Assembly: GCA_903927505.1 (NCBI GenBank)
Contig: CAIYNF010000046.1
Coordinates: forward strand, 1 to 44,735
DNA: 44,735 nt
DNA from: an uncultured Bacteroidota bacterium
GTDB taxonomy: Bacteria > Bacteroidota > Bacteroidia > UKL13-3
Direction: 5' to 3'
Position numbers and translations under genes: made by a program
Shown here: one piece after another, positions 1 to 44,735 of the stretch
How positions within the stretch are numbered: the stretch's first letter is position 1
Layout: each line of letters opens with the position of its first letter
Notes under the pieces: generated by a model
What the model saw: only the letters and a program-made list of their open reading frames with translations
Told to the model about the DNA's origin: nothing
Database searches by the model: none

Positions 1-20
1 GGTGGAGCTTTTTTTATTTA
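1..20 (+). terminator. Possible right half of an upstream terminator
   Basis: The window opens with GGTGGAGC followed by seven T and more A/T. This is how the 3' arm and T-run of an intrinsic terminator would look if the 5' arm lay just outside the window. The left arm cannot be seen, so this is inference; a preceding gene ending shortly upstream would support it. Confidence 0.3.
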
Positions 21-62
21 AGCAAGTTTCAGTTTGAAAGATAAATTTTCCTCATCGTCTGA

Positions 63-152
63 AGCCCGAAGGGGAGGGCCAGCCCCACGGTCACGCTCCT
101 CGCTAAATTGACCTTCCAGGTCAATTTTTAACGCTCGTCCGTCCTACGGGCT
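63..152. repeat. GC-rich structured intergenic element
   Basis: A GC-rich block sits in an otherwise AT-rich spacer. Its ends pair: AGCCCG (63-68) with CGGGCT (147-152), then after one mismatch AGG (70-72) with CCT (143-145). In the centre is a perfect 10-bp hairpin, AAATTGACCT (105-114) and AGGTCAATTT (118-127), with a 3-base loop. It has no reading frame of note. It could be a REP/MITE-like repeat, an RNA element or a gene remnant; a copy count in the genome would separate these. The rest of 153-327 is AT-rich and I see nothing firm in it. Confidence 0.5.
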
Positions 153-327
153 ACTAATAAGAATGAGTTGGAGAAAGAGGTAAGATACTCTTTTACTTTT
201 CCGATTAAGGCTAAATTGCCAAAAAATATTCTTAAAATTGCTTAATTAACAATTAGGAAATAATTTTATCATTACTTAAGGTTACTTTTAAGGCTAATTT
301 TATTACTATTAATTATTTATACAAGGT

Positions 328-1347
328 TTGAAATTATTTTTAGAAGGATTTAAGTTTATTGTTAATACCTCTTTAAGGAAGGATACTACCTTAGGGGTGG
401 AAACAGAATTGCTGCTGCCAAAGGGTAAAACACCCGTTCTTTTATATACACCAGTTGGTGAAGAAAAGGGCCTAATCATTACTTTCACGGGGTTTGCTAT
501 AAATGGTTACAAGGACAATAGAATAGCTGTGGTGAACAATGCTTTTAGGAAAATGGGCTACCGTGTTATTACGCCAAAGATTCAAAAAATAGACTCACTG
601 CTTATTCATCCTTCTGGCATTGATGAGGTTAAAGATGTGATTCAAAGTATTTCTGCTGATCCTATTTTGAACCCCAATAAATGCATTCCTGCCGCTTTTG
701 CACCTTCTTTTACAGCTGCCATTGTTACTTTGGCAATTGCCGAGCTGCCTGCAAATACCATTTCATCCCTTTGTCTATTGGGAAGTTTTAGTGATTTTGA
801 ATCCACCATTCAATTTGCGCTAAGCAACGAAAAAAATATGGATGATTATGGGATGCACATTCTCATGAAAAATTTCCTGAAATATGAAATTGGCCATAAT
901 CCTGAATTAGAAGAATTGGTTCAAACCGCCTTAGAAGATAATGGTTTAAAAAGACCCATTCCATTGTTACCTGGCATACTTGCCAAATCCAGCCCAAAAA
1001 CAGTTGAATTATATAAAAGGCTCAGGTTTGATACCGAATATAGGAGCAAAGTAATCATGAGCGCCTGGACCAAAATCCCTGATTTCGATATTTGGAAACA
1101 CCGATTGGATTTGTCTTTACATGCGCATAAAATTACTTGTCGGGTTGCCATTATTCATGGGAAAGACGACAATGTAATTCCGGCATCACAGTCGGTTTTG
1201 CTACATGGATTGCTGAAAGAAAATAACAAGGAGGTTCATTTGGAACTCTCTGATTTATTGGACCATGGCGACCTAAAATTTAGTTTTAAAATTTTTGGTG
1301 AAATTATTAATTTGGCCAAGGCGTTTAATTTTTTTATGGCTAAATAG
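328..1347 (+). CDS. Divergent alpha/beta-hydrolase-like protein
   Basis: The 339-residue product reads as an alpha/beta-hydrolase fold. There is an early strand-turn (LIITFTGFAING, about residue 49), a position equivalent to the nucleophile elbow near residue 125 (AFAPSFTAA), a typical acid-residue segment (IIHGKDDNVIP, about residue 275) and a late His (LDHGDL, about residue 312). The elbow is A-P-S-F-T rather than G-x-S-x-G, so activity is uncertain. The only plausible start near the 5' end is TTG at 328, preceded by AAGG; an in-frame stop lies at 310-312 and the next in-frame ATG is about 170 codons downstream. No signal peptide is seen. The substrate is unknown. The gene stands alone upstream of rpsO. 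Confidence 0.6.
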   Translation: MKLFLEGFKFIVNTSLRKDTTLGVETELLLPKGKTPVLLYTPVGEEKGLIITFTGFAINGYKDNRIAVVNNAFRKMGYRVITPKIQKIDSLLIHPSGIDEVKDVIQSISADPILNPNKCIPAAFAPSFTAAIVTLAIAELPANTISSLCLLGSFSDFESTIQFALSNEKNMDDYGMHILMKNFLKYEIGHNPELEELVQTALEDNGLKRPIPLLPGILAKSSPKTVELYKRLRFDTEYRSKVIMSAWTKIPDFDIWKHRLDLSLHAHKITCRVAIIHGKDDNVIPASQSVLLHGLLKENNKEVHLELSDLLDHGDLKFSFKIFGEIINLAKAFNFFMAK

Positions 1348-1410
1348 CCCAAATGGGGTATTCAAATGGCAAAAAATGAGGGCAATGCATAGAAATTTAA
1401 ATTTTTAGTC

Positions 1411-1418
1411 TATTTTTG
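1411..1418 (+). promoter_or_regulatory. Candidate -7 box for rpsO
   Basis: TATTTTTG matches the Bacteroidota -7 consensus TAnnTTTG and lies 30 bases before the rpsO ATG. I do not see a good TTTG -33 element at the usual 19-21 base spacing, so this is a half-supported promoter. Confidence 0.45.
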
Positions 1419-1448
1419 CGCCACATAAAAATTAAATATTATTAAATC

Positions 1449-1724
1449 ATGCATTTGACAACCGAGAAGAAACAAGAAATCTTCGAAGCACACGGTAGAG
1501 CCAAGTCTAAAACAGACACTGGTTCAGCTGAAAGTCAGATCGCTCTGTTCACAGAGAGGATCAACCACATTACCTCACATTTGAAATCTAACAAAAAAGA
1601 TTTCTCAGCAGAATTAAACCTGGTGAAATTGGTAGGTAAAAGACGTTCATTATTGAATTACTTGCAACGTAAAGACGTATTTCGTTACAGGGACATCATT
1701 AAAGAACTTGAATTGCGTAAGTAA
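1449..1724 (+). CDS. rpsO: 30S ribosomal protein S15
   Basis: The product of 91 residues has the normal S15 length. It carries the family's conserved core: the GSAESQIALFTERI segment at about residues 25-38, then NHITSHLKSNKKDF and LVGKRRSLLNYLQRKD. S15 binds the 16S rRNA central domain early in small-subunit assembly. It starts at ATG 1449. pnp follows 110 bases downstream, the classic rpsO-pnp order, with a terminator-like hairpin between them, so pnp probably depends on partial read-through or its own promoter. Confidence 0.97.
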   Translation: MHLTTEKKQEIFEAHGRAKSKTDTGSAESQIALFTERINHITSHLKSNKKDFSAELNLVKLVGKRRSLLNYLQRKDVFRYRDIIKELELRK

Positions 1725-1769
1725 TCTCTTCACCACAATCGCAAGATTGGGGTATTATTAATTTATTGG

Positions 1770-1808
1770 AAAAGGGGCAGGCCAAACGGTGCTGTCCCTT
1801 TTATTTTT
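1770..1808 (+). terminator. rpsO-pnp intergenic hairpin
   Basis: AAAAGGGGCAG (1770-1780) pairs with CTGTCCCTTTT (1792-1802) in an 11-bp stem with one G-T pair, followed by a T-rich stretch. This has the form of an intrinsic terminator or attenuator after rpsO. In E. coli the same interval carries a terminator and an RNase processing site, so a role in setting the rpsO:pnp ratio is likely but inferred. Confidence 0.75.
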
Positions 1809-1834
1809 AAAAATTTATAAACCGACAAGAAAAT

Positions 1835-4057
1835 ATGTCAATAGCAACAACAAAAACCTTCGAATTAGATGGCAAAACCATCAGTATCGAAACAGGTAGA
1901 TTAGCCCGTCAGGCCGACGGCGCCGTGGTAGTAAAAATGGGTGATACCATGATTTTAGCTACCGTGGTTTCTGCTAAAGAAGCCAAAGAAGATGTAGACT
2001 TTATGCCCTTAACCGTTGATTACCAAGAGAAATTTGCAGCTGTTGGTCGCATTCCGGGTAGCTTTCACAAACGTGAAGCAAAATTATCTGATTATGAAGT
2101 ATTGGTAAGTCGTATTGTAGACCGTGCCTTGCGTCCTTTGTTCCCAGATAATTTCCATGCAGATACCCAAGTAGCCCTTACCTTAATCTCGGCAGATAAA
2201 AACATTATGCCTGATGCATTGGTAGGTTTAGCAGCATCTGCTGCCCTAATTGTAAGTGATATTCCTTTTAATGGTCCGGTTTCTGAAGTACGTGTTGCAC
2301 GTATTGATGGCAAATTTGTGATCAATCCTTATAAAGATGAATTAGCGCGTGCAGATATGGACCTTATTGTAGCGGGTACCGAACACGATTTAAACATGGT
2401 GGAAGGTGAATGTGCTGAAGTAAGTGAAATAGATATGCTTGAAGCAATGAAAGTAGGTCATGACGCCATCAAATTGCAAATTAAAGCACAGTGGGAATTG
2501 GTAGAAATGTTGGGCGGTAAAAAACCAACCCGCGAATACAACCATGAGCGCAGTGATTTAGAATTGGCAGCTGCCATTCGCACTTTTGCTTATGATAAAG
2601 TTTATGCTATTGCTAAATCTAAAGCTGGTAAAGGTGAGCGTTCTGCTGGTTTTAAAGCCATACGTGCAGAATACATGGCTACTTTGGCTGAAGATGCAGT
2701 TAAAGATAAATTCTTATTGAACAAATATTTCCACGATGTAGAATACGAAGCTGTTCGCGCCATGATTATCAATGATCGTACGCGTTTAGATGGTCGTAAT
2801 TTAGACCAAGTGCGTCCTATTTGGAGTGAAGTAAATTATTTGCCAGGTGCACACGGTTCGGCCGTATTTACCCGTGGCGAAACGCAATCATTAACCACTG
2901 TTACCTTAGGTACCAGCGATGATGAGCAATTATTAGACAGCCCAATGAATGATGGCTATGCTAAATTTTTATTACATTATAATTTCCCTGCTTTCTCAAC
3001 TGGTGAGGTTCGTCCTAACCGTGGTCCTGGAAGAAGAGAAATTGGTCATGGTAACTTGGCATTGCGCGGTTTAAAACGCGTATTACCTGGTGCACCAGAA
3101 AATCCTTATACCGTTCGTATCGTTTCAGATATTTTAGAATCAAATGGTTCTTCTTCTATGGCTACTGTTTGTGCTGGTTCATTGGCATTAATGGATGCTG
3201 GTATTAAAGTTACCGGTGCTGTAAGTGGTATTGCTATGGGTTTAATTAACGATGAAACCTCTGGTAAATTTGCCATTCTATCTGATATCTTGGGTGATGA
3301 AGATCACTTGGGTGATATGGATTTTAAAGTAGTAGGTACCAAAAAAGGTATTGTTGCTTGTCAAATGGACATTAAGATCAATGGTTTGAAATGGGAAATG
3401 GTGGAAGAAGCCTTGAACCAAGCAAAAGCTGGTCGTTTGCACATTATGGACGAAATGAACAAAACCATTGCCGAACCTAATGTAGATTACAAGCCACATG
3501 CGCCTCGCATTGTTACCTTGCATATTGACAAAGACTTTATTGGTGCCATAATTGGACCAGGCGGTAAAATTATACAAGGAATGCAACGCGATACAGGTGC
3601 TTCTATCTCTATTACCGAAGAAAATAACATGGGTATTGTAGAAGTAGCTTCTAATAACCAAGAAAGTTTAGAGAAAGCATTGGCTATGATTCGTGCCATT
3701 GTTGCTATACCAGAAGTTGGAACAGAATACACAGGTAAAGTAAAATCTATTGTAGACTTTGGTGCGTTCATTGAAATTATGCCAGGTAAAGATGGCTTGT
3801 TGCATATCTCAGAAATTGGCTGGAACCGTTTGGCTACTATGGATGGTATTTTCCAAGTAGGTGAAGAGGTGAAGGTGAAATTAATTGATGTGGATCAAAA
3901 AACAGGTAAATTGAAATTGAGCCGCAAGGTTTTAATGCCTAAGCCTGAAGGTTATGTAGAACCAGCTCCAAGAGAAAATCGTCCGCCACGTGATGGTAAC
4001 CGTCCGCAGAGAGATGATAGAGGTCCTCGTCCGCCACGCGAACCAAGACCAGAATAG
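1835..4057 (+). CDS. pnp: Polyribonucleotide nucleotidyltransferase (PNPase)
   Basis: This 740-residue protein is a phosphorolytic 3'-5' exoribonuclease of the RNA degradation machinery. It has the full PNPase order: first RNase PH-like domain (about residues 10-145), helical linker, second RNase PH-like domain (about 320-540, with [20 protein letters not shown]), KH domain with the GPGGKIIQ loop (near 575) and S1 domain (about 630-700, starting [20 protein letters not shown]). The last 40 residues form a Pro/Arg/Glu-rich tail of RPPRD-like repeats, low complexity and possibly an RNA- or protein-contact segment. It starts at ATG 1835 and a strong terminator follows the stop. Confidence 0.97.
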
Positions 4058-4068
4058 TTTTAAATTAT

Positions 4069-4104
4069 AAAAAAGGGAGTTGCAATTGCAGCTCCCTTTT
4101 TTAT
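4069..4104 (+). terminator. Terminator after pnp
   Basis: AAAAAAGGGAG (4069-4079) pairs with CTCCCTTTTTT (4092-4102). The enclosed bases are themselves largely self-complementary (TGCAATTGCA). The T-run follows the stem directly, giving a clear rho-independent terminator for the rpsO-pnp unit. Confidence 0.9.
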
Positions 4105-4143
4105 TTAGCGCGAAAATGTAAATTGCGAGGTTAATTGAAAGCA

Positions 4144-5163
4144 ATGGTAGATATTAAACGTATAGCAATTATTGGCGGAGGAAGTTGGGCAACCGCATTG
4201 GTGAAGATATTAAGTGAGAACAAAGCTTCCGGCAAATCTAAATTAGAAAGTATTTCTTGGTGGGTGAGAAGTGAAGAAAAAGCAGAGTATATCCGCACGC
4301 ACCATCATAATCCAGATTATATCAGTTCCATTGAAATTCATCCAGACCATGTAAAGGTTGGTTCGAACCTAAATGAAATTATTGAGGATGCGGAATTGCT
4401 GGTAATAGCTATTCCTGCTGCCTTTTTGGAAACAAGTTTAGAGGGCTGCAGCAAAAAATCCTTTAAAAATAAAGCTATTGTAAGCGCAATAAAAGGTTTG
4501 GTTCCTTCTACAAGAGAAATTGTTGGCGATTATTTTATCAATCATTATGGCGTTGATGAAAAGAAAATAATGGTAATCTCTGGTCCTTGCCATGCAGAGG
4601 AAGTTGCCAATGAAAAATTAAGTTACCTCACTATCGCAGGCCTTGGTCAAGAATGGGCCAGGTCATTTGCCGCCTTATTAAACAACGAGTACATCCGCAC
4701 AGTTGTTTCTAATGACGTGCGCGGCACAGAATATGGTGCGGTATTAAAAAATATTTATGCAGTGGCTGCAGGAATTTGCAACGGCCTTGGCTATGGCGAT
4801 AATTTTCAAGCAGTTTTAATGAGTAACAGTATTCGCGAAATGAAACGCTTCTTGCGCAATATTACCGATACGGATAGAAAAATAAACCATTCTGCTTACT
4901 TAGGCGATTTATTGGTTACAGGGTATTCTGTGCACAGTAGAAACAGAACTTTTGGCAATATGATTGGCAAAGGGTATACCGTTCAGGCGGCACAATTAGA
5001 AATGAAAATGATTGCAGAAGGATATTATGCAACCAAAAATTTGCATCTATTAAATGAGAAATTGCATATAAATATGCCCATAATGGATACTGTGTATGAA
5101 ATAATTTACGAAGGCAAATCTGCCCGTAAGTCCATTGAAAAATTAACTGAGAAATTAGTTTAA
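4144..5163 (+). CDS. gpsA: NAD(P)-dependent glycerol-3-phosphate dehydrogenase
   Basis: GpsA makes sn-glycerol 3-phosphate from dihydroxyacetone phosphate for phospholipid synthesis in the cytosol. The 339-residue product has the N-terminal Rossmann motif GGGSWA at residues 11-16. It also has the GPSHAEE-type motif as GPCHAEEVAN, the catalytic-lysine segment GAVLKNIYAVAAGI, and the GDLLVTGYSVHSRNRTFG segment that contacts the phosphate. The frame is open back to a TTG at 4135, but ATG 4144 places the Rossmann strand at the usual distance, so I chose it. It stands between the pnp terminator and the ric promoter and looks monocistronic. A GGTTCGAACC palindrome lies inside at 4360. Confidence 0.93.
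   Translation: MVDIKRIAIIGGGSWATALVKILSENKASGKSKLESISWWVRSEEKAEYIRTHHHNPDYISSIEIHPDHVKVGSNLNEIIEDAELLVIAIPAAFLETSLEGCSKKSFKNKAIVSAIKGLVPSTREIVGDYFINHYGVDEKKIMVISGPCHAEEVANEKLSYLTIAGLGQEWARSFAALLNNEYIRTVVSNDVRGTEYGAVLKNIYAVAAGICNGLGYGDNFQAVLMSNSIREMKRFLRNITDTDRKINHSAYLGDLLVTGYSVHSRNRTFGNMIGKGYTVQAAQLEMKMIAEGYYATKNLHLLNEKLHINMPIMDTVYEIIYEGKSARKSIEKLTEKLV
4360..4369. repeat. GGTTCGAACC palindrome, copy 1
   Basis: An exact copy of the 10-bp palindrome that recurs in this window. Here it lies inside gpsA and is read in the frame GGT-TCG-AAC-C (Gly-Ser-Asn). Confidence 0.6.
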
Positions 5164-5203
5164 GACTTTTATTAATTAGCTGTTTAAAATCATTAAAATA
5201 TAA

Positions 5204-5244
5204 TTCGGATATATTTGTCCGAAATAAAATATATTCTATTTTTG
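5204..5244 (+). promoter_or_regulatory. ric promoter with overlapping operator-like dyad
   Basis: TTTG (5214-5217) and TATTTTTG (5237-5244) are separated by 19 bases, an exact fit to the Bacteroidota promoter, 25 bases before the ric ATG. A perfect dyad, TTCGGA (5204-5209), 8 bases, TCCGAA (5218-5223), brackets the -33 element. A regulator bound there would block or alter sigma contact. Stress sensing of nitric oxide, oxidants or iron-sulfur status is a reasonable guess from the downstream gene, but the regulator is not identified here. Confidence 0.75.
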
Positions 5245-5269
5245 TACTGAATAATTAATAATTCAAACA

Positions 5270-5983
5270 ATGGAAAATAGGATGGCAGAACAAAAGGTTT
5301 CTGAAGTGGTAGCCTCTAATATAAAAACCGCTCATGTTTTTAAAAAATATGGTATTGATTTTTGCTGCGGCGGTGGCATTAGTATTGAAAGGGCTTGTAG
5401 CAAACATGCCATTCAAATGGATCAATTAATTGCAGAATTAATGCGTGTTGATCAAGCAGTTTTACCTGCTCAAAATTACAATAATTGGCCATTGGATTTT
5501 TTAATGGATTACATTATTCAAACGCATCATTCCTATGTTTTGGAGGCAGTGGATATGATAAAGTCGTACGCAGCCAAGGTGGTAAAGGTGCATGGGGAAG
5601 GTCATCCTCCTGTTATAGAAATTAATGAATTATTTCTAAGGGTTGCAAGTGAATTGCAATTTCATATGCAAAAGGAAGAGCAAATTTTGTTTCCATTTAT
5701 TAGAAAGCTGGTTCAAGAACAAAAGGATAAAACAAGCAGTTTAGCACCCCATTTTGGTTCGGTTGCAAATCCAATTGCCATGATGGAGCAAGAGCATGAA
5801 TTGGCTGGTGATTTACTGAAGAAAATTGCTGTTCTAAGTAATAATTATACCCCACCAGAATGGGCTTGCAATACTTTTAAAGCATTATATGCAAAGTTGG
5901 ATGAATTTGAACAGGATTTACATATACATGTACATTTAGAAAACAATATTTTATTTCCAAAGGCCATTGCTTTAGAAAATTAA
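5270..5983 (+). CDS. ric: Iron-sulfur cluster repair di-iron protein (Ric/ScdA/YtfE family)
   Basis: This 237-residue protein has the two-part Ric architecture. An N-terminal DUF542/ScdA domain carries the Cys-Cys motif (YGIDFCCGGG, about residues 28-37). A hemerythrin-like four-helix domain follows, with the di-iron ligand pattern: HHSYVLE near 88, the FHMQKEEQILFPF segment near 130, MMEQEHELAGDLL near 170 and a terminal HVHLENNILFP. Members repair iron-sulfur clusters damaged by nitric oxide or oxidants. ATG 5270 and ATG 5282 are both possible starts. The promoter dyad directly upstream implies regulated, stress-induced expression. It converges with the carboxylase gene, with no obvious terminator in the 29-base gap. 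Confidence 0.9.
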   Translation: MENRMAEQKVSEVVASNIKTAHVFKKYGIDFCCGGGISIERACSKHAIQMDQLIAELMRVDQAVLPAQNYNNWPLDFLMDYIIQTHHSYVLEAVDMIKSYAAKVVKVHGEGHPPVIEINELFLRVASELQFHMQKEEQILFPFIRKLVQEQKDKTSSLAPHFGSVANPIAMMEQEHELAGDLLKKIAVLSNNYTPPEWACNTFKALYAKLDEFEQDLHIHVHLENNILFPKAIALEN

Positions 5984-6012
5984 TATTATTTTCCAAACAA
6001 GTCAAAACCTCC

Positions 6013-7632
6013 TTAGGCTCGGATTACACCGGGCTTAAAGTCTTTTGTAATAGGTGCATGATTGGCTGCTTCAATTCCCATGCTAATCCATTTACGTGTT
6101 TCTTTTGGATCTATAATGGCATCTACCCAAAGGCGTGCGGCAGCGTAATACGGACTGGTTTGGCGCTCATAGCGTTCTGTAATTTGGTCCAATAATATTT
6201 TTTGTTTGGCCTCATCAACCACTTCACCTTTTGATTTTAAACTGGCCTCTTCAATTTGTAATAGCACTTTTGCTGCTTGGGCGCCACCCATTACTGCAAT
6301 TTTTGCATTAGGCCATGCGGCAATTAACCTTGGGTCGTAAGCTTTGCCACACATGGCATAATTTCCCGCCCCATAGCTGTTTCCTGTGATGATGGTGAAT
6401 TTTGGAACAACAGAATTGGCTTGTGCGTTTACCAATTTTGCACCATCTTTTATAATTCCGCCATGCTCACTGCGAGAACCCACCATAAAACCAGTTACAT
6501 CTTGTAAGAATAATAAAGGAATTTTTTTCTGGTTGCAATTCATAATAAAATGCGCTGCCTTATCTGCACTGTCGCTATAAATTACACCACCAATTTGCAT
6601 TTCGGTTGGATTGTCTGCTGCATTTTGTTTTGGCTTTTTTGCCTTTACCACTAAACGGTTATTGGCAACAATACCAACAGCCCAACCATTTATGCGGGCA
6701 TAACCACAAACAATGGTTTTGCCATATAAATCTTTGTAAGGGTCAAAAGTATCTGCGTCTACCAGGCGTTCAATAATTTCCATTACATCAAAGGGCTTGC
6801 TAAAATTAGCAACTGCATCGTATACATCATCCATTGATTTTTTAGGTGCAATTGGTTCGACCCGATTAAAACCTGCTTTTTCAAAATCGCCAATTTTATC
6901 GAAGATGCGTTTGATTCTATCTAAACAGGCCGCATCGTTTTCAAATTTATAATCGGTAACGCCGCTAATTTCGCAATGGGTGGATGCGCCACCTAAAGTT
7001 TCATTGTCTATGTCTTCGCCAATAGCAGCTTTTACCAAATAGGATCCAGCAAGGAAAATAGAACCTGTTTTGTCTACAATCATGGCCTCATCGCTCATGA
7101 TGGGAAGGTAGGCGCCACCCGCCACACAAGAGCCCATTACGGCAGCAATTTGGGTAATTCCCATGCTGCTCATTATGGCATTGTTTCTAAAAATTCTACC
7201 AAAATGTTCTTTGTCTGGAAAAATTTCATCCTGCATGGGAAGGTAAACGCCAGCACTGTCTACCAGATAAATAATGGGTAATTTATTTTCGATGGCAATT
7301 TCTTGAGCACGTAAATTTTTCTTTCCAGTAATAGGAAACCAAGCACCCGCTTTTACGGTGGCATCGTTGGCAACCACAATACATTGCCTGCCGCTCACAT
7401 AGCCCATCACAACTACAACACCACCGCCGGGGCAACCGCCATGTTCTGCATACATTTCATAACCTGCAATGGCGCCAATTTCAATTTGGTCTTTGTCTTT
7501 ATCCAATAGGTAAGCCACGCGTTCGCGGGCAAGCATTTTGCCTTTTTCTATTTGTTTGGCAGCAGCTTTTTTGCCACCACCTTCATGTATTTTTTCTAAT
7601 TTTTGGTGTAGTTCGGTAACCAGCTTGTTCAT
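6013..7632 (-). CDS. Acyl-CoA carboxylase, carboxyltransferase (beta) subunit, methylcrotonoyl-CoA carboxylase-like
   Basis: The 539-residue product is a biotin-dependent carboxyltransferase with two crotonase-fold halves. The N-terminal half has LRAQEIAIENKLPIIYLVDSAG, PDKEHFGRIF and MGSCVAGGAYLP. The C-terminal half has FLQDVTGFMVG, GAGNYAMCG and the PNAKIAVMGGAQAA segment. Length and the early motifs resemble methylcrotonoyl-CoA carboxylase beta more than propionyl-CoA carboxylase, suggesting leucine catabolism, but the acyl substrate cannot be fixed from motifs alone. No alpha (biotin carboxylase/BCCP) subunit gene is in the window. The start at ATG 7632 fits the family. Confidence 0.88.
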   Translation of the reverse strand: MNKLVTELHQKLEKIHEGGGKKAAAKQIEKGKMLARERVAYLLDKDKDQIEIGAIAGYEMYAEHGGCPGGGVVVVMGYVSGRQCIVVANDATVKAGAWFPITGKKNLRAQEIAIENKLPIIYLVDSAGVYLPMQDEIFPDKEHFGRIFRNNAIMSSMGITQIAAVMGSCVAGGAYLPIMSDEAMIVDKTGSIFLAGSYLVKAAIGEDIDNETLGGASTHCEISGVTDYKFENDAACLDRIKRIFDKIGDFEKAGFNRVEPIAPKKSMDDVYDAVANFSKPFDVMEIIERLVDADTFDPYKDLYGKTIVCGYARINGWAVGIVANNRLVVKAKKPKQNAADNPTEMQIGGVIYSDSADKAAHFIMNCNQKKIPLLFLQDVTGFMVGSRSEHGGIIKDGAKLVNAQANSVVPKFTIITGNSYGAGNYAMCGKAYDPRLIAAWPNAKIAVMGGAQAAKVLLQIEEASLKSKGEVVDEAKQKILLDQITERYERQTSPYYAAARLWVDAIIDPKETRKWISMGIEAANHAPITKDFKPGVIRA

Positions 7633-7767
7633 GGTAATTTGTATTATACAAAGGCTATTTGCGCCTTTTTATTGGGTTTACAATGATAAAGAAATGAGAA
7701 GGAATAGCAAATGATATTAAGCGTCTTTTACAATTCCTTATAGATGTGTAAAAAGCTAATAACCAAT

Positions 7768-7796
7768 AGGCAAGAGCGAAAGCGAGCGTTTTGCCT
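7768..7796. other. Intergenic hairpin upstream of the SRP RNA gene
   Basis: AGGCAA (7768-7773) and TTGCCT (7791-7796) flank a purine-rich GCGAAAGCGAGCG core in the 208-base spacer between the carboxylase start and the SRP RNA. No T-run follows on either strand, so it is not a standard terminator. The rest of the spacer 7633-7805 shows nothing I can support. Confidence 0.35.
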
Positions 7797-7805
7797 GTAA
7801 AATAG

Positions 7806-7837
7806 TTTGTATGCTTGCTGCAAAAAACCTATTTTTG
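7806..7837 (+). promoter_or_regulatory. Promoter of the SRP RNA gene
   Basis: TTTG (7806-7809), 20 bases, then TATTTTTG (7830-7837) match the Bacteroidota promoter exactly. The first base of the predicted RNA follows within about 4-5 bases, the expected distance for a stable RNA gene without a leader. Confidence 0.8.
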
Positions 7838-7840
7838 TGC

Positions 7841-7937
7841 CGGGTGAGCCCTGTACGACTAGCTCCCTCTAATCCCCCAGGTCAGGAATGGAGCAAGGGC
7901 GTGAGGTTGTAGCGGTGCGATGCAGTAAGCTTGCCCT
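7841..7937 (+). ncRNA. ffs: Signal recognition particle RNA, small bacterial (4.5S) type
   Basis: This RNA with the Ffh protein targets membrane proteins to the translocon. The universally conserved apical region is present: the GGUCAGGAAUGGAGCAAGG stretch at 7880-7898, with a GGAA tetraloop (7885-7888) closed by CA/UG. The arms pair as expected: GGGUGAGC (7842-7849) with GCUUGCCC (7929-7936), and CUGUA (7851-7855) with UGCAG (7921-7925). Inner CCUC/GAGG and CCC/GGG pairs flank the asymmetric loop. A T-run (7937-7943) follows the last stem and should end transcription. It converges on the RhuM gene, whose stop codon lies inside the T-run. Confidence 0.92.
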
Positions 7938-7941
7938 TTTT

Positions 7942-8952
7942 TTATGCCCTTTTGGGTGATTTATTTTGATGGGGCTTTAGAAGTTTATTTGAGTTTTCTA
8001 AGTGTGAAATGAAATGTTTTTCAACTTCTGAGATTTCATTTTTACTTAATGTCTTGTGTTTTTCAAATTCTTCATTTGCCTTTTTAATTGCTTGATCATG
8101 GCTAACAGTGCCAAGATCTTTTAATATTTCGTTTCCGGATAATCGAATGAATTCATCAAGTTTTTCTGCCCAATCTTTCATATACATTGGCTTACGATTC
8201 AAGGCTTGCAATTCAGCTATATCCAAATAGGCACTTACCATTCTATTTAGAATGTTTAGTTCATTTTCATTTAAATAGTTTTTTGCAATTTCAATTTCCT
8301 GTTTAGTTGGTTTTTTACCTTTAATATGAGTAAGTCCTAAATTAGGTTTTTTTGCATCGATCCTTTGGAAAATTATTTCTGCTGCGGTGTGACCGTGAGC
8401 TGCCCAATGCATTTTATTTTGAACAGTTTGGAAGAATTGAATTGAAATTTCTAATTTAGGAGAGTAATCAATGCTTGTTGCGTAAATATCGAGAACCTTT
8501 CTCCAAAATACTTTTTCTGAGGAGCGAATATCTCTAATTCTAGAAAGCAATTCCTCAAAGTAGTTGCCTTGTCCTGCCTGTTTTAATAAGTCATCATTTA
8601 TTGTAAATCCTTTTACAATATATTCTCGTAATCTAGCAGTGGCCCATTGGCGAAACCTTACGCCTTGTTGACTTTTAACTCTATAACCTACAGAAATAAT
8701 TACATCTAGATTATAATGATTGGTAGGTTTATGAGAAAAATCGGAATTTCCGATTTTTCTCATAGTTGGTTCTTTTTCAAGTTCATTTTCTTCATAAATA
8801 TGGAGAATATGTTCGTTAATCGTTGAGCGAGATTTTTGGAACAGCTCTGCCATTTGGTCAATGGTTAACCAAACAGTTTCATTGAATAAATGAGTTTCTA
8901 TTTTAGTATTACCATCTTCGGATTGGTAAATAATAATATTTGTATTTTCCAT
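7942..8952 (-). CDS. RhuM-family (virulence RhuM-like) protein
   Basis: The 336-residue protein has the RhuM family pattern: a short N-terminal beta segment, a helix-turn-helix-like stretch (LTIDQMAELFQKSRSTINEHI, about residues 29-50), then the family core HYNLDVIISVGYRVKSQQG and VRFRQWATARLREYIVKGF (about 79-117). A helical C-terminal part follows. The function of RhuM proteins is not established; they occur in pathogenicity islands and beside restriction or toxin genes. The frame reaches a TTG at 8964, but ATG 8952 gives the normal MENTNIIIYQ start. It lies 51 bases downstream of the DUF2130 gene on the same strand. Codons 64-74 are built on a 35-bp palindrome. Confidence 0.82.
   Translation of the reverse strand: MENTNIIIYQSEDGNTKIETHLFNETVWLTIDQMAELFQKSRSTINEHILHIYEENELEKEPTMRKIGNSDFSHKPTNHYNLDVIISVGYRVKSQQGVRFRQWATARLREYIVKGFTINDDLLKQAGQGNYFEELLSRIRDIRSSEKVFWRKVLDIYATSIDYSPKLEISIQFFQTVQNKMHWAAHGHTAAEIIFQRIDAKKPNLGLTHIKGKKPTKQEIEIAKNYLNENELNILNRMVSAYLDIAELQALNRKPMYMKDWAEKLDEFIRLSGNEILKDLGTVSHDQAIKKANEEFEKHKTLSKNEISEVEKHFISHLENSNKLLKPHQNKSPKRA
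8730..8764. repeat. 35-bp near-perfect palindrome inside the RhuM gene
   Basis: Bases 8730-8746 and 8748-8764 are exact reverse complements (17-bp arms, outer bases TATGAGAAAAATC) around one central base, 8747. On the coding strand it spans the codons for MRKIGNSDFSH (residues 64-74), so the mRNA can form a very stable hairpin in the early coding region. Confidence 0.85.
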
Positions 8953-9003
8953 TATTATATTCAAAGGTTAAGCTTGAGGAATAATTAACAATTGAGTTAT
9001 TAA

Positions 9004-10269
9004 TTATTCCATATCCAAATCATCTTCTTGTACTTCTGGTAATTCAAGTGTTTTAATGGCTTGAATGGCGTTACCAGCAATTCCTTTGATTGAGTTGTAC
9101 ATATGATTGGTATTGAGCAATACTTTTTGAATTTGCTTCTCGCGTTTTTTCCAATGGCCTTGGATGGATCGTTTTTCTGTGTTTAAGTCGGCCTGCATTT
9201 GCGTAAAGCCTTCTACAATGGCTTCAACTTGCAGTCTAAACTCATTGCTGGTTAGAAAATCATACAACATCAGCATTTTTTCGCCTTTGTTTTCTTGAGA
9301 AGAAACAACACCACTTAATTGAATGATACTATCGCGCAATACAAAGCAAAGGCCTTTAAATTCTTCAAAGGAACACACCCAAATACCATCCACTAGGCCC
9401 ATTCTTTCCATGCCTTTAGGGTAGGCTTCTGTAACCAAAACGCCAACATTGGCGCCTTTTTCGCGGATATCGTTTTTAAATTTTTCTATCCATGTACCAC
9501 CAAATTCTTTGGTACGTTTACTTTCATAATAAATGGTGCCACAATTTTGCCTGGTATGCGTATGAACGGTTTGAATGCAATCTGCACCACGTTCACCTTT
9601 TTTAATTTCACCTATAGTGTCTAATGGAAACTGGCTACTGAGCCATTCTTCTATTCCTAATTCTTGCACTTCGCCTTGCAATTGCATACTGCCTTGCTCT
9701 TGCTTGCGTGCCATTTCTTCTGTGAGTTTTTTCTGGTCGTCCAATTGCTTTTGGAGTTCCTTCATTTTTAATTCACTCTTATCTGCCTCTTGCTTTTTAA
9801 TTCTATCGGCTTGCTCGGCCAACTGTTGGTTAAGTTTAGCCCCTAATTCTGCTTCTAAAACATCTTTTATTTCGTTTTTTTCACGCTTAATTTTTTCAAT
9901 TTCTGCTTTGGCTTTATTGAGTTCGCGCACTTGTTCCGATTTTTCATTTAGCTCTTTTTCCATGTCGCTAAATCTTTCGGCATTTTCATTGTTTAGTTTT
10001 TCTTTGATAGATTTTTCTAAACTCTCTTTTTCTATTTTTACTTGGTTTGCAACTGCGGCTGCTACTGCCTCTGTTTGCTTTTCTGCCTGCGCATCAAGTG
10101 CTGCTTTTTGCTTTTGAACACCATCTATCTCCTCCTGCATTTTCCTTCTGTCCTCAATAATGAGGGCATTATATTTCTTTTTAAAATCATCTTCTAATTG
10201 ATGAGATAAAATACTGTTTACGTCAATATCATTTCCGCATTTAGGACAGGTAATTTGTGTTGTGCTCAT
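9004..10269 (-). CDS. DUF2130 protein: zinc-ribbon half, long coiled coil, PD-(D/E)XK-like domain
   Basis: The 421-residue protein starts with a CPKCG knuckle (residues 8-12) that has only one CxxC pair. A long, strongly charged coiled coil follows (about residues 25-200, Glu/Lys/Gln-rich). The C-terminal DUF2130 domain has a restriction-endonuclease-like arrangement: Asp in GERGADCIQ (D230), then E249-S-K251 in IYYESKRTK, with a helix after it. That pattern fits a D...ExK nuclease site, though activity is unproven for the family. It is the first gene of a two-gene unit with the RhuM gene. A weak terminator of the mazG operon lies just upstream. A role in defence or DNA repair is inference. 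Confidence 0.82.
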   Translation of the reverse strand: MSTTQITCPKCGNDIDVNSILSHQLEDDFKKKYNALIIEDRRKMQEEIDGVQKQKAALDAQAEKQTEAVAAAVANQVKIEKESLEKSIKEKLNNENAERFSDMEKELNEKSEQVRELNKAKAEIEKIKREKNEIKDVLEAELGAKLNQQLAEQADRIKKQEADKSELKMKELQKQLDDQKKLTEEMARKQEQGSMQLQGEVQELGIEEWLSSQFPLDTIGEIKKGERGADCIQTVHTHTRQNCGTIYYESKRTKEFGGTWIEKFKNDIREKGANVGVLVTEAYPKGMERMGLVDGIWVCSFEEFKGLCFVLRDSIIQLSGVVSSQENKGEKMLMLYDFLTSNEFRLQVEAIVEGFTQMQADLNTEKRSIQGHWKKREKQIQKVLLNTNHMYNSIKGIAGNAIQAIKTLELPEVQEDDLDME

Positions 10270-10274
10270 AGGAG

Positions 10275-10296
10275 AAAAAGGGCTTGGTTTTCGCCC
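10275..10296 (-). terminator. Weak terminator after the mazG-like gene
   Basis: Reading the minus strand, GGGC (10296-10293) pairs with GCCC (10283-10280) and five T follow (10279-10275). The stem is only 4 bp, so termination of the crcB-rsgA-dtd-mazG operon here may be partial, and read-through into the DUF2130 gene, whose ATG lies 6 bases beyond, is possible. Confidence 0.4.
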
Positions 10297-10358
10297 AACA
10301 ATTTAAATATTTATTCTGCAATTTTTATTTGGAAGCGCTTAATTCATTCGAGAAAAAA

Positions 10359-10688
10359 CTATAATTTTTCATTCTCCTTGTGTCTATTGGCATCGCGCTG
10401 TGTTTTCTTTTCCATATTGCGCTCAAAGGCTTCGCTCAGGTTAATGCCTGTTTGGTTGGCCAAGCACATCAATACCCATAGTACATCGGCCATTTCATCT
10501 GCGAGGTTCACTTCTTCGTCCGATTTTTTAAAAGATTGTTCGCCATATTTTCTTGCCATTATTCTGGCTACTTCGCCCACTTCTTCCATCAGCAAAGCTG
10601 TATTGGTGAGTTCATTAAAATACCTTACCCCAATGGTGTTGATCCAATCATCCACACGTTTTTGGGCTTCATCAATTGTTATGCTCAT
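10359..10688 (-). CDS. MazG-like nucleotide pyrophosphohydrolase
   Basis: This 109-residue all-alpha protein has the MazG/dUTPase-like metal-binding pattern: EEVGEVARIMARKYGE (about residues 35-50) followed by the second acidic helix LADEMADVLWVLMCLAN (about 63-79). Such proteins hydrolyse nucleoside triphosphates to monophosphates and pyrophosphate, cleaning the nucleotide pool. Its substrate cannot be told from the sequence. It overlaps the end of dtd by four bases (ATGA), so it is the last gene of crcB-rsgA-dtd-mazG and is probably translationally coupled to dtd. Confidence 0.85.
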   Translation of the reverse strand: MSITIDEAQKRVDDWINTIGVRYFNELTNTALLMEEVGEVARIMARKYGEQSFKKSDEEVNLADEMADVLWVLMCLANQTGINLSEAFERNMEKKTQRDANRHKENEKL

Positions 10689-11137
10689 GATTTATTTTTT
10701 GTATCGATCCAAATACTAACGGGTCCATCGTTGCACAAGGTAACTTGCATGTCTGCACCAAATTTGCCGCAGCCAATTTCCTTGCCAAGTTCTTTTGTTA
10801 TTTGAGTTTTAAATGCTTCGTATAAAGGAATGGCTATTTCTGGGCGTGCAGCTTTAATGTAGGAGGGTCTGTTTCCTTTACTTGTTTCTGCGTGTAAGGT
10901 AAACTGACTTACCACTATAATTTCTCCATTCATTTCTTTTACAGAGATATTCATTTTGCCATTTTCATCATTGAAAATTCTAAGGTTTACAATTTTACTG
11001 CAGAGCCAATTAATGTCGTCTTGGGTATCTAATTCTTCTATACCTATTAAAATTAATATTCCTTTTTGAATGGCAGCAATTTGTTGGCCTGCAACACAAA
11101 CTTGGGCATGTGAAACACGTTGTAGTAAAGCACGCAT
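10685..11137 (-). CDS. dtd: D-aminoacyl-tRNA deacylase
   Basis: Dtd removes D-amino acids wrongly attached to tRNA. The 150-residue product begins MRALLQRVSHAQV, the usual Dtd N-terminus, and carries the two active-site motifs: SQFTLHA (about residues 77-83) and the NxGPV motif as NDGPVSIWID near the C-terminus. The frame is open to 11185, but ATG 11137 gives the family length and lies one base past the rsgA stop. It is in an operon between rsgA and the mazG-like gene with near-zero spacing. Confidence 0.94.
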   Translation of the reverse strand: MRALLQRVSHAQVCVAGQQIAAIQKGILILIGIEELDTQDDINWLCSKIVNLRIFNDENGKMNISVKEMNGEIIVVSQFTLHAETSKGNRPSYIKAARPEIAIPLYEAFKTQITKELGKEIGCGKFGADMQVTLCNDGPVSIWIDTKNKS

Positions 11138-11138
11138 T

Positions 11139-12059
11139 TTATTCGTAAATATCTTCGTTGCTAATAATACTGAGGTAACTTCCAAAGCGCTCTTCGCTTA
11201 TATTGCCTGCTGCAACGGCTGCTTGCACTGCGCATTCTGGCTCGTTGAGGTGCTTGCAATTGTTAAATTTACAATGACCAATATACCCTTGCATTTCTTT
11301 GAAATAATGACTCACCTCTGCATTTTCAAAATCTACCAAACCAAATTCACGGATACCCGGAGTGTCTATTATATCTGCACCAAAATGCAATGGATGCATT
11401 TCTGCAAAGGTGGTGGTATGTTGCCCTTTATGAGAAGCATTTGAAATATGCTTGGTTTTTATATTTAAGCCAGGCTCTAAATGATTCATTAGAGTAGATT
11501 TTCCAACTCCTGAATGTCCGCTTAACAAAGATATTTTTCCTTTAAGCAATGATTTTAATTCCTCAATTCCTTGTCCGCTAACAGTAGAAGTTTTGAGGCA
11601 TTTATAACCAATTCTTTCATAAAGTTCAATGGTTTCATCCAGCACTTCTTCTAAGCCATGCGTCATTAAATCTATTTTGTTAAAAACAATAATAGCAGGA
11701 ATATGGTAGGCTTCGGAGGTAACTAAAAACCTGTCTATAAAACCCAAAGAGGTTTTTGGAAAGGCCAATGTAACAATGAGCAATGATTGATCGAGGTTGC
11801 TTGCAATAATATGGGTTTGTTTGGAAAGGTTATTTGCTTTGCGAATGATGTAATTTTTTCTATCGTCAATGGAATGAATGACGCCATTCTCCGATTCAGG
11901 TTCAAATTCAAAATCTACTTTATCGCCAACGGTAACGGGGTTGGTATGCTTAATTCCTTTTAACCTAAATTTCCCTTTCAGCCTGCAAGCATGCACAGCG
12001 CCGGTTTCGGTTCGAACCATATACCAACTGCCGGTTGATTTAATTACAATACCTTTCAT
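11139..12059 (-). CDS. rsgA: Small ribosomal subunit biogenesis GTPase RsgA
   Basis: RsgA is a circularly permuted GTPase that checks maturation of the 30S subunit. The 306-residue product has an N-terminal OB fold (about 1-75), then the permuted order G4 FNKID (126-130), G1 GHSGVGKS (181-188) and G3 DTPG (232-235). A C-terminal zinc site follows, with Cys263, Cys268, His270 and Cys276. It overlaps the crcB stop by ATGA at its start. A GGTTCGAACC palindrome lies near its 5' end at 12009, read there as Val-Arg-Thr. Confidence 0.95.
   Translation of the reverse strand: MKGIVIKSTGSWYMVRTETGAVHACRLKGKFRLKGIKHTNPVTVGDKVDFEFEPESENGVIHSIDDRKNYIIRKANNLSKQTHIIASNLDQSLLIVTLAFPKTSLGFIDRFLVTSEAYHIPAIIVFNKIDLMTHGLEEVLDETIELYERIGYKCLKTSTVSGQGIEELKSLLKGKISLLSGHSGVGKSTLMNHLEPGLNIKTKHISNASHKGQHTTTFAEMHPLHFGADIIDTPGIREFGLVDFENAEVSHYFKEMQGYIGHCKFNNCKHLNEPECAVQAAVAAGNISEERFGSYLSIISNEDIYE
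12009..12018. repeat. GGTTCGAACC palindrome, copy 2
   Basis: Exact copy inside the 5' end of rsgA, in the frame that encodes Val-Arg-Thr on the minus strand, different from copies 1 and 3. Confidence 0.6.
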
Positions 12060-12427
12060 GCTGTAAAAAGTTTAAAGCCGAACCAAGCTGCAGCGAAACC
12101 CAAAGCATTGCTCAAGAAAAAATAGCCAAATGCTTTCATAGCTTCTTTGTTTTGAATTAAAGTAATGGCTTCCATGCTATAACTAGAAAAGGTTGTAAAG
12201 CCACCTAAAATACCGATCACAAAAAATGGGCGCAGCATGGTTTCAAAGTTTTGGTTCGAACCAAGTGCAGCAAAAACGGCACCTATGGCAAAGCAACCTA
12301 AGACATTTACAAGCAAGGTACCCAGAGGAAAATCTATTGGAAGGAGGGCGTTAATGCCGCTGCCCAAGAGGTACCTGAGCACTGCGCCAATTGCACCACC
12401 TAAAGCTATCCATAAGATTTGGTTCAT
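12056..12427 (-). CDS. crcB: Fluoride ion channel CrcB/Fluc
   Basis: This 123-residue, four-helix membrane protein has the Fluc signatures GGAIGAVLRYLLG near the N-terminus and GGFTTFSSYSMEA at about residues 75-87, whose Phe and Ser/Thr residues line the fluoride path. Fluc proteins form antiparallel dual-topology dimers in the inner membrane and export fluoride. A single gene implies a homodimer. It is first in crcB-rsgA-dtd-mazG. I see no fluoride riboswitch upstream (12428-12579). Confidence 0.93.
   Translation of the reverse strand: MNQILWIALGGAIGAVLRYLLGSGINALLPIDFPLGTLLVNVLGCFAIGAVFAALGSNQNFETMLRPFFVIGILGGFTTFSSYSMEAITLIQNKEAMKAFGYFFLSNALGFAAAWFGFKLFTA
12251..12264. repeat. GGTTCGAACC palindrome, copy 3 (extended to 14 bp)
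   Basis: Inside crcB the core at 12253-12262 is extended to the 14-bp palindrome TTGGTTCGAACCAA. It is read as Gly-Ser-Asn. It lies 244 bases from copy 2. Confidence 0.6.
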
Positions 12428-12492
12428 GCTGGCAAGTTAAAAAAATAAGAGGTATTTCACCTAATAATTGCAATTCTTGCTTTAAAAGGATG

Positions 12493-12542
12493 ATTTTAAT
12501 CAGTTAGTTTAATCATTTGATTAAAATGGTTGTTTAATAAAC
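12493..12542. promoter_or_regulatory. Operator-like dyads upstream of the TetR gene
   Basis: The spacer 12428-12579 separates divergent crcB and the TetR gene and holds nested AT-rich dyads. These are ATTTTAATCA (12493-12502) with TGATTAAAAT (12518-12527), 10-bp perfect arms; TTTAATC (12508-12514) with GATTAAA (12519-12525); and GTTTAATAAAC (12532-12542). Such symmetry next to a tetR gene is typical of self-regulated operators. Which dyad is bound cannot be told. Confidence 0.55.
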
Positions 12543-12579
12543 TAGAAAAACATTTTCTTTGTATAGGAATTGAATACTA

Positions 12580-13200
12580 ATGGCAAAAAAGGAAATTTTG
12601 AAGGAAGCTTTGGCGCAAGGTACAGAGGCCAAAATAAAGGAAGCAGCAAGAAAGGTTTTTATCCAGAAAGGACTTTCGGGAACCCGCACGCGTGACATTG
12701 CTGAGGAGGCAGGGATCAATTTGGCTTTGCTCAATTATTATTTTAGAAGCAAAGAAAACCTGTTTAACCTAGTTATGCTTGAAAGCATGCAGCAGTTTTT
12801 TATGCGTTTAAAAGGATTGGTGAACAATGAGGAATTGAGTTTAGAGGAAAAGGTAGATGCCATTGTTGCCCATTATATGGCTTTGATGCAAGTGCAACCT
12901 GATTTACCTTTATTTATTTTAAGTGAAATGCGCCAGGATCCAGGCAAAATTGTAAACACCTTTCAAATGCAAAAAGCGATGGCACAATCTCATTTTTTTA
13001 AGCAAATAAAGGAGCAAGGTCCGGCCAAAATAAATCCCATTCATTTTTTTATGAATATTATTGGGCTCTGTGTTTTTCCTTTTTTGGCTGCGCCAATGGT
13101 GAAAGTAATTGGTGGGATAGACAACAAGGCTTTTGATAAATTAATGCAAGAGCGCAAAAAATTGGTTTCGGTATGGATGAAACAAATGTTAGAAAAATAA
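12580..13200 (+). CDS. TetR/AcrR-family transcriptional regulator (CecR-like position)
   Basis: The 206-residue product has a TetR N-terminal DNA-binding domain: AARKVFIQKGLSGTRTRDIAEEAGINLALLNYYFRSKENLF spans about residues 21-62, including the recognition helix with the NYYF signature. The C-terminal ligand domain is variable, as usual. It is the first gene of a seven-gene export operon on the same strand and most likely represses it. The dyads at 12493-12542 are candidate operators. The layout matches the E. coli CecR (YbiH)-YbhGFSR arrangement, but the inducer is unknown. Confidence 0.9.
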   Translation: MAKKEILKEALAQGTEAKIKEAARKVFIQKGLSGTRTRDIAEEAGINLALLNYYFRSKENLFNLVMLESMQQFFMRLKGLVNNEELSLEEKVDAIVAHYMALMQVQPDLPLFILSEMRQDPGKIVNTFQMQKAMAQSHFFKQIKEQGPAKINPIHFFMNIIGLCVFPFLAAPMVKVIGGIDNKAFDKLMQERKKLVSVWMKQMLEK

Positions 13201-13205
13201 TAGCT

Positions 13206-14471
13206 ATGAATATGCGTACAAAAAAATTAGTGTTTTTGTTATTACTGTTAAGTGCCTTTTCAGTTTATGCCCAAGTTTTAAATAGCATTAGTCTGAGCAA
13301 TTGTCAGCAATGGGCGAAAGCAAATTATCCTTTGACAAAGCAACGTGATTTACTGCTACAATCGCGTGATTTTAACTTGTCAAATGCATCAAAGGCCTAC
13401 TTGCCACAGATTCAATTAATGGCCCAAGCAAGCTACCAATCTGAGGTAACCAAAATACCTATTCCTATGCCCGGTGTGGCAGGAATTAGCAAAGATCAGT
13501 ATAAAGTATATGCAGAGTTGAACCAAACTTTATATGATGGTGGTTTGGTTAAGAATCAGAAAAAAATTCAAAATGCCATAGCTACCATAGATGTAAATAA
13601 ATTGGAAGTAGATTTGTATGCCTTGCAAGAAAAAATTAACCAATTGTATTTTGGTATTTTGCTTTTTGAAGCGCAATTGAAACAAAACGACTTAATTAAA
13701 AGTGATATTGATGCTGCTATAAAAAGGATGGAGGCAGCCGTAAATTATGGAACCACATTAAAGAGTACTCAAAATGTTTTACAAGCAGAGCGCCTAAAAG
13801 TTGCCCAAAGAACCATAGAACTCAAGGCCTTTAGGAAAGCTTATTTAGACATGTTGTCTTTATTTATCAATCAAAAACTTGGTGAAAATATTGTGTTAGA
13901 AAAACCTGCTTCCCTTGCATTGGTGGAAGAAATTAAACGTCCAGAACTAACACTTTTTACCAGTATGGGTAATTTGTATAAAGCGCAAGCGTCTTTGCTC
14001 AATGCCAAAAATTTGCCCAAGTTAAATTTCTTTGCACAGGCTGGGTATGGCCGTCCAGCCTTAAACATGCTAAACAATGATTTTACCAATTATTATATAG
14101 GCGGTGTGCGTTTGAATTGGAATTTTAGTGGATTGTATACCCTTCATAACGAAAAAGACATTTTGGAAATAAATAGAAAAATAGTTTCGGTTCAGCAAGA
14201 AACATTTTTGTTTAATACCCAAACGCAACTGCAACAACAGAATGCTGAATTGGAAAAATTAAATGCACTCATTGTATCTGATGCAGAAATTGTAAGTTTA
14301 AGAAAACAAATAAAGGAAAGTGCCGCTGCGCAGTTAGAAAACGGCATTATACAGGCCAATGATTATTTGCGTGAGGTTAATGCGGAGGACTTGGCTCAAC
14401 AAGCTAAAATTACGCATGAAATTCAATTGCTATTGGTTCAATATGCGCAACAAACAACAAAAGGAAATTAA
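13206..14471 (+). CDS. TolC-family outer-membrane efflux protein
   Basis: The 421-residue product has a signal peptide (hydrophobic core LVFLLLLLSAFSVYAQ) and then a TolC-type protein: two repeats with long helices (about residues 110-210 and 320-410) and beta-barrel segments (for example FFAQAGYGRPALNML and GGVRLNWNFSGLY). It would form the outer-membrane exit duct for the exporter encoded downstream. The frame is open upstream to 13173, inside the TetR gene, but ATG 13206 gives a proper signal peptide and lies 5 bases after the TetR stop. E. coli ybh operons lack their own TolC gene. Confidence 0.88.
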   Translation: MNMRTKKLVFLLLLLSAFSVYAQVLNSISLSNCQQWAKANYPLTKQRDLLLQSRDFNLSNASKAYLPQIQLMAQASYQSEVTKIPIPMPGVAGISKDQYKVYAELNQTLYDGGLVKNQKKIQNAIATIDVNKLEVDLYALQEKINQLYFGILLFEAQLKQNDLIKSDIDAAIKRMEAAVNYGTTLKSTQNVLQAERLKVAQRTIELKAFRKAYLDMLSLFINQKLGENIVLEKPASLALVEEIKRPELTLFTSMGNLYKAQASLLNAKNLPKLNFFAQAGYGRPALNMLNNDFTNYYIGGVRLNWNFSGLYTLHNEKDILEINRKIVSVQQETFLFNTQTQLQQQNAELEKLNALIVSDAEIVSLRKQIKESAAAQLENGIIQANDYLREVNAEDLAQQAKITHEIQLLLVQYAQQTTKGN

Positions 14472-14478
14472 TTTATAT

Positions 14479-15366
14479 ATGAAAAATACCTATTTAATAA
14501 TTGTCTTAATTTTCTTGGCCAGCTGTGGCGCTAAGAAAAATCAATTTGATGCTTCGGGAACTTTTGAGGCAGTTGAAACAATTATTTCTGCCGAGGCGGC
14601 AGGAACGCTAAACGCATTCAATGTGGAAGAAGGAATGCAGGTAACTTTGAATCAAAATTTGGGTTACATAGATAGCACCCAATTGTATTTAAAGAAGCAA
14701 GTATTGCGCAGTCAGGTAAAAGCTGTATTAAGCAAAAGACCTGATATTGCTGCACAAGTGGCAGCTGTTAATGAGCAATTGGTTCAAGCCGAACGCGAAC
14801 AAAAAAGGGTGGAGAATTTGTTTTCAAAAGAAGCGGCTACCCAGAAACAATTAGACGATGCACATTCTCAAGCGGCCATTCTAAAAAAGCAATTGGCCGC
14901 CTTGCAGTCGTCATTGAGCATTACCGCAAGCAGTATCAATGAAGAAACACATCCGCTGGCTGTTCAAATAGATCAATTAGATGATCAATTGAAAAAATGC
15001 CGAATTATAAACCCTGTTGCGGGAACCGTTTTGAGCAAATATGCAGAAACTTTTGAAATGCTGAGTCCCGGAAAACCCCTATATAAAATTGCTAATTTAG
15101 AGTGGTTATTATTGCGCGCATACATCACTGGAGATCAATTTGCAAGTATCAAATTGGGTCAGAAAGTTAAAGTATTTATTGATGCCTCTGCCAAAGAATA
15201 TAAGGAATATGAGGGAACAATAGAATGGATCAGTAACAAAGCTGAATTTACGCCTAAAACCATTCAAACAAAAGATGAACGTGCCAATTTGGTATACGCT
15301 ATTAAGGTTCGCGTTAAAAATGATGGATTATTGAAATTGGGTATGTATGGCGAATTAAAGTTCTAG
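14479..15366 (+). CDS. HlyD/YbhG-like periplasmic adaptor lipoprotein
   Basis: The 295-residue membrane-fusion protein starts with a lipoprotein signal (LIFLASCGAKK; lipid-modified Cys after LAS). A biotinyl-lipoyl-like hairpin half (SAEAAGTLNAFNVEEGMQV), a long coiled-coil hairpin (about residues 70-165) and the returning lipoyl and beta-barrel segments (INPVAGTVLSKYAE) follow. It should link the inner-membrane ABC permeases to the TolC partner. The frame is open much further upstream within the TolC gene, but ATG 14479, 7 bases past that stop, gives the lipobox at the right place. Its stop touches the next gene. Confidence 0.88.
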   Translation: MKNTYLIIVLIFLASCGAKKNQFDASGTFEAVETIISAEAAGTLNAFNVEEGMQVTLNQNLGYIDSTQLYLKKQVLRSQVKAVLSKRPDIAAQVAAVNEQLVQAEREQKRVENLFSKEAATQKQLDDAHSQAAILKKQLAALQSSLSITASSINEETHPLAVQIDQLDDQLKKCRIINPVAGTVLSKYAETFEMLSPGKPLYKIANLEWLLLRAYITGDQFASIKLGQKVKVFIDASAKEYKEYEGTIEWISNKAEFTPKTIQTKDERANLVYAIKVRVKNDGLLKLGMYGELKF

Positions 15367-15368
15367 TG

Positions 15369-16280
15369 ATGTTTGCAGTAGAGGCAAAAGAACTGAGAAA
15401 AGTATACGGTAAAGAGAAAACAGTTGCCGTTGATGCTGTTTCATTTTCTGTGAAGGAAGGCGAATTATTTGGATTAATTGGTCCGGATGGCGCAGGTAAA
15501 ACCAGTATTTTTAGAATGCTCACAACCCTTTTGCTGCCAGATGGAGGAGCAGCAAGTGTAGCTGGTTTGGATATAGTAAAAGATTACAAAGAAATTAGAA
15601 AAAGGCTTGGCTATATGCCCGGCAAATTTTCCTTATATGCCGATTTAACGGTAGAAGAAAATTTAAACTTTTTTGCAACTGTTTTTGGGACTACCATAGA
15701 AGAAAATTACCATCTTATAAAAGATATTTATGTGCAGTTAGCGCCTTTTAAAAATAGGCGCGCTGGTAAACTGTCTGGTGGTATGAAACAGAAATTGGCT
15801 TTGTGTTGCGCATTAATTCATAAACCAGAAGTGTTGTTTTTAGACGAGCCAACTACGGGTGTTGATCCCGTTTCTCGCAAAGAATTTTGGGAAATGTTAA
15901 AGCGATTAAAAGCGCAAGGCATTTCCATATTAGTATCTACACCCTACATGGATGAAGCTGCTTTGTGTGATAAAATTGCCTTGATTCAGGGCGGAAAAAT
16001 TCTTTCCATTGATACGCCAAATGCCATTGTAGAGGATTTTCCAAATAAGCTTTTTGCCCTTAAAGGTGATTCAATGTATTTGTTATTGCAAGCTGCCAAT
16101 ACTAGTAATTTTGTAGAACATGCCTATGCTTTTGGTGAGTATGCACATGTAATATTAAAGGATAATATTAGTTCCGAAGATTTGTTGTTGGATTATTTAT
16201 CTCAGGAAGGTTTTGGTGCATTAGAAATGAAACAAATTGTTCCAAGTATAGAGGATTGTTTTATTCGTTTACTCCGTTAA
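15369..16280 (+). CDS. ABC transporter ATPase 1 (YbhF N-half-like), partly degenerate
   Basis: The 303-residue ATPase has Walker A GPDGAGKT (38-45), a canonical signature LSGGM (135-139) and Walker B VLFLDEP (155-161, with catalytic Glu160). Two catalytic loops differ: the Q-loop reads YMPGKFSLY with Gly85 where ATPase 2 has Gln, and the H-loop reads STPYMDEA with Pro192 in place of His. It has about 60 extra C-terminal residues. I chose ATG 15369 over GTG 15366, which overlaps the stop of the adaptor gene. It pairs with ATPase 2, one base downstream; together they correspond to the fused YbhF. Confidence 0.92.
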   Translation: MFAVEAKELRKVYGKEKTVAVDAVSFSVKEGELFGLIGPDGAGKTSIFRMLTTLLLPDGGAASVAGLDIVKDYKEIRKRLGYMPGKFSLYADLTVEENLNFFATVFGTTIEENYHLIKDIYVQLAPFKNRRAGKLSGGMKQKLALCCALIHKPEVLFLDEPTTGVDPVSRKEFWEMLKRLKAQGISILVSTPYMDEAALCDKIALIQGGKILSIDTPNAIVEDFPNKLFALKGDSMYLLLQAANTSNFVEHAYAFGEYAHVILKDNISSEDLLLDYLSQEGFGALEMKQIVPSIEDCFIRLLR

Positions 16281-16281
16281 T

Positions 16282-17022
16282 ATGAAAGAACAAGTAATTA
16301 TTGCAGATAAATTAAGTAAGCGTTTTGGTCAATTTATGGCTACAAACCAAATTAGTTTTTCGGTAAGTGCTGGTGAAATATTTGGTTTTTTAGGGGCCAA
16401 TGGAGCGGGTAAAACTACTGCCATGCGCATGCTCTGCGGGCTGTCTATTCCTAGCGAAGGTTCGGCCAGTGTAGCAGGTTTTGATGTGTATACACAAACA
16501 GAGGAAATCAAGAAAAATATTGGGTATATGAGTCAGCGTTTTTCTTTGTATGAAGATTTAACTGTGCTAGAAAATATTCGCTTTTTTGGTGGAATTTATG
16601 GATTGTCAGATTTGCAAATCAAAGAAAAAAGCGATGCCTTAATTCAACAATTGGGTTTGGAAAAAGAGGCAAAAAAATTAGTTTCTGCCTTGCCGCTTGG
16701 CTGGCGTCAGAAGCTTTCATTCTCTGTGGCTATTTTGCACGACCCCAAAATTGTTTTTTTAGACGAACCAACTGGAGGTGTGGATCCACTTACGCGCAGG
16801 CAGTTTTGGGATATGATTTATGCAGCTGCCAATAGAGGTGTTACTATTTTTGTTACCACTCATTACATGGATGAGGCAGAATATTGCGATAGAATCTCCA
16901 TCATGGTGGATGGTAAAATAGATGCCATGGGCACTCCTGCCGAATTGAAAAAACAATTTGATGCCCAAAATATGGATGAAGTGTTTTACCAATTAGCCCG
17001 TGGGGCTAAAAGAAAGGAATAA
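16282..17022 (+). CDS. ABC transporter ATPase 2 (YbhF C-half-like) with altered signature
   Basis: The 246-residue ATPase has Walker A GANGAGKTT (38-46), Q-loop Gln85 (YMSQRFSLY), Walker B IVFLDEP with Glu162, and H-loop His194 (TTHYMDEAE), all canonical. The signature reads L-P-L-G-W (137-141) instead of LSGGQ. This complements ATPase 1, which has a good signature but lacks Q- and H-loop residues. In a head-to-tail heterodimer both sets of defects fall into the same composite site. One base separates it from ATPase 1, and the first permease starts two bases after its stop. Confidence 0.92.
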   Translation: MKEQVIIADKLSKRFGQFMATNQISFSVSAGEIFGFLGANGAGKTTAMRMLCGLSIPSEGSASVAGFDVYTQTEEIKKNIGYMSQRFSLYEDLTVLENIRFFGGIYGLSDLQIKEKSDALIQQLGLEKEAKKLVSALPLGWRQKLSFSVAILHDPKIVFLDEPTGGVDPLTRRQFWDMIYAAANRGVTIFVTTHYMDEAEYCDRISIMVDGKIDAMGTPAELKKQFDAQNMDEVFYQLARGAKRKE

Positions 17023-17024
17023 AA

Positions 17025-18131
17025 ATGAAACAGTTTTTGTCATTTGTAAGAAAAGAATTTTACCATGTTTTGCGTGATAGGAAAACACTTTTTATTCTAT
17101 TTGGTATGCCCGTGGTGCAGATATTGATATTTGGTTTTGCTTTGAGCAATGAGGTAAAAAACTCAAAACTTTTGGTCTTCAATCAGGCGCAGGACGAGGC
17201 TTCTGCCAAGTTGATAAACGAATTAGAAGTGAGTAATTACTTTGAAATTGAAAAAGTAGTTGGCTCTTATTCAGAAATTCATCAAACGTTTAAGCAGGGG
17301 GATATCCGTTTAGCCCTTATTATACCTGCTAATTTTGGATCGGATTTAGCCCATCAAAATAAAGCAAGTTTGCAATTAATCAATGATGCTTCGGATCCAA
17401 ATACGGCTACTACTTTAAATAATTATGTGAATATAATTGTGCAAGATTTTTTAGCTCAAAATTACCCAAGTGCAAAATTACCATTTGCTATACTTCCTCA
17501 AACGCGCATGTTATACAACCCGCAATTGCAAGGTGCTCCTAATTTTGTGCCAGGTGTAATGGCTATGATTCTCATGTTAATTTGTGTTATGATGACCGCC
17601 GTAAGTATTGTGCGCGAAAAAGAAAACGGTACCATGGAAGTACTTTTGGTTTCACCTTTTAAACCCATTTTGGTTATCCTTTCAAAGGCTTTTCCTTATT
17701 TGTTATTATCGCTTGTAAATGTTACAAGTATTTTGCTCTTGAGTGTTTACTTGCTTGATTTGCCTATTCAAGGAAATATTTTTATGCTTTATGCGGTGAG
17801 TACTTTGTTTATTATTACCTGCTTAAGCATAGGTATTCTCATTTCGGTTTTAACCAATTCACAACAAGTGGCCATGCTTATTTCTTTAATGGGAATGATG
17901 TTGCCTGCATTGTTATTTAGTGGCTTTATGTTTCCAATTGAAAACATGCCTTTGCCCTTACAAGTTATTAGCAATATTGTTCCATCTAAATGGTATTATA
18001 TTATGGTAAAAGGAATTATGATAAAAGGTTTGGGGATATCGTCTTTGCTCAAAGAAACAGCTGTTTTGGTGTTCATTACCACGGTGGTTTTAATCATTAG
18101 TATCAAAAAGTTTAAAATTAGGTTGGCATGA
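17025..18131 (+). CDS. ABC-2 type permease 1 (YbhS/YbhR-like)
   Basis: The 368-residue permease has one N-terminal transmembrane helix (FILFGMPVVQILIFGFALSN, about residues 25-44) and a large extracytoplasmic domain (about 50-175). Five or so C-terminal helices follow, with the ABC-2 signature region (VREKENGTMEVLLVSPFKP, about 196-214). This is the ABC2_membrane_3 architecture of YbhS/YbhR, which exports drugs or cations. Its stop overlaps the start of permease 2 by four bases (ATGA), implying coupled translation for a 1:1 heterodimer. Confidence 0.92.
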   Translation: MKQFLSFVRKEFYHVLRDRKTLFILFGMPVVQILIFGFALSNEVKNSKLLVFNQAQDEASAKLINELEVSNYFEIEKVVGSYSEIHQTFKQGDIRLALIIPANFGSDLAHQNKASLQLINDASDPNTATTLNNYVNIIVQDFLAQNYPSAKLPFAILPQTRMLYNPQLQGAPNFVPGVMAMILMLICVMMTAVSIVREKENGTMEVLLVSPFKPILVILSKAFPYLLLSLVNVTSILLLSVYLLDLPIQGNIFMLYAVSTLFIITCLSIGILISVLTNSQQVAMLISLMGMMLPALLFSGFMFPIENMPLPLQVISNIVPSKWYYIMVKGIMIKGLGISSLLKETAVLVFITTVVLIISIKKFKIRLA

Positions 18132-19246
18132 GAACAATCCGTTTATTATTAGAAAAAGAGTTTAGGCAGATATTTAGAAACAAATCTATTCTGGCGCTTA
18201 TTTTGGTGATGCCCACCATGCAGCTAATTATTTTGCCATTAGCCGCCAATTACGAGGTAAAGAATATTAATTTGGCGGTGGTTGACAATGACCATTCTAA
18301 CAGCTCAGCGCAAATGGTCAATAAAATTGTAGCTTCTGGCTATTTTAAATTGTGTGCTAGTCCGGCCAACTTTGAGCAGGGAATGGAATTAATTGAACTT
18401 GACAAGGCAGATTTGATTTTGGAAATTCCTGCAGTTTTTGAGCGGAATATTACCCGTGAAGGTTCAGAAAAAGTATTCCTTGCGGTGAATGCCATCAATG
18501 GCGTTAAGGCAGGATTAGGTGGAACCTATTTGAGCACCATCATTAAAAATTATAACCAAGATATTTTGTTAAAATGGGCTCAGGCATCAAAAATACCTGC
18601 AGCACCTCAAATTAATATTACCGCTTCTAATTGGTTCAACCCAAGTTTAAACTATAATTTCTTTATGGTACCGGGTATATTGGCCATATTAGTAACCATG
18701 GTAGGTGGATTTTTAACAGCCCTCAATATTGTAAAGGAAAAAGAATTAGGAACCATAGAGCAAATAAATGTTACGCCTATTAAGAAAGTGCATTTTATTC
18801 TCGGTAAATTAATTCCATTTTGGATTTTAGGAAATATTGTTTTTACAATTGGTTTATTGGTATCCTATTTTATTTACGGAATTGTGCCTGTTGGAAATTT
18901 AGCATTAATGTATGCCTTTGTTATAGCCTATTTGCCTGCCGTTTTGGGCTTTGGCTTGTTGGTATCTACTTTTTGTGAAACGCAACAACAGGCTATGTTT
19001 ATCATGTTTTTCTTCATGATGATTTTTATGCTCATGGGCGGTTTGTTTACTCCTATTGAAAGCATGCCTAAATGGGCGCAAATAGTGGCGCAATTTAACC
19101 CTGTTACCTATCTTATAAAGGTAATGCGGATGATTGTTTTAAAGGGGAGTGGATTTAGAGATGTATTGCCACATTTCTTTACCATTATCCTGTTTGGAGT
19201 AGTGTTAAATATTTTGGCCATACTTAATTACCGCAAAACTTCTTAG
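18128..19246 (+). CDS. ABC-2 type permease 2 (YbhR/YbhS-like)
   Basis: The 372-residue permease has the same plan as permease 1: first helix near residues 20-40, large periplasmic loop, and a C-terminal helix bundle starting at NFFMVPGILAILVTMVGGF. It contains the matching VKEKELGTIEQINVTPI segment. It is the last gene of the exporter operon and ends two bases before the convergent xerD stop, with no terminator between them. The substrate is unknown; family members act on drugs, organic cations or polyketides. Confidence 0.92.
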   Translation: MRTIRLLLEKEFRQIFRNKSILALILVMPTMQLIILPLAANYEVKNINLAVVDNDHSNSSAQMVNKIVASGYFKLCASPANFEQGMELIELDKADLILEIPAVFERNITREGSEKVFLAVNAINGVKAGLGGTYLSTIIKNYNQDILLKWAQASKIPAAPQINITASNWFNPSLNYNFFMVPGILAILVTMVGGFLTALNIVKEKELGTIEQINVTPIKKVHFILGKLIPFWILGNIVFTIGLLVSYFIYGIVPVGNLALMYAFVIAYLPAVLGFGLLVSTFCETQQQAMFIMFFFMMIFMLMGGLFTPIESMPKWAQIVAQFNPVTYLIKVMRMIVLKGSGFRDVLPHFFTIILFGVVLNILAILNYRKTS

Positions 19247-19248
19247 CT

Positions 19249-20154
19249 TTATTTCCTTCTACTCCTTGGGTGAAATTGACTCACCACATCTCTCAAATAT
19301 TCCCTGTCTAAATGGGTATAAATTTCGGTGGTGGTAATGCTTTCATGTCCAAGCATTTGTTGCACGGCCCTTAAATCCGCCCCGGCTTCAACCAAGCTTG
19401 TGGCAAAGGAATGGCGCAGGGTATGCGGACTGATACTTTTTTGTATACCCGCAGCAAGGGCTAAGTCTTTGAGGATGTAAAATATCATTACCCTGCTTAA
19501 TTTTCCACCCCTGCGGTTGAGGAATAAAATATCATTGGATCCTGTTTTTACGTTTTGGTGGTTTCTTACTTCCTTTTGGTAAAGGTCTATAATTTGCAAG
19601 GCACTTAAGCTAATTGGAACCAAGCGTTCTTTGTTTCCTTTACCTGTTACTTTAATATACATTTCTTCAAAAGAGATGCAGGATATTTTCAATTCTGTTG
19701 CCTCACTCACACGCAAGCCGCAACTGAACATGGTTTCTACAATGGCTTTGTTTCTTAGGCCTTCTGGCTTGTTTAAATTCAATTGGGCCACCATGACATC
19801 TATTTCATGTACTTCTAATACGTCGGGTAGTTTTCTGCTGAGCTTGGGTGCTTCTAGTAATTCGGCCGGACTTTGTTTAATTTCATCCTCCATTAAGAGG
19901 TATTTGTAAAAGGCTTTAATGCCTGAAATTATTCTTGCTTGGCTATTGGCCTCCAATCCTAATTTGTTGAGGTAGGCAATAAACTGCCTTAAATTGGCCA
20001 GTTTTATCTCGTCTGGTGCAATGTTTAGGTTTTCTATGGCAAGGTATTGAATGAGCTTCTCAACATCGTGTACGTATGCCTCAATTGAATTTGCTTGTAA
20101 AGAGCGTTCTAATTGAAGGTATACCTGAAAGCCTTTGAGATAAGTTTGCCACAT
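19249..20154 (-). CDS. xerD: Site-specific tyrosine recombinase XerD-like
   Basis: The 301-residue product has an N-terminal SAM-like core-binding domain (about 1-95) and the catalytic domain with all expected residues: Arg148 (SCGLRVSEATEL), Lys172 (GKGNKERLVP), His244 and Arg247 (SPHTLRHSF), His270 (LGHESITTTEIY) and nucleophile Tyr279. Length and motifs fit XerC/XerD for chromosome dimer resolution rather than a phage integrase, and no att-like repeats are seen nearby. XerD over XerC is a judgement from overall likeness. A -7 box lies 7 bases before the ATG. Confidence 0.88.
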   Translation of the reverse strand: MWQTYLKGFQVYLQLERSLQANSIEAYVHDVEKLIQYLAIENLNIAPDEIKLANLRQFIAYLNKLGLEANSQARIISGIKAFYKYLLMEDEIKQSPAELLEAPKLSRKLPDVLEVHEIDVMVAQLNLNKPEGLRNKAIVETMFSCGLRVSEATELKISCISFEEMYIKVTGKGNKERLVPISLSALQIIDLYQKEVRNHQNVKTGSNDILFLNRRGGKLSRVMIFYILKDLALAAGIQKSISPHTLRHSFATSLVEAGADLRAVQQMLGHESITTTEIYTHLDREYLRDVVSQFHPRSRRK

Positions 20155-20160
20155 TGCTTA

Positions 20161-20168
20161 CAAACATA
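20161..20168 (-). promoter_or_regulatory. Candidate -7 box for xerD, nearly leaderless
   Basis: TATGTTTG on the minus strand fits TAnnTTTG and ends 6 bases before the xerD ATG, so the transcript would begin almost at the start codon. The -33 position falls in the terminator hairpin and shows no TTTG, so this remains weak. Confidence 0.35.
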
Positions 20169-20169
20169 T

Positions 20170-20203
20170 AAAAAAAAAGACCGACGAGGTCGGTCTTTTT
20201 TTT
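20170..20203. terminator. Bidirectional terminator between the Omp28-like gene and xerD
   Basis: GACCGAC (20179-20185) pairs with GTCGGTC (20189-20195) around a GAG loop. A-run and T-run arms extend the stem to about 15 bp. It terminates the Omp28-like gene on the minus strand and is symmetrical enough to work both ways. Confidence 0.92.
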
Positions 20204-20224
20204 ATAACTAAATGTTGTTTTTAA

Positions 20225-21103
20225 CTACAACGGTAAAGCAACTCTATCGCAATTTAATACTTCAACAACTGTAGTTGTTCCAGAAACGGTATGTCTCCAA
20301 ACTACAACTACAACGCTTAAATTTGATTTCGACCAGTTTTTCAAAGGATTGGTAGGGTTTACAAAAGGAATAGTACCCAACAAAGTTTTTTCTACAATTT
20401 GTCCTTCAGTTACAGCACCAGTAGTTAAATCATCACCATAAGTGCTGGTACAGAATTTACCTCTCAACACATCGTTGTGGGTGTAAGGTCTAACCAATAC
20501 GCCATTTTTAACTTGTTGGAAAACGATACCATCTTCAACTACCCATGCAGAAACTTTAAATGTTCCGTTATCAGCTTTTAAGAATTTAGTTCTGGTTGTT
20601 ACATTGTAAATACCATCTACATTTTTAATGCTAACGTTTACTGCAGCAACTGGTGCTTGACCAGCAAATGTGTTTACATAACCTGTGTATTGTGCTTTAG
20701 CAGTAGAAGCGCTTCCGCTTGAAGGCGCATTAGGGAATACCAAGAAAGTTGGTGCACTGTATGAACCACCTGAAATAATTAAACTTAATAAATCTCCACC
20801 AGCAGTACCAGCAGTTAAATCAGATAATGAATCAAATGCAGGAGCATTGGTATGAACTACCACACCAACTACTTTAGATTTCATGTTCAAATCGTCAACA
20901 ATAGCTTCGTAGTTAGGAATACCTGCAGAACCACAAGGGTTACATTGGCTACCAGTATAATAAAGGAATAAAGCTTTTTTTGTTGTGCTAAATGTTTCAG
21001 GAGTTGTATTTCCTCCGCTTGTAGTTTCTGTTTTCTTGCAACTTGCAAGCGTTAAAGAAAGACCGATTAAAACGGCCATTGATGTTTTAAATATATTTTT
21101 CAT
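20225..21103 (-). CDS. Omp28-like lipoprotein with CxxC motif
   Basis: The 292-residue product has a lipoprotein signal ending LTLASCKK and a thioredoxin-like segment: KALFLYYTGSQCNPCGSAG (about residues 42-60) with C-N-P-C, followed by strand and helix elements typical of Omp28-related proteins of Bacteroidota. The C-terminal half (about 150-292) is beta-rich. Family members are surface or periplasmic; some may act in redox or adhesion, but no function is fixed. A -7-like AATATTTG (21129-21136, minus strand) and a TTTG at 21155-21158 give a possible promoter. It ends in a strong terminator, so it is monocistronic. Confidence 0.7.
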   Translation of the reverse strand: MKNIFKTSMAVLIGLSLTLASCKKTETTSGGNTTPETFSTTKKALFLYYTGSQCNPCGSAGIPNYEAIVDDLNMKSKVVGVVVHTNAPAFDSLSDLTAGTAGGDLLSLIISGGSYSAPTFLVFPNAPSSGSASTAKAQYTGYVNTFAGQAPVAAVNVSIKNVDGIYNVTTRTKFLKADNGTFKVSAWVVEDGIVFQQVKNGVLVRPYTHNDVLRGKFCTSTYGDDLTTGAVTEGQIVEKTLLGTIPFVNPTNPLKNWSKSNLSVVVVVWRHTVSGTTTVVEVLNCDRVALPL

Positions 21104-21197
21104 TTTTATTGGGATTTATTTTCAATAACAAATATTAACAAAATTTCGACAAAACAAAATCTAAATTAGAAATTATTTTTTTGCGTTTTGTACAAAA

Positions 21198-22064
21198 TTA
21201 GGCTTCTGCACGAAGGCTTAAATCAATGCTTTTTGAGGAATGGGTGAGTGCGCCAACCGAAATAAAATCAACTCCGGTGGCGGCATAATCTAATATGGTA
21301 TCCATGGTAATTCCTCCACTGGCCTCGGTTTCAAAGCGTTTATTAATTAAAGCAACTGCTTCTTTTATTAATTCTGGTTTAAAATTATCGAGCATAATTC
21401 TGTTTACACCCCCAAAATTTAATACCTCTTCTACCTCTTTTAAATTTCTGGTTTCAATTTCAATGGGAATGTCTAAGCCTTTAAATTTTAAGTAGTGTTG
21501 GGCTTTTTCAATGGCCTGACTAATTCCACCGGCAAAATCAATGTGGTTGTCTTTAATCATAATCATATCGTACAAGCCAATGCGGTGATTAGAACAACCA
21601 CCTAGTTTTACCGCCCATTTTTCTAGTAAGCGCATGCCTGGTGTGGTTTTGCGTGTGTCTAAAATGGTGGTATGGTAATCTTTTAACAATTGGCTAATCT
21701 TATAACTCTGACTGGCAATTCCGCTCAACCTTTGCATGAAATTTAAAACCAATCTTTCGGCAGTAAGTATGCTAATATCCGAACCAGTAACATTAAAAAT
21801 ACGGTCGCCAATTGCAATTAAATCTCCATCCTTTTTAAGGGGGGTGTATTGCAAATCTGAATCAATTCTTTTGAAGATATATTGGGCTAATTCTATGCCT
21901 GCAATAATGCCAGCTTCTTTTGCCACACAATAGGCTTTTCCTTGTTTGTCTGCTGGTATGCATGCCAAAGAGCTATGGTCGCCACTGCCAACATCTTCTT
22001 TTATGGCAATTTCAATGAGGTCTTTGATGTCTTTGTTTTGCAGTAATTCCATGAATTTATTCAT
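21198..22064 (-). CDS. nadC: Nicotinate-nucleotide pyrophosphorylase (carboxylating), QPRTase
   Basis: NadC converts quinolinate and PRPP to nicotinate mononucleotide in de novo NAD synthesis. The 288-residue product has the N-terminal EDVGSGDHSS segment (about residue 22), the active-site TRKTTPGMRLLEKWAVKLGG segment with the following NHRIGLYDMIMIKDNH (about 135-175), and the late GGI and SVGALTHS motifs. The frame runs to a GTG at 22076, but ATG 22064 shares a base with the hutH stop (TAATG), which indicates coupled translation. No nadA or nadB is in the window. Confidence 0.94.
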   Translation of the reverse strand: MNKFMELLQNKDIKDLIEIAIKEDVGSGDHSSLACIPADKQGKAYCVAKEAGIIAGIELAQYIFKRIDSDLQYTPLKKDGDLIAIGDRIFNVTGSDISILTAERLVLNFMQRLSGIASQSYKISQLLKDYHTTILDTRKTTPGMRLLEKWAVKLGGCSNHRIGLYDMIMIKDNHIDFAGGISQAIEKAQHYLKFKGLDIPIEIETRNLKEVEEVLNFGGVNRIMLDNFKPELIKEAVALINKRFETEASGGITMDTILDYAATGVDFISVGALTHSSKSIDLSLRAEA

Positions 22065-23578
22065 TAAATGGTCCACTCGTCTAAATTGTAATTGCGCATA
22101 AATTGAATGGTTTCTTGCATATCTGTATAGAGATACCTATCGTTTTCAAGTTTGGCCACTTTTTCACGATAGGCTGCCAATGGTTCTTCAATATGATGTG
22201 AGCTTTTTAATGGTCGTCTGAATTCAATTGCTTGGGCAGCGTTCATGTATTCAATGGCCAATACTGTTTCTAAATTAGTGCAAACACGCAACAATTTGGT
22301 TGCCGCATTTGCTCCCATGCTTACATGGTCTTCTTGCCCATTGCTACTTACAATGCTATCTACACTGGCTGGTGTGGCCAATTGTTTGTTCTGACTAACA
22401 ATACTTGCCGCTGTGTATTGCGGAATCATAAAGCCTGAATTTAAGCCCGGATTGGCTGTGAGAAACGCGGGCAAATGTCTTATTCCAGAAATTAATTGAA
22501 AGGTTCTGCGCTCAGAAATATTTCCTAATTCTGCTAAGGCAATGGCAAGAAAATCATACGCCAATGCCAAAGGTTGTCCATGGAAATTTCCACCAGAAAT
22601 AATGGTATCTAAATCTGGAAATACATTTGGGTTATCTGTAACGGCATTTACTTCAATATCTACCACCGTTTTAAAATATTGAAAAGCATCCCAGGTGGCA
22701 CCATGCACTTGTGGAATGCAGCGGAAAGAGTAGGGGTCTTGCACCTGTTTTTTAGGTGCGGCAATCATGGCACTGTTGGCCAACAAATACCTAATAACCC
22801 TTGCTGTTTCTATTTGTCCTGGGTGTGGTCTTAAATCATGTAATGCTGGGTGGAAGGGTTCTATTCTGGCATCAAATCCTTCCATAGAAGTTGCAGCAAT
22901 GAGGTTAGACCAATGAATTAATTTCTTTGCTTTTAAATAAACATAGGTGCCATATGCACTCATAAATTGTGTGCCGTTTATTAATGCCAATCCTTCTTTT
23001 GATTGCAATTGAATTGGCTGCCAATTCAATTTAGCCAATGCTGTTTTTGCACTTACAATTTCAAAACCATTGCCATTGTCGATCCAAACTTCGCCATCAC
23101 CAATAAGGGGCAAACACAAATGAGCCAATGGTGCTAAGTCGCCACTGGCGCCCAAAGAGCCTTGCTCGTATACAACTGGGTAAACCCCATTGTTGAAAAA
23201 ATCTACCAAACGGTTTACAGTTGCAACACTTACACCGCTACTTCCCAAAACCAATGATTGGATTTTAAGCAACAACATAATTTTCACCAAATCACGGTCA
23301 ATTTTTTCTCCCGCACCACAGGCATGTGAACGCAATAAATTTTCTTGTAAAGTGCTTAAATCTGCGTTTGAAACAACGGTATTACATAATGACCCAAAGC
23401 CTGTGTTTACGCCATATATGGCATCGCCTTCTTTTGCCATGCGCTGGTCTAAATAGGCCCTACATTTTTCAACGGCTGCCAGTGCGTTTTTCGAAATCGC
23501 AATTTTCTTGTTATGGTCTATAATGTATTCTATTTCACTGAGTGAAATTTCATGACTAATTTCTATAATATCTTTCAT
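22064..23578 (-). CDS. hutH: Histidine ammonia-lyase (aromatic amino acid lyase family)
   Basis: The 504-residue product is an MIO enzyme. The Ala-Ser-Gly triad that forms the prosthetic group is at 144-146 (GSLGASGDLAPLAHL), with the Tyr55 loop (YGVNTGFG). The substrate-selectivity pair is Ser84-His85 (RSHACG), which fits histidine lyases better than phenylalanine lyases. It should make urocanate and ammonia. It sits in hisS-hutH-nadC, one base after hisS and overlapping nadC, without hutU, hutI or hutG. Tyrosine lyase activity cannot be excluded. Confidence 0.88.
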   Translation of the reverse strand: MKDIIEISHEISLSEIEYIIDHNKKIAISKNALAAVEKCRAYLDQRMAKEGDAIYGVNTGFGSLCNTVVSNADLSTLQENLLRSHACGAGEKIDRDLVKIMLLLKIQSLVLGSSGVSVATVNRLVDFFNNGVYPVVYEQGSLGASGDLAPLAHLCLPLIGDGEVWIDNGNGFEIVSAKTALAKLNWQPIQLQSKEGLALINGTQFMSAYGTYVYLKAKKLIHWSNLIAATSMEGFDARIEPFHPALHDLRPHPGQIETARVIRYLLANSAMIAAPKKQVQDPYSFRCIPQVHGATWDAFQYFKTVVDIEVNAVTDNPNVFPDLDTIISGGNFHGQPLALAYDFLAIALAELGNISERRTFQLISGIRHLPAFLTANPGLNSGFMIPQYTAASIVSQNKQLATPASVDSIVSSNGQEDHVSMGANAATKLLRVCTNLETVLAIEYMNAAQAIEFRRPLKSSHHIEEPLAAYREKVAKLENDRYLYTDMQETIQFMRNYNLDEWTI

Positions 23579-23579
23579 C

Positions 23580-25007
23580 TTAATAGGCTATTTGCGTAAG
23601 GTCTTCTTGGCTCACTTCTCTTTGTTCGCCACTTATTAAATTCTTTAAATTGTATTTACCTGTTTCCATTTCGTTTGATCCAATGATGCAGGCATAATTA
23701 ATTTTCAATTTATTGGCATACTCCAATTGTTTGCTAATTTTTTTGGTTACATCAGGGTAAATTTCTGCTGCAATACCTTTGGTTCGAACCGACGCGCAAA
23801 GCTCCAAAGCCCTTAATTGCGTAGCTTCATCAAAGTAACAGAAAAGTATTTTTGTTTCGTTGGCCCTTAGTGTTTCTGGAAATAAATTTAAATCTTCCAT
23901 CACATCATAAATACGGTCCAAACCAAATGAAATACCTACACCAGAAATACCAGGTAAGCCAAAAATATCTGTCAAATTATCATAACGCCCGCCGCCTCCA
24001 ATACTGGATGTAAGACTGCCTGCATTGGCTTGAACTTCCACAATAGCACCTGTGTAATAGCTCAATCCTCTGGCCAATGTTACATCTATCTGAATTTGGT
24101 TTTGGGTATTTAATGTTTTTAAGAAGGCAAACAATTTTGCAAGTTCGGTACAACCTAAAGCGCCTTCTTCTAGATGACCTAACATGGCTTCAATTTTTGG
24201 CAATGCTGCGGGGTCTTTGCTAAGTGCTAAGAATTTCAAAACAGCATCGCATTGGTCTTGGTTCAAACCTATTTTTTCTAAAATTGTTTTTACGCCCTCC
24301 ATGCCAATTTTATCAAGCTTATCTATGGCAACGGTAATGCCCATAAATTTATCTGCGGCTCCAATATATTTAGCTAATGCGCTTAATAATTTGCGGTTGT
24401 TTATTTTTATGCTTACGGGTATTTGGAGTATTGAAAATACTTCATCATACATCTTCAGTAACTCTGCCTCATTCAGTAGGCTATTGCTGCCAATCACATC
24501 GGCATCGCATTGCCAAAATTCTCTATACCTTCCTTTTTGGGGTTTGTCGGCACGCCATACCGCCTGCATTTGGTAGCGTTTAAAGGGCAGGGTGATGTCG
24601 TTTCTATTCATTACCACATAGCGGGCAAAAGGCACTGTTAAATCATATCGCAGGCCTTTTTCTGCAATAAAGGGCAAAGCCTTTTTTGCATCTAAATTGC
24701 GTAAGCTTCCATCCACAGAAGGCAGAAAGGTAGTATCTTCATTTTCCTGACCTAGGCCTTTTTCATTGTATTCAACAAGCTTATCGAGGTAATTGCCAGA
24801 ATTAATAATTTTATAAAGTAATTGATCACCCTCCTCCCCATATTTGCCGGTGAGCGTGCTAAGTTGTTCCATTGAAGGTGTTTCTAAAGGCATAAAGCCA
24901 TATTTCTTAAACACGGTTTCAATGGCGTTCAGAATATATTTTCTGCGCTGAACAGTCAAGGGGCCAAAGTCGCGGGTGCCTTGCGGTAAACTAGGTTTTT
25001 GAGCCAT
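23580..25007 (-). CDS. hisS: Histidyl-tRNA synthetase
   Basis: HisRS charges tRNA-His. The 475-residue class II enzyme has the motif 1 region near the N-terminus (PSLPQGTRDFGP, MPLETPSMEQL), motif 2 RADKPQKGRYREFWQCDADVIG (about residues 150-170), the histidine-binding LARGLSYYTG segment (about 303-312) and motif 3 GISFGLDRI (about 355). An anticodon-binding domain follows at the end. It is the first gene of hisS-hutH-nadC. A GGTTCGAACC palindrome is at 23781. A long-loop hairpin lies upstream at 25058-25109. Confidence 0.96.
   Translation of the reverse strand: MAQKPSLPQGTRDFGPLTVQRRKYILNAIETVFKKYGFMPLETPSMEQLSTLTGKYGEEGDQLLYKIINSGNYLDKLVEYNEKGLGQENEDTTFLPSVDGSLRNLDAKKALPFIAEKGLRYDLTVPFARYVVMNRNDITLPFKRYQMQAVWRADKPQKGRYREFWQCDADVIGSNSLLNEAELLKMYDEVFSILQIPVSIKINNRKLLSALAKYIGAADKFMGITVAIDKLDKIGMEGVKTILEKIGLNQDQCDAVLKFLALSKDPAALPKIEAMLGHLEEGALGCTELAKLFAFLKTLNTQNQIQIDVTLARGLSYYTGAIVEVQANAGSLTSSIGGGGRYDNLTDIFGLPGISGVGISFGLDRIYDVMEDLNLFPETLRANETKILFCYFDEATQLRALELCASVRTKGIAAEIYPDVTKKISKQLEYANKLKINYACIIGSNEMETGKYNLKNLISGEQREVSQEDLTQIAY
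23781..23790. repeat. GGTTCGAACC palindrome, copy 4
   Basis: Exact copy inside hisS, encoding Val-Arg-Thr on the minus strand. Confidence 0.6.
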
Positions 25008-25057
25008 AATTACCTGCGAATATAAGAATTGAAAATGGAGAATTATGGAAAAAGGTG

Positions 25058-25109
25058 CAATCTTAAATCAGAAAGCTAGCCTTGAGGGTCACATTCCAAT
25101 TTAAGATTG
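25058..25109. other. Long-loop inverted repeat between the DUF4293 gene and hisS
   Basis: CAATCTTAAAT (25058-25068) and ATTTAAGATTG (25099-25109) are perfect 11-bp arms around a 30-base loop. It lies just after the DUF4293 stop and about 50 bases before the hisS ATG on the minus strand, and CACCTTTTT follows the stem there. It could be a terminator of the upstream unit, or a binding site or RNA element in the hisS leader. Confidence 0.5.
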
Positions 25110-25114
25110 TTGTA

Positions 25115-25600
25115 TTACCTTATTCTATCTGCGCTTTTAACAAGTTCCTCATCTTTTTTAATGAGGAAGAAAACGCGTATATTTAAGTACACCATAAACA
25201 AAAACATACTGATGCCAAAAAGGGAAGATAGCATGAGTTTGTCTGAACTGAAATTGGGAACAAATGAATAAGCTTTAATGGCAAATGCGGCCAATAAAAC
25301 CAAGATGGCAAACATGTTTATTTGTGTAAACAGCATTTGTTTCAATCTGTTTTTAAAATTTAATAGAATATACAAGCTCAATCCAATTACAATAGAAGCC
25401 AACATTACCAATAAAATCTGCAATTGGCTATCTATTAAAATGCCATTTTCAATTTTATTAAAGTAAAATAAATTCAACACATATTCTGTGGTTGTAGTTG
25501 TTGGTTCAACATAAATTAAATGCAATGTTTGCATGCCGCATAAGCTTGCCACAATAGCAATTATTAAGCCTAAAAATACAGATTGAATGCGTTGGATCAT
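25115..25600 (-). CDS. DUF4293 four-helix membrane protein
   Basis: The 161-residue product has four hydrophobic segments (about residues 8-28, 58-80, 88-110 and 125-148) and the N-terminus MIQRIQSVFLGL typical of DUF4293, a family I know only from Bacteroidota. No catalytic motif is visible and the function is unknown. It follows the 521-residue secreted protein by 18 bases on the same strand, so the two are probably co-transcribed. Confidence 0.75.
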   Translation of the reverse strand: MIQRIQSVFLGLIIAIVASLCGMQTLHLIYVEPTTTTTEYVLNLFYFNKIENGILIDSQLQILLVMLASIVIGLSLYILLNFKNRLKQMLFTQINMFAILVLLAAFAIKAYSFVPNFSSDKLMLSSLFGISMFLFMVYLNIRVFFLIKKDEELVKSADRIR

Positions 25601-25618
25601 TGTTTGAGCTTGTTGATT

Positions 25619-27184
25619 TTATTTCTCTAAAAGTAAGGTGCCTAATTTATATTTCCTTTTGTATTCTGCATAAATTAGAATTCTATTGTCGTCTAATTGG
25701 TAATGCATTTTAGGGCGTAATATTCTTTTACCATCTGCCTTTGCAGAAAACAAAATATCACTTTCCATATCGCCATTTTCGTTGATGGTGGTAATGTTTA
25801 CTACCGCTTTTTTAGGTTTGTTCATTACATAGGCCTGACCTTCTTTTTTCTTCTTGCCAAAGTTTTTGATATTGTCGTTAAATGCGAAATACATTTTATC
25901 GTCTTTTACACCAAACACATAAGAGGAGAAATAGCCTCCGTCGTTTACAGAATACTGCGCTTTAGGAATACGCTTAATCCATTTAATACTTGCGTCTGGA
26001 TTAATGTTAACCGCAATAATATCATTGTAATAATAGTAGTAGGTTGTAGTTGTTGTTGTAACACCATTAGGACCTCTGGTAGTTGTGGTAACCACATGCA
26101 CATAGTATTGCTCTGCAACCAATATGGCGCCGCCATCTGCTTTTAATACCAAATGGTCTAAATCGTATCCATATACTTCTCTTCCTTTTCTTATTTTTCT
26201 GTCACTTAAGTAAACACTCAAAAAGTCTTTAGAAAATTCTTTATGGCCAGACGATTCTATTTCTAATTTGGCTCTATCTATTCTTAAGTAAAAAGCACCA
26301 GAGATATAATCTCCTATAGTTTTAGAGAAAAATCCAGCTGCAATAATTTTGTTTTTATCGTCTAGTCTAAAGGTAATTTCACTAATAAATAACTTGCCTA
26401 AACTCAAGTCCATTTTGGTGAACTCGTCTTTTTTGTAATCGTATTGAATAATTTTATACGTATAGTTTGGAACACCTTTGATGTTTTTGCCATCTCTGGT
26501 AACACTTGCAAGCATTACAACATTTGCATCATTGTCTATTTTGTAGGTACTGACATGGAAATTTTTGTCCTTAAATGGCATGGTAACCATTTTCTCCCAA
26601 ACGGTTTTTAAGTCGGTATCAATTACTTTATAATTAAATTTCTCGTTTTCATTTTTTGCATAAGGCTCGTCATGCATAATTAATACGCGTGCCTTGTTTT
26701 CGGCAATTTGAATAGTGAAACCACCTGAATTACGTTTTCTTTTGGCATCAATATCATCAACCTCTTTCCATTGCTCTTCTTTTTTCCCATCTAACGAATA
26801 AGTACAAGCGTATAAACTGTTTTTATCTTGTTTTTTGTCGTAGCGCGATCCAAAAACAATAATATTGGAGTTAGTTAATACGGTTCCTTCATAATCAACT
26901 TCATCTTTTAAAAATGGAACCTCAAAGTCAATTTCTTTAGAAAATACAACTTCATGCGCATTGTTGCATTTTTCAATAAAGCTTTTGGTAGATGTAAATA
27001 GGCCTCCAACCTTTACTTTAAATAGGTAATAGGCATCAGTGGTAGTTCCAATTACGCCATTAACTGTAGATTCTTTTAAATTTGACATTTCCGGTTTACC
27101 CCAATCTACCTTTACCTTTTGTGCGGTAGAATTGAAGGAAACAAGCAAAATGCTAAGTAGAATGGCTAAAAAACGGTTTTTCAT
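25619..27184 (-). CDS. Secreted protein of unknown function
   Basis: I do not recognise a family. The 521-residue product has a signal peptide (LAILLSILLVSFNSTAQ) and alternating strand-turn segments, with many FxxK and DGK turns, that suggest a beta-propeller or similar repeat fold. An odd low-complexity stretch at about residues 368-390 has two Thr runs and a Tyr run (VTTTTRGPNG, then TTTTTTYYYYYN). No lipobox or T9SS sorting domain is present, so it is likely periplasmic or outer-membrane associated. It is transcribed from a good promoter just upstream and followed by the DUF4293 gene. Confidence 0.55.
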   Translation of the reverse strand: MKNRFLAILLSILLVSFNSTAQKVKVDWGKPEMSNLKESTVNGVIGTTTDAYYLFKVKVGGLFTSTKSFIEKCNNAHEVVFSKEIDFEVPFLKDEVDYEGTVLTNSNIIVFGSRYDKKQDKNSLYACTYSLDGKKEEQWKEVDDIDAKRKRNSGGFTIQIAENKARVLIMHDEPYAKNENEKFNYKVIDTDLKTVWEKMVTMPFKDKNFHVSTYKIDNDANVVMLASVTRDGKNIKGVPNYTYKIIQYDYKKDEFTKMDLSLGKLFISEITFRLDDKNKIIAAGFFSKTIGDYISGAFYLRIDRAKLEIESSGHKEFSKDFLSVYLSDRKIRKGREVYGYDLDHLVLKADGGAILVAEQYYVHVVTTTTRGPNGVTTTTTTYYYYYNDIIAVNINPDASIKWIKRIPKAQYSVNDGGYFSSYVFGVKDDKMYFAFNDNIKNFGKKKKEGQAYVMNKPKKAVVNITTINENGDMESDILFSAKADGKRILRPKMHYQLDDNRILIYAEYKRKYKLGTLLLEK

Positions 27185-27202
27185 TGTAATTTAATTTGTT
27201 TT

Positions 27203-27233
27203 CAAACATATTAAAAAACTAGGAGAGAACAAG
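27203..27233 (-). promoter_or_regulatory. Promoter of the 521-residue protein gene
   Basis: On the minus strand CTTG (27233-27230) is followed after 19 bases by TATGTTTG (27210-27203), a full TAnnTTTG box with a TTG -33 core, 18 bases before the ATG. Confidence 0.6.
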
Positions 27234-27234
27234 G

Positions 27235-27921
27235 TTATTTCATCCTTAATTTATCTCCAAAAACTTTTTCAAACTTTTCAATTTTAGGGGCAATCACCAT
27301 GCGGCAGTAGCCTTGTTCACTGTTGTTATTATAATAGGTTTGGTGGTAATCTTCCGCAGCATAGAAATTGGAATAGGCGGTAATTTCTGTAACAATAGGA
27401 TCTTTAAATGCCCCACTTTCACTCAATTCTTTTTTGTATTTAGTGGCCAATTCTTGCTGTTTTTCATTTAAATAGAAAATAGCAGAACGGTATTGTGTGC
27501 CAACATCTTCACCTTGTCTGTTTAAAGTGGTTGGGTTATGGGTTTGCCAAAAAACCGACAACAAAGTTTCAAATGATATTTTAGTTGGGTCGAAATAAAT
27601 TTTGCAAACCTCTGCATGGCCCGTATTTCCCTCACAAACCTCCTTATAAGTGGGATTGATGGTTTCGCCACCAGCATAGCCAGAAATTACTTTTTCTACG
27701 CCATCTAATCTTTGAAAAATGGCTTCCACACACCAAAAACACCCTGAGGCAAAAATGGCCGAGTCTAAATGTTGTTCGTTTGTTATATTCATTTGCGTAT
27801 TTGTGTTTTCTTGTTTTTTAGGTTCGTTGGGGGTTTGGCATGCACCAAAGTTCAAAAGTGCAAAAATCAAGGCGATAATCCATACACCTAGCTGGGCTTT
27901 TAATTTATTTTCCATGAGCAT
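27235..27921 (-). CDS. msrA: Peptide-methionine (S)-S-oxide reductase, lipoprotein form
   Basis: MsrA repairs S-oxidised methionine in proteins. The 228-residue product has the active-site SGCFWCVEAIFQRLDGV (about residues 59-75), then GYAGGETINPTYKEVCEGNTGHAEV and the WQTHNPTT segment. An N-terminal signal with a lipobox-like FGAC before a Cys suggests export and lipid anchoring, so it would act in the cell envelope. ATG 27921 or ATG 27915 may be the start. It lies at the end of the minus-strand run SDR-flavin reductase-msrA, 9 bases after the flavin reductase stop. Confidence 0.94.
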   Translation of the reverse strand: MLMENKLKAQLGVWIIALIFALLNFGACQTPNEPKKQENTNTQMNITNEQHLDSAIFASGCFWCVEAIFQRLDGVEKVISGYAGGETINPTYKEVCEGNTGHAEVCKIYFDPTKISFETLLSVFWQTHNPTTLNRQGEDVGTQYRSAIFYLNEKQQELATKYKKELSESGAFKDPIVTEITAYSNFYAAEDYHQTYYNNNSEQGYCRMVIAPKIEKFEKVFGDKLRMK

Positions 27922-27930
27922 AAATGGTAA

Positions 27931-28548
27931 TTATTTGGCAAATTTTGCATAAGGCAAAGTGGCCATTTTTTCTACTTTGTAATAAGTGTCTAATCCTTGA
28001 ACAAGCAATGTATTTAAGCTGCTCAAGTCTATATGGTTTTCGTTTTCCGCCAATTGATGCGCTACAAATAGCTCTTGAATACTGCCTATTAAAAGAATGG
28101 TTTGGTTAGATTTTATTTCTATTTCTTCTTCTAGTTTTAAGCCAATTCTCAATGGACTTTCTGCTACATAGGGTGCACTTATGGTTTCAGAGAAAACAGG
28201 CGTAAATCCGCATGCCTCAAATTCACTTATTTCTCTAGGGTACCTTGCCGAGGTTTGATGTGCTGCCTCATAAAACGCAATTGGAACATGATTTATTGTA
28301 AAAACACCACTTGCTTTTATATTTTCATACGTATGTCGTTCCACACTTGCAGGTCTTTGCACAATGCCCATTAAAGGCGGGTTTGCCCCAATATGCACCA
28401 CCGATGAAAATATTGCCAAATTGTTTGCTCCCGCTTGGTTTTGCGTACCAATAAGCACAGCAGATTTATAGCCAGAAAGGGAATTCACCAATTTGGTTCG
28501 ATCCAATTTTTCTAATGCTAAAATACCTTCTTTGGAAACTCGGATCAT
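27931..28548 (-). CDS. Flavin reductase-like (FMN-binding split barrel) protein
   Basis: The 205-residue product has the split-barrel flavin reductase pattern: SAVLIGTQNQAGANNLAIFSSVVHIGANPPLMGIV (about residues 29-63), a later VFTINHVP strand, and a mid segment AHQTSARYPREISEFEACGF near 97-116. Such proteins bind FMN and reduce flavins or serve as partner reductases. The physiological substrate is unknown. It is between the SDR gene (4 bases upstream) and msrA (9 bases downstream), so a shared redox role is possible but not shown. Confidence 0.8.
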   Translation of the reverse strand: MIRVSKEGILALEKLDRTKLVNSLSGYKSAVLIGTQNQAGANNLAIFSSVVHIGANPPLMGIVQRPASVERHTYENIKASGVFTINHVPIAFYEAAHQTSARYPREISEFEACGFTPVFSETISAPYVAESPLRIGLKLEEEIEIKSNQTILLIGSIQELFVAHQLAENENHIDLSSLNTLLVQGLDTYYKVEKMATLPYAKFAK

Positions 28549-28552
28549 CTTT

Positions 28553-29239
28553 TTATAAATTACTTAGGCCGCCATCTATTCCTAAAATTTGTCCACTTAC
28601 CCATTTTGCCTGCAACAAGAATTGCGCCGCTTCACTGATGTCGCTTGCTTGTCCAATTCTTTTCAATGGATGTCTTTCTGCTGCTGCGCTTACCTTAATA
28701 TCCGTATCGGTTAATTTAATAGATAGGGGTGTTTGAACCAAGGAAGGCGCAATGGCATTAACCCTAATTTTTGGTGCAAACTCTGCTGCCAATGCTTTTA
28801 CCAATCCTTCAATTGCTCCTTTAGCACCTGCAATACTTGTATGGTAAGGCATCCCTTTTTGAACAGCTACAGTGCTAAATAAGATAATATTTGGGTCGTT
28901 GCCCTGTTGCAAATTGGGCAGGTATTTTTGTATCACCTTAATTGCTCCAAGGTAATTTATTTGTAAATCATTTAAGAAATCAGCTTCCTTTAATGCCCTA
29001 AACGGCTTGAGGTTTATGCTGCCAGGGCAATAAATAATGCCATCTAAAGCACCTTCCATGCTTGGAAATAAGCTTTGGTCTTGGGTAGTATCACAAGCTA
29101 GAAAACTAGCGCCAGAGAGTAAATCAGCGTTTTTTTCAATACGACTCATTACACAAACTTCTTCTGATTTGTGAAGTAAGTCCTGTGCAATTTGCAAGCC
29201 TATGCCACTGTTACCGCCAACAATTAGGTATTTTTTCAT
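28553..29239 (-). CDS. Short-chain dehydrogenase/reductase, atypical active site
   Basis: The 228-residue Rossmann protein has the cofactor loop GGNSGIG (residues 8-14), the structural NYLGAI (95-100) and catalytic Ser122 (LFSTVAV). Lys140 is present (AGAKGAIEGL), but the position four residues before it, where the catalytic Tyr of YxxxK should be, is Ile136. A Tyr is found at 132 instead, eight before the Lys. It may use another residue, act weakly, or be a binding protein. The C-terminus IGQASDISEAAQFLL and GQILGIDGGLSNL are typical. It precedes the flavin reductase gene by 4 bases. Confidence 0.85.
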   Translation of the reverse strand: MKKYLIVGGNSGIGLQIAQDLLHKSEEVCVMSRIEKNADLLSGASFLACDTTQDQSLFPSMEGALDGIIYCPGSINLKPFRALKEADFLNDLQINYLGAIKVIQKYLPNLQQGNDPNIILFSTVAVQKGMPYHTSIAGAKGAIEGLVKALAAEFAPKIRVNAIAPSLVQTPLSIKLTDTDIKVSAAAERHPLKRIGQASDISEAAQFLLQAKWVSGQILGIDGGLSNL

Positions 29240-29287
29240 ACCTCATAAACAATACGAATAGGTGTTTTGTTTGCAGTAAATAAGAAA

Positions 29288-30298
29288 TTACAAACTACTT
29301 TTTTTCAAAGCCAGAATACTAAAATCGGAATCTTCCTTTTTAATGGTATTGCTTAAACGACCTAATCCCTCAATTTCCATTTCTACTACATCGCCATCTT
29401 GCAACCATTGTGGTTTAAAGCTTGGGTTGTTTAATAAACTTGTTCCGTTTAATTCTAAAAAGCAACCAGTACCAACGGTTCCAGAACCAATCACATCACC
29501 TGGTAAAATATCTACCCCATAGGCGCAACGTTCTACTATTTCGGCAAAGGTCCAATCCATATCGCCCATATTTCCTTCGCTAACCAAAACACCATTTACC
29601 CAGCATTTCATGCTTAATTGATAGCTGTTTCCAATATGTCCAGCTTTAGGTTCTTTTTTGTAGGGTGCTAATTCATCTGGTGTTACAAAATAGGGTCCAA
29701 TTACGGTTGAAAAGTCTTTTCCTTTGGCAGGTCCAAGGTTCAACAACATTTCTTCCATTTGCAAGGTTCTAGCGCTCATGTCGTTCATAATCATGTAACC
29801 TGCAATATATTCGTCGGCATCAGCGGCTTTCATATTTCTGCCTTTTTTGCCAATAACTATTGCAGCTTCTAATTCAAAATCGAGTTTTTGAAAATGATCA
29901 GGCATGCATAAAATTTCACCAGGACCTTGAATGGCATTGTGGTTGGTGAAATAGAAAATTGGGTATTGGTCGAACTCAGGAATCATTGGAACCCCGCGGT
30001 TTCTTCTTGCTGCAGCAACATGTTGTCTAAATGCATAGCCATCTCTACAAGAGCTTGGTTGAGGAACAGGCGCAACAATGGCCACAGCACTTTCCTGTAT
30101 GCTTGGTGCTAAATTTGGATTGTTTTTCAAAGCTGCATCCAATTCCATGGCAGCCTTCATGGTAGCCTCACCGCCATTTAAGAAATCTCTCATATTATCA
30201 GGCAATGAAAAATTTAATTGGTTCAATGACCAAATATTTCCATTTTGGTAAATTCCTAATCGGGTTTTATTTTGGTGGATATAGCTTACTAATTTCAT
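29288..30298 (-). CDS. Fumarylacetoacetate hydrolase family protein
   Basis: The 336-residue product has the FAH fold with its metal site: the FEFELEAAIVIGKKG-like segment here as LDFELEAAIVIGKKG (about residues 130-144), the AGYMIMNDMSARTLQ segment (about 165-180) and the GTGCFLELNG segment (about 280). Family members cleave C-C bonds in acylpyruvates or fumarylacetoacetate. A role in tyrosine degradation is possible, but no companion genes (hppD, hmgA) are in the window. It follows the SPOR gene by 6 bases. Confidence 0.85.
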   Translation of the reverse strand: MKLVSYIHQNKTRLGIYQNGNIWSLNQLNFSLPDNMRDFLNGGEATMKAAMELDAALKNNPNLAPSIQESAVAIVAPVPQPSSCRDGYAFRQHVAAARRNRGVPMIPEFDQYPIFYFTNHNAIQGPGEILCMPDHFQKLDFELEAAIVIGKKGRNMKAADADEYIAGYMIMNDMSARTLQMEEMLLNLGPAKGKDFSTVIGPYFVTPDELAPYKKEPKAGHIGNSYQLSMKCWVNGVLVSEGNMGDMDWTFAEIVERCAYGVDILPGDVIGSGTVGTGCFLELNGTSLLNNPSFKPQWLQDGDVVEMEIEGLGRLSNTIKKEDSDFSILALKKSSL

Positions 30299-30304
30299 CT
30301 TTAT

Positions 30305-30694
30305 TTAGAGTTTAGGTAGGTTAATTTTATCTGGAACAATTAACAATTGCTTATAGTTTTTTTGCAATTGTAAAAACATTTGTTGTGCTTCTATAAGCGA
30401 ACGGTAATCGCCCACACGTAATTTAAAATAGGGCTGCTGGTAAATCAAGTATGCCGTTTCGTTTGGGAAATCTGTTTTAAATTTTTGACGCAAGGCAATG
30501 GCATTGTTTCTTTCCGAACCGGAAAATAGCTGAATACGATAGCCTGGCAGGGTTTGTTGGCTTCTGTTCGCTTCAATATTTCTATTTACAAGAGAATCTA
30601 AAAAAGGATCGCTTATAATTTTAACTGCATTTTGGGCATTCATCTTAATAGAAATGCTCAGCAATAAAATCAATAAAAAACCACCAGCTTTCAT
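30305..30694 (-). CDS. Exported SPOR-domain protein
   Basis: The 129-residue product has a signal peptide (FLLILLLSISIKMNAQ) and a C-terminal SPOR domain (about residues 52-125: GYRIQLFSGSERNNAI, then QPYFKLRVGDYRSLIEAQ). SPOR domains bind septal peptidoglycan lacking stem peptides, so a cell-division or envelope role is likely. The frame extends upstream to a TTG at 30712, but ATG 30694 yields the signal peptide and lies one base from the deoC stop. Confidence 0.85.
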   Translation of the reverse strand: MKAGGFLLILLLSISIKMNAQNAVKIISDPFLDSLVNRNIEANRSQQTLPGYRIQLFSGSERNNAIALRQKFKTDFPNETAYLIYQQPYFKLRVGDYRSLIEAQQMFLQLQKNYKQLLIVPDKINLPKL

Positions 30695-30695
30695 A

Positions 30696-31355
30696 TTAGT
30701 CTTCTGGTTCAAATTTTACTAAATCAATACTCGCCGAAGAACCAATTCTATCTGCACCAGCAGCAACTAATTCTAATGCAAATGCTTTTGTTTTGATTCC
30801 GCCTGCTGCCTTAATTTTTGTTTTAGCAGGCAGTGATTTGCGCATTAATTTAACCGCTTCAACAGTTGCTCCTGTTGGTCCAAAGCCGGTAGATGTTTTT
30901 ACAAAATCTGCCTCACAATCTGCACAAATTTTGCAAATGGTTTTAATTTCTTCATCGCTCAAATAGCATGTTTCAATAATTACTTTGGCTTGTTTGTTTT
31001 GCAAATGACAGGCAGTAATAACAGATTGAATATCGTTTTGTACCGTTGCAATGTCTCCGCTTTTAAACGCCGAAATATTTATCACCATATCAATTTCTTG
31101 CGCGCCAGCTGTTATAGCTTTCTTGGCATCTTCTACCTTACTAGAAACATTTGAATAGCCTAAAGGAAAACCAATTACTGCAATGATTTTTACATCATTT
31201 TTCTTGATTGTTTTTTTTGCCAGCTGAACAAAATAAGGAGCTACGCAAACCCCATAAAAATTATTCTCTACTGCTTCATTACATAATTGTATAATATCCT
31301 CTGCAGTAGCCGTAGGCTTGAGGTTTGTATGTTCTATTTTATTTGCTAAGCTCAT
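30696..31355 (-). CDS. deoC: Deoxyribose-phosphate aldolase
   Basis: DeoC splits 2-deoxyribose 5-phosphate to glyceraldehyde 3-phosphate and acetaldehyde. The 219-residue product begins MSLANKIEHTNLKPTAT and has the EIDMVINISAFKSGD segment (about residues 85-99), VIIETCYLSDEE, the Schiff-base lysine segment ADFVKTSTGFGPTGATVE (Lys about 150) and the second lysine IKAAGGIKT. The open frame starts further up within secA, but ATG 31355 matches the family start. It follows secA by 11 bases. Confidence 0.95.
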   Translation of the reverse strand: MSLANKIEHTNLKPTATAEDIIQLCNEAVENNFYGVCVAPYFVQLAKKTIKKNDVKIIAVIGFPLGYSNVSSKVEDAKKAITAGAQEIDMVINISAFKSGDIATVQNDIQSVITACHLQNKQAKVIIETCYLSDEEIKTICKICADCEADFVKTSTGFGPTGATVEAVKLMRKSLPAKTKIKAAGGIKTKAFALELVAAGADRIGSSASIDLVKFEPED

Positions 31356-31366
31356 TGTTTTGTTTT

Positions 31367-34300
31367 TTAATTTAATTCTTCCTTGCCGTGGCACGACTTA
31401 TATTTTTTTCCACTTCCGCAAGGACAAACATCGTTTCTGCCAATTTTTACTACACCTTTAATTTGTGCAGGTTTTTGAATTTCTTGTGTTCCTTGTGCTG
31501 CGGCTTGGTTATTTCTTTGGGCCTCCGCCAAATCATCTGTTCGCGATGTTTTTAGTTTACTTGTATCAACTCTTTTGGGTTGATCTGCTTGCTTCACATC
31601 ATTTGCATTTTCTACAGGAATAAAAGCTTTAAACAACATTCCCAAAACCTGTTTATTAATGCGTGAAAGCATACTTTTAAACAAATTGAATGATTCTAAT
31701 TTGTAAATCAATAATGGATCTTTTTGTTCAAAAACCGCATTTTGCGAGCTTTGTTTTAAATCGTCCATCTCTCTCAAATGCTCTTTCCAATCATTATCTA
31801 TCACAAATAGGGAGGCAAATTTTTCATAAGTTTTACTTATTTCTTTGGCTTCACTGTCATAGGCTTTTTTCAAATTCACAGGAATCTGCATATTGTGCAA
31901 TCCATCGCTCACGGGTACCGCAATTGATTCAAATTGTGTTCCTTTATTGGTATACACATCCTTTATCACTGGCCAAGCTACTTGCGCCATATCAGTGGTT
32001 TTTTGGTGATAATGGTTCAGTAATTCAAAAAACAATTCGTCCGAAACTTGTTCCATTTTTCCACCCAAAAAGCGCTCTTCATCTATGGCTGTATCATGCG
32101 CAAAAATGCGCATCACTTCAAATTTAAACTCAGTATAATTCTTTTGGTCTTGGTAAGTTTCAACCAACTCCTCGCAGGTGTCGGCCAAGGTATTGCTGAT
32201 GTCTAATTCTAACTTTTCACCATACAAGGCATTTCTACGTTTGGTGTAAATTACCTCTCTTTGAGAGTTCATTACATCATCATATTCGAGCAAACGTTTA
32301 CGTGTACCAAAATTGTTTTGCTCAACTTTTCTTTGCGCACGTTCAATGTTTTTGGTAATCATAGAGTGCTCAATATTTTCACCCTCTTTCATACCCAAGC
32401 GGTCCATAATACTTGCAATACGTTCCGAGCCAAATAAGCGCATCAAATCATCTTCCAATGACACAAAGAACTTAGATGAACCTGGATCTCCCTGACGACC
32501 CGCACGACCACGTAACTGCCTGTCTACACGTCTACTTTCATGGCGTTCGGTACCAATAATTGCTAAACCACCTACTTCTTTTACACCTTCACCAAGTTTG
32601 ATATCCGTACCACGACCAGCCATATTGGTGGCAATGGTAACAGCACTTTTTTGTCCAGCTTCTGCAACAATATCTGCCTCTCTTTGGTGCTGTTTTGCGT
32701 TCAATACATTGTGTTTTATTTTACGCATGTTCAACATACGTCCTAATAATTCACTCACCTCCACAGAAGTAGTACCCACCAATACTGGTCTTCCTGCTTC
32801 TGTTAACCTAACTATCTCATCAATTACAGCGTTGTATTTTTCACGCTTGGTTTTGTAAATTACATCCTCTTCGTCTTTTCTTGAAATATTTCTATTGGTT
32901 GGAATTTCAACCACATCCAATTTGTAGATTTCCCAGAATTCTCCTGCCTCAGTAGTAGCAGTACCTGTCATACCACAAAGCTTGTGGTACATGCGGAAAA
33001 AGTTTTGCAAAGTAATGGTTGCATAGGTTTGTGTTGCCGCCTCAACTTTTACATTTTCTTTTGCTTCAATTGCCTGGTGCAAGCCATCGCTATACCTGCG
33101 GCCATCTAATACACGACCAGTTTGTTCGTCAACAATTTTAACCTTGGCATCTTGAATAATATACTCCACATCCCTCTCAAACATGCAATACGCTTTCAAT
33201 AATTGATTGATGGTATGGATACGTTCAGATTTAATAGTAAAATCAAGCATTAACTGCTCTTTTCTTTTTGCTTTTTCTTCTTCATTCAAGCCCATTTTTT
33301 CCAATTCGGCTATTTCCGAACCAACGTCTGGGATAATAAAGAAATTAGCATCCTCGCCTGCCGATGTAATAAATTCGGCACCTTTTTCTGTAAGGTCAAC
33401 AGAGTTAATTTTCTCATCAATTACAAAAAACAAATCGGCATCAATTTTATGCATTTCCTTTTGTTGGTCTTGCATGTAATAGTTTTCTGTTTTGTTTAAA
33501 ATTTGCTTCATGCCAGATTCACCTAAGAACTTTATCAAAGAACTATTTTTAGGTAAACCTCTTTGGGCTTGTAACAATTTAAAACCACCTTCTTTTTCAT
33601 TGTTGGCAGTTAATAATTTTTTGGCATCCACAAGGGCTGTATTCACATATGCCTTTTGTGCGTTAACCAATTTTTCAATCCTAGATTTTAGCGCATAAAA
33701 TTGTTGGTCATCGCCACGTGGCACCGGCCCAGAAATAATCAAAGGCGTACGGGCATCATCAATCAATACCGAATCCACCTCATCTACCATGGCAAAATGA
33801 TGCTTGCGTTGCACCAATTCATCTAAGCTATTGGCCATGTTATCACGCAAGTAATCAAAACCAAATTCGTTGTTTGTTCCGTAAGTAATATCTGCTTGAT
33901 ACGCTTTTCTTCTTTCGGCAGAATTTGGTTGATGGTAATCAATACAATCTACACTCAAACCATGAAATTCAAATAGGGGAGCATTCCATTCGCAGTCCCT
34001 TCGTGCCAAATAATCATTTACGGTAACAATGTGTACGCCTAATCCAGCCAAGGCATTGAGGTAAGATGGCAATGTAGATACAAGGGTTTTTCCTTCACCC
34101 GTTGCCATCTCAGAAATTCTTCCTTTGTGCAATACCATACCACCTATTAATTGCACATCGTAATGTACCATGTTCCAGGTAATGGTTTGTCCTGCCGCTT
34201 CCCAAGTATTAGACCAAATGGCTTTATCACCTTCAATACTAACAGGTTTTTTAACCTTGGTTCGTGCGCTTAATTCTCTATCCCAATCTGTAGCTGTAAC

Positions 34301-34696
34301 TACCAATTGTTTGTTTTCGCTCAATCTTCTTGCGGTTTCTTTAACTACTGCAAAGGCCTCAGGTAAAATTTCATTGAGTACCACTTCCAAATCTTGGTCT
34401 CTTTGTTTTCTTAATTGATCTATTTTTTTAAATAAATTGTCCTTTTCAATTAAGTCAATTTCTGCAACTTGCGCCTCGGTTTTAAGCGTTTCTATTTCTT
34501 GGTCAATTGCTTCTAAGCCAGTTTTAATTTTTGCTTTAAAATGAAGGGTTTTTCCGCGCAATTCTTCATCGCTACTATTTTGCAATGCGGCGTATGCCGT
34601 GTTTATTTCCGTTACAATTGGAATTAGAGTTTTTAAGTCTCTATCCGATTTAGATCCAAAAATTTTGGTAATTCCTTTAAAAATGCTTCCTATCAT
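31367..34696 (-). CDS. secA: Preprotein translocase ATPase SecA
   Basis: SecA drives protein export through SecYEG. The 1,109-residue product has Walker [15 protein letters not shown], Walker B/DEAD-type [19 protein letters not shown], the long preprotein cross-linking insert, motor domain 2 with [13 protein letters not shown] and [14 protein letters not shown], and a C-terminal zinc site [14 protein letters not shown]. The length of 1,100 or more is normal for Bacteroidota, longer than the roughly 900 of E. coli. It leads the run secA-deoC-SPOR-FAH. A 9-bp inverted repeat lies about 50 bases upstream. Confidence 0.97.
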
Positions 34697-34745
34697 AATA
34701 CTGTCTTATTCCATGTTTGCCCTGCAAAAAATGCATAGGGCGGTA

Positions 34746-34778
34746 AATTTATGCTATTTTTCTCTATTGGCATAAATT
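34746..34778. other. Inverted repeat upstream of secA
   Basis: AATTTATGC (34746-34754) and GCATAAATT (34770-34778) are perfect 9-bp arms with a 15-base loop, 50 bases before the secA ATG on the minus strand. It could be a regulator site or leader hairpin. I see no clean TAnnTTTG promoter nearby. The other sequence in 34697-34968 is AT-rich except for the palindrome at 34875 and the proS terminator. Confidence 0.4.
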
Positions 34779-34874
34779 AATCCAAGTTCAAATTTTGCCA
34801 TATTGGCAGAGGAGTGGTTTTCAGGCAAAATACCCCTAAAAATCTTATTTAATAATCCTGTTTAAGCTTGTTTC

Positions 34875-34884
34875 GGTTCGAACC
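34875..34884. repeat. GGTTCGAACC palindrome, copy 5 (intergenic)
   Basis: Exact copy in the secA-proS spacer, outside any gene. It shows the motif is not only a product of codon choice. Confidence 0.65.
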
Positions 34885-34910
34885 AAACACTTGTTTTACT
34901 GTAATTTATG

Positions 34911-34945
34911 CAAAAACGGCACCTGGTTGTTTACCAAGTGCCGTT
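34911..34945 (-). terminator. Terminator after proS
   Basis: AACGGCAC (34915-34922) pairs with GTGCCGTT (34938-34945), and TGGT (34924-34927) with ACCA (34933-34936) inside. On the minus strand a T-run follows, beginning within the 3' arm. It lies 23 bases past the proS stop. Confidence 0.85.
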
Positions 34946-34968
34946 CTGTAATCTGAATTTTATGATTT

Positions 34969-36444
34969 TTAATAGGCGCGGGCAAATAATACCCTTTCGT
35001 TTGAAGGCGCTCCAGTTAAAATACATTTGCCATTTTCTTGCGGGTTGTTCATTGGAATACAACGGATTGTTGCCTTACTCATTTCTTTGATTTTTTCTTC
35101 TGTCTCTGAAGAGCCATCCCAATGTGCACTCACAAAGCCAGTCTTGTTTTCCAAGGCATCCATAAACTCTTCCCACGTATCAACGGTATGGATATGTTCG
35201 CTTCTATAATCCAATGCTCTTTGGTAAATATTTGTTTGAATTTGTTCCAACAAATGAGGAATTTTATGCTCCAAATCTGCGGCACTCATTACCTGTTTTT
35301 CTTTGGTATCTCTTCTGGCCACTTCAACTGTGCCATTTTGTACATCTCTAGGTCCAATTGCTATCCTAACTGGCACACCTTTTAACTCGTAATCGGCAAA
35401 TTTGTATCCTGGAGTTAAATTGTCTCTGTCGTCTAATTTTACTGATATACCTTGTTTTTTGAGTAATTGGAAGTACGCTGTAGCCTTTTCCATCACAATA
35501 ATTTTTTCCTCTTCTTTTCTAAAAATAGGAACAATTACAACTTGTATAGGCGCCAACCTTGGAGGTAAAACCAAACCTTCATCGTCGCTATGACTCATAA
35601 TTAAGGCACCCATTAAACGTGTTGAAACGCCCCAAGAGGTTGCCCAAACATATTCTTGTTTGTTTTCTTTGGTTACATATTTTACATCAAATGCTTTGGC
35701 GAAGTTTTGTCCCAAGAAATGTGAAGTGCCCATTTGCAAAGCTTTTCCATCTTGCATCAATCCTTCTATACAATAAGTATCAATAGCTCCTGCAAAGCGC
35801 TCGTTGGCAGATTTTACACCTTTAATAACTGGAACAGCTAAAATATTTTCTGCAAAATCTGCATACACCTCTAACATTTGGCGTGTTTCTGCAACTGCCT
35901 CTTCCTGGGTAGCGTGAGCTGTATGGCCTTCTTGCCACAAAAATTCTGTGGTTCTTAAAAATAAGCGTGTGCGCATTTCCCAGCGCACCACGTTTGCCCA
36001 TTGGTTTAATAGAATTGGCAAATCCCTGTAGCTTTGAATCCAAGAACGGTAAGTATTCCAAATAATGGTTTCGCTGGTAGGACGTACAATTAATTCTTCC
36101 TCCAATTTAGCATCTGGATCTACAATAATTTCTTTTGTTTCTGGATCAACTTTTAACCTGTAATGGGTAACAACGGCACATTCTTTTGCAAAGCCATCAA
36201 CATGACTGGCCTCTTTGGTGAAAAAAGATTTGGGTATAAATAAGGGGAAATAAGCATTCTGGTGTCCTGTTTCCTTGAATCGTCTGTCTAGTTCTGCTTG
36301 CATTTTTTCCCAAATGGCATAGCCATAGGGTTTAATTATCATGCAACCTTTTACGTCTGAATGTTCCGCTAAATCTGCACTCTTCACCAGATTGTTATAC
36401 CAGGCGCTGTAATCTTCGCTTCTTTTTATTTTTTTAATTTCCAT
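34969..36444 (-). CDS. proS: Prolyl-tRNA synthetase, short (eukaryote/archaea-like) type
   Basis: ProRS charges tRNA-Pro. The 491-residue class II enzyme has motif 1 around [31 protein letters not shown] (about residues 41-71), motif 2 in [23 protein letters not shown] (about 153-175) and motif 3 [22 protein letters not shown] (about 270-290). A C-terminal anticodon domain and zinc-type tail follow. It lacks the large editing insertion of the E. coli-type enzyme, which fits the short form common in Bacteroidota. It is transcribed divergently from a proline-rich lipoprotein gene 90 bases away. Confidence 0.95.
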
Positions 36445-36534
36445 AATTCACTTTTGGAATAGTATTTGACTTTTACATTAATCCGGTAGCAAAAATACTT
36501 TTTAGTTGTTACTTTGTGTAAGGAATAAAAATCT

Positions 36535-38088
36535 ATGATCATGAAAAATATAAAAATCCTTTTTTATGCACTGTTACTGTTTAGTTTAAGTGCATGTAGT
36601 GTTTTTAAAAGTGTTGGCATCAACCAAGTTGATGACGATGTATATTGGTCAACCAAAGATGAACCTAAATCAGGCCAATCCTATAAAGATGTTGAGTATT
36701 GGAACAAATCCAAAGGTCCAAACCCTGGTTTAAATGAAGGGGCATATACCCCTAATTTTCAAAATACAGATCCGCAAACGCCTCCCAATCAAGAAGAATT
36801 AAGAGCTCAAGAGGCATACCAAGCTTGGGTGCAAAAGCGTGGTTTTACAGCTGCTGCGCCAGATACAAACGTACAGTCCAATTTACTTATTGCAGAAAAG
36901 TCAGACAACCGCGATGAGCGTCGTTTGGGTTCGGACCGCAACTATTATTACGACGACCCCTATTACAATGTTTTGAGCACCAATTGGGCTTGGACAAGTT
37001 TTTACACACCAATAATTGTACGCCCTGGTTTTTATAATTGGGCACCAGGTTGGAATGTTGGCTTATCTTGGAATAATAGAAGTGGTTTTAATTGGGGCAT
37101 GGGATACAATATGGGATTTGGCGGTTTTAATATGGGTTATGGTTATAATTCATGGGCCTACGGAAATCCTTACGCTTATGATCCATTTTACTATGGTTAT
37201 AGTCCTTATGGCTATAGCCCCTATTCTTATTACGGCTATTCACCTTATATGTATAACCCTTATGGCTATTATGGTTACAACAGGTATGGCTATGGATACG
37301 GTAACGGCTATGGTTACGGGCATGGTTGTGGAGGATACAACCATGGCAGAGGATCAAATGATGTAGTTACAAACAGACCTTTAATGCAACCTAGAAACTC
37401 AATGGGTTCTTCTACGCCTGCAGTTGGAAGCAGGCCTGGTGCAAATCCAAATGGATTGTCAACGCGTCCGAGTAGCAATGGGGTGGTAGACAATGCCTCA
37501 ACTGGCGGCATACAGCTAGCCTTTGCACGCCCGGCGAATGGGGGTACTCCATCTGTTTATGTACCTTCTCGTCCAAGTGCCGCAAATGGCGTAAATACCA
37601 GTCGCCCGGGTGGCGATTTAATAATTGATAACAATGGTAGACCTGTTTATGTATCACCCAACAATACTCCCAATAACCGTCCTGGTAATGGCACAAGTGG
37701 TGAAACAGGGTATTCGCCAAGACCAGGAGGTTCGCTAAATACAGCTCCTAATGGCCGTCAAGTTTATGTTCCTGCACGCCCAAGAGAAACCAACACTACC
37801 CCTTCAAATGGTGGTGATAATAATTACAGGCCAAACAATGGCGGCTCCTACAGAAGCGATGCCCCTGCCAGTGTGCCTCAATATAGTCAGCCAAATAATA
37901 ATAATAACAGGCCTAGCAATAACAATTCGAGGCCAAGTTATAGCGCGCCAAGTTACAGTGCACCTAGTTATTCTCAGCCAAGTCAAAGCCGCCCAAGCTA
38001 CAGTGCCCCAGCTCCTCGTCCTTCAAGCGGCGGAGGTTCTACAGGCAGTGGTGGAGGTAACCCTGGTGGAGGCATTAGACCAAGATAA
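36535..38088 (+). CDS. Tyr/Gly/Pro/Asn-rich low-complexity lipoprotein, unknown function
   Basis: I do not recognise a family function. The 517-residue product has a lipoprotein signal (LFSLSACSVFKSVG). An ordinary acidic domain follows (about residues 30-165), then a Tyr/Gly-rich block of GYG, YSPYGY and YNPYGYYGY-like repeats (about 185-275). The rest is a disordered Pro/Asn/Ser/Arg-rich tail with repeats such as SRPGANPN, YVPSRPS and SYSAPSYS, ending NPGGGIRPR. It should be an outer-membrane-anchored, mostly disordered protein. ATG 36535 or 36541 may start it. The OmpP1/FadL-like gene follows in 18 bases, so the two are likely co-expressed. Confidence 0.6.
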   Translation: MIMKNIKILFYALLLFSLSACSVFKSVGINQVDDDVYWSTKDEPKSGQSYKDVEYWNKSKGPNPGLNEGAYTPNFQNTDPQTPPNQEELRAQEAYQAWVQKRGFTAAAPDTNVQSNLLIAEKSDNRDERRLGSDRNYYYDDPYYNVLSTNWAWTSFYTPIIVRPGFYNWAPGWNVGLSWNNRSGFNWGMGYNMGFGGFNMGYGYNSWAYGNPYAYDPFYYGYSPYGYSPYSYYGYSPYMYNPYGYYGYNRYGYGYGNGYGYGHGCGGYNHGRGSNDVVTNRPLMQPRNSMGSSTPAVGSRPGANPNGLSTRPSSNGVVDNASTGGIQLAFARPANGGTPSVYVPSRPSAANGVNTSRPGGDLIIDNNGRPVYVSPNNTPNNRPGNGTSGETGYSPRPGGSLNTAPNGRQVYVPARPRETNTTPSNGGDNNYRPNNGGSYRSDAPASVPQYSQPNNNNNRPSNNNSRPSYSAPSYSAPSYSQPSQSRPSYSAPAPRPSSGGGSTGSGGGNPGGGIRPR

Positions 38089-38106
38089 TTTTAAAGAAGA
38101 AATTTT

Positions 38107-39603
38107 ATGAAAAGGAAAATAGCAATTATACTTTCTATTTGTGGGCTATCTGTGGCAGCACAAAATCAAAATGATATCTTTAGGTTAAGTAACCAAAATA
38201 TTGTTGGTTCGGTTCGAACACTAGGCCTTGCGGGTGCTTGGGGTGCTGCTGGTGCTGATTTAAGTGCAGCCTCAAATAATCCTGCTGGTTTGGGACTATA
38301 CCGCCGCAATGAAATGATGGGTTCTATTTCAGTTACGGCCAATAATAGCAAGACCAATTACAATGGCGGCTTAATGAGTGATGGAAGAACCCAATTGAAT
38401 ATTCCAAATTTGGGTGTGGTTTATGCAATAGACAATCGTTCTATGGCAGGAACCAAAACAACTGGAGTTACAAGTGGTTCTTTTGCCTTTGGCATGAATA
38501 GAATTAACGATTACCAAATGAACACGCAATTTGCGGGTACGGCTAAAAATACCACAGTAGGTAATTATTTAGCAGCCCAAGCAAATGGTTATGATAGCGG
38601 AGGATTTTTTAATTCTAAAAATGATAATTACTTGCATGCTTTGGCATGGCGCGTAAGTTTAATTGACAACAATGGCGCATCCAATCAGTATGCTTCTATT
38701 TTAGACCGCATGGGTGATTCTAATTATACTGTTAGGCATTTTCAGCAAATTCAAACCAGAGGAAGAATGAATGAATGGTATGCAGGTGGTGGTTTAAATG
38801 TAGGAAACGTATTGTATTTAGGAGCCACATTGGTTGTTCAACATACAGAGTACACAAGCGAAAATACTTTTTCAGAAAAAGTAGTAAGTACCAGTGTTTT
38901 AAATAATCCTTATAGAGATTGTAGAATTACACAAAGCATGCAAACTTCTGGAACAGGTGTTGGGGGCAAGTTTGGCTTAATTTTAAGGCCTGCAAATTTC
39001 TTGCGAGTAGGGGTTGCTTACCATACACCCATTCGTTTTAACATGACAGATCATTACCAGAATGCTATTGCCATGAACTATAATGGTGTCATATACACAC
39101 AACCAAGTGAAGGGCGCAAGGATTATTACAAATACCAAATAATTACCCCCGAAAAATTGATGGCAAGTGCCTCCCTAATTGTTGGAAAATTAATGATTTT
39201 AAATGTAGATGTTGAAAATGTAGATTATACGAAGGGTCGCTTGCAATCAATAGATGGCTTGGCAGATTATGCCGATGCCAATCAAAAAAATGCAGCGGAA
39301 TATGGTAAGGCACAAAACTATAAAGCAGGGATAGAATTTTGTGGTAAGTACACACGTTTAAGAGCAGGATATGCTTATTTGGGAAGTCCTTTCAATGAAA
39401 ATATTGTAAGCAAAAGTTTTGGTTCGAAACAACTCTTAACTGCGGGTTTTGGTTGGATATACGACAATACCTATTTTGTTGATTTGGCTGTAACAGATAG
39501 AATAGGAAAAGATTTTATTACACCTTATGAAGGCTTGCCAACATCGGCAGTGAATACCAGTAATAAATACAATTTTATGATTGGTGCTGGTATGAGATTT
39601 TAA
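38107..39603 (+). CDS. OmpP1/FadL/TodX-like outer-membrane protein
   Basis: The 498-residue protein has a signal peptide (ending SVAAQ) and the N-terminal signature of FadL-like channels, TLGLAGAWGAAGADLSAASNNPAGLGLYRRNE (about residues 37-69), where the NPAGL turn is diagnostic. Alternating beta strands form the rest of the barrel (for example FLRVGVAYHTPIRFNM) and it ends with a C-terminal aromatic residue (MRF). Such proteins pass hydrophobic compounds across the outer membrane. The ligand is unknown. It follows the low-complexity lipoprotein gene by 18 bases. Confidence 0.82.
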   Translation: MKRKIAIILSICGLSVAAQNQNDIFRLSNQNIVGSVRTLGLAGAWGAAGADLSAASNNPAGLGLYRRNEMMGSISVTANNSKTNYNGGLMSDGRTQLNIPNLGVVYAIDNRSMAGTKTTGVTSGSFAFGMNRINDYQMNTQFAGTAKNTTVGNYLAAQANGYDSGGFFNSKNDNYLHALAWRVSLIDNNGASNQYASILDRMGDSNYTVRHFQQIQTRGRMNEWYAGGGLNVGNVLYLGATLVVQHTEYTSENTFSEKVVSTSVLNNPYRDCRITQSMQTSGTGVGGKFGLILRPANFLRVGVAYHTPIRFNMTDHYQNAIAMNYNGVIYTQPSEGRKDYYKYQIITPEKLMASASLIVGKLMILNVDVENVDYTKGRLQSIDGLADYADANQKNAAEYGKAQNYKAGIEFCGKYTRLRAGYAYLGSPFNENIVSKSFGSKQLLTAGFGWIYDNTYFVDLAVTDRIGKDFITPYEGLPTSAVNTSNKYNFMIGAGMRF

Positions 39604-39619
39604 TAAAAAACTTAAGCAT

Positions 39620-39657
39620 AAAAAAAGGCTGAACAGAATTCTGTTCAGCCTTTTTTT
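39620..39657. terminator. Bidirectional terminator
   Basis: GGCTGAACAGAA (39627-39638) and TTCTGTTCAGCC (39639-39650) form a perfect palindrome flanked by seven A and seven T. It serves the convergent OmpP1/FadL-like gene and the T9SS cargo gene. Confidence 0.95.
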
Positions 39658-39676
39658 GTCTACTATTAATTCAGAA

Positions 39677-40357
39677 TTATTCTGATTTTGAGAATGCTTT
39701 TGAGATGGTTTGTGCGCCATCTTTAAAACGGATGAAATAAATACCGTTTTGCAATTCAGCAATGCTAATTTCAGTATCTAAACCACTGTAGCTAATGCTT
39801 TTCACTTTTGAACCAAGTACATTATAAATATCAATGGTAAGGTTTTCTTTGCTATAATATTTAATGGTTAAACGGTCTTTAGCAGGATTTGGATAAAAGC
39901 TAAATTCTCTGTTGTATTGCACTTCTTTCACTGCAGTAACCCATGCGTTAATTAGAAAATCTAATGTATCGCCGGCAGCATTTGGATTGCTCTTAGGATA
40001 AATATGAATTTTAGCTTTACCAGTTCCTGGTTTGCCATTAGGAGCGAAATCGCCTTTGAATTCACCTGTTTTTCCATTGGCTAAAGTAAACGAACCAGTT
40101 GCACCAATATTCAATGCACTTTGGCAATTGAAAGGATCGCACAGGCCAAACTCCCAACCACTTGGTTCTGTTAGCTCAATGACAGCCCATTCAAAAACGG
40201 TATCAGAACTGTTATTTGTAAAAATTGATTTGGCATCAATTTGAAAGTTGCTATTTGGTCCTTGGTTTTTAGCCAATTTAGGGTTGAAAGAAATGTTTTG
40301 TGCAAAGCTTAATTGGATGGTAAACAAAGCAGCAAAATAGAGTATTAGTTTTTTCAT
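39677..40357 (-). CDS. Exported protein with T9SS C-terminal sorting domain
   Basis: The 226-residue protein has a signal peptide (LILYFAALFTIQLSFAQ), a beta-sandwich-like domain (about residues 20-140) that has two Cys in GLCDPFNCQS and may bind other surface proteins, and a type A T9SS sorting domain (about 150-226: FSFYPNPAKDRLTIKY, then YNVLGSKVKS and NGIYFIRFKDG). It is secreted across the outer membrane and probably attached to the surface. The frame reaches TTG 40366, but ATG 40357 is the likely start. Its function beyond export is not clear. Confidence 0.88.
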   Translation of the reverse strand: MKKLILYFAALFTIQLSFAQNISFNPKLAKNQGPNSNFQIDAKSIFTNNSSDTVFEWAVIELTEPSGWEFGLCDPFNCQSALNIGATGSFTLANGKTGEFKGDFAPNGKPGTGKAKIHIYPKSNPNAAGDTLDFLINAWVTAVKEVQYNREFSFYPNPAKDRLTIKYYSKENLTIDIYNVLGSKVKSISYSGLDTEISIAELQNGIYFIRFKDGAQTISKAFSKSE

Positions 40358-40416
40358 TGTATTCAAATTTAGGTTTCAATTCAGTATTTTCGTACTTGAA
40401 TCTCCATCTATTGCTA

Positions 40417-40436
40417 CAAAATTACAATTAAATTTG
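40417..40436. promoter_or_regulatory. Divergent -7 boxes between the T9SS gene and aroQ
   Basis: On the minus strand TAATTTTG (40424-40417) and on the plus strand TAAATTTG (40429-40436) both fit TAnnTTTG, four bases apart. They are placed for the T9SS gene (60 bases before its ATG) and aroQ (21 bases before its ATG). Neither has a clear -33 TTTG at the ideal spacing. Confidence 0.4.
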
Positions 40437-40457
40437 TTAAAATTATACTAAAATCAA

Positions 40458-40871
40458 ATGAAAATCATGATAATAAATGGTCCGAACCTGAATTTACAGG
40501 GTATTCGTGAGCCTGAAATATACGGAACAGTTAATTTTACAGATTTGTTAAAGGAACTTCAATCCCAATTTTCTGCGCATGAGATTGGTTATTTTCAGAG
40601 CAATGTGGAAGGTGAAATAATCAATTGTTTGCATGAGTTTGGCTTTTCATTTGATGGCATTGTATTAAATGCAGGCGCATATACACATACTTCTATTGCT
40701 ATTGGAGATGCAGTTGCTGCAATTACCACACCGGTGGTAGAAGTGCACTTAAGTAATTTATCGAAGCGTGAAGACTTTAGACAAAATTCTTTTATTGCAC
40801 CGCATGCCAAAGGTCAAATAATAGGTTTTGGAATGAGCGGCTATGCTTTAGCAATTCAGGCTTTTCTTTAG
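40458..40871 (+). CDS. aroQ: Type II 3-dehydroquinate dehydratase
   Basis: AroQ makes 3-dehydroshikimate in the shikimate pathway. The 137-residue product has all the family motifs: NGPNLNLQGIREPEIYG (residues 6-22, with catalytic Tyr), QSNVEGEII (about 47-55), LNAGAYTHTSIAIGDA (about 72-87) and VEVHLSNLSKREDFRQNSFIA (about 94-114). It starts at ATG 40458 and its stop region overlaps the convergent glycosyltransferase stop by four bases. No other aro genes are near. Confidence 0.97.
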   Translation: MKIMIINGPNLNLQGIREPEIYGTVNFTDLLKELQSQFSAHEIGYFQSNVEGEIINCLHEFGFSFDGIVLNAGAYTHTSIAIGDAVAAITTPVVEVHLSNLSKREDFRQNSFIAPHAKGQIIGFGMSGYALAIQAFL

Positions 40872-41908
40872 CGTAAATTTTTAATGTTTTTTAGGTCGCT
40901 GAACTTTTGTTTTCTAAGTACAAAATGTTCAAAAAAAACGGCATTTTTATAGATGCCTCTTAGCTCGTTGCTGTGCACATTTCTTTCAATATAATAGCGT
41001 TTGTGCCACCATTTTTTGAATTTGAAAAAGAAATCTGAATGTGCTTTATGAACGGAGGCACTGTGTTGGGGTTTTCCATTTAAAAGAAAAAACACGGATC
41101 CAATTAAATCTAATGTAGACCTTACAGGAATGAGCCACCACAAACGATGGGTGTCTTCATTTTTGAGCATCATTTGTAGGGAGTTTCTAAAATTTAAATA
41201 GGTCTTTTTAGGATTTCCTTTTTGCAATGTGCTGCCGCCTAAGTGGTAAACAGCACTTTCACCACAATACCAAATTTGGTAGCCTGCCAATTGTAAACGC
41301 CAGCATAAATCTACTTCTTCCATGTGGGCAAAGAAATGTTCATCAAATCCGTTTACTTGGTGAAATGCTTTGGATTTAACAAACAAGCAAGCGCCACTTG
41401 CCCAAAAAACGGGCAGGCTGTCATTGTATTGGCCATTGTCTTTTTCGAGGTGTTCGAAAATTCTGCCCCTACAAAATACATAGCCTAAATGGTCTAAAAA
41501 CCCACCTGCTGCACCCGCATATTCAAAATATTCGGGATTATTGTATTGAAGTATTTTAGGTTGTGCGGCAGCTATTTTTTCGTCCTTTTCCATTAATGCA
41601 ATCATTGGTTCGATCCAAGAAGGATTAACCATTACATCGTTGTTGAGGAGCACGTAATAATCTGCTTTGATTTCTTTGAGTGCATGGTTGTAGCCGCCTG
41701 CGTAGCCATAGTTTTGGTCTAAAACCAAGGTTTGAACCTTTGGGAAGTTCTTGTTCACCCAAGCAACCGAATCATCGTCTGAATGGTTATCGGCAAGAAT
41801 AATTTGCAGGTTGGGGTAAGTGCTTGCTGAAACACTAGGGAGAAATTGTTCTAACAATTCCCTTTTGTTCCAATGAATAATTACAACTGCTACAGAAGGA
41901 TTACTCAT
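40868..41908 (-). CDS. Glycosyltransferase family 2
   Basis: The 346-residue product has a GT-A fold: VVIIHWNKRELLEQFLPSV at the N-terminus, the ADNHSDDDS nucleotide segment (about 40-48), the metal motif in YYVLLNNDVMVNP (about 85-97, D-x-D-like as NND) and the acceptor segment with HMEEVDLCWRLQLAGYQIWY (about 190-209). It is like rhamnosyl- or galactofuranosyl-type enzymes that build surface polysaccharides. The C-terminal part is not a membrane segment. Its start overlaps the preceding small gene by 8 bases, so it belongs to the minus-strand run rlmD-small protein-GT2. Confidence 0.9.
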   Translation of the reverse strand: MSNPSVAVVIIHWNKRELLEQFLPSVSASTYPNLQIILADNHSDDDSVAWVNKNFPKVQTLVLDQNYGYAGGYNHALKEIKADYYVLLNNDVMVNPSWIEPMIALMEKDEKIAAAQPKILQYNNPEYFEYAGAAGGFLDHLGYVFCRGRIFEHLEKDNGQYNDSLPVFWASGACLFVKSKAFHQVNGFDEHFFAHMEEVDLCWRLQLAGYQIWYCGESAVYHLGGSTLQKGNPKKTYLNFRNSLQMMLKNEDTHRLWWLIPVRSTLDLIGSVFFLLNGKPQHSASVHKAHSDFFFKFKKWWHKRYYIERNVHSNELRGIYKNAVFFEHFVLRKQKFSDLKNIKNLR

Positions 41909-42287
41909 TTACTTTCTCCTTCTTTTTTTGTTTGTAAGGCACATAAATAAAGCGCGCATCTCCAGGTGTGATTAACAAAATACACATGGTTTCTTTTGGG
42001 TTTTTAAAGTTGCGTTTAAAATCCTCTTCGCGTTCGGGCAGCACTAATTTTTTTTCTACCAATTCTTCCAATGTGCTGGCATGAATGGTAAATTCACGTG
42101 CATAATCTGCGCCTAATAAAATAGGTTCTCCCAATTTCACCTCATGCTGATGTGCAATAAAGATGGGATATTGTGTAAAATTCTCTTTTAACAAATCGGT
42201 GGCAACCTCTTTTATCATTGGGCTGTAGAAGTCGAGGTCTTCAGCCAAAATTTCCAATAACTTTTTAAGGATTTCTTCTTTGTCCAT
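41901..42287 (-). CDS. Small conserved-looking protein of unknown function
   Basis: I do not recognise this 128-residue acidic/lysine-rich protein. It has an N-terminal helical part (KEEILKKLLEILAEDLDFY), a middle segment with QHEVKLGEPILLG, and a C-terminal strand ITPGDARFIYVPY followed by a lysine-rich end. No signal peptide or transmembrane segment is present. Its ATG shares a base with the rlmD stop (TAATG) and its end overlaps the glycosyltransferase start by 8 bases, so translation is coupled on both sides, which argues it is a real gene. Confidence 0.65.
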   Translation of the reverse strand: MDKEEILKKLLEILAEDLDFYSPMIKEVATDLLKENFTQYPIFIAHQHEVKLGEPILLGADYAREFTIHASTLEELVEKKLVLPEREEDFKRNFKNPKETMCILLITPGDARFIYVPYKQKKKEKVNE

Positions 42288-43696
42288 TATTTCAATTCAA
42301 GTAAGGCAATATTTTCTACATGGTGTGTATGCGGAAACATATCTACAGGTTGTACTTTAATAACTTCATAAGCTTCGCAAAGTAAGGCAATGTCTCTGGC
42401 TTGCGTAGCTGGGTTGCAGCTTACATAAACAATCCTTTTTGGTCTCACTTGCAATAGTTGGTTAATTACATCATCGTGCATTCCAGCGCGTGGTGGATCT
42501 GTAATTACAACATCTGGTTTGCCATGGCGTTCAATAAATTCAGTAGTAAGGAGGTCTTTCATATCTCCTGCAAAAAAATCTGTATGCTCAATTCCGTTCA
42601 GTGTTGCATTCTTTTTTGCATCTTCAATGGCTTGTGCTACGTATTCTATTCCCACCACTTTTTTTGCAAGTTTTGAAACAAATAGCGCAATGGTACCAAC
42701 GCCGGTATATAAATCATACACCAATTCTTCTCCTGTTAAACCGGCAAATTCTCTTGCTTTTTTATAGAGTTCTATGGTTTGGTAGGCATTTGTTTGAAAG
42801 AAAGATTTTGGTCCAATTTTGAATTGCAAATCCTCCAGTTTTTCAATGATAAAATCTTGACCAGCATACACTTTTACATCGAGATCAAAAATAGTGTCGT
42901 TGCCCTTTTCATTTATCACATAAAGTAATGACGTAATTTCTGGAAATGCTTGGTGTATATGAGCAAGCAGGGATTCTCTTTTCTCTTTGTCTTCATGCCC
43001 AAAGCTCACAATAAGCATCCATTCACCTTGTATATTGTTACGCAAAGTTAGGTTGCGTAAAAAGCCTGTACCACCATAAAGATTAAAGAAATCAAAATCG
43101 TTGGCAATGGCAAAATCTCTGATGCTATTTCTAATGGCATCATTTAAGGGAGCCATCAAATGGCAGGTAAACAAATCAAAAACTTTGTCGAACCTACCTG
43201 GAATATGGTAACCTAAACCGGCATTTTCTGCTTTGCTTAAGGTGCCAATATCTACTTTATTGGTAAGCCATTTTCTGTCTGTGCTCGAAAATTCTACTTT
43301 ATTTCTGTAGTGGGTTGTTTTTGCCGAACCAAGAATTGGATCGATGGGAGGGAATGGAAATTTGCCAATTCTTTCAAAAGCGTCTTGCACTTGTTGTTGC
43401 TTATAGCGCAATTGAGCTTCGTAACTCATTTGCTGCCATTTGCAACCTCCGCAGGTGCCAAAATGTTCGCAAAATGTTTCAACCCTATCTCCAGAAGCTT
43501 TTACAATTTCTGTGATGGCGGCTACCTCAAATCTTCTTTTATTTTGAACTACTCTCGCATTTACAATATCACCTGGCACGGCATATTCTACCATTACCAC
43601 CATTCCATCAGGCCTGGCAATACTTTTTCCTTCGCTGCCGGCACTAACAATTTCTAGATTTTCATAGAATTTAGGTGTTTTACTTTTCTTTCCCAT
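42287..43696 (-). CDS. rlmD: 23S rRNA (uracil-5-)-methyltransferase RlmD/RumA-like
   Basis: The 469-residue SAM-dependent enzyme methylates a uracil of 23S rRNA. It has an N-terminal TRAM domain (about 12-70), an iron-sulfur cluster Cys set (CEHFGTCGGCKWQQ, about residues 76-89), the SAM motif VYDLYTGVGTIALFVSKL (about 318-335), DPPRAGMHDDVI (about 398) and the catalytic-Cys motif YVSCNPATQARDI (about 424). RlmD over RlmC or TrmA-like relatives is the usual annotation but is not certain from motifs. It starts at ATG 43696. Confidence 0.88.
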   Translation of the reverse strand: MGKKSKTPKFYENLEIVSAGSEGKSIARPDGMVVMVEYAVPGDIVNARVVQNKRRFEVAAITEIVKASGDRVETFCEHFGTCGGCKWQQMSYEAQLRYKQQQVQDAFERIGKFPFPPIDPILGSAKTTHYRNKVEFSSTDRKWLTNKVDIGTLSKAENAGLGYHIPGRFDKVFDLFTCHLMAPLNDAIRNSIRDFAIANDFDFFNLYGGTGFLRNLTLRNNIQGEWMLIVSFGHEDKEKRESLLAHIHQAFPEITSLLYVINEKGNDTIFDLDVKVYAGQDFIIEKLEDLQFKIGPKSFFQTNAYQTIELYKKAREFAGLTGEELVYDLYTGVGTIALFVSKLAKKVVGIEYVAQAIEDAKKNATLNGIEHTDFFAGDMKDLLTTEFIERHGKPDVVITDPPRAGMHDDVINQLLQVRPKRIVYVSCNPATQARDIALLCEAYEVIKVQPVDMFPHTHHVENIALLELK

Positions 43697-43757
43697 CTGG
43701 CGCGCAAGATAAGCAAAAAGACTAGAAGCACGAATTGGGTTCGCGCCTAATTAGACG

Positions 43758-43777
43758 AGTAAAAATGAAATTTTACT
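43758..43777. other. Small hairpin between murB and rlmD
   Basis: AGTAAAA (43758-43764) pairs with TTTTACT (43771-43777) around a 6-base loop. No T-run follows on the minus strand, so termination of murB here would be weak. Confidence 0.35.
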
Positions 43778-43796
43778 GAGTAATTGAAAGTAAGCG

Positions 43797-44735
43797 TTAG
43801 ATTAAATTTACTTCTGGGTGGATTGTAATTCCAAAACTTTCTTGAACCGAGGCTTGGATAGCCAATGCCAATTGGTAAATTTCATTTCCAGTTGCATCGC
43901 CGTAATTAACTAATACCAAGGCTTGGTCTTTGTGCGAGCCAGTATTTCCAACCTTTTTGCCCTTCCATCCGCATTGTTCAATAAGCCAACCTGCAGGTAC
44001 TTTAATTTGATTGTTTGGTAATGGGTAACCAGGAATGCTGGGGTTTATGGCTTTTAATTTTTCAAATTGTTCAAGAGGAATTTCTGGATTTTTAAAAAAG
44101 CTACCAGAATTACCCAGTATTTTTGGATCAGGCAATTTAGATTGGCGAATGGCAATTACTGCCTCGCTTACATCTTTTATGGTGGGTTGGTTTATCCCTT
44201 TTTGTTTTAAAACATCTTGTATAGCGCCATAGCTGGTATTGGGCTTAGGGTTTTTAGACAATTTAAAAGTAACCGCAACTATGATAAATTTATTCTTTTG
44301 TTCGTGTTTAAAAACACTTTCTCTGTAGCCAAATTTACATTCTTCATTGGTGAATTTTACCAATTTGCCACTTTCAATTTCAATGGCAAATAATTCTTCA
44401 AAAGTATCTTTAATTTCTACGCCATAAGCGCCTATATTTTGCATTGGTGCTGCACCTACGCAGCCTGGAATTAAACTTAAATTCTCTACCCCGCTTAAAT
44501 TTTTACCTACACAATATTGCACAAAATCATGCCAAGGCTCACCACACATGGCTTTTATCCATACATGGTTTTGATCTTCCTTAATGGCATCCATGCCCTT
44601 AAGATTCATTTTAATAACCATGCCATCAAAGTCTTGGGTGAGCAAAATATTACTTCCGCCGCCAATTACTAATTTTTTTCTTTCAAAAAGATTGAATGTA
44701 GTGCACAAAACTTGTACTTCTTCTACCGTCTTAAC
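43797..44735 (-). CDS. murB: UDP-N-acetylenolpyruvoylglucosamine reductase, 5' end outside the window
   Basis: MurB reduces the enolpyruvyl group to make UDP-MurNAc for peptidoglycan. The visible part has the FAD-binding VIGGGSNILLTQDFDG segment, PGCVGAAPMQNIGAYGVE, the type I Tyr loop (GYRESVFK), catalytic Ser in GNSGSFFKNPEIP and terminal Glu in TIHPEVNLI. The first Met of the longest complete frame, a TTG at 44708, is internal. The same frame stays open through 44735 with KTVEEVQVLCTTFNLF, so the true start lies beyond the window and the gene is only cut by the edge, not broken. Confidence 0.93.
   Translation of the reverse strand, partial: VKTVEEVQVLCTTFNLFERKKLVIGGGSNILLTQDFDGMVIKMNLKGMDAIKEDQNHVWIKAMCGEPWHDFVQYCVGKNLSGVENLSLIPGCVGAAPMQNIGAYGVEIKDTFEELFAIEIESGKLVKFTNEECKFGYRESVFKHEQKNKFIIVAVTFKLSKNPKPNTSYGAIQDVLKQKGINQPTIKDVSEAVIAIRQSKLPDPKILGNSGSFFKNPEIPLEQFEKLKAINPSIPGYPLPNNQIKVPAGWLIEQCGWKGKKVGNTGSHKDQALVLVNYGDATGNEIYQLALAIQASVQESFGITIHPEVNLI

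Follow-up and report, generated by a model that had tools for sequence, protein, structure and literature searches.

The inverted repeat TTCGGA-N8-TCCGAA in front of the iron–sulfur (Fe–S) cluster repair gene ric is very probably, on comparative evidence, bound by an Rrf2-type regulator. This dyad, ordinary in appearance, emerges as one of three predicted operators of a small nitric oxide (NO)/nitrous oxide (N2O) regulon, and a putative lineage form of a motif that looks Bacteroidota-wide. The operator and the regulon are well supported by comparison, through the sites themselves, their conservation and their co-occurrence with an Rrf2 gene, and we infer binding by the Rrf2 protein, repression, a cluster and an NO signal.

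The window, which is the whole stretch of 44,735 nucleotides analysed, contains the dyad as an exact match that ends 46 bp upstream of the ric ATG (position 5270). The initial annotation had placed it over the -33 element of the ric promoter; this TTTG element indeed lies within the dyad spacer, abutting the right arm. The promoter, TTTG-N19-TAnnTTTG, matches the TTTG/TAnnTTTG form of Bacteroidota promoters (PMC2483708). The ric product is assigned to the RIC/YtfE/ScdA family by TIGR03652 (244.7 bits against a cut-off of 204.7, 8.6e-73) and comprises ScdA_N and Hemerythrin domains in Pfam. Because 6-bp inverted repeats are common, a lone dyad is little evidence: the window holds 199 perfect ones with spacers of 4–12, including 44 whose arms each have three or more G/C. 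With two mismatches allowed, the dyad pattern matches twice in the window against 1.04 expected. The coordinates of the features are collected in Table 1.

Table 1. Features of the proposed regulon; positions without a contig name are those of the window, and C164 is a second contig of the same genome (G000).
Feature	Location	Strand	Remarks
Operator dyad TTCGGATATATTTGTCCGAA (TTCGGA-N8-TCCGAA)	5204–5223	.	sequence and comparison; proposed Rrf2 regulator site
-33 element TTTG	5214–5217	+	sequence; consensus PMC2483708; inside dyad
-7 element TATTTTTG (TAnnTTTG)	5237–5244	+	19 bp 3' of TTTG
ric (ytfE/scdA)	5270–5983	+	di-iron iron–sulfur cluster repair protein, 237 aa; TIGR03652, Pfam
Fasciclin-domain gene	C164:5201–5752	-	start taken at 5752
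Dyad 2	C164:5781–5800		between minus-strand fasciclin-domain gene and divergent Rrf2 gene
FNR-like box at rrf2	C164:5803–5814		locus L016
Rrf2 gene	C164:5887–6315		142 aa
FNR-like boxes before nos	C164:6385–6396, 6407–6418		locus L016
Dyad 3	C164:6439–6458		13 bp upstream of cytochrome c gene
nos operon			order: cytochrome c, nosZ, NosL-like ORF, nosD, ABC ATPase, ABC permease-like gene

The genome (2,821,997 bases in 209 contigs, 99.67% complete) carries three exact dyads, against 0.05 expected under a first-order Markov model of the window or 0.11 from composition (P for at least three, 1.6e-5), and one exact copy of the reversed pattern used as a control, against a Markov expectation of 0.34. 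A relaxed pattern with a free third base, WWNGGAYNWWWWNRTCCNWW, recovers the same three sites and nothing else, and its reversed control likewise has three matches. With two mismatches, 50 dyads stand against 140 control matches; degenerate copies are not enriched, and weight is therefore placed only on exact copies and their places. The one-mismatch copies were rejected: one on contig C109, sharing its 20 bases with a copy on C194, falls within a transketolase-like ORF, and another on C128 lies within a 1290-aa open frame. The identical copies at C109:73–92 and C194:22888–22907 occupy two contig ends and are perhaps overlapping assembly ends.

Both further exact dyads are located on contig C164, 658 bp apart, where they flank the only gene of the genome with a PF02082 match at E ≤ 0.001, an Rrf2 gene. 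One lies upstream of this gene and the other before the nosZ operon. The initial annotation had read the dyad as a repressor site for an NO- or redox-sensing regulator of the Rrf2 or Crp/Fnr kind, which it left open; conservation on the ric side and the flanking of a single Rrf2 gene support this reading, and the evidence points to the genome's Rrf2 protein as the likely regulator. Dyad 2 ends just ahead of the -7 element of the fasciclin gene, TATATTTG. A longer ATG-to-stop reading of this gene, to 5815, would cover dyad 2, and in the related genome G011 the start of the fasciclin frame lies past the dyad. No TAnnTTTG element was found before rrf2 or nos. The nosZ product is of the Sec-dependent type (TIGR04246, 926 bits). 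The 328-aa ORF of the nos operon (C164:9006–9992) has an N-terminal membrane part and a C-terminal part that appears NosL-like by eye, with no match in Pfam or NCBIfam. A query of this genome for a quinol NO reductase, run without a positive control, found nothing. Fasciclin-domain genes recur close to the regulator gene or in divergent orientation to it, in this genome and at 17 of 80 relatives' loci.

Lying over the predicted -33 element of ric and stopping short of the -7 element in front of the fasciclin gene, the dyad has the placement of a repressor site. Some Rrf2 proteins, such as IscR, activate as well as repress, and the Rrf2 protein might accordingly bind the dyad and activate ric with no repression. 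This is quite improbable, given that a site lying on the -33 element of one promoter and ending before the -7 element of another occupies the usual place of a repressor.

The association between dyad and Rrf2 gene was followed through 19 genomes of the genus, seven of which encode a close Rrf2 protein (59–100% identity). Exact dyads occur in all seven and in none of the 12 others (Fisher 2e-5, an optimistic value as the genomes are related); one of these 12, G018, has an Rrf2 protein of 46% identity. Twelve of the 14 exact copies in the genus lie at the same three promoters, namely rrf2/fasciclin (6), nos (4) and ric (2). The remaining two are the single exact dyad of G015, within an ORF, and an unexplained third copy in G013 (L031), which is outside any ORF found and has no ORF start nearby. 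Plain counts do not differ from those of the reversed control (14 versus 9 in the seven genomes, 17 versus 21 outside the genus) and thus provide no argument, so that only the places of the dyads carry weight. The distance from dyad start to rrf2 start is near-fixed across the genus, at 105–109 bp. Before the nos cytochrome gene, as compared over a 22-bp segment, the site starts at -34 to -39 in G000, G011, G003, G007 and G013 (imperfect in G007); a second site at -111 to -117 is present in G003, G007 and G013, with a decayed version in the window's genome. In G002, G015 and G018, no GGA-N8-TCC core was found in the vicinity of the nos promoter.

At ric, the dyad is kept before the gene in close relatives, and it is thus found both before ric orthologues and elsewhere in the genome, the two places whose lack of it the initial annotation had taken to speak against its reading. 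Among the six ric-bearing genomes of the genus, two have an exact dyad, G013 has a dyad with one mismatch and an unchanged promoter spacing, only the GGA-N8-TCC core is left in G003 and G007, and G015 shows no convincing site upstream of ric. The RIC protein of G013 is 63% identical, and the two 250-bp upstream regions share a 37-bp alignment over the dyad (E 1.2e-8), with no other falling below 0.01 (second best, E 0.045). A functionless chance dyad would be in keeping with the 199 inverted repeats of the window and with the exact copies found outside the genus (17 in 11 of 41 genomes), yet it is extremely improbable: the 11 of these 17 copies that were examined all lie within ORFs (one only in a 63-aa ORF), whereas those of the genus cluster at three promoters, and the conserved footprint before ric also argues against chance.

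The C164 protein is a member of the Rrf2 superfamily (PF02082, 95.2 bits against a cut-off of 30; TIGR00738, 100.8 against 73.3). Its AlphaFold model (pLDDT 86.5) has the winged-helix Rrf2 fold, and 18 of the 21 highest rows of a comparison with the PDB are named Rrf2-family proteins (Z 11.6–16.3). CymR (Z 16.3), NsrR (7b0c, 14.8), IscR (14.5) and RsrR (13.6) all match, and therefore the fold does not choose between these regulators. Relatives were collected in a GTDB genome scan by peptide patterns including MFSKSCEY and HECSEKNP, and the best 80 of 247 Rrf2 proteins were retained, from named Bacteroidota groups except for two titled 'bacterium'. C6, E7, Y8, C92, C99, C105 and H108 are invariant in 80 of these 80 relatives, the invariance of C6, E7 and C99 being partly favoured by the patterns that selected them. 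C92, C99 and C105 are also present in 39 of 39 rows of A1, while E7 is missing in 10 of 30 Rrf2 matches from genomes of the family, the more distant ones (9 K, 1 Q). A profile alignment pairs E7 with residue 8 of RsrR, a cluster ligand in that protein, and H108 lies two residues past the third cysteine, giving the Cys-Cys-Cys-x2-His order of IscR. Known Fe–S regulators of the Rrf2 family are NsrR, IscR, RsrR and RirA; the title of one reference names Cys, Glu and His, and Cys93, Cys99, Cys105 and Asp8 are named for NsrR (PMC9338935). The conserved residues resemble the cluster ligands of NsrR, IscR and RsrR and suggest that the protein carries an Fe–S cluster; the predicted ligands do not tell NO sensing apart from Fe–S or redox sensing. 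The NCBIfam scores for a SUF regulator (64.7 bits) and for IscR (TIGR02010, 62.4 against a cut-off of 207.55) exceed that for NsrR (PRK11014, 34.2 against 182), all of them below cut-off.

A palindromic motif was sought within 200 bp upstream of 72 Rrf2 relatives, after eight near-duplicates had been dropped. The search returned TAAAgGAtAatatTaTCcTTTA, with a fitted occupancy of 0.82 and a log-likelihood of 467, against 40.5–46.5 for five shuffled sets (40 starts for the real set, 20 for the shuffled ones). Shuffling, here and in the FNR-box and window controls, moved two-letter blocks and was not a full dinucleotide shuffle. The family motif, TAAAgGAtA-n4-TaTCcTTTA, has the same GGA-N8-TCC core as the window dyad, and its site mostly begins 52–67 bp upstream of the rrf2 start. 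No simple change in the recognition helix that would explain TTCGG versus TAAAGG arms was seen by eye. In two genomes of another genus (G075 and G076), ric directly follows rrf2 and the exact dyad precedes rrf2. With the window's clade left out of the training set (67 loci), the motif placed the ric dyad first in the 44.7-kb window, a score equalled in 10 of 50 shuffled windows. Its top two positions in C164:1–14000 fall on the decayed nos site and on the dyad between fasciclin and rrf2; the best seven do not include the exact nos dyad of this genome.

Trained on nothing but the regions upstream of rrf2, the motif also marks neighbouring genes, in regions outside the training set. Scores of at least 15 occur upstream of 21 of 72 NO/N2O-class genes versus 12 of 375 others, with rrf2-divergent regions and regions shorter than 50 bp dropped and with classes that were set after the neighbours had been seen. 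The post hoc classes and some near-duplicate loci (L074/L133, L078/L079) make the P of this comparison optimistic. If a cupin family and two membrane families that lack annotation are counted with the others, the figures are 15 of 59 versus 18 of 388 (P 2e-6). By class, the motif lies upstream of norC-like genes in 5 of 8 cases, cytochrome c in 4 of 7, RIC in 4 of 9, fasciclin in 2 of 11 and nosL in 0 of 16; 'NorC' and 'NorB' are labels of this analysis, for which Pfam gives cytochrome c and COX1. At the 80 loci, the neighbour families include RIC (30), globin (24), quinol NO reductase (20), nosZ (17) and fasciclin (17), one representative each of the RIC, globin and quinol reductase families having been checked by Pfam. 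Globin and quinol NO reductase are linked to the regulator by neighbourhood, no sites of their own being counted. Two families adjoin the regulator and have no Pfam match, those of L080:8477–8935 (23 loci) and L071:8468–9772 (15 loci); the motif lies upstream in 3 of 5 and 2 of 3 cases, respectively, and they are candidate NO-response genes.

This gene set argues for NO over Fe–S status as the probable signal. The profile scores, H108 and the alignment of E7 lend some weight to another possibility, in which the same Rrf2 protein on the same operator senses Fe–S status, redox or iron in the manner of IscR, RsrR or RirA, with ric and nosZ answering oxygen or Fe–S damage. The protein shares the Rrf2 fold and the residue aligned with RsrR residue 8 with these regulators, but its IscR score is far from the cut-off and no Fe–S assembly family was recognised among the 28 most widespread neighbour families (some of them unannotated), where RIC, globin, quinol NO reductase and nosZ were. 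Sensing of this kind is unlikely.

Other Rrf2 groups among the relatives differ in their boxes. A second group (L098, L100, L102, L120, L132 and others) has a box TAAAAGAT-aaaaa-ACTCTTTTA about 64 bp before rrf2, accompanied at some loci by a metal-ATPase gene and cbb3-type-looking oxidase genes; it is possibly a paralogue with another role. A third group (L048, L051, L056, L058, L059 and L062–L065) starts with MFSQ.CKY, with K7 in place of E7, and its boxes mostly end in GGTCTTTTA; it perhaps has a different cluster or no cluster ligand at position 7.

Taken together, we consider it quite probable that the dyad serves as operator for an Rrf2 repressor that is NsrR-like, senses NO and regulates its own gene. 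An Rrf2 dimer with an Fe–S cluster would sit on the dyad, over the ric -33 element, where it would block RNA polymerase. NO would attack the cluster, the protein would leave the DNA, and ric would be made and Fe–S damage repaired. The same protein would occupy dyad 2, between its own gene and the fasciclin gene, resulting in autoregulation, as well as dyad 3 before the cytochrome c–nosZ–nosD operon, and destruction of the cluster by NO would release ric, nos and the regulator gene together.

NsrR is an NO-sensing repressor of the Rrf2 family, present in Proteobacteria and Streptomyces, among others. Its targets are dnrN/ytfE-type genes and the nsrR gene itself, joined in some species by nos or nor (PMC1274295, PMC9338935). 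The sites found here conform to such a regulon, lying at ric, nos and the regulator's own gene in this genome and at norC-like, RIC and cytochrome c/nos genes elsewhere. The Rrf2 fold, the three conserved cysteines and an acidic residue near position 8 are likewise shared with NsrR. In contrast, the operator is TTCGGA-N8-TCCGAA or TAAAGGATA-N4-TATCCTTTA, whereas the NsrR motif is gATGyAT-N5-ATrCATc (PMC1274295), for which no match with up to three mismatches was found within 10 kb of ric; the invariant C6 and H108, the fasciclin gene in the regulon and the NsrR profile score also set this protein apart. It thus probably works like NsrR, though the profiles do not class it as one.

A regulator of the Crp/Fnr family, for instance HcpR, could also be considered to bind the dyad. 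HcpR, an NO regulator of Bacteroidales, has a role in nitrosative stress in Bacteroidota and was predicted in a 2005 comparative study to control dnrN (ric) in Bacteroides fragilis (PMC1274295, PMC13370916), and the genome has three HTH_Crp_2 matches. FNR-like palindromes (TGAY-N4-RTCA) lie next to the dyad at rrf2 and close to the one at nos. At rrf2, each of the seven genus genomes has the palindrome exactly 2 bp from the dyad. Taking all loci, such a palindrome is present in 31 of 110 rrf2 upstream regions against 1.2 expected, in a tally that enters most genus genomes twice, once per collection. However, HcpR belongs to another family with another operator: the HcpR2 box GTAAC-N4-GTTAC (PMC1274295) has no match with up to two mismatches at 2913–6485, no TGAY-N4-RTCA occurs in the 200 bp before ric, and the dyad tracks the Rrf2 gene across the genus. 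Binding of the dyad by such a regulator is very unlikely. With FNR-like boxes at rrf2 and nos and none at ric, nos and rrf2 may receive two regulatory inputs and ric one.

In the cited studies the phylum's nitrosative-stress regulator is HcpR (PMC1274295, PMC13370916), to which an Rrf2 branch would be added here. In sediment metagenomes, Rrf2 genes were enriched beside clade II nosZ, with a role described as 'difficult to predict' (PMC6264515, 2018); the gene neighbourhood is the same, while the available text of that study gives no operator, regulon or link to ric. Among the matches listed in the literature on Rrf2/NsrR in Bacteroidota, with subscription journals thinly covered, titles and opening abstracts describe neither this regulon nor this operator. 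We think it fairly likely that Bacteroidota possess an unnamed NO regulator, an Rrf2 subfamily marked by E7, C92, C99, C105 and H108, plus C6, with an operator TAAAGGATA-N4-TATCCTTTA whose outer arms drifted to TTCGG in some lineages. It would couple N2O respiration by a clade II-type nosZ to NO defence, the latter comprising ric and norC-like genes and, judged by neighbourhood, globin and quinol NO reductase; in the window's genus, the FNR-like boxes beside the rrf2 dyad and before nos would make a two-input switch. What results is a candidate regulator with its operator and three promoters in a single genome, and a family motif that can be tried in cultured genera among the relatives (Aquimarina, Cellulophaga and Tenacibaculum), which opens NO control of N2O removal to testing. 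Bacteroidota that carry nosZ are able to consume N2O, and for the Rrf2 genes beside such nos clusters the role had been left open (PMC6264515). If the proposal is true, nitric-oxide defence would be tied in these bacteria to the removal of nitrous oxide, a greenhouse gas.
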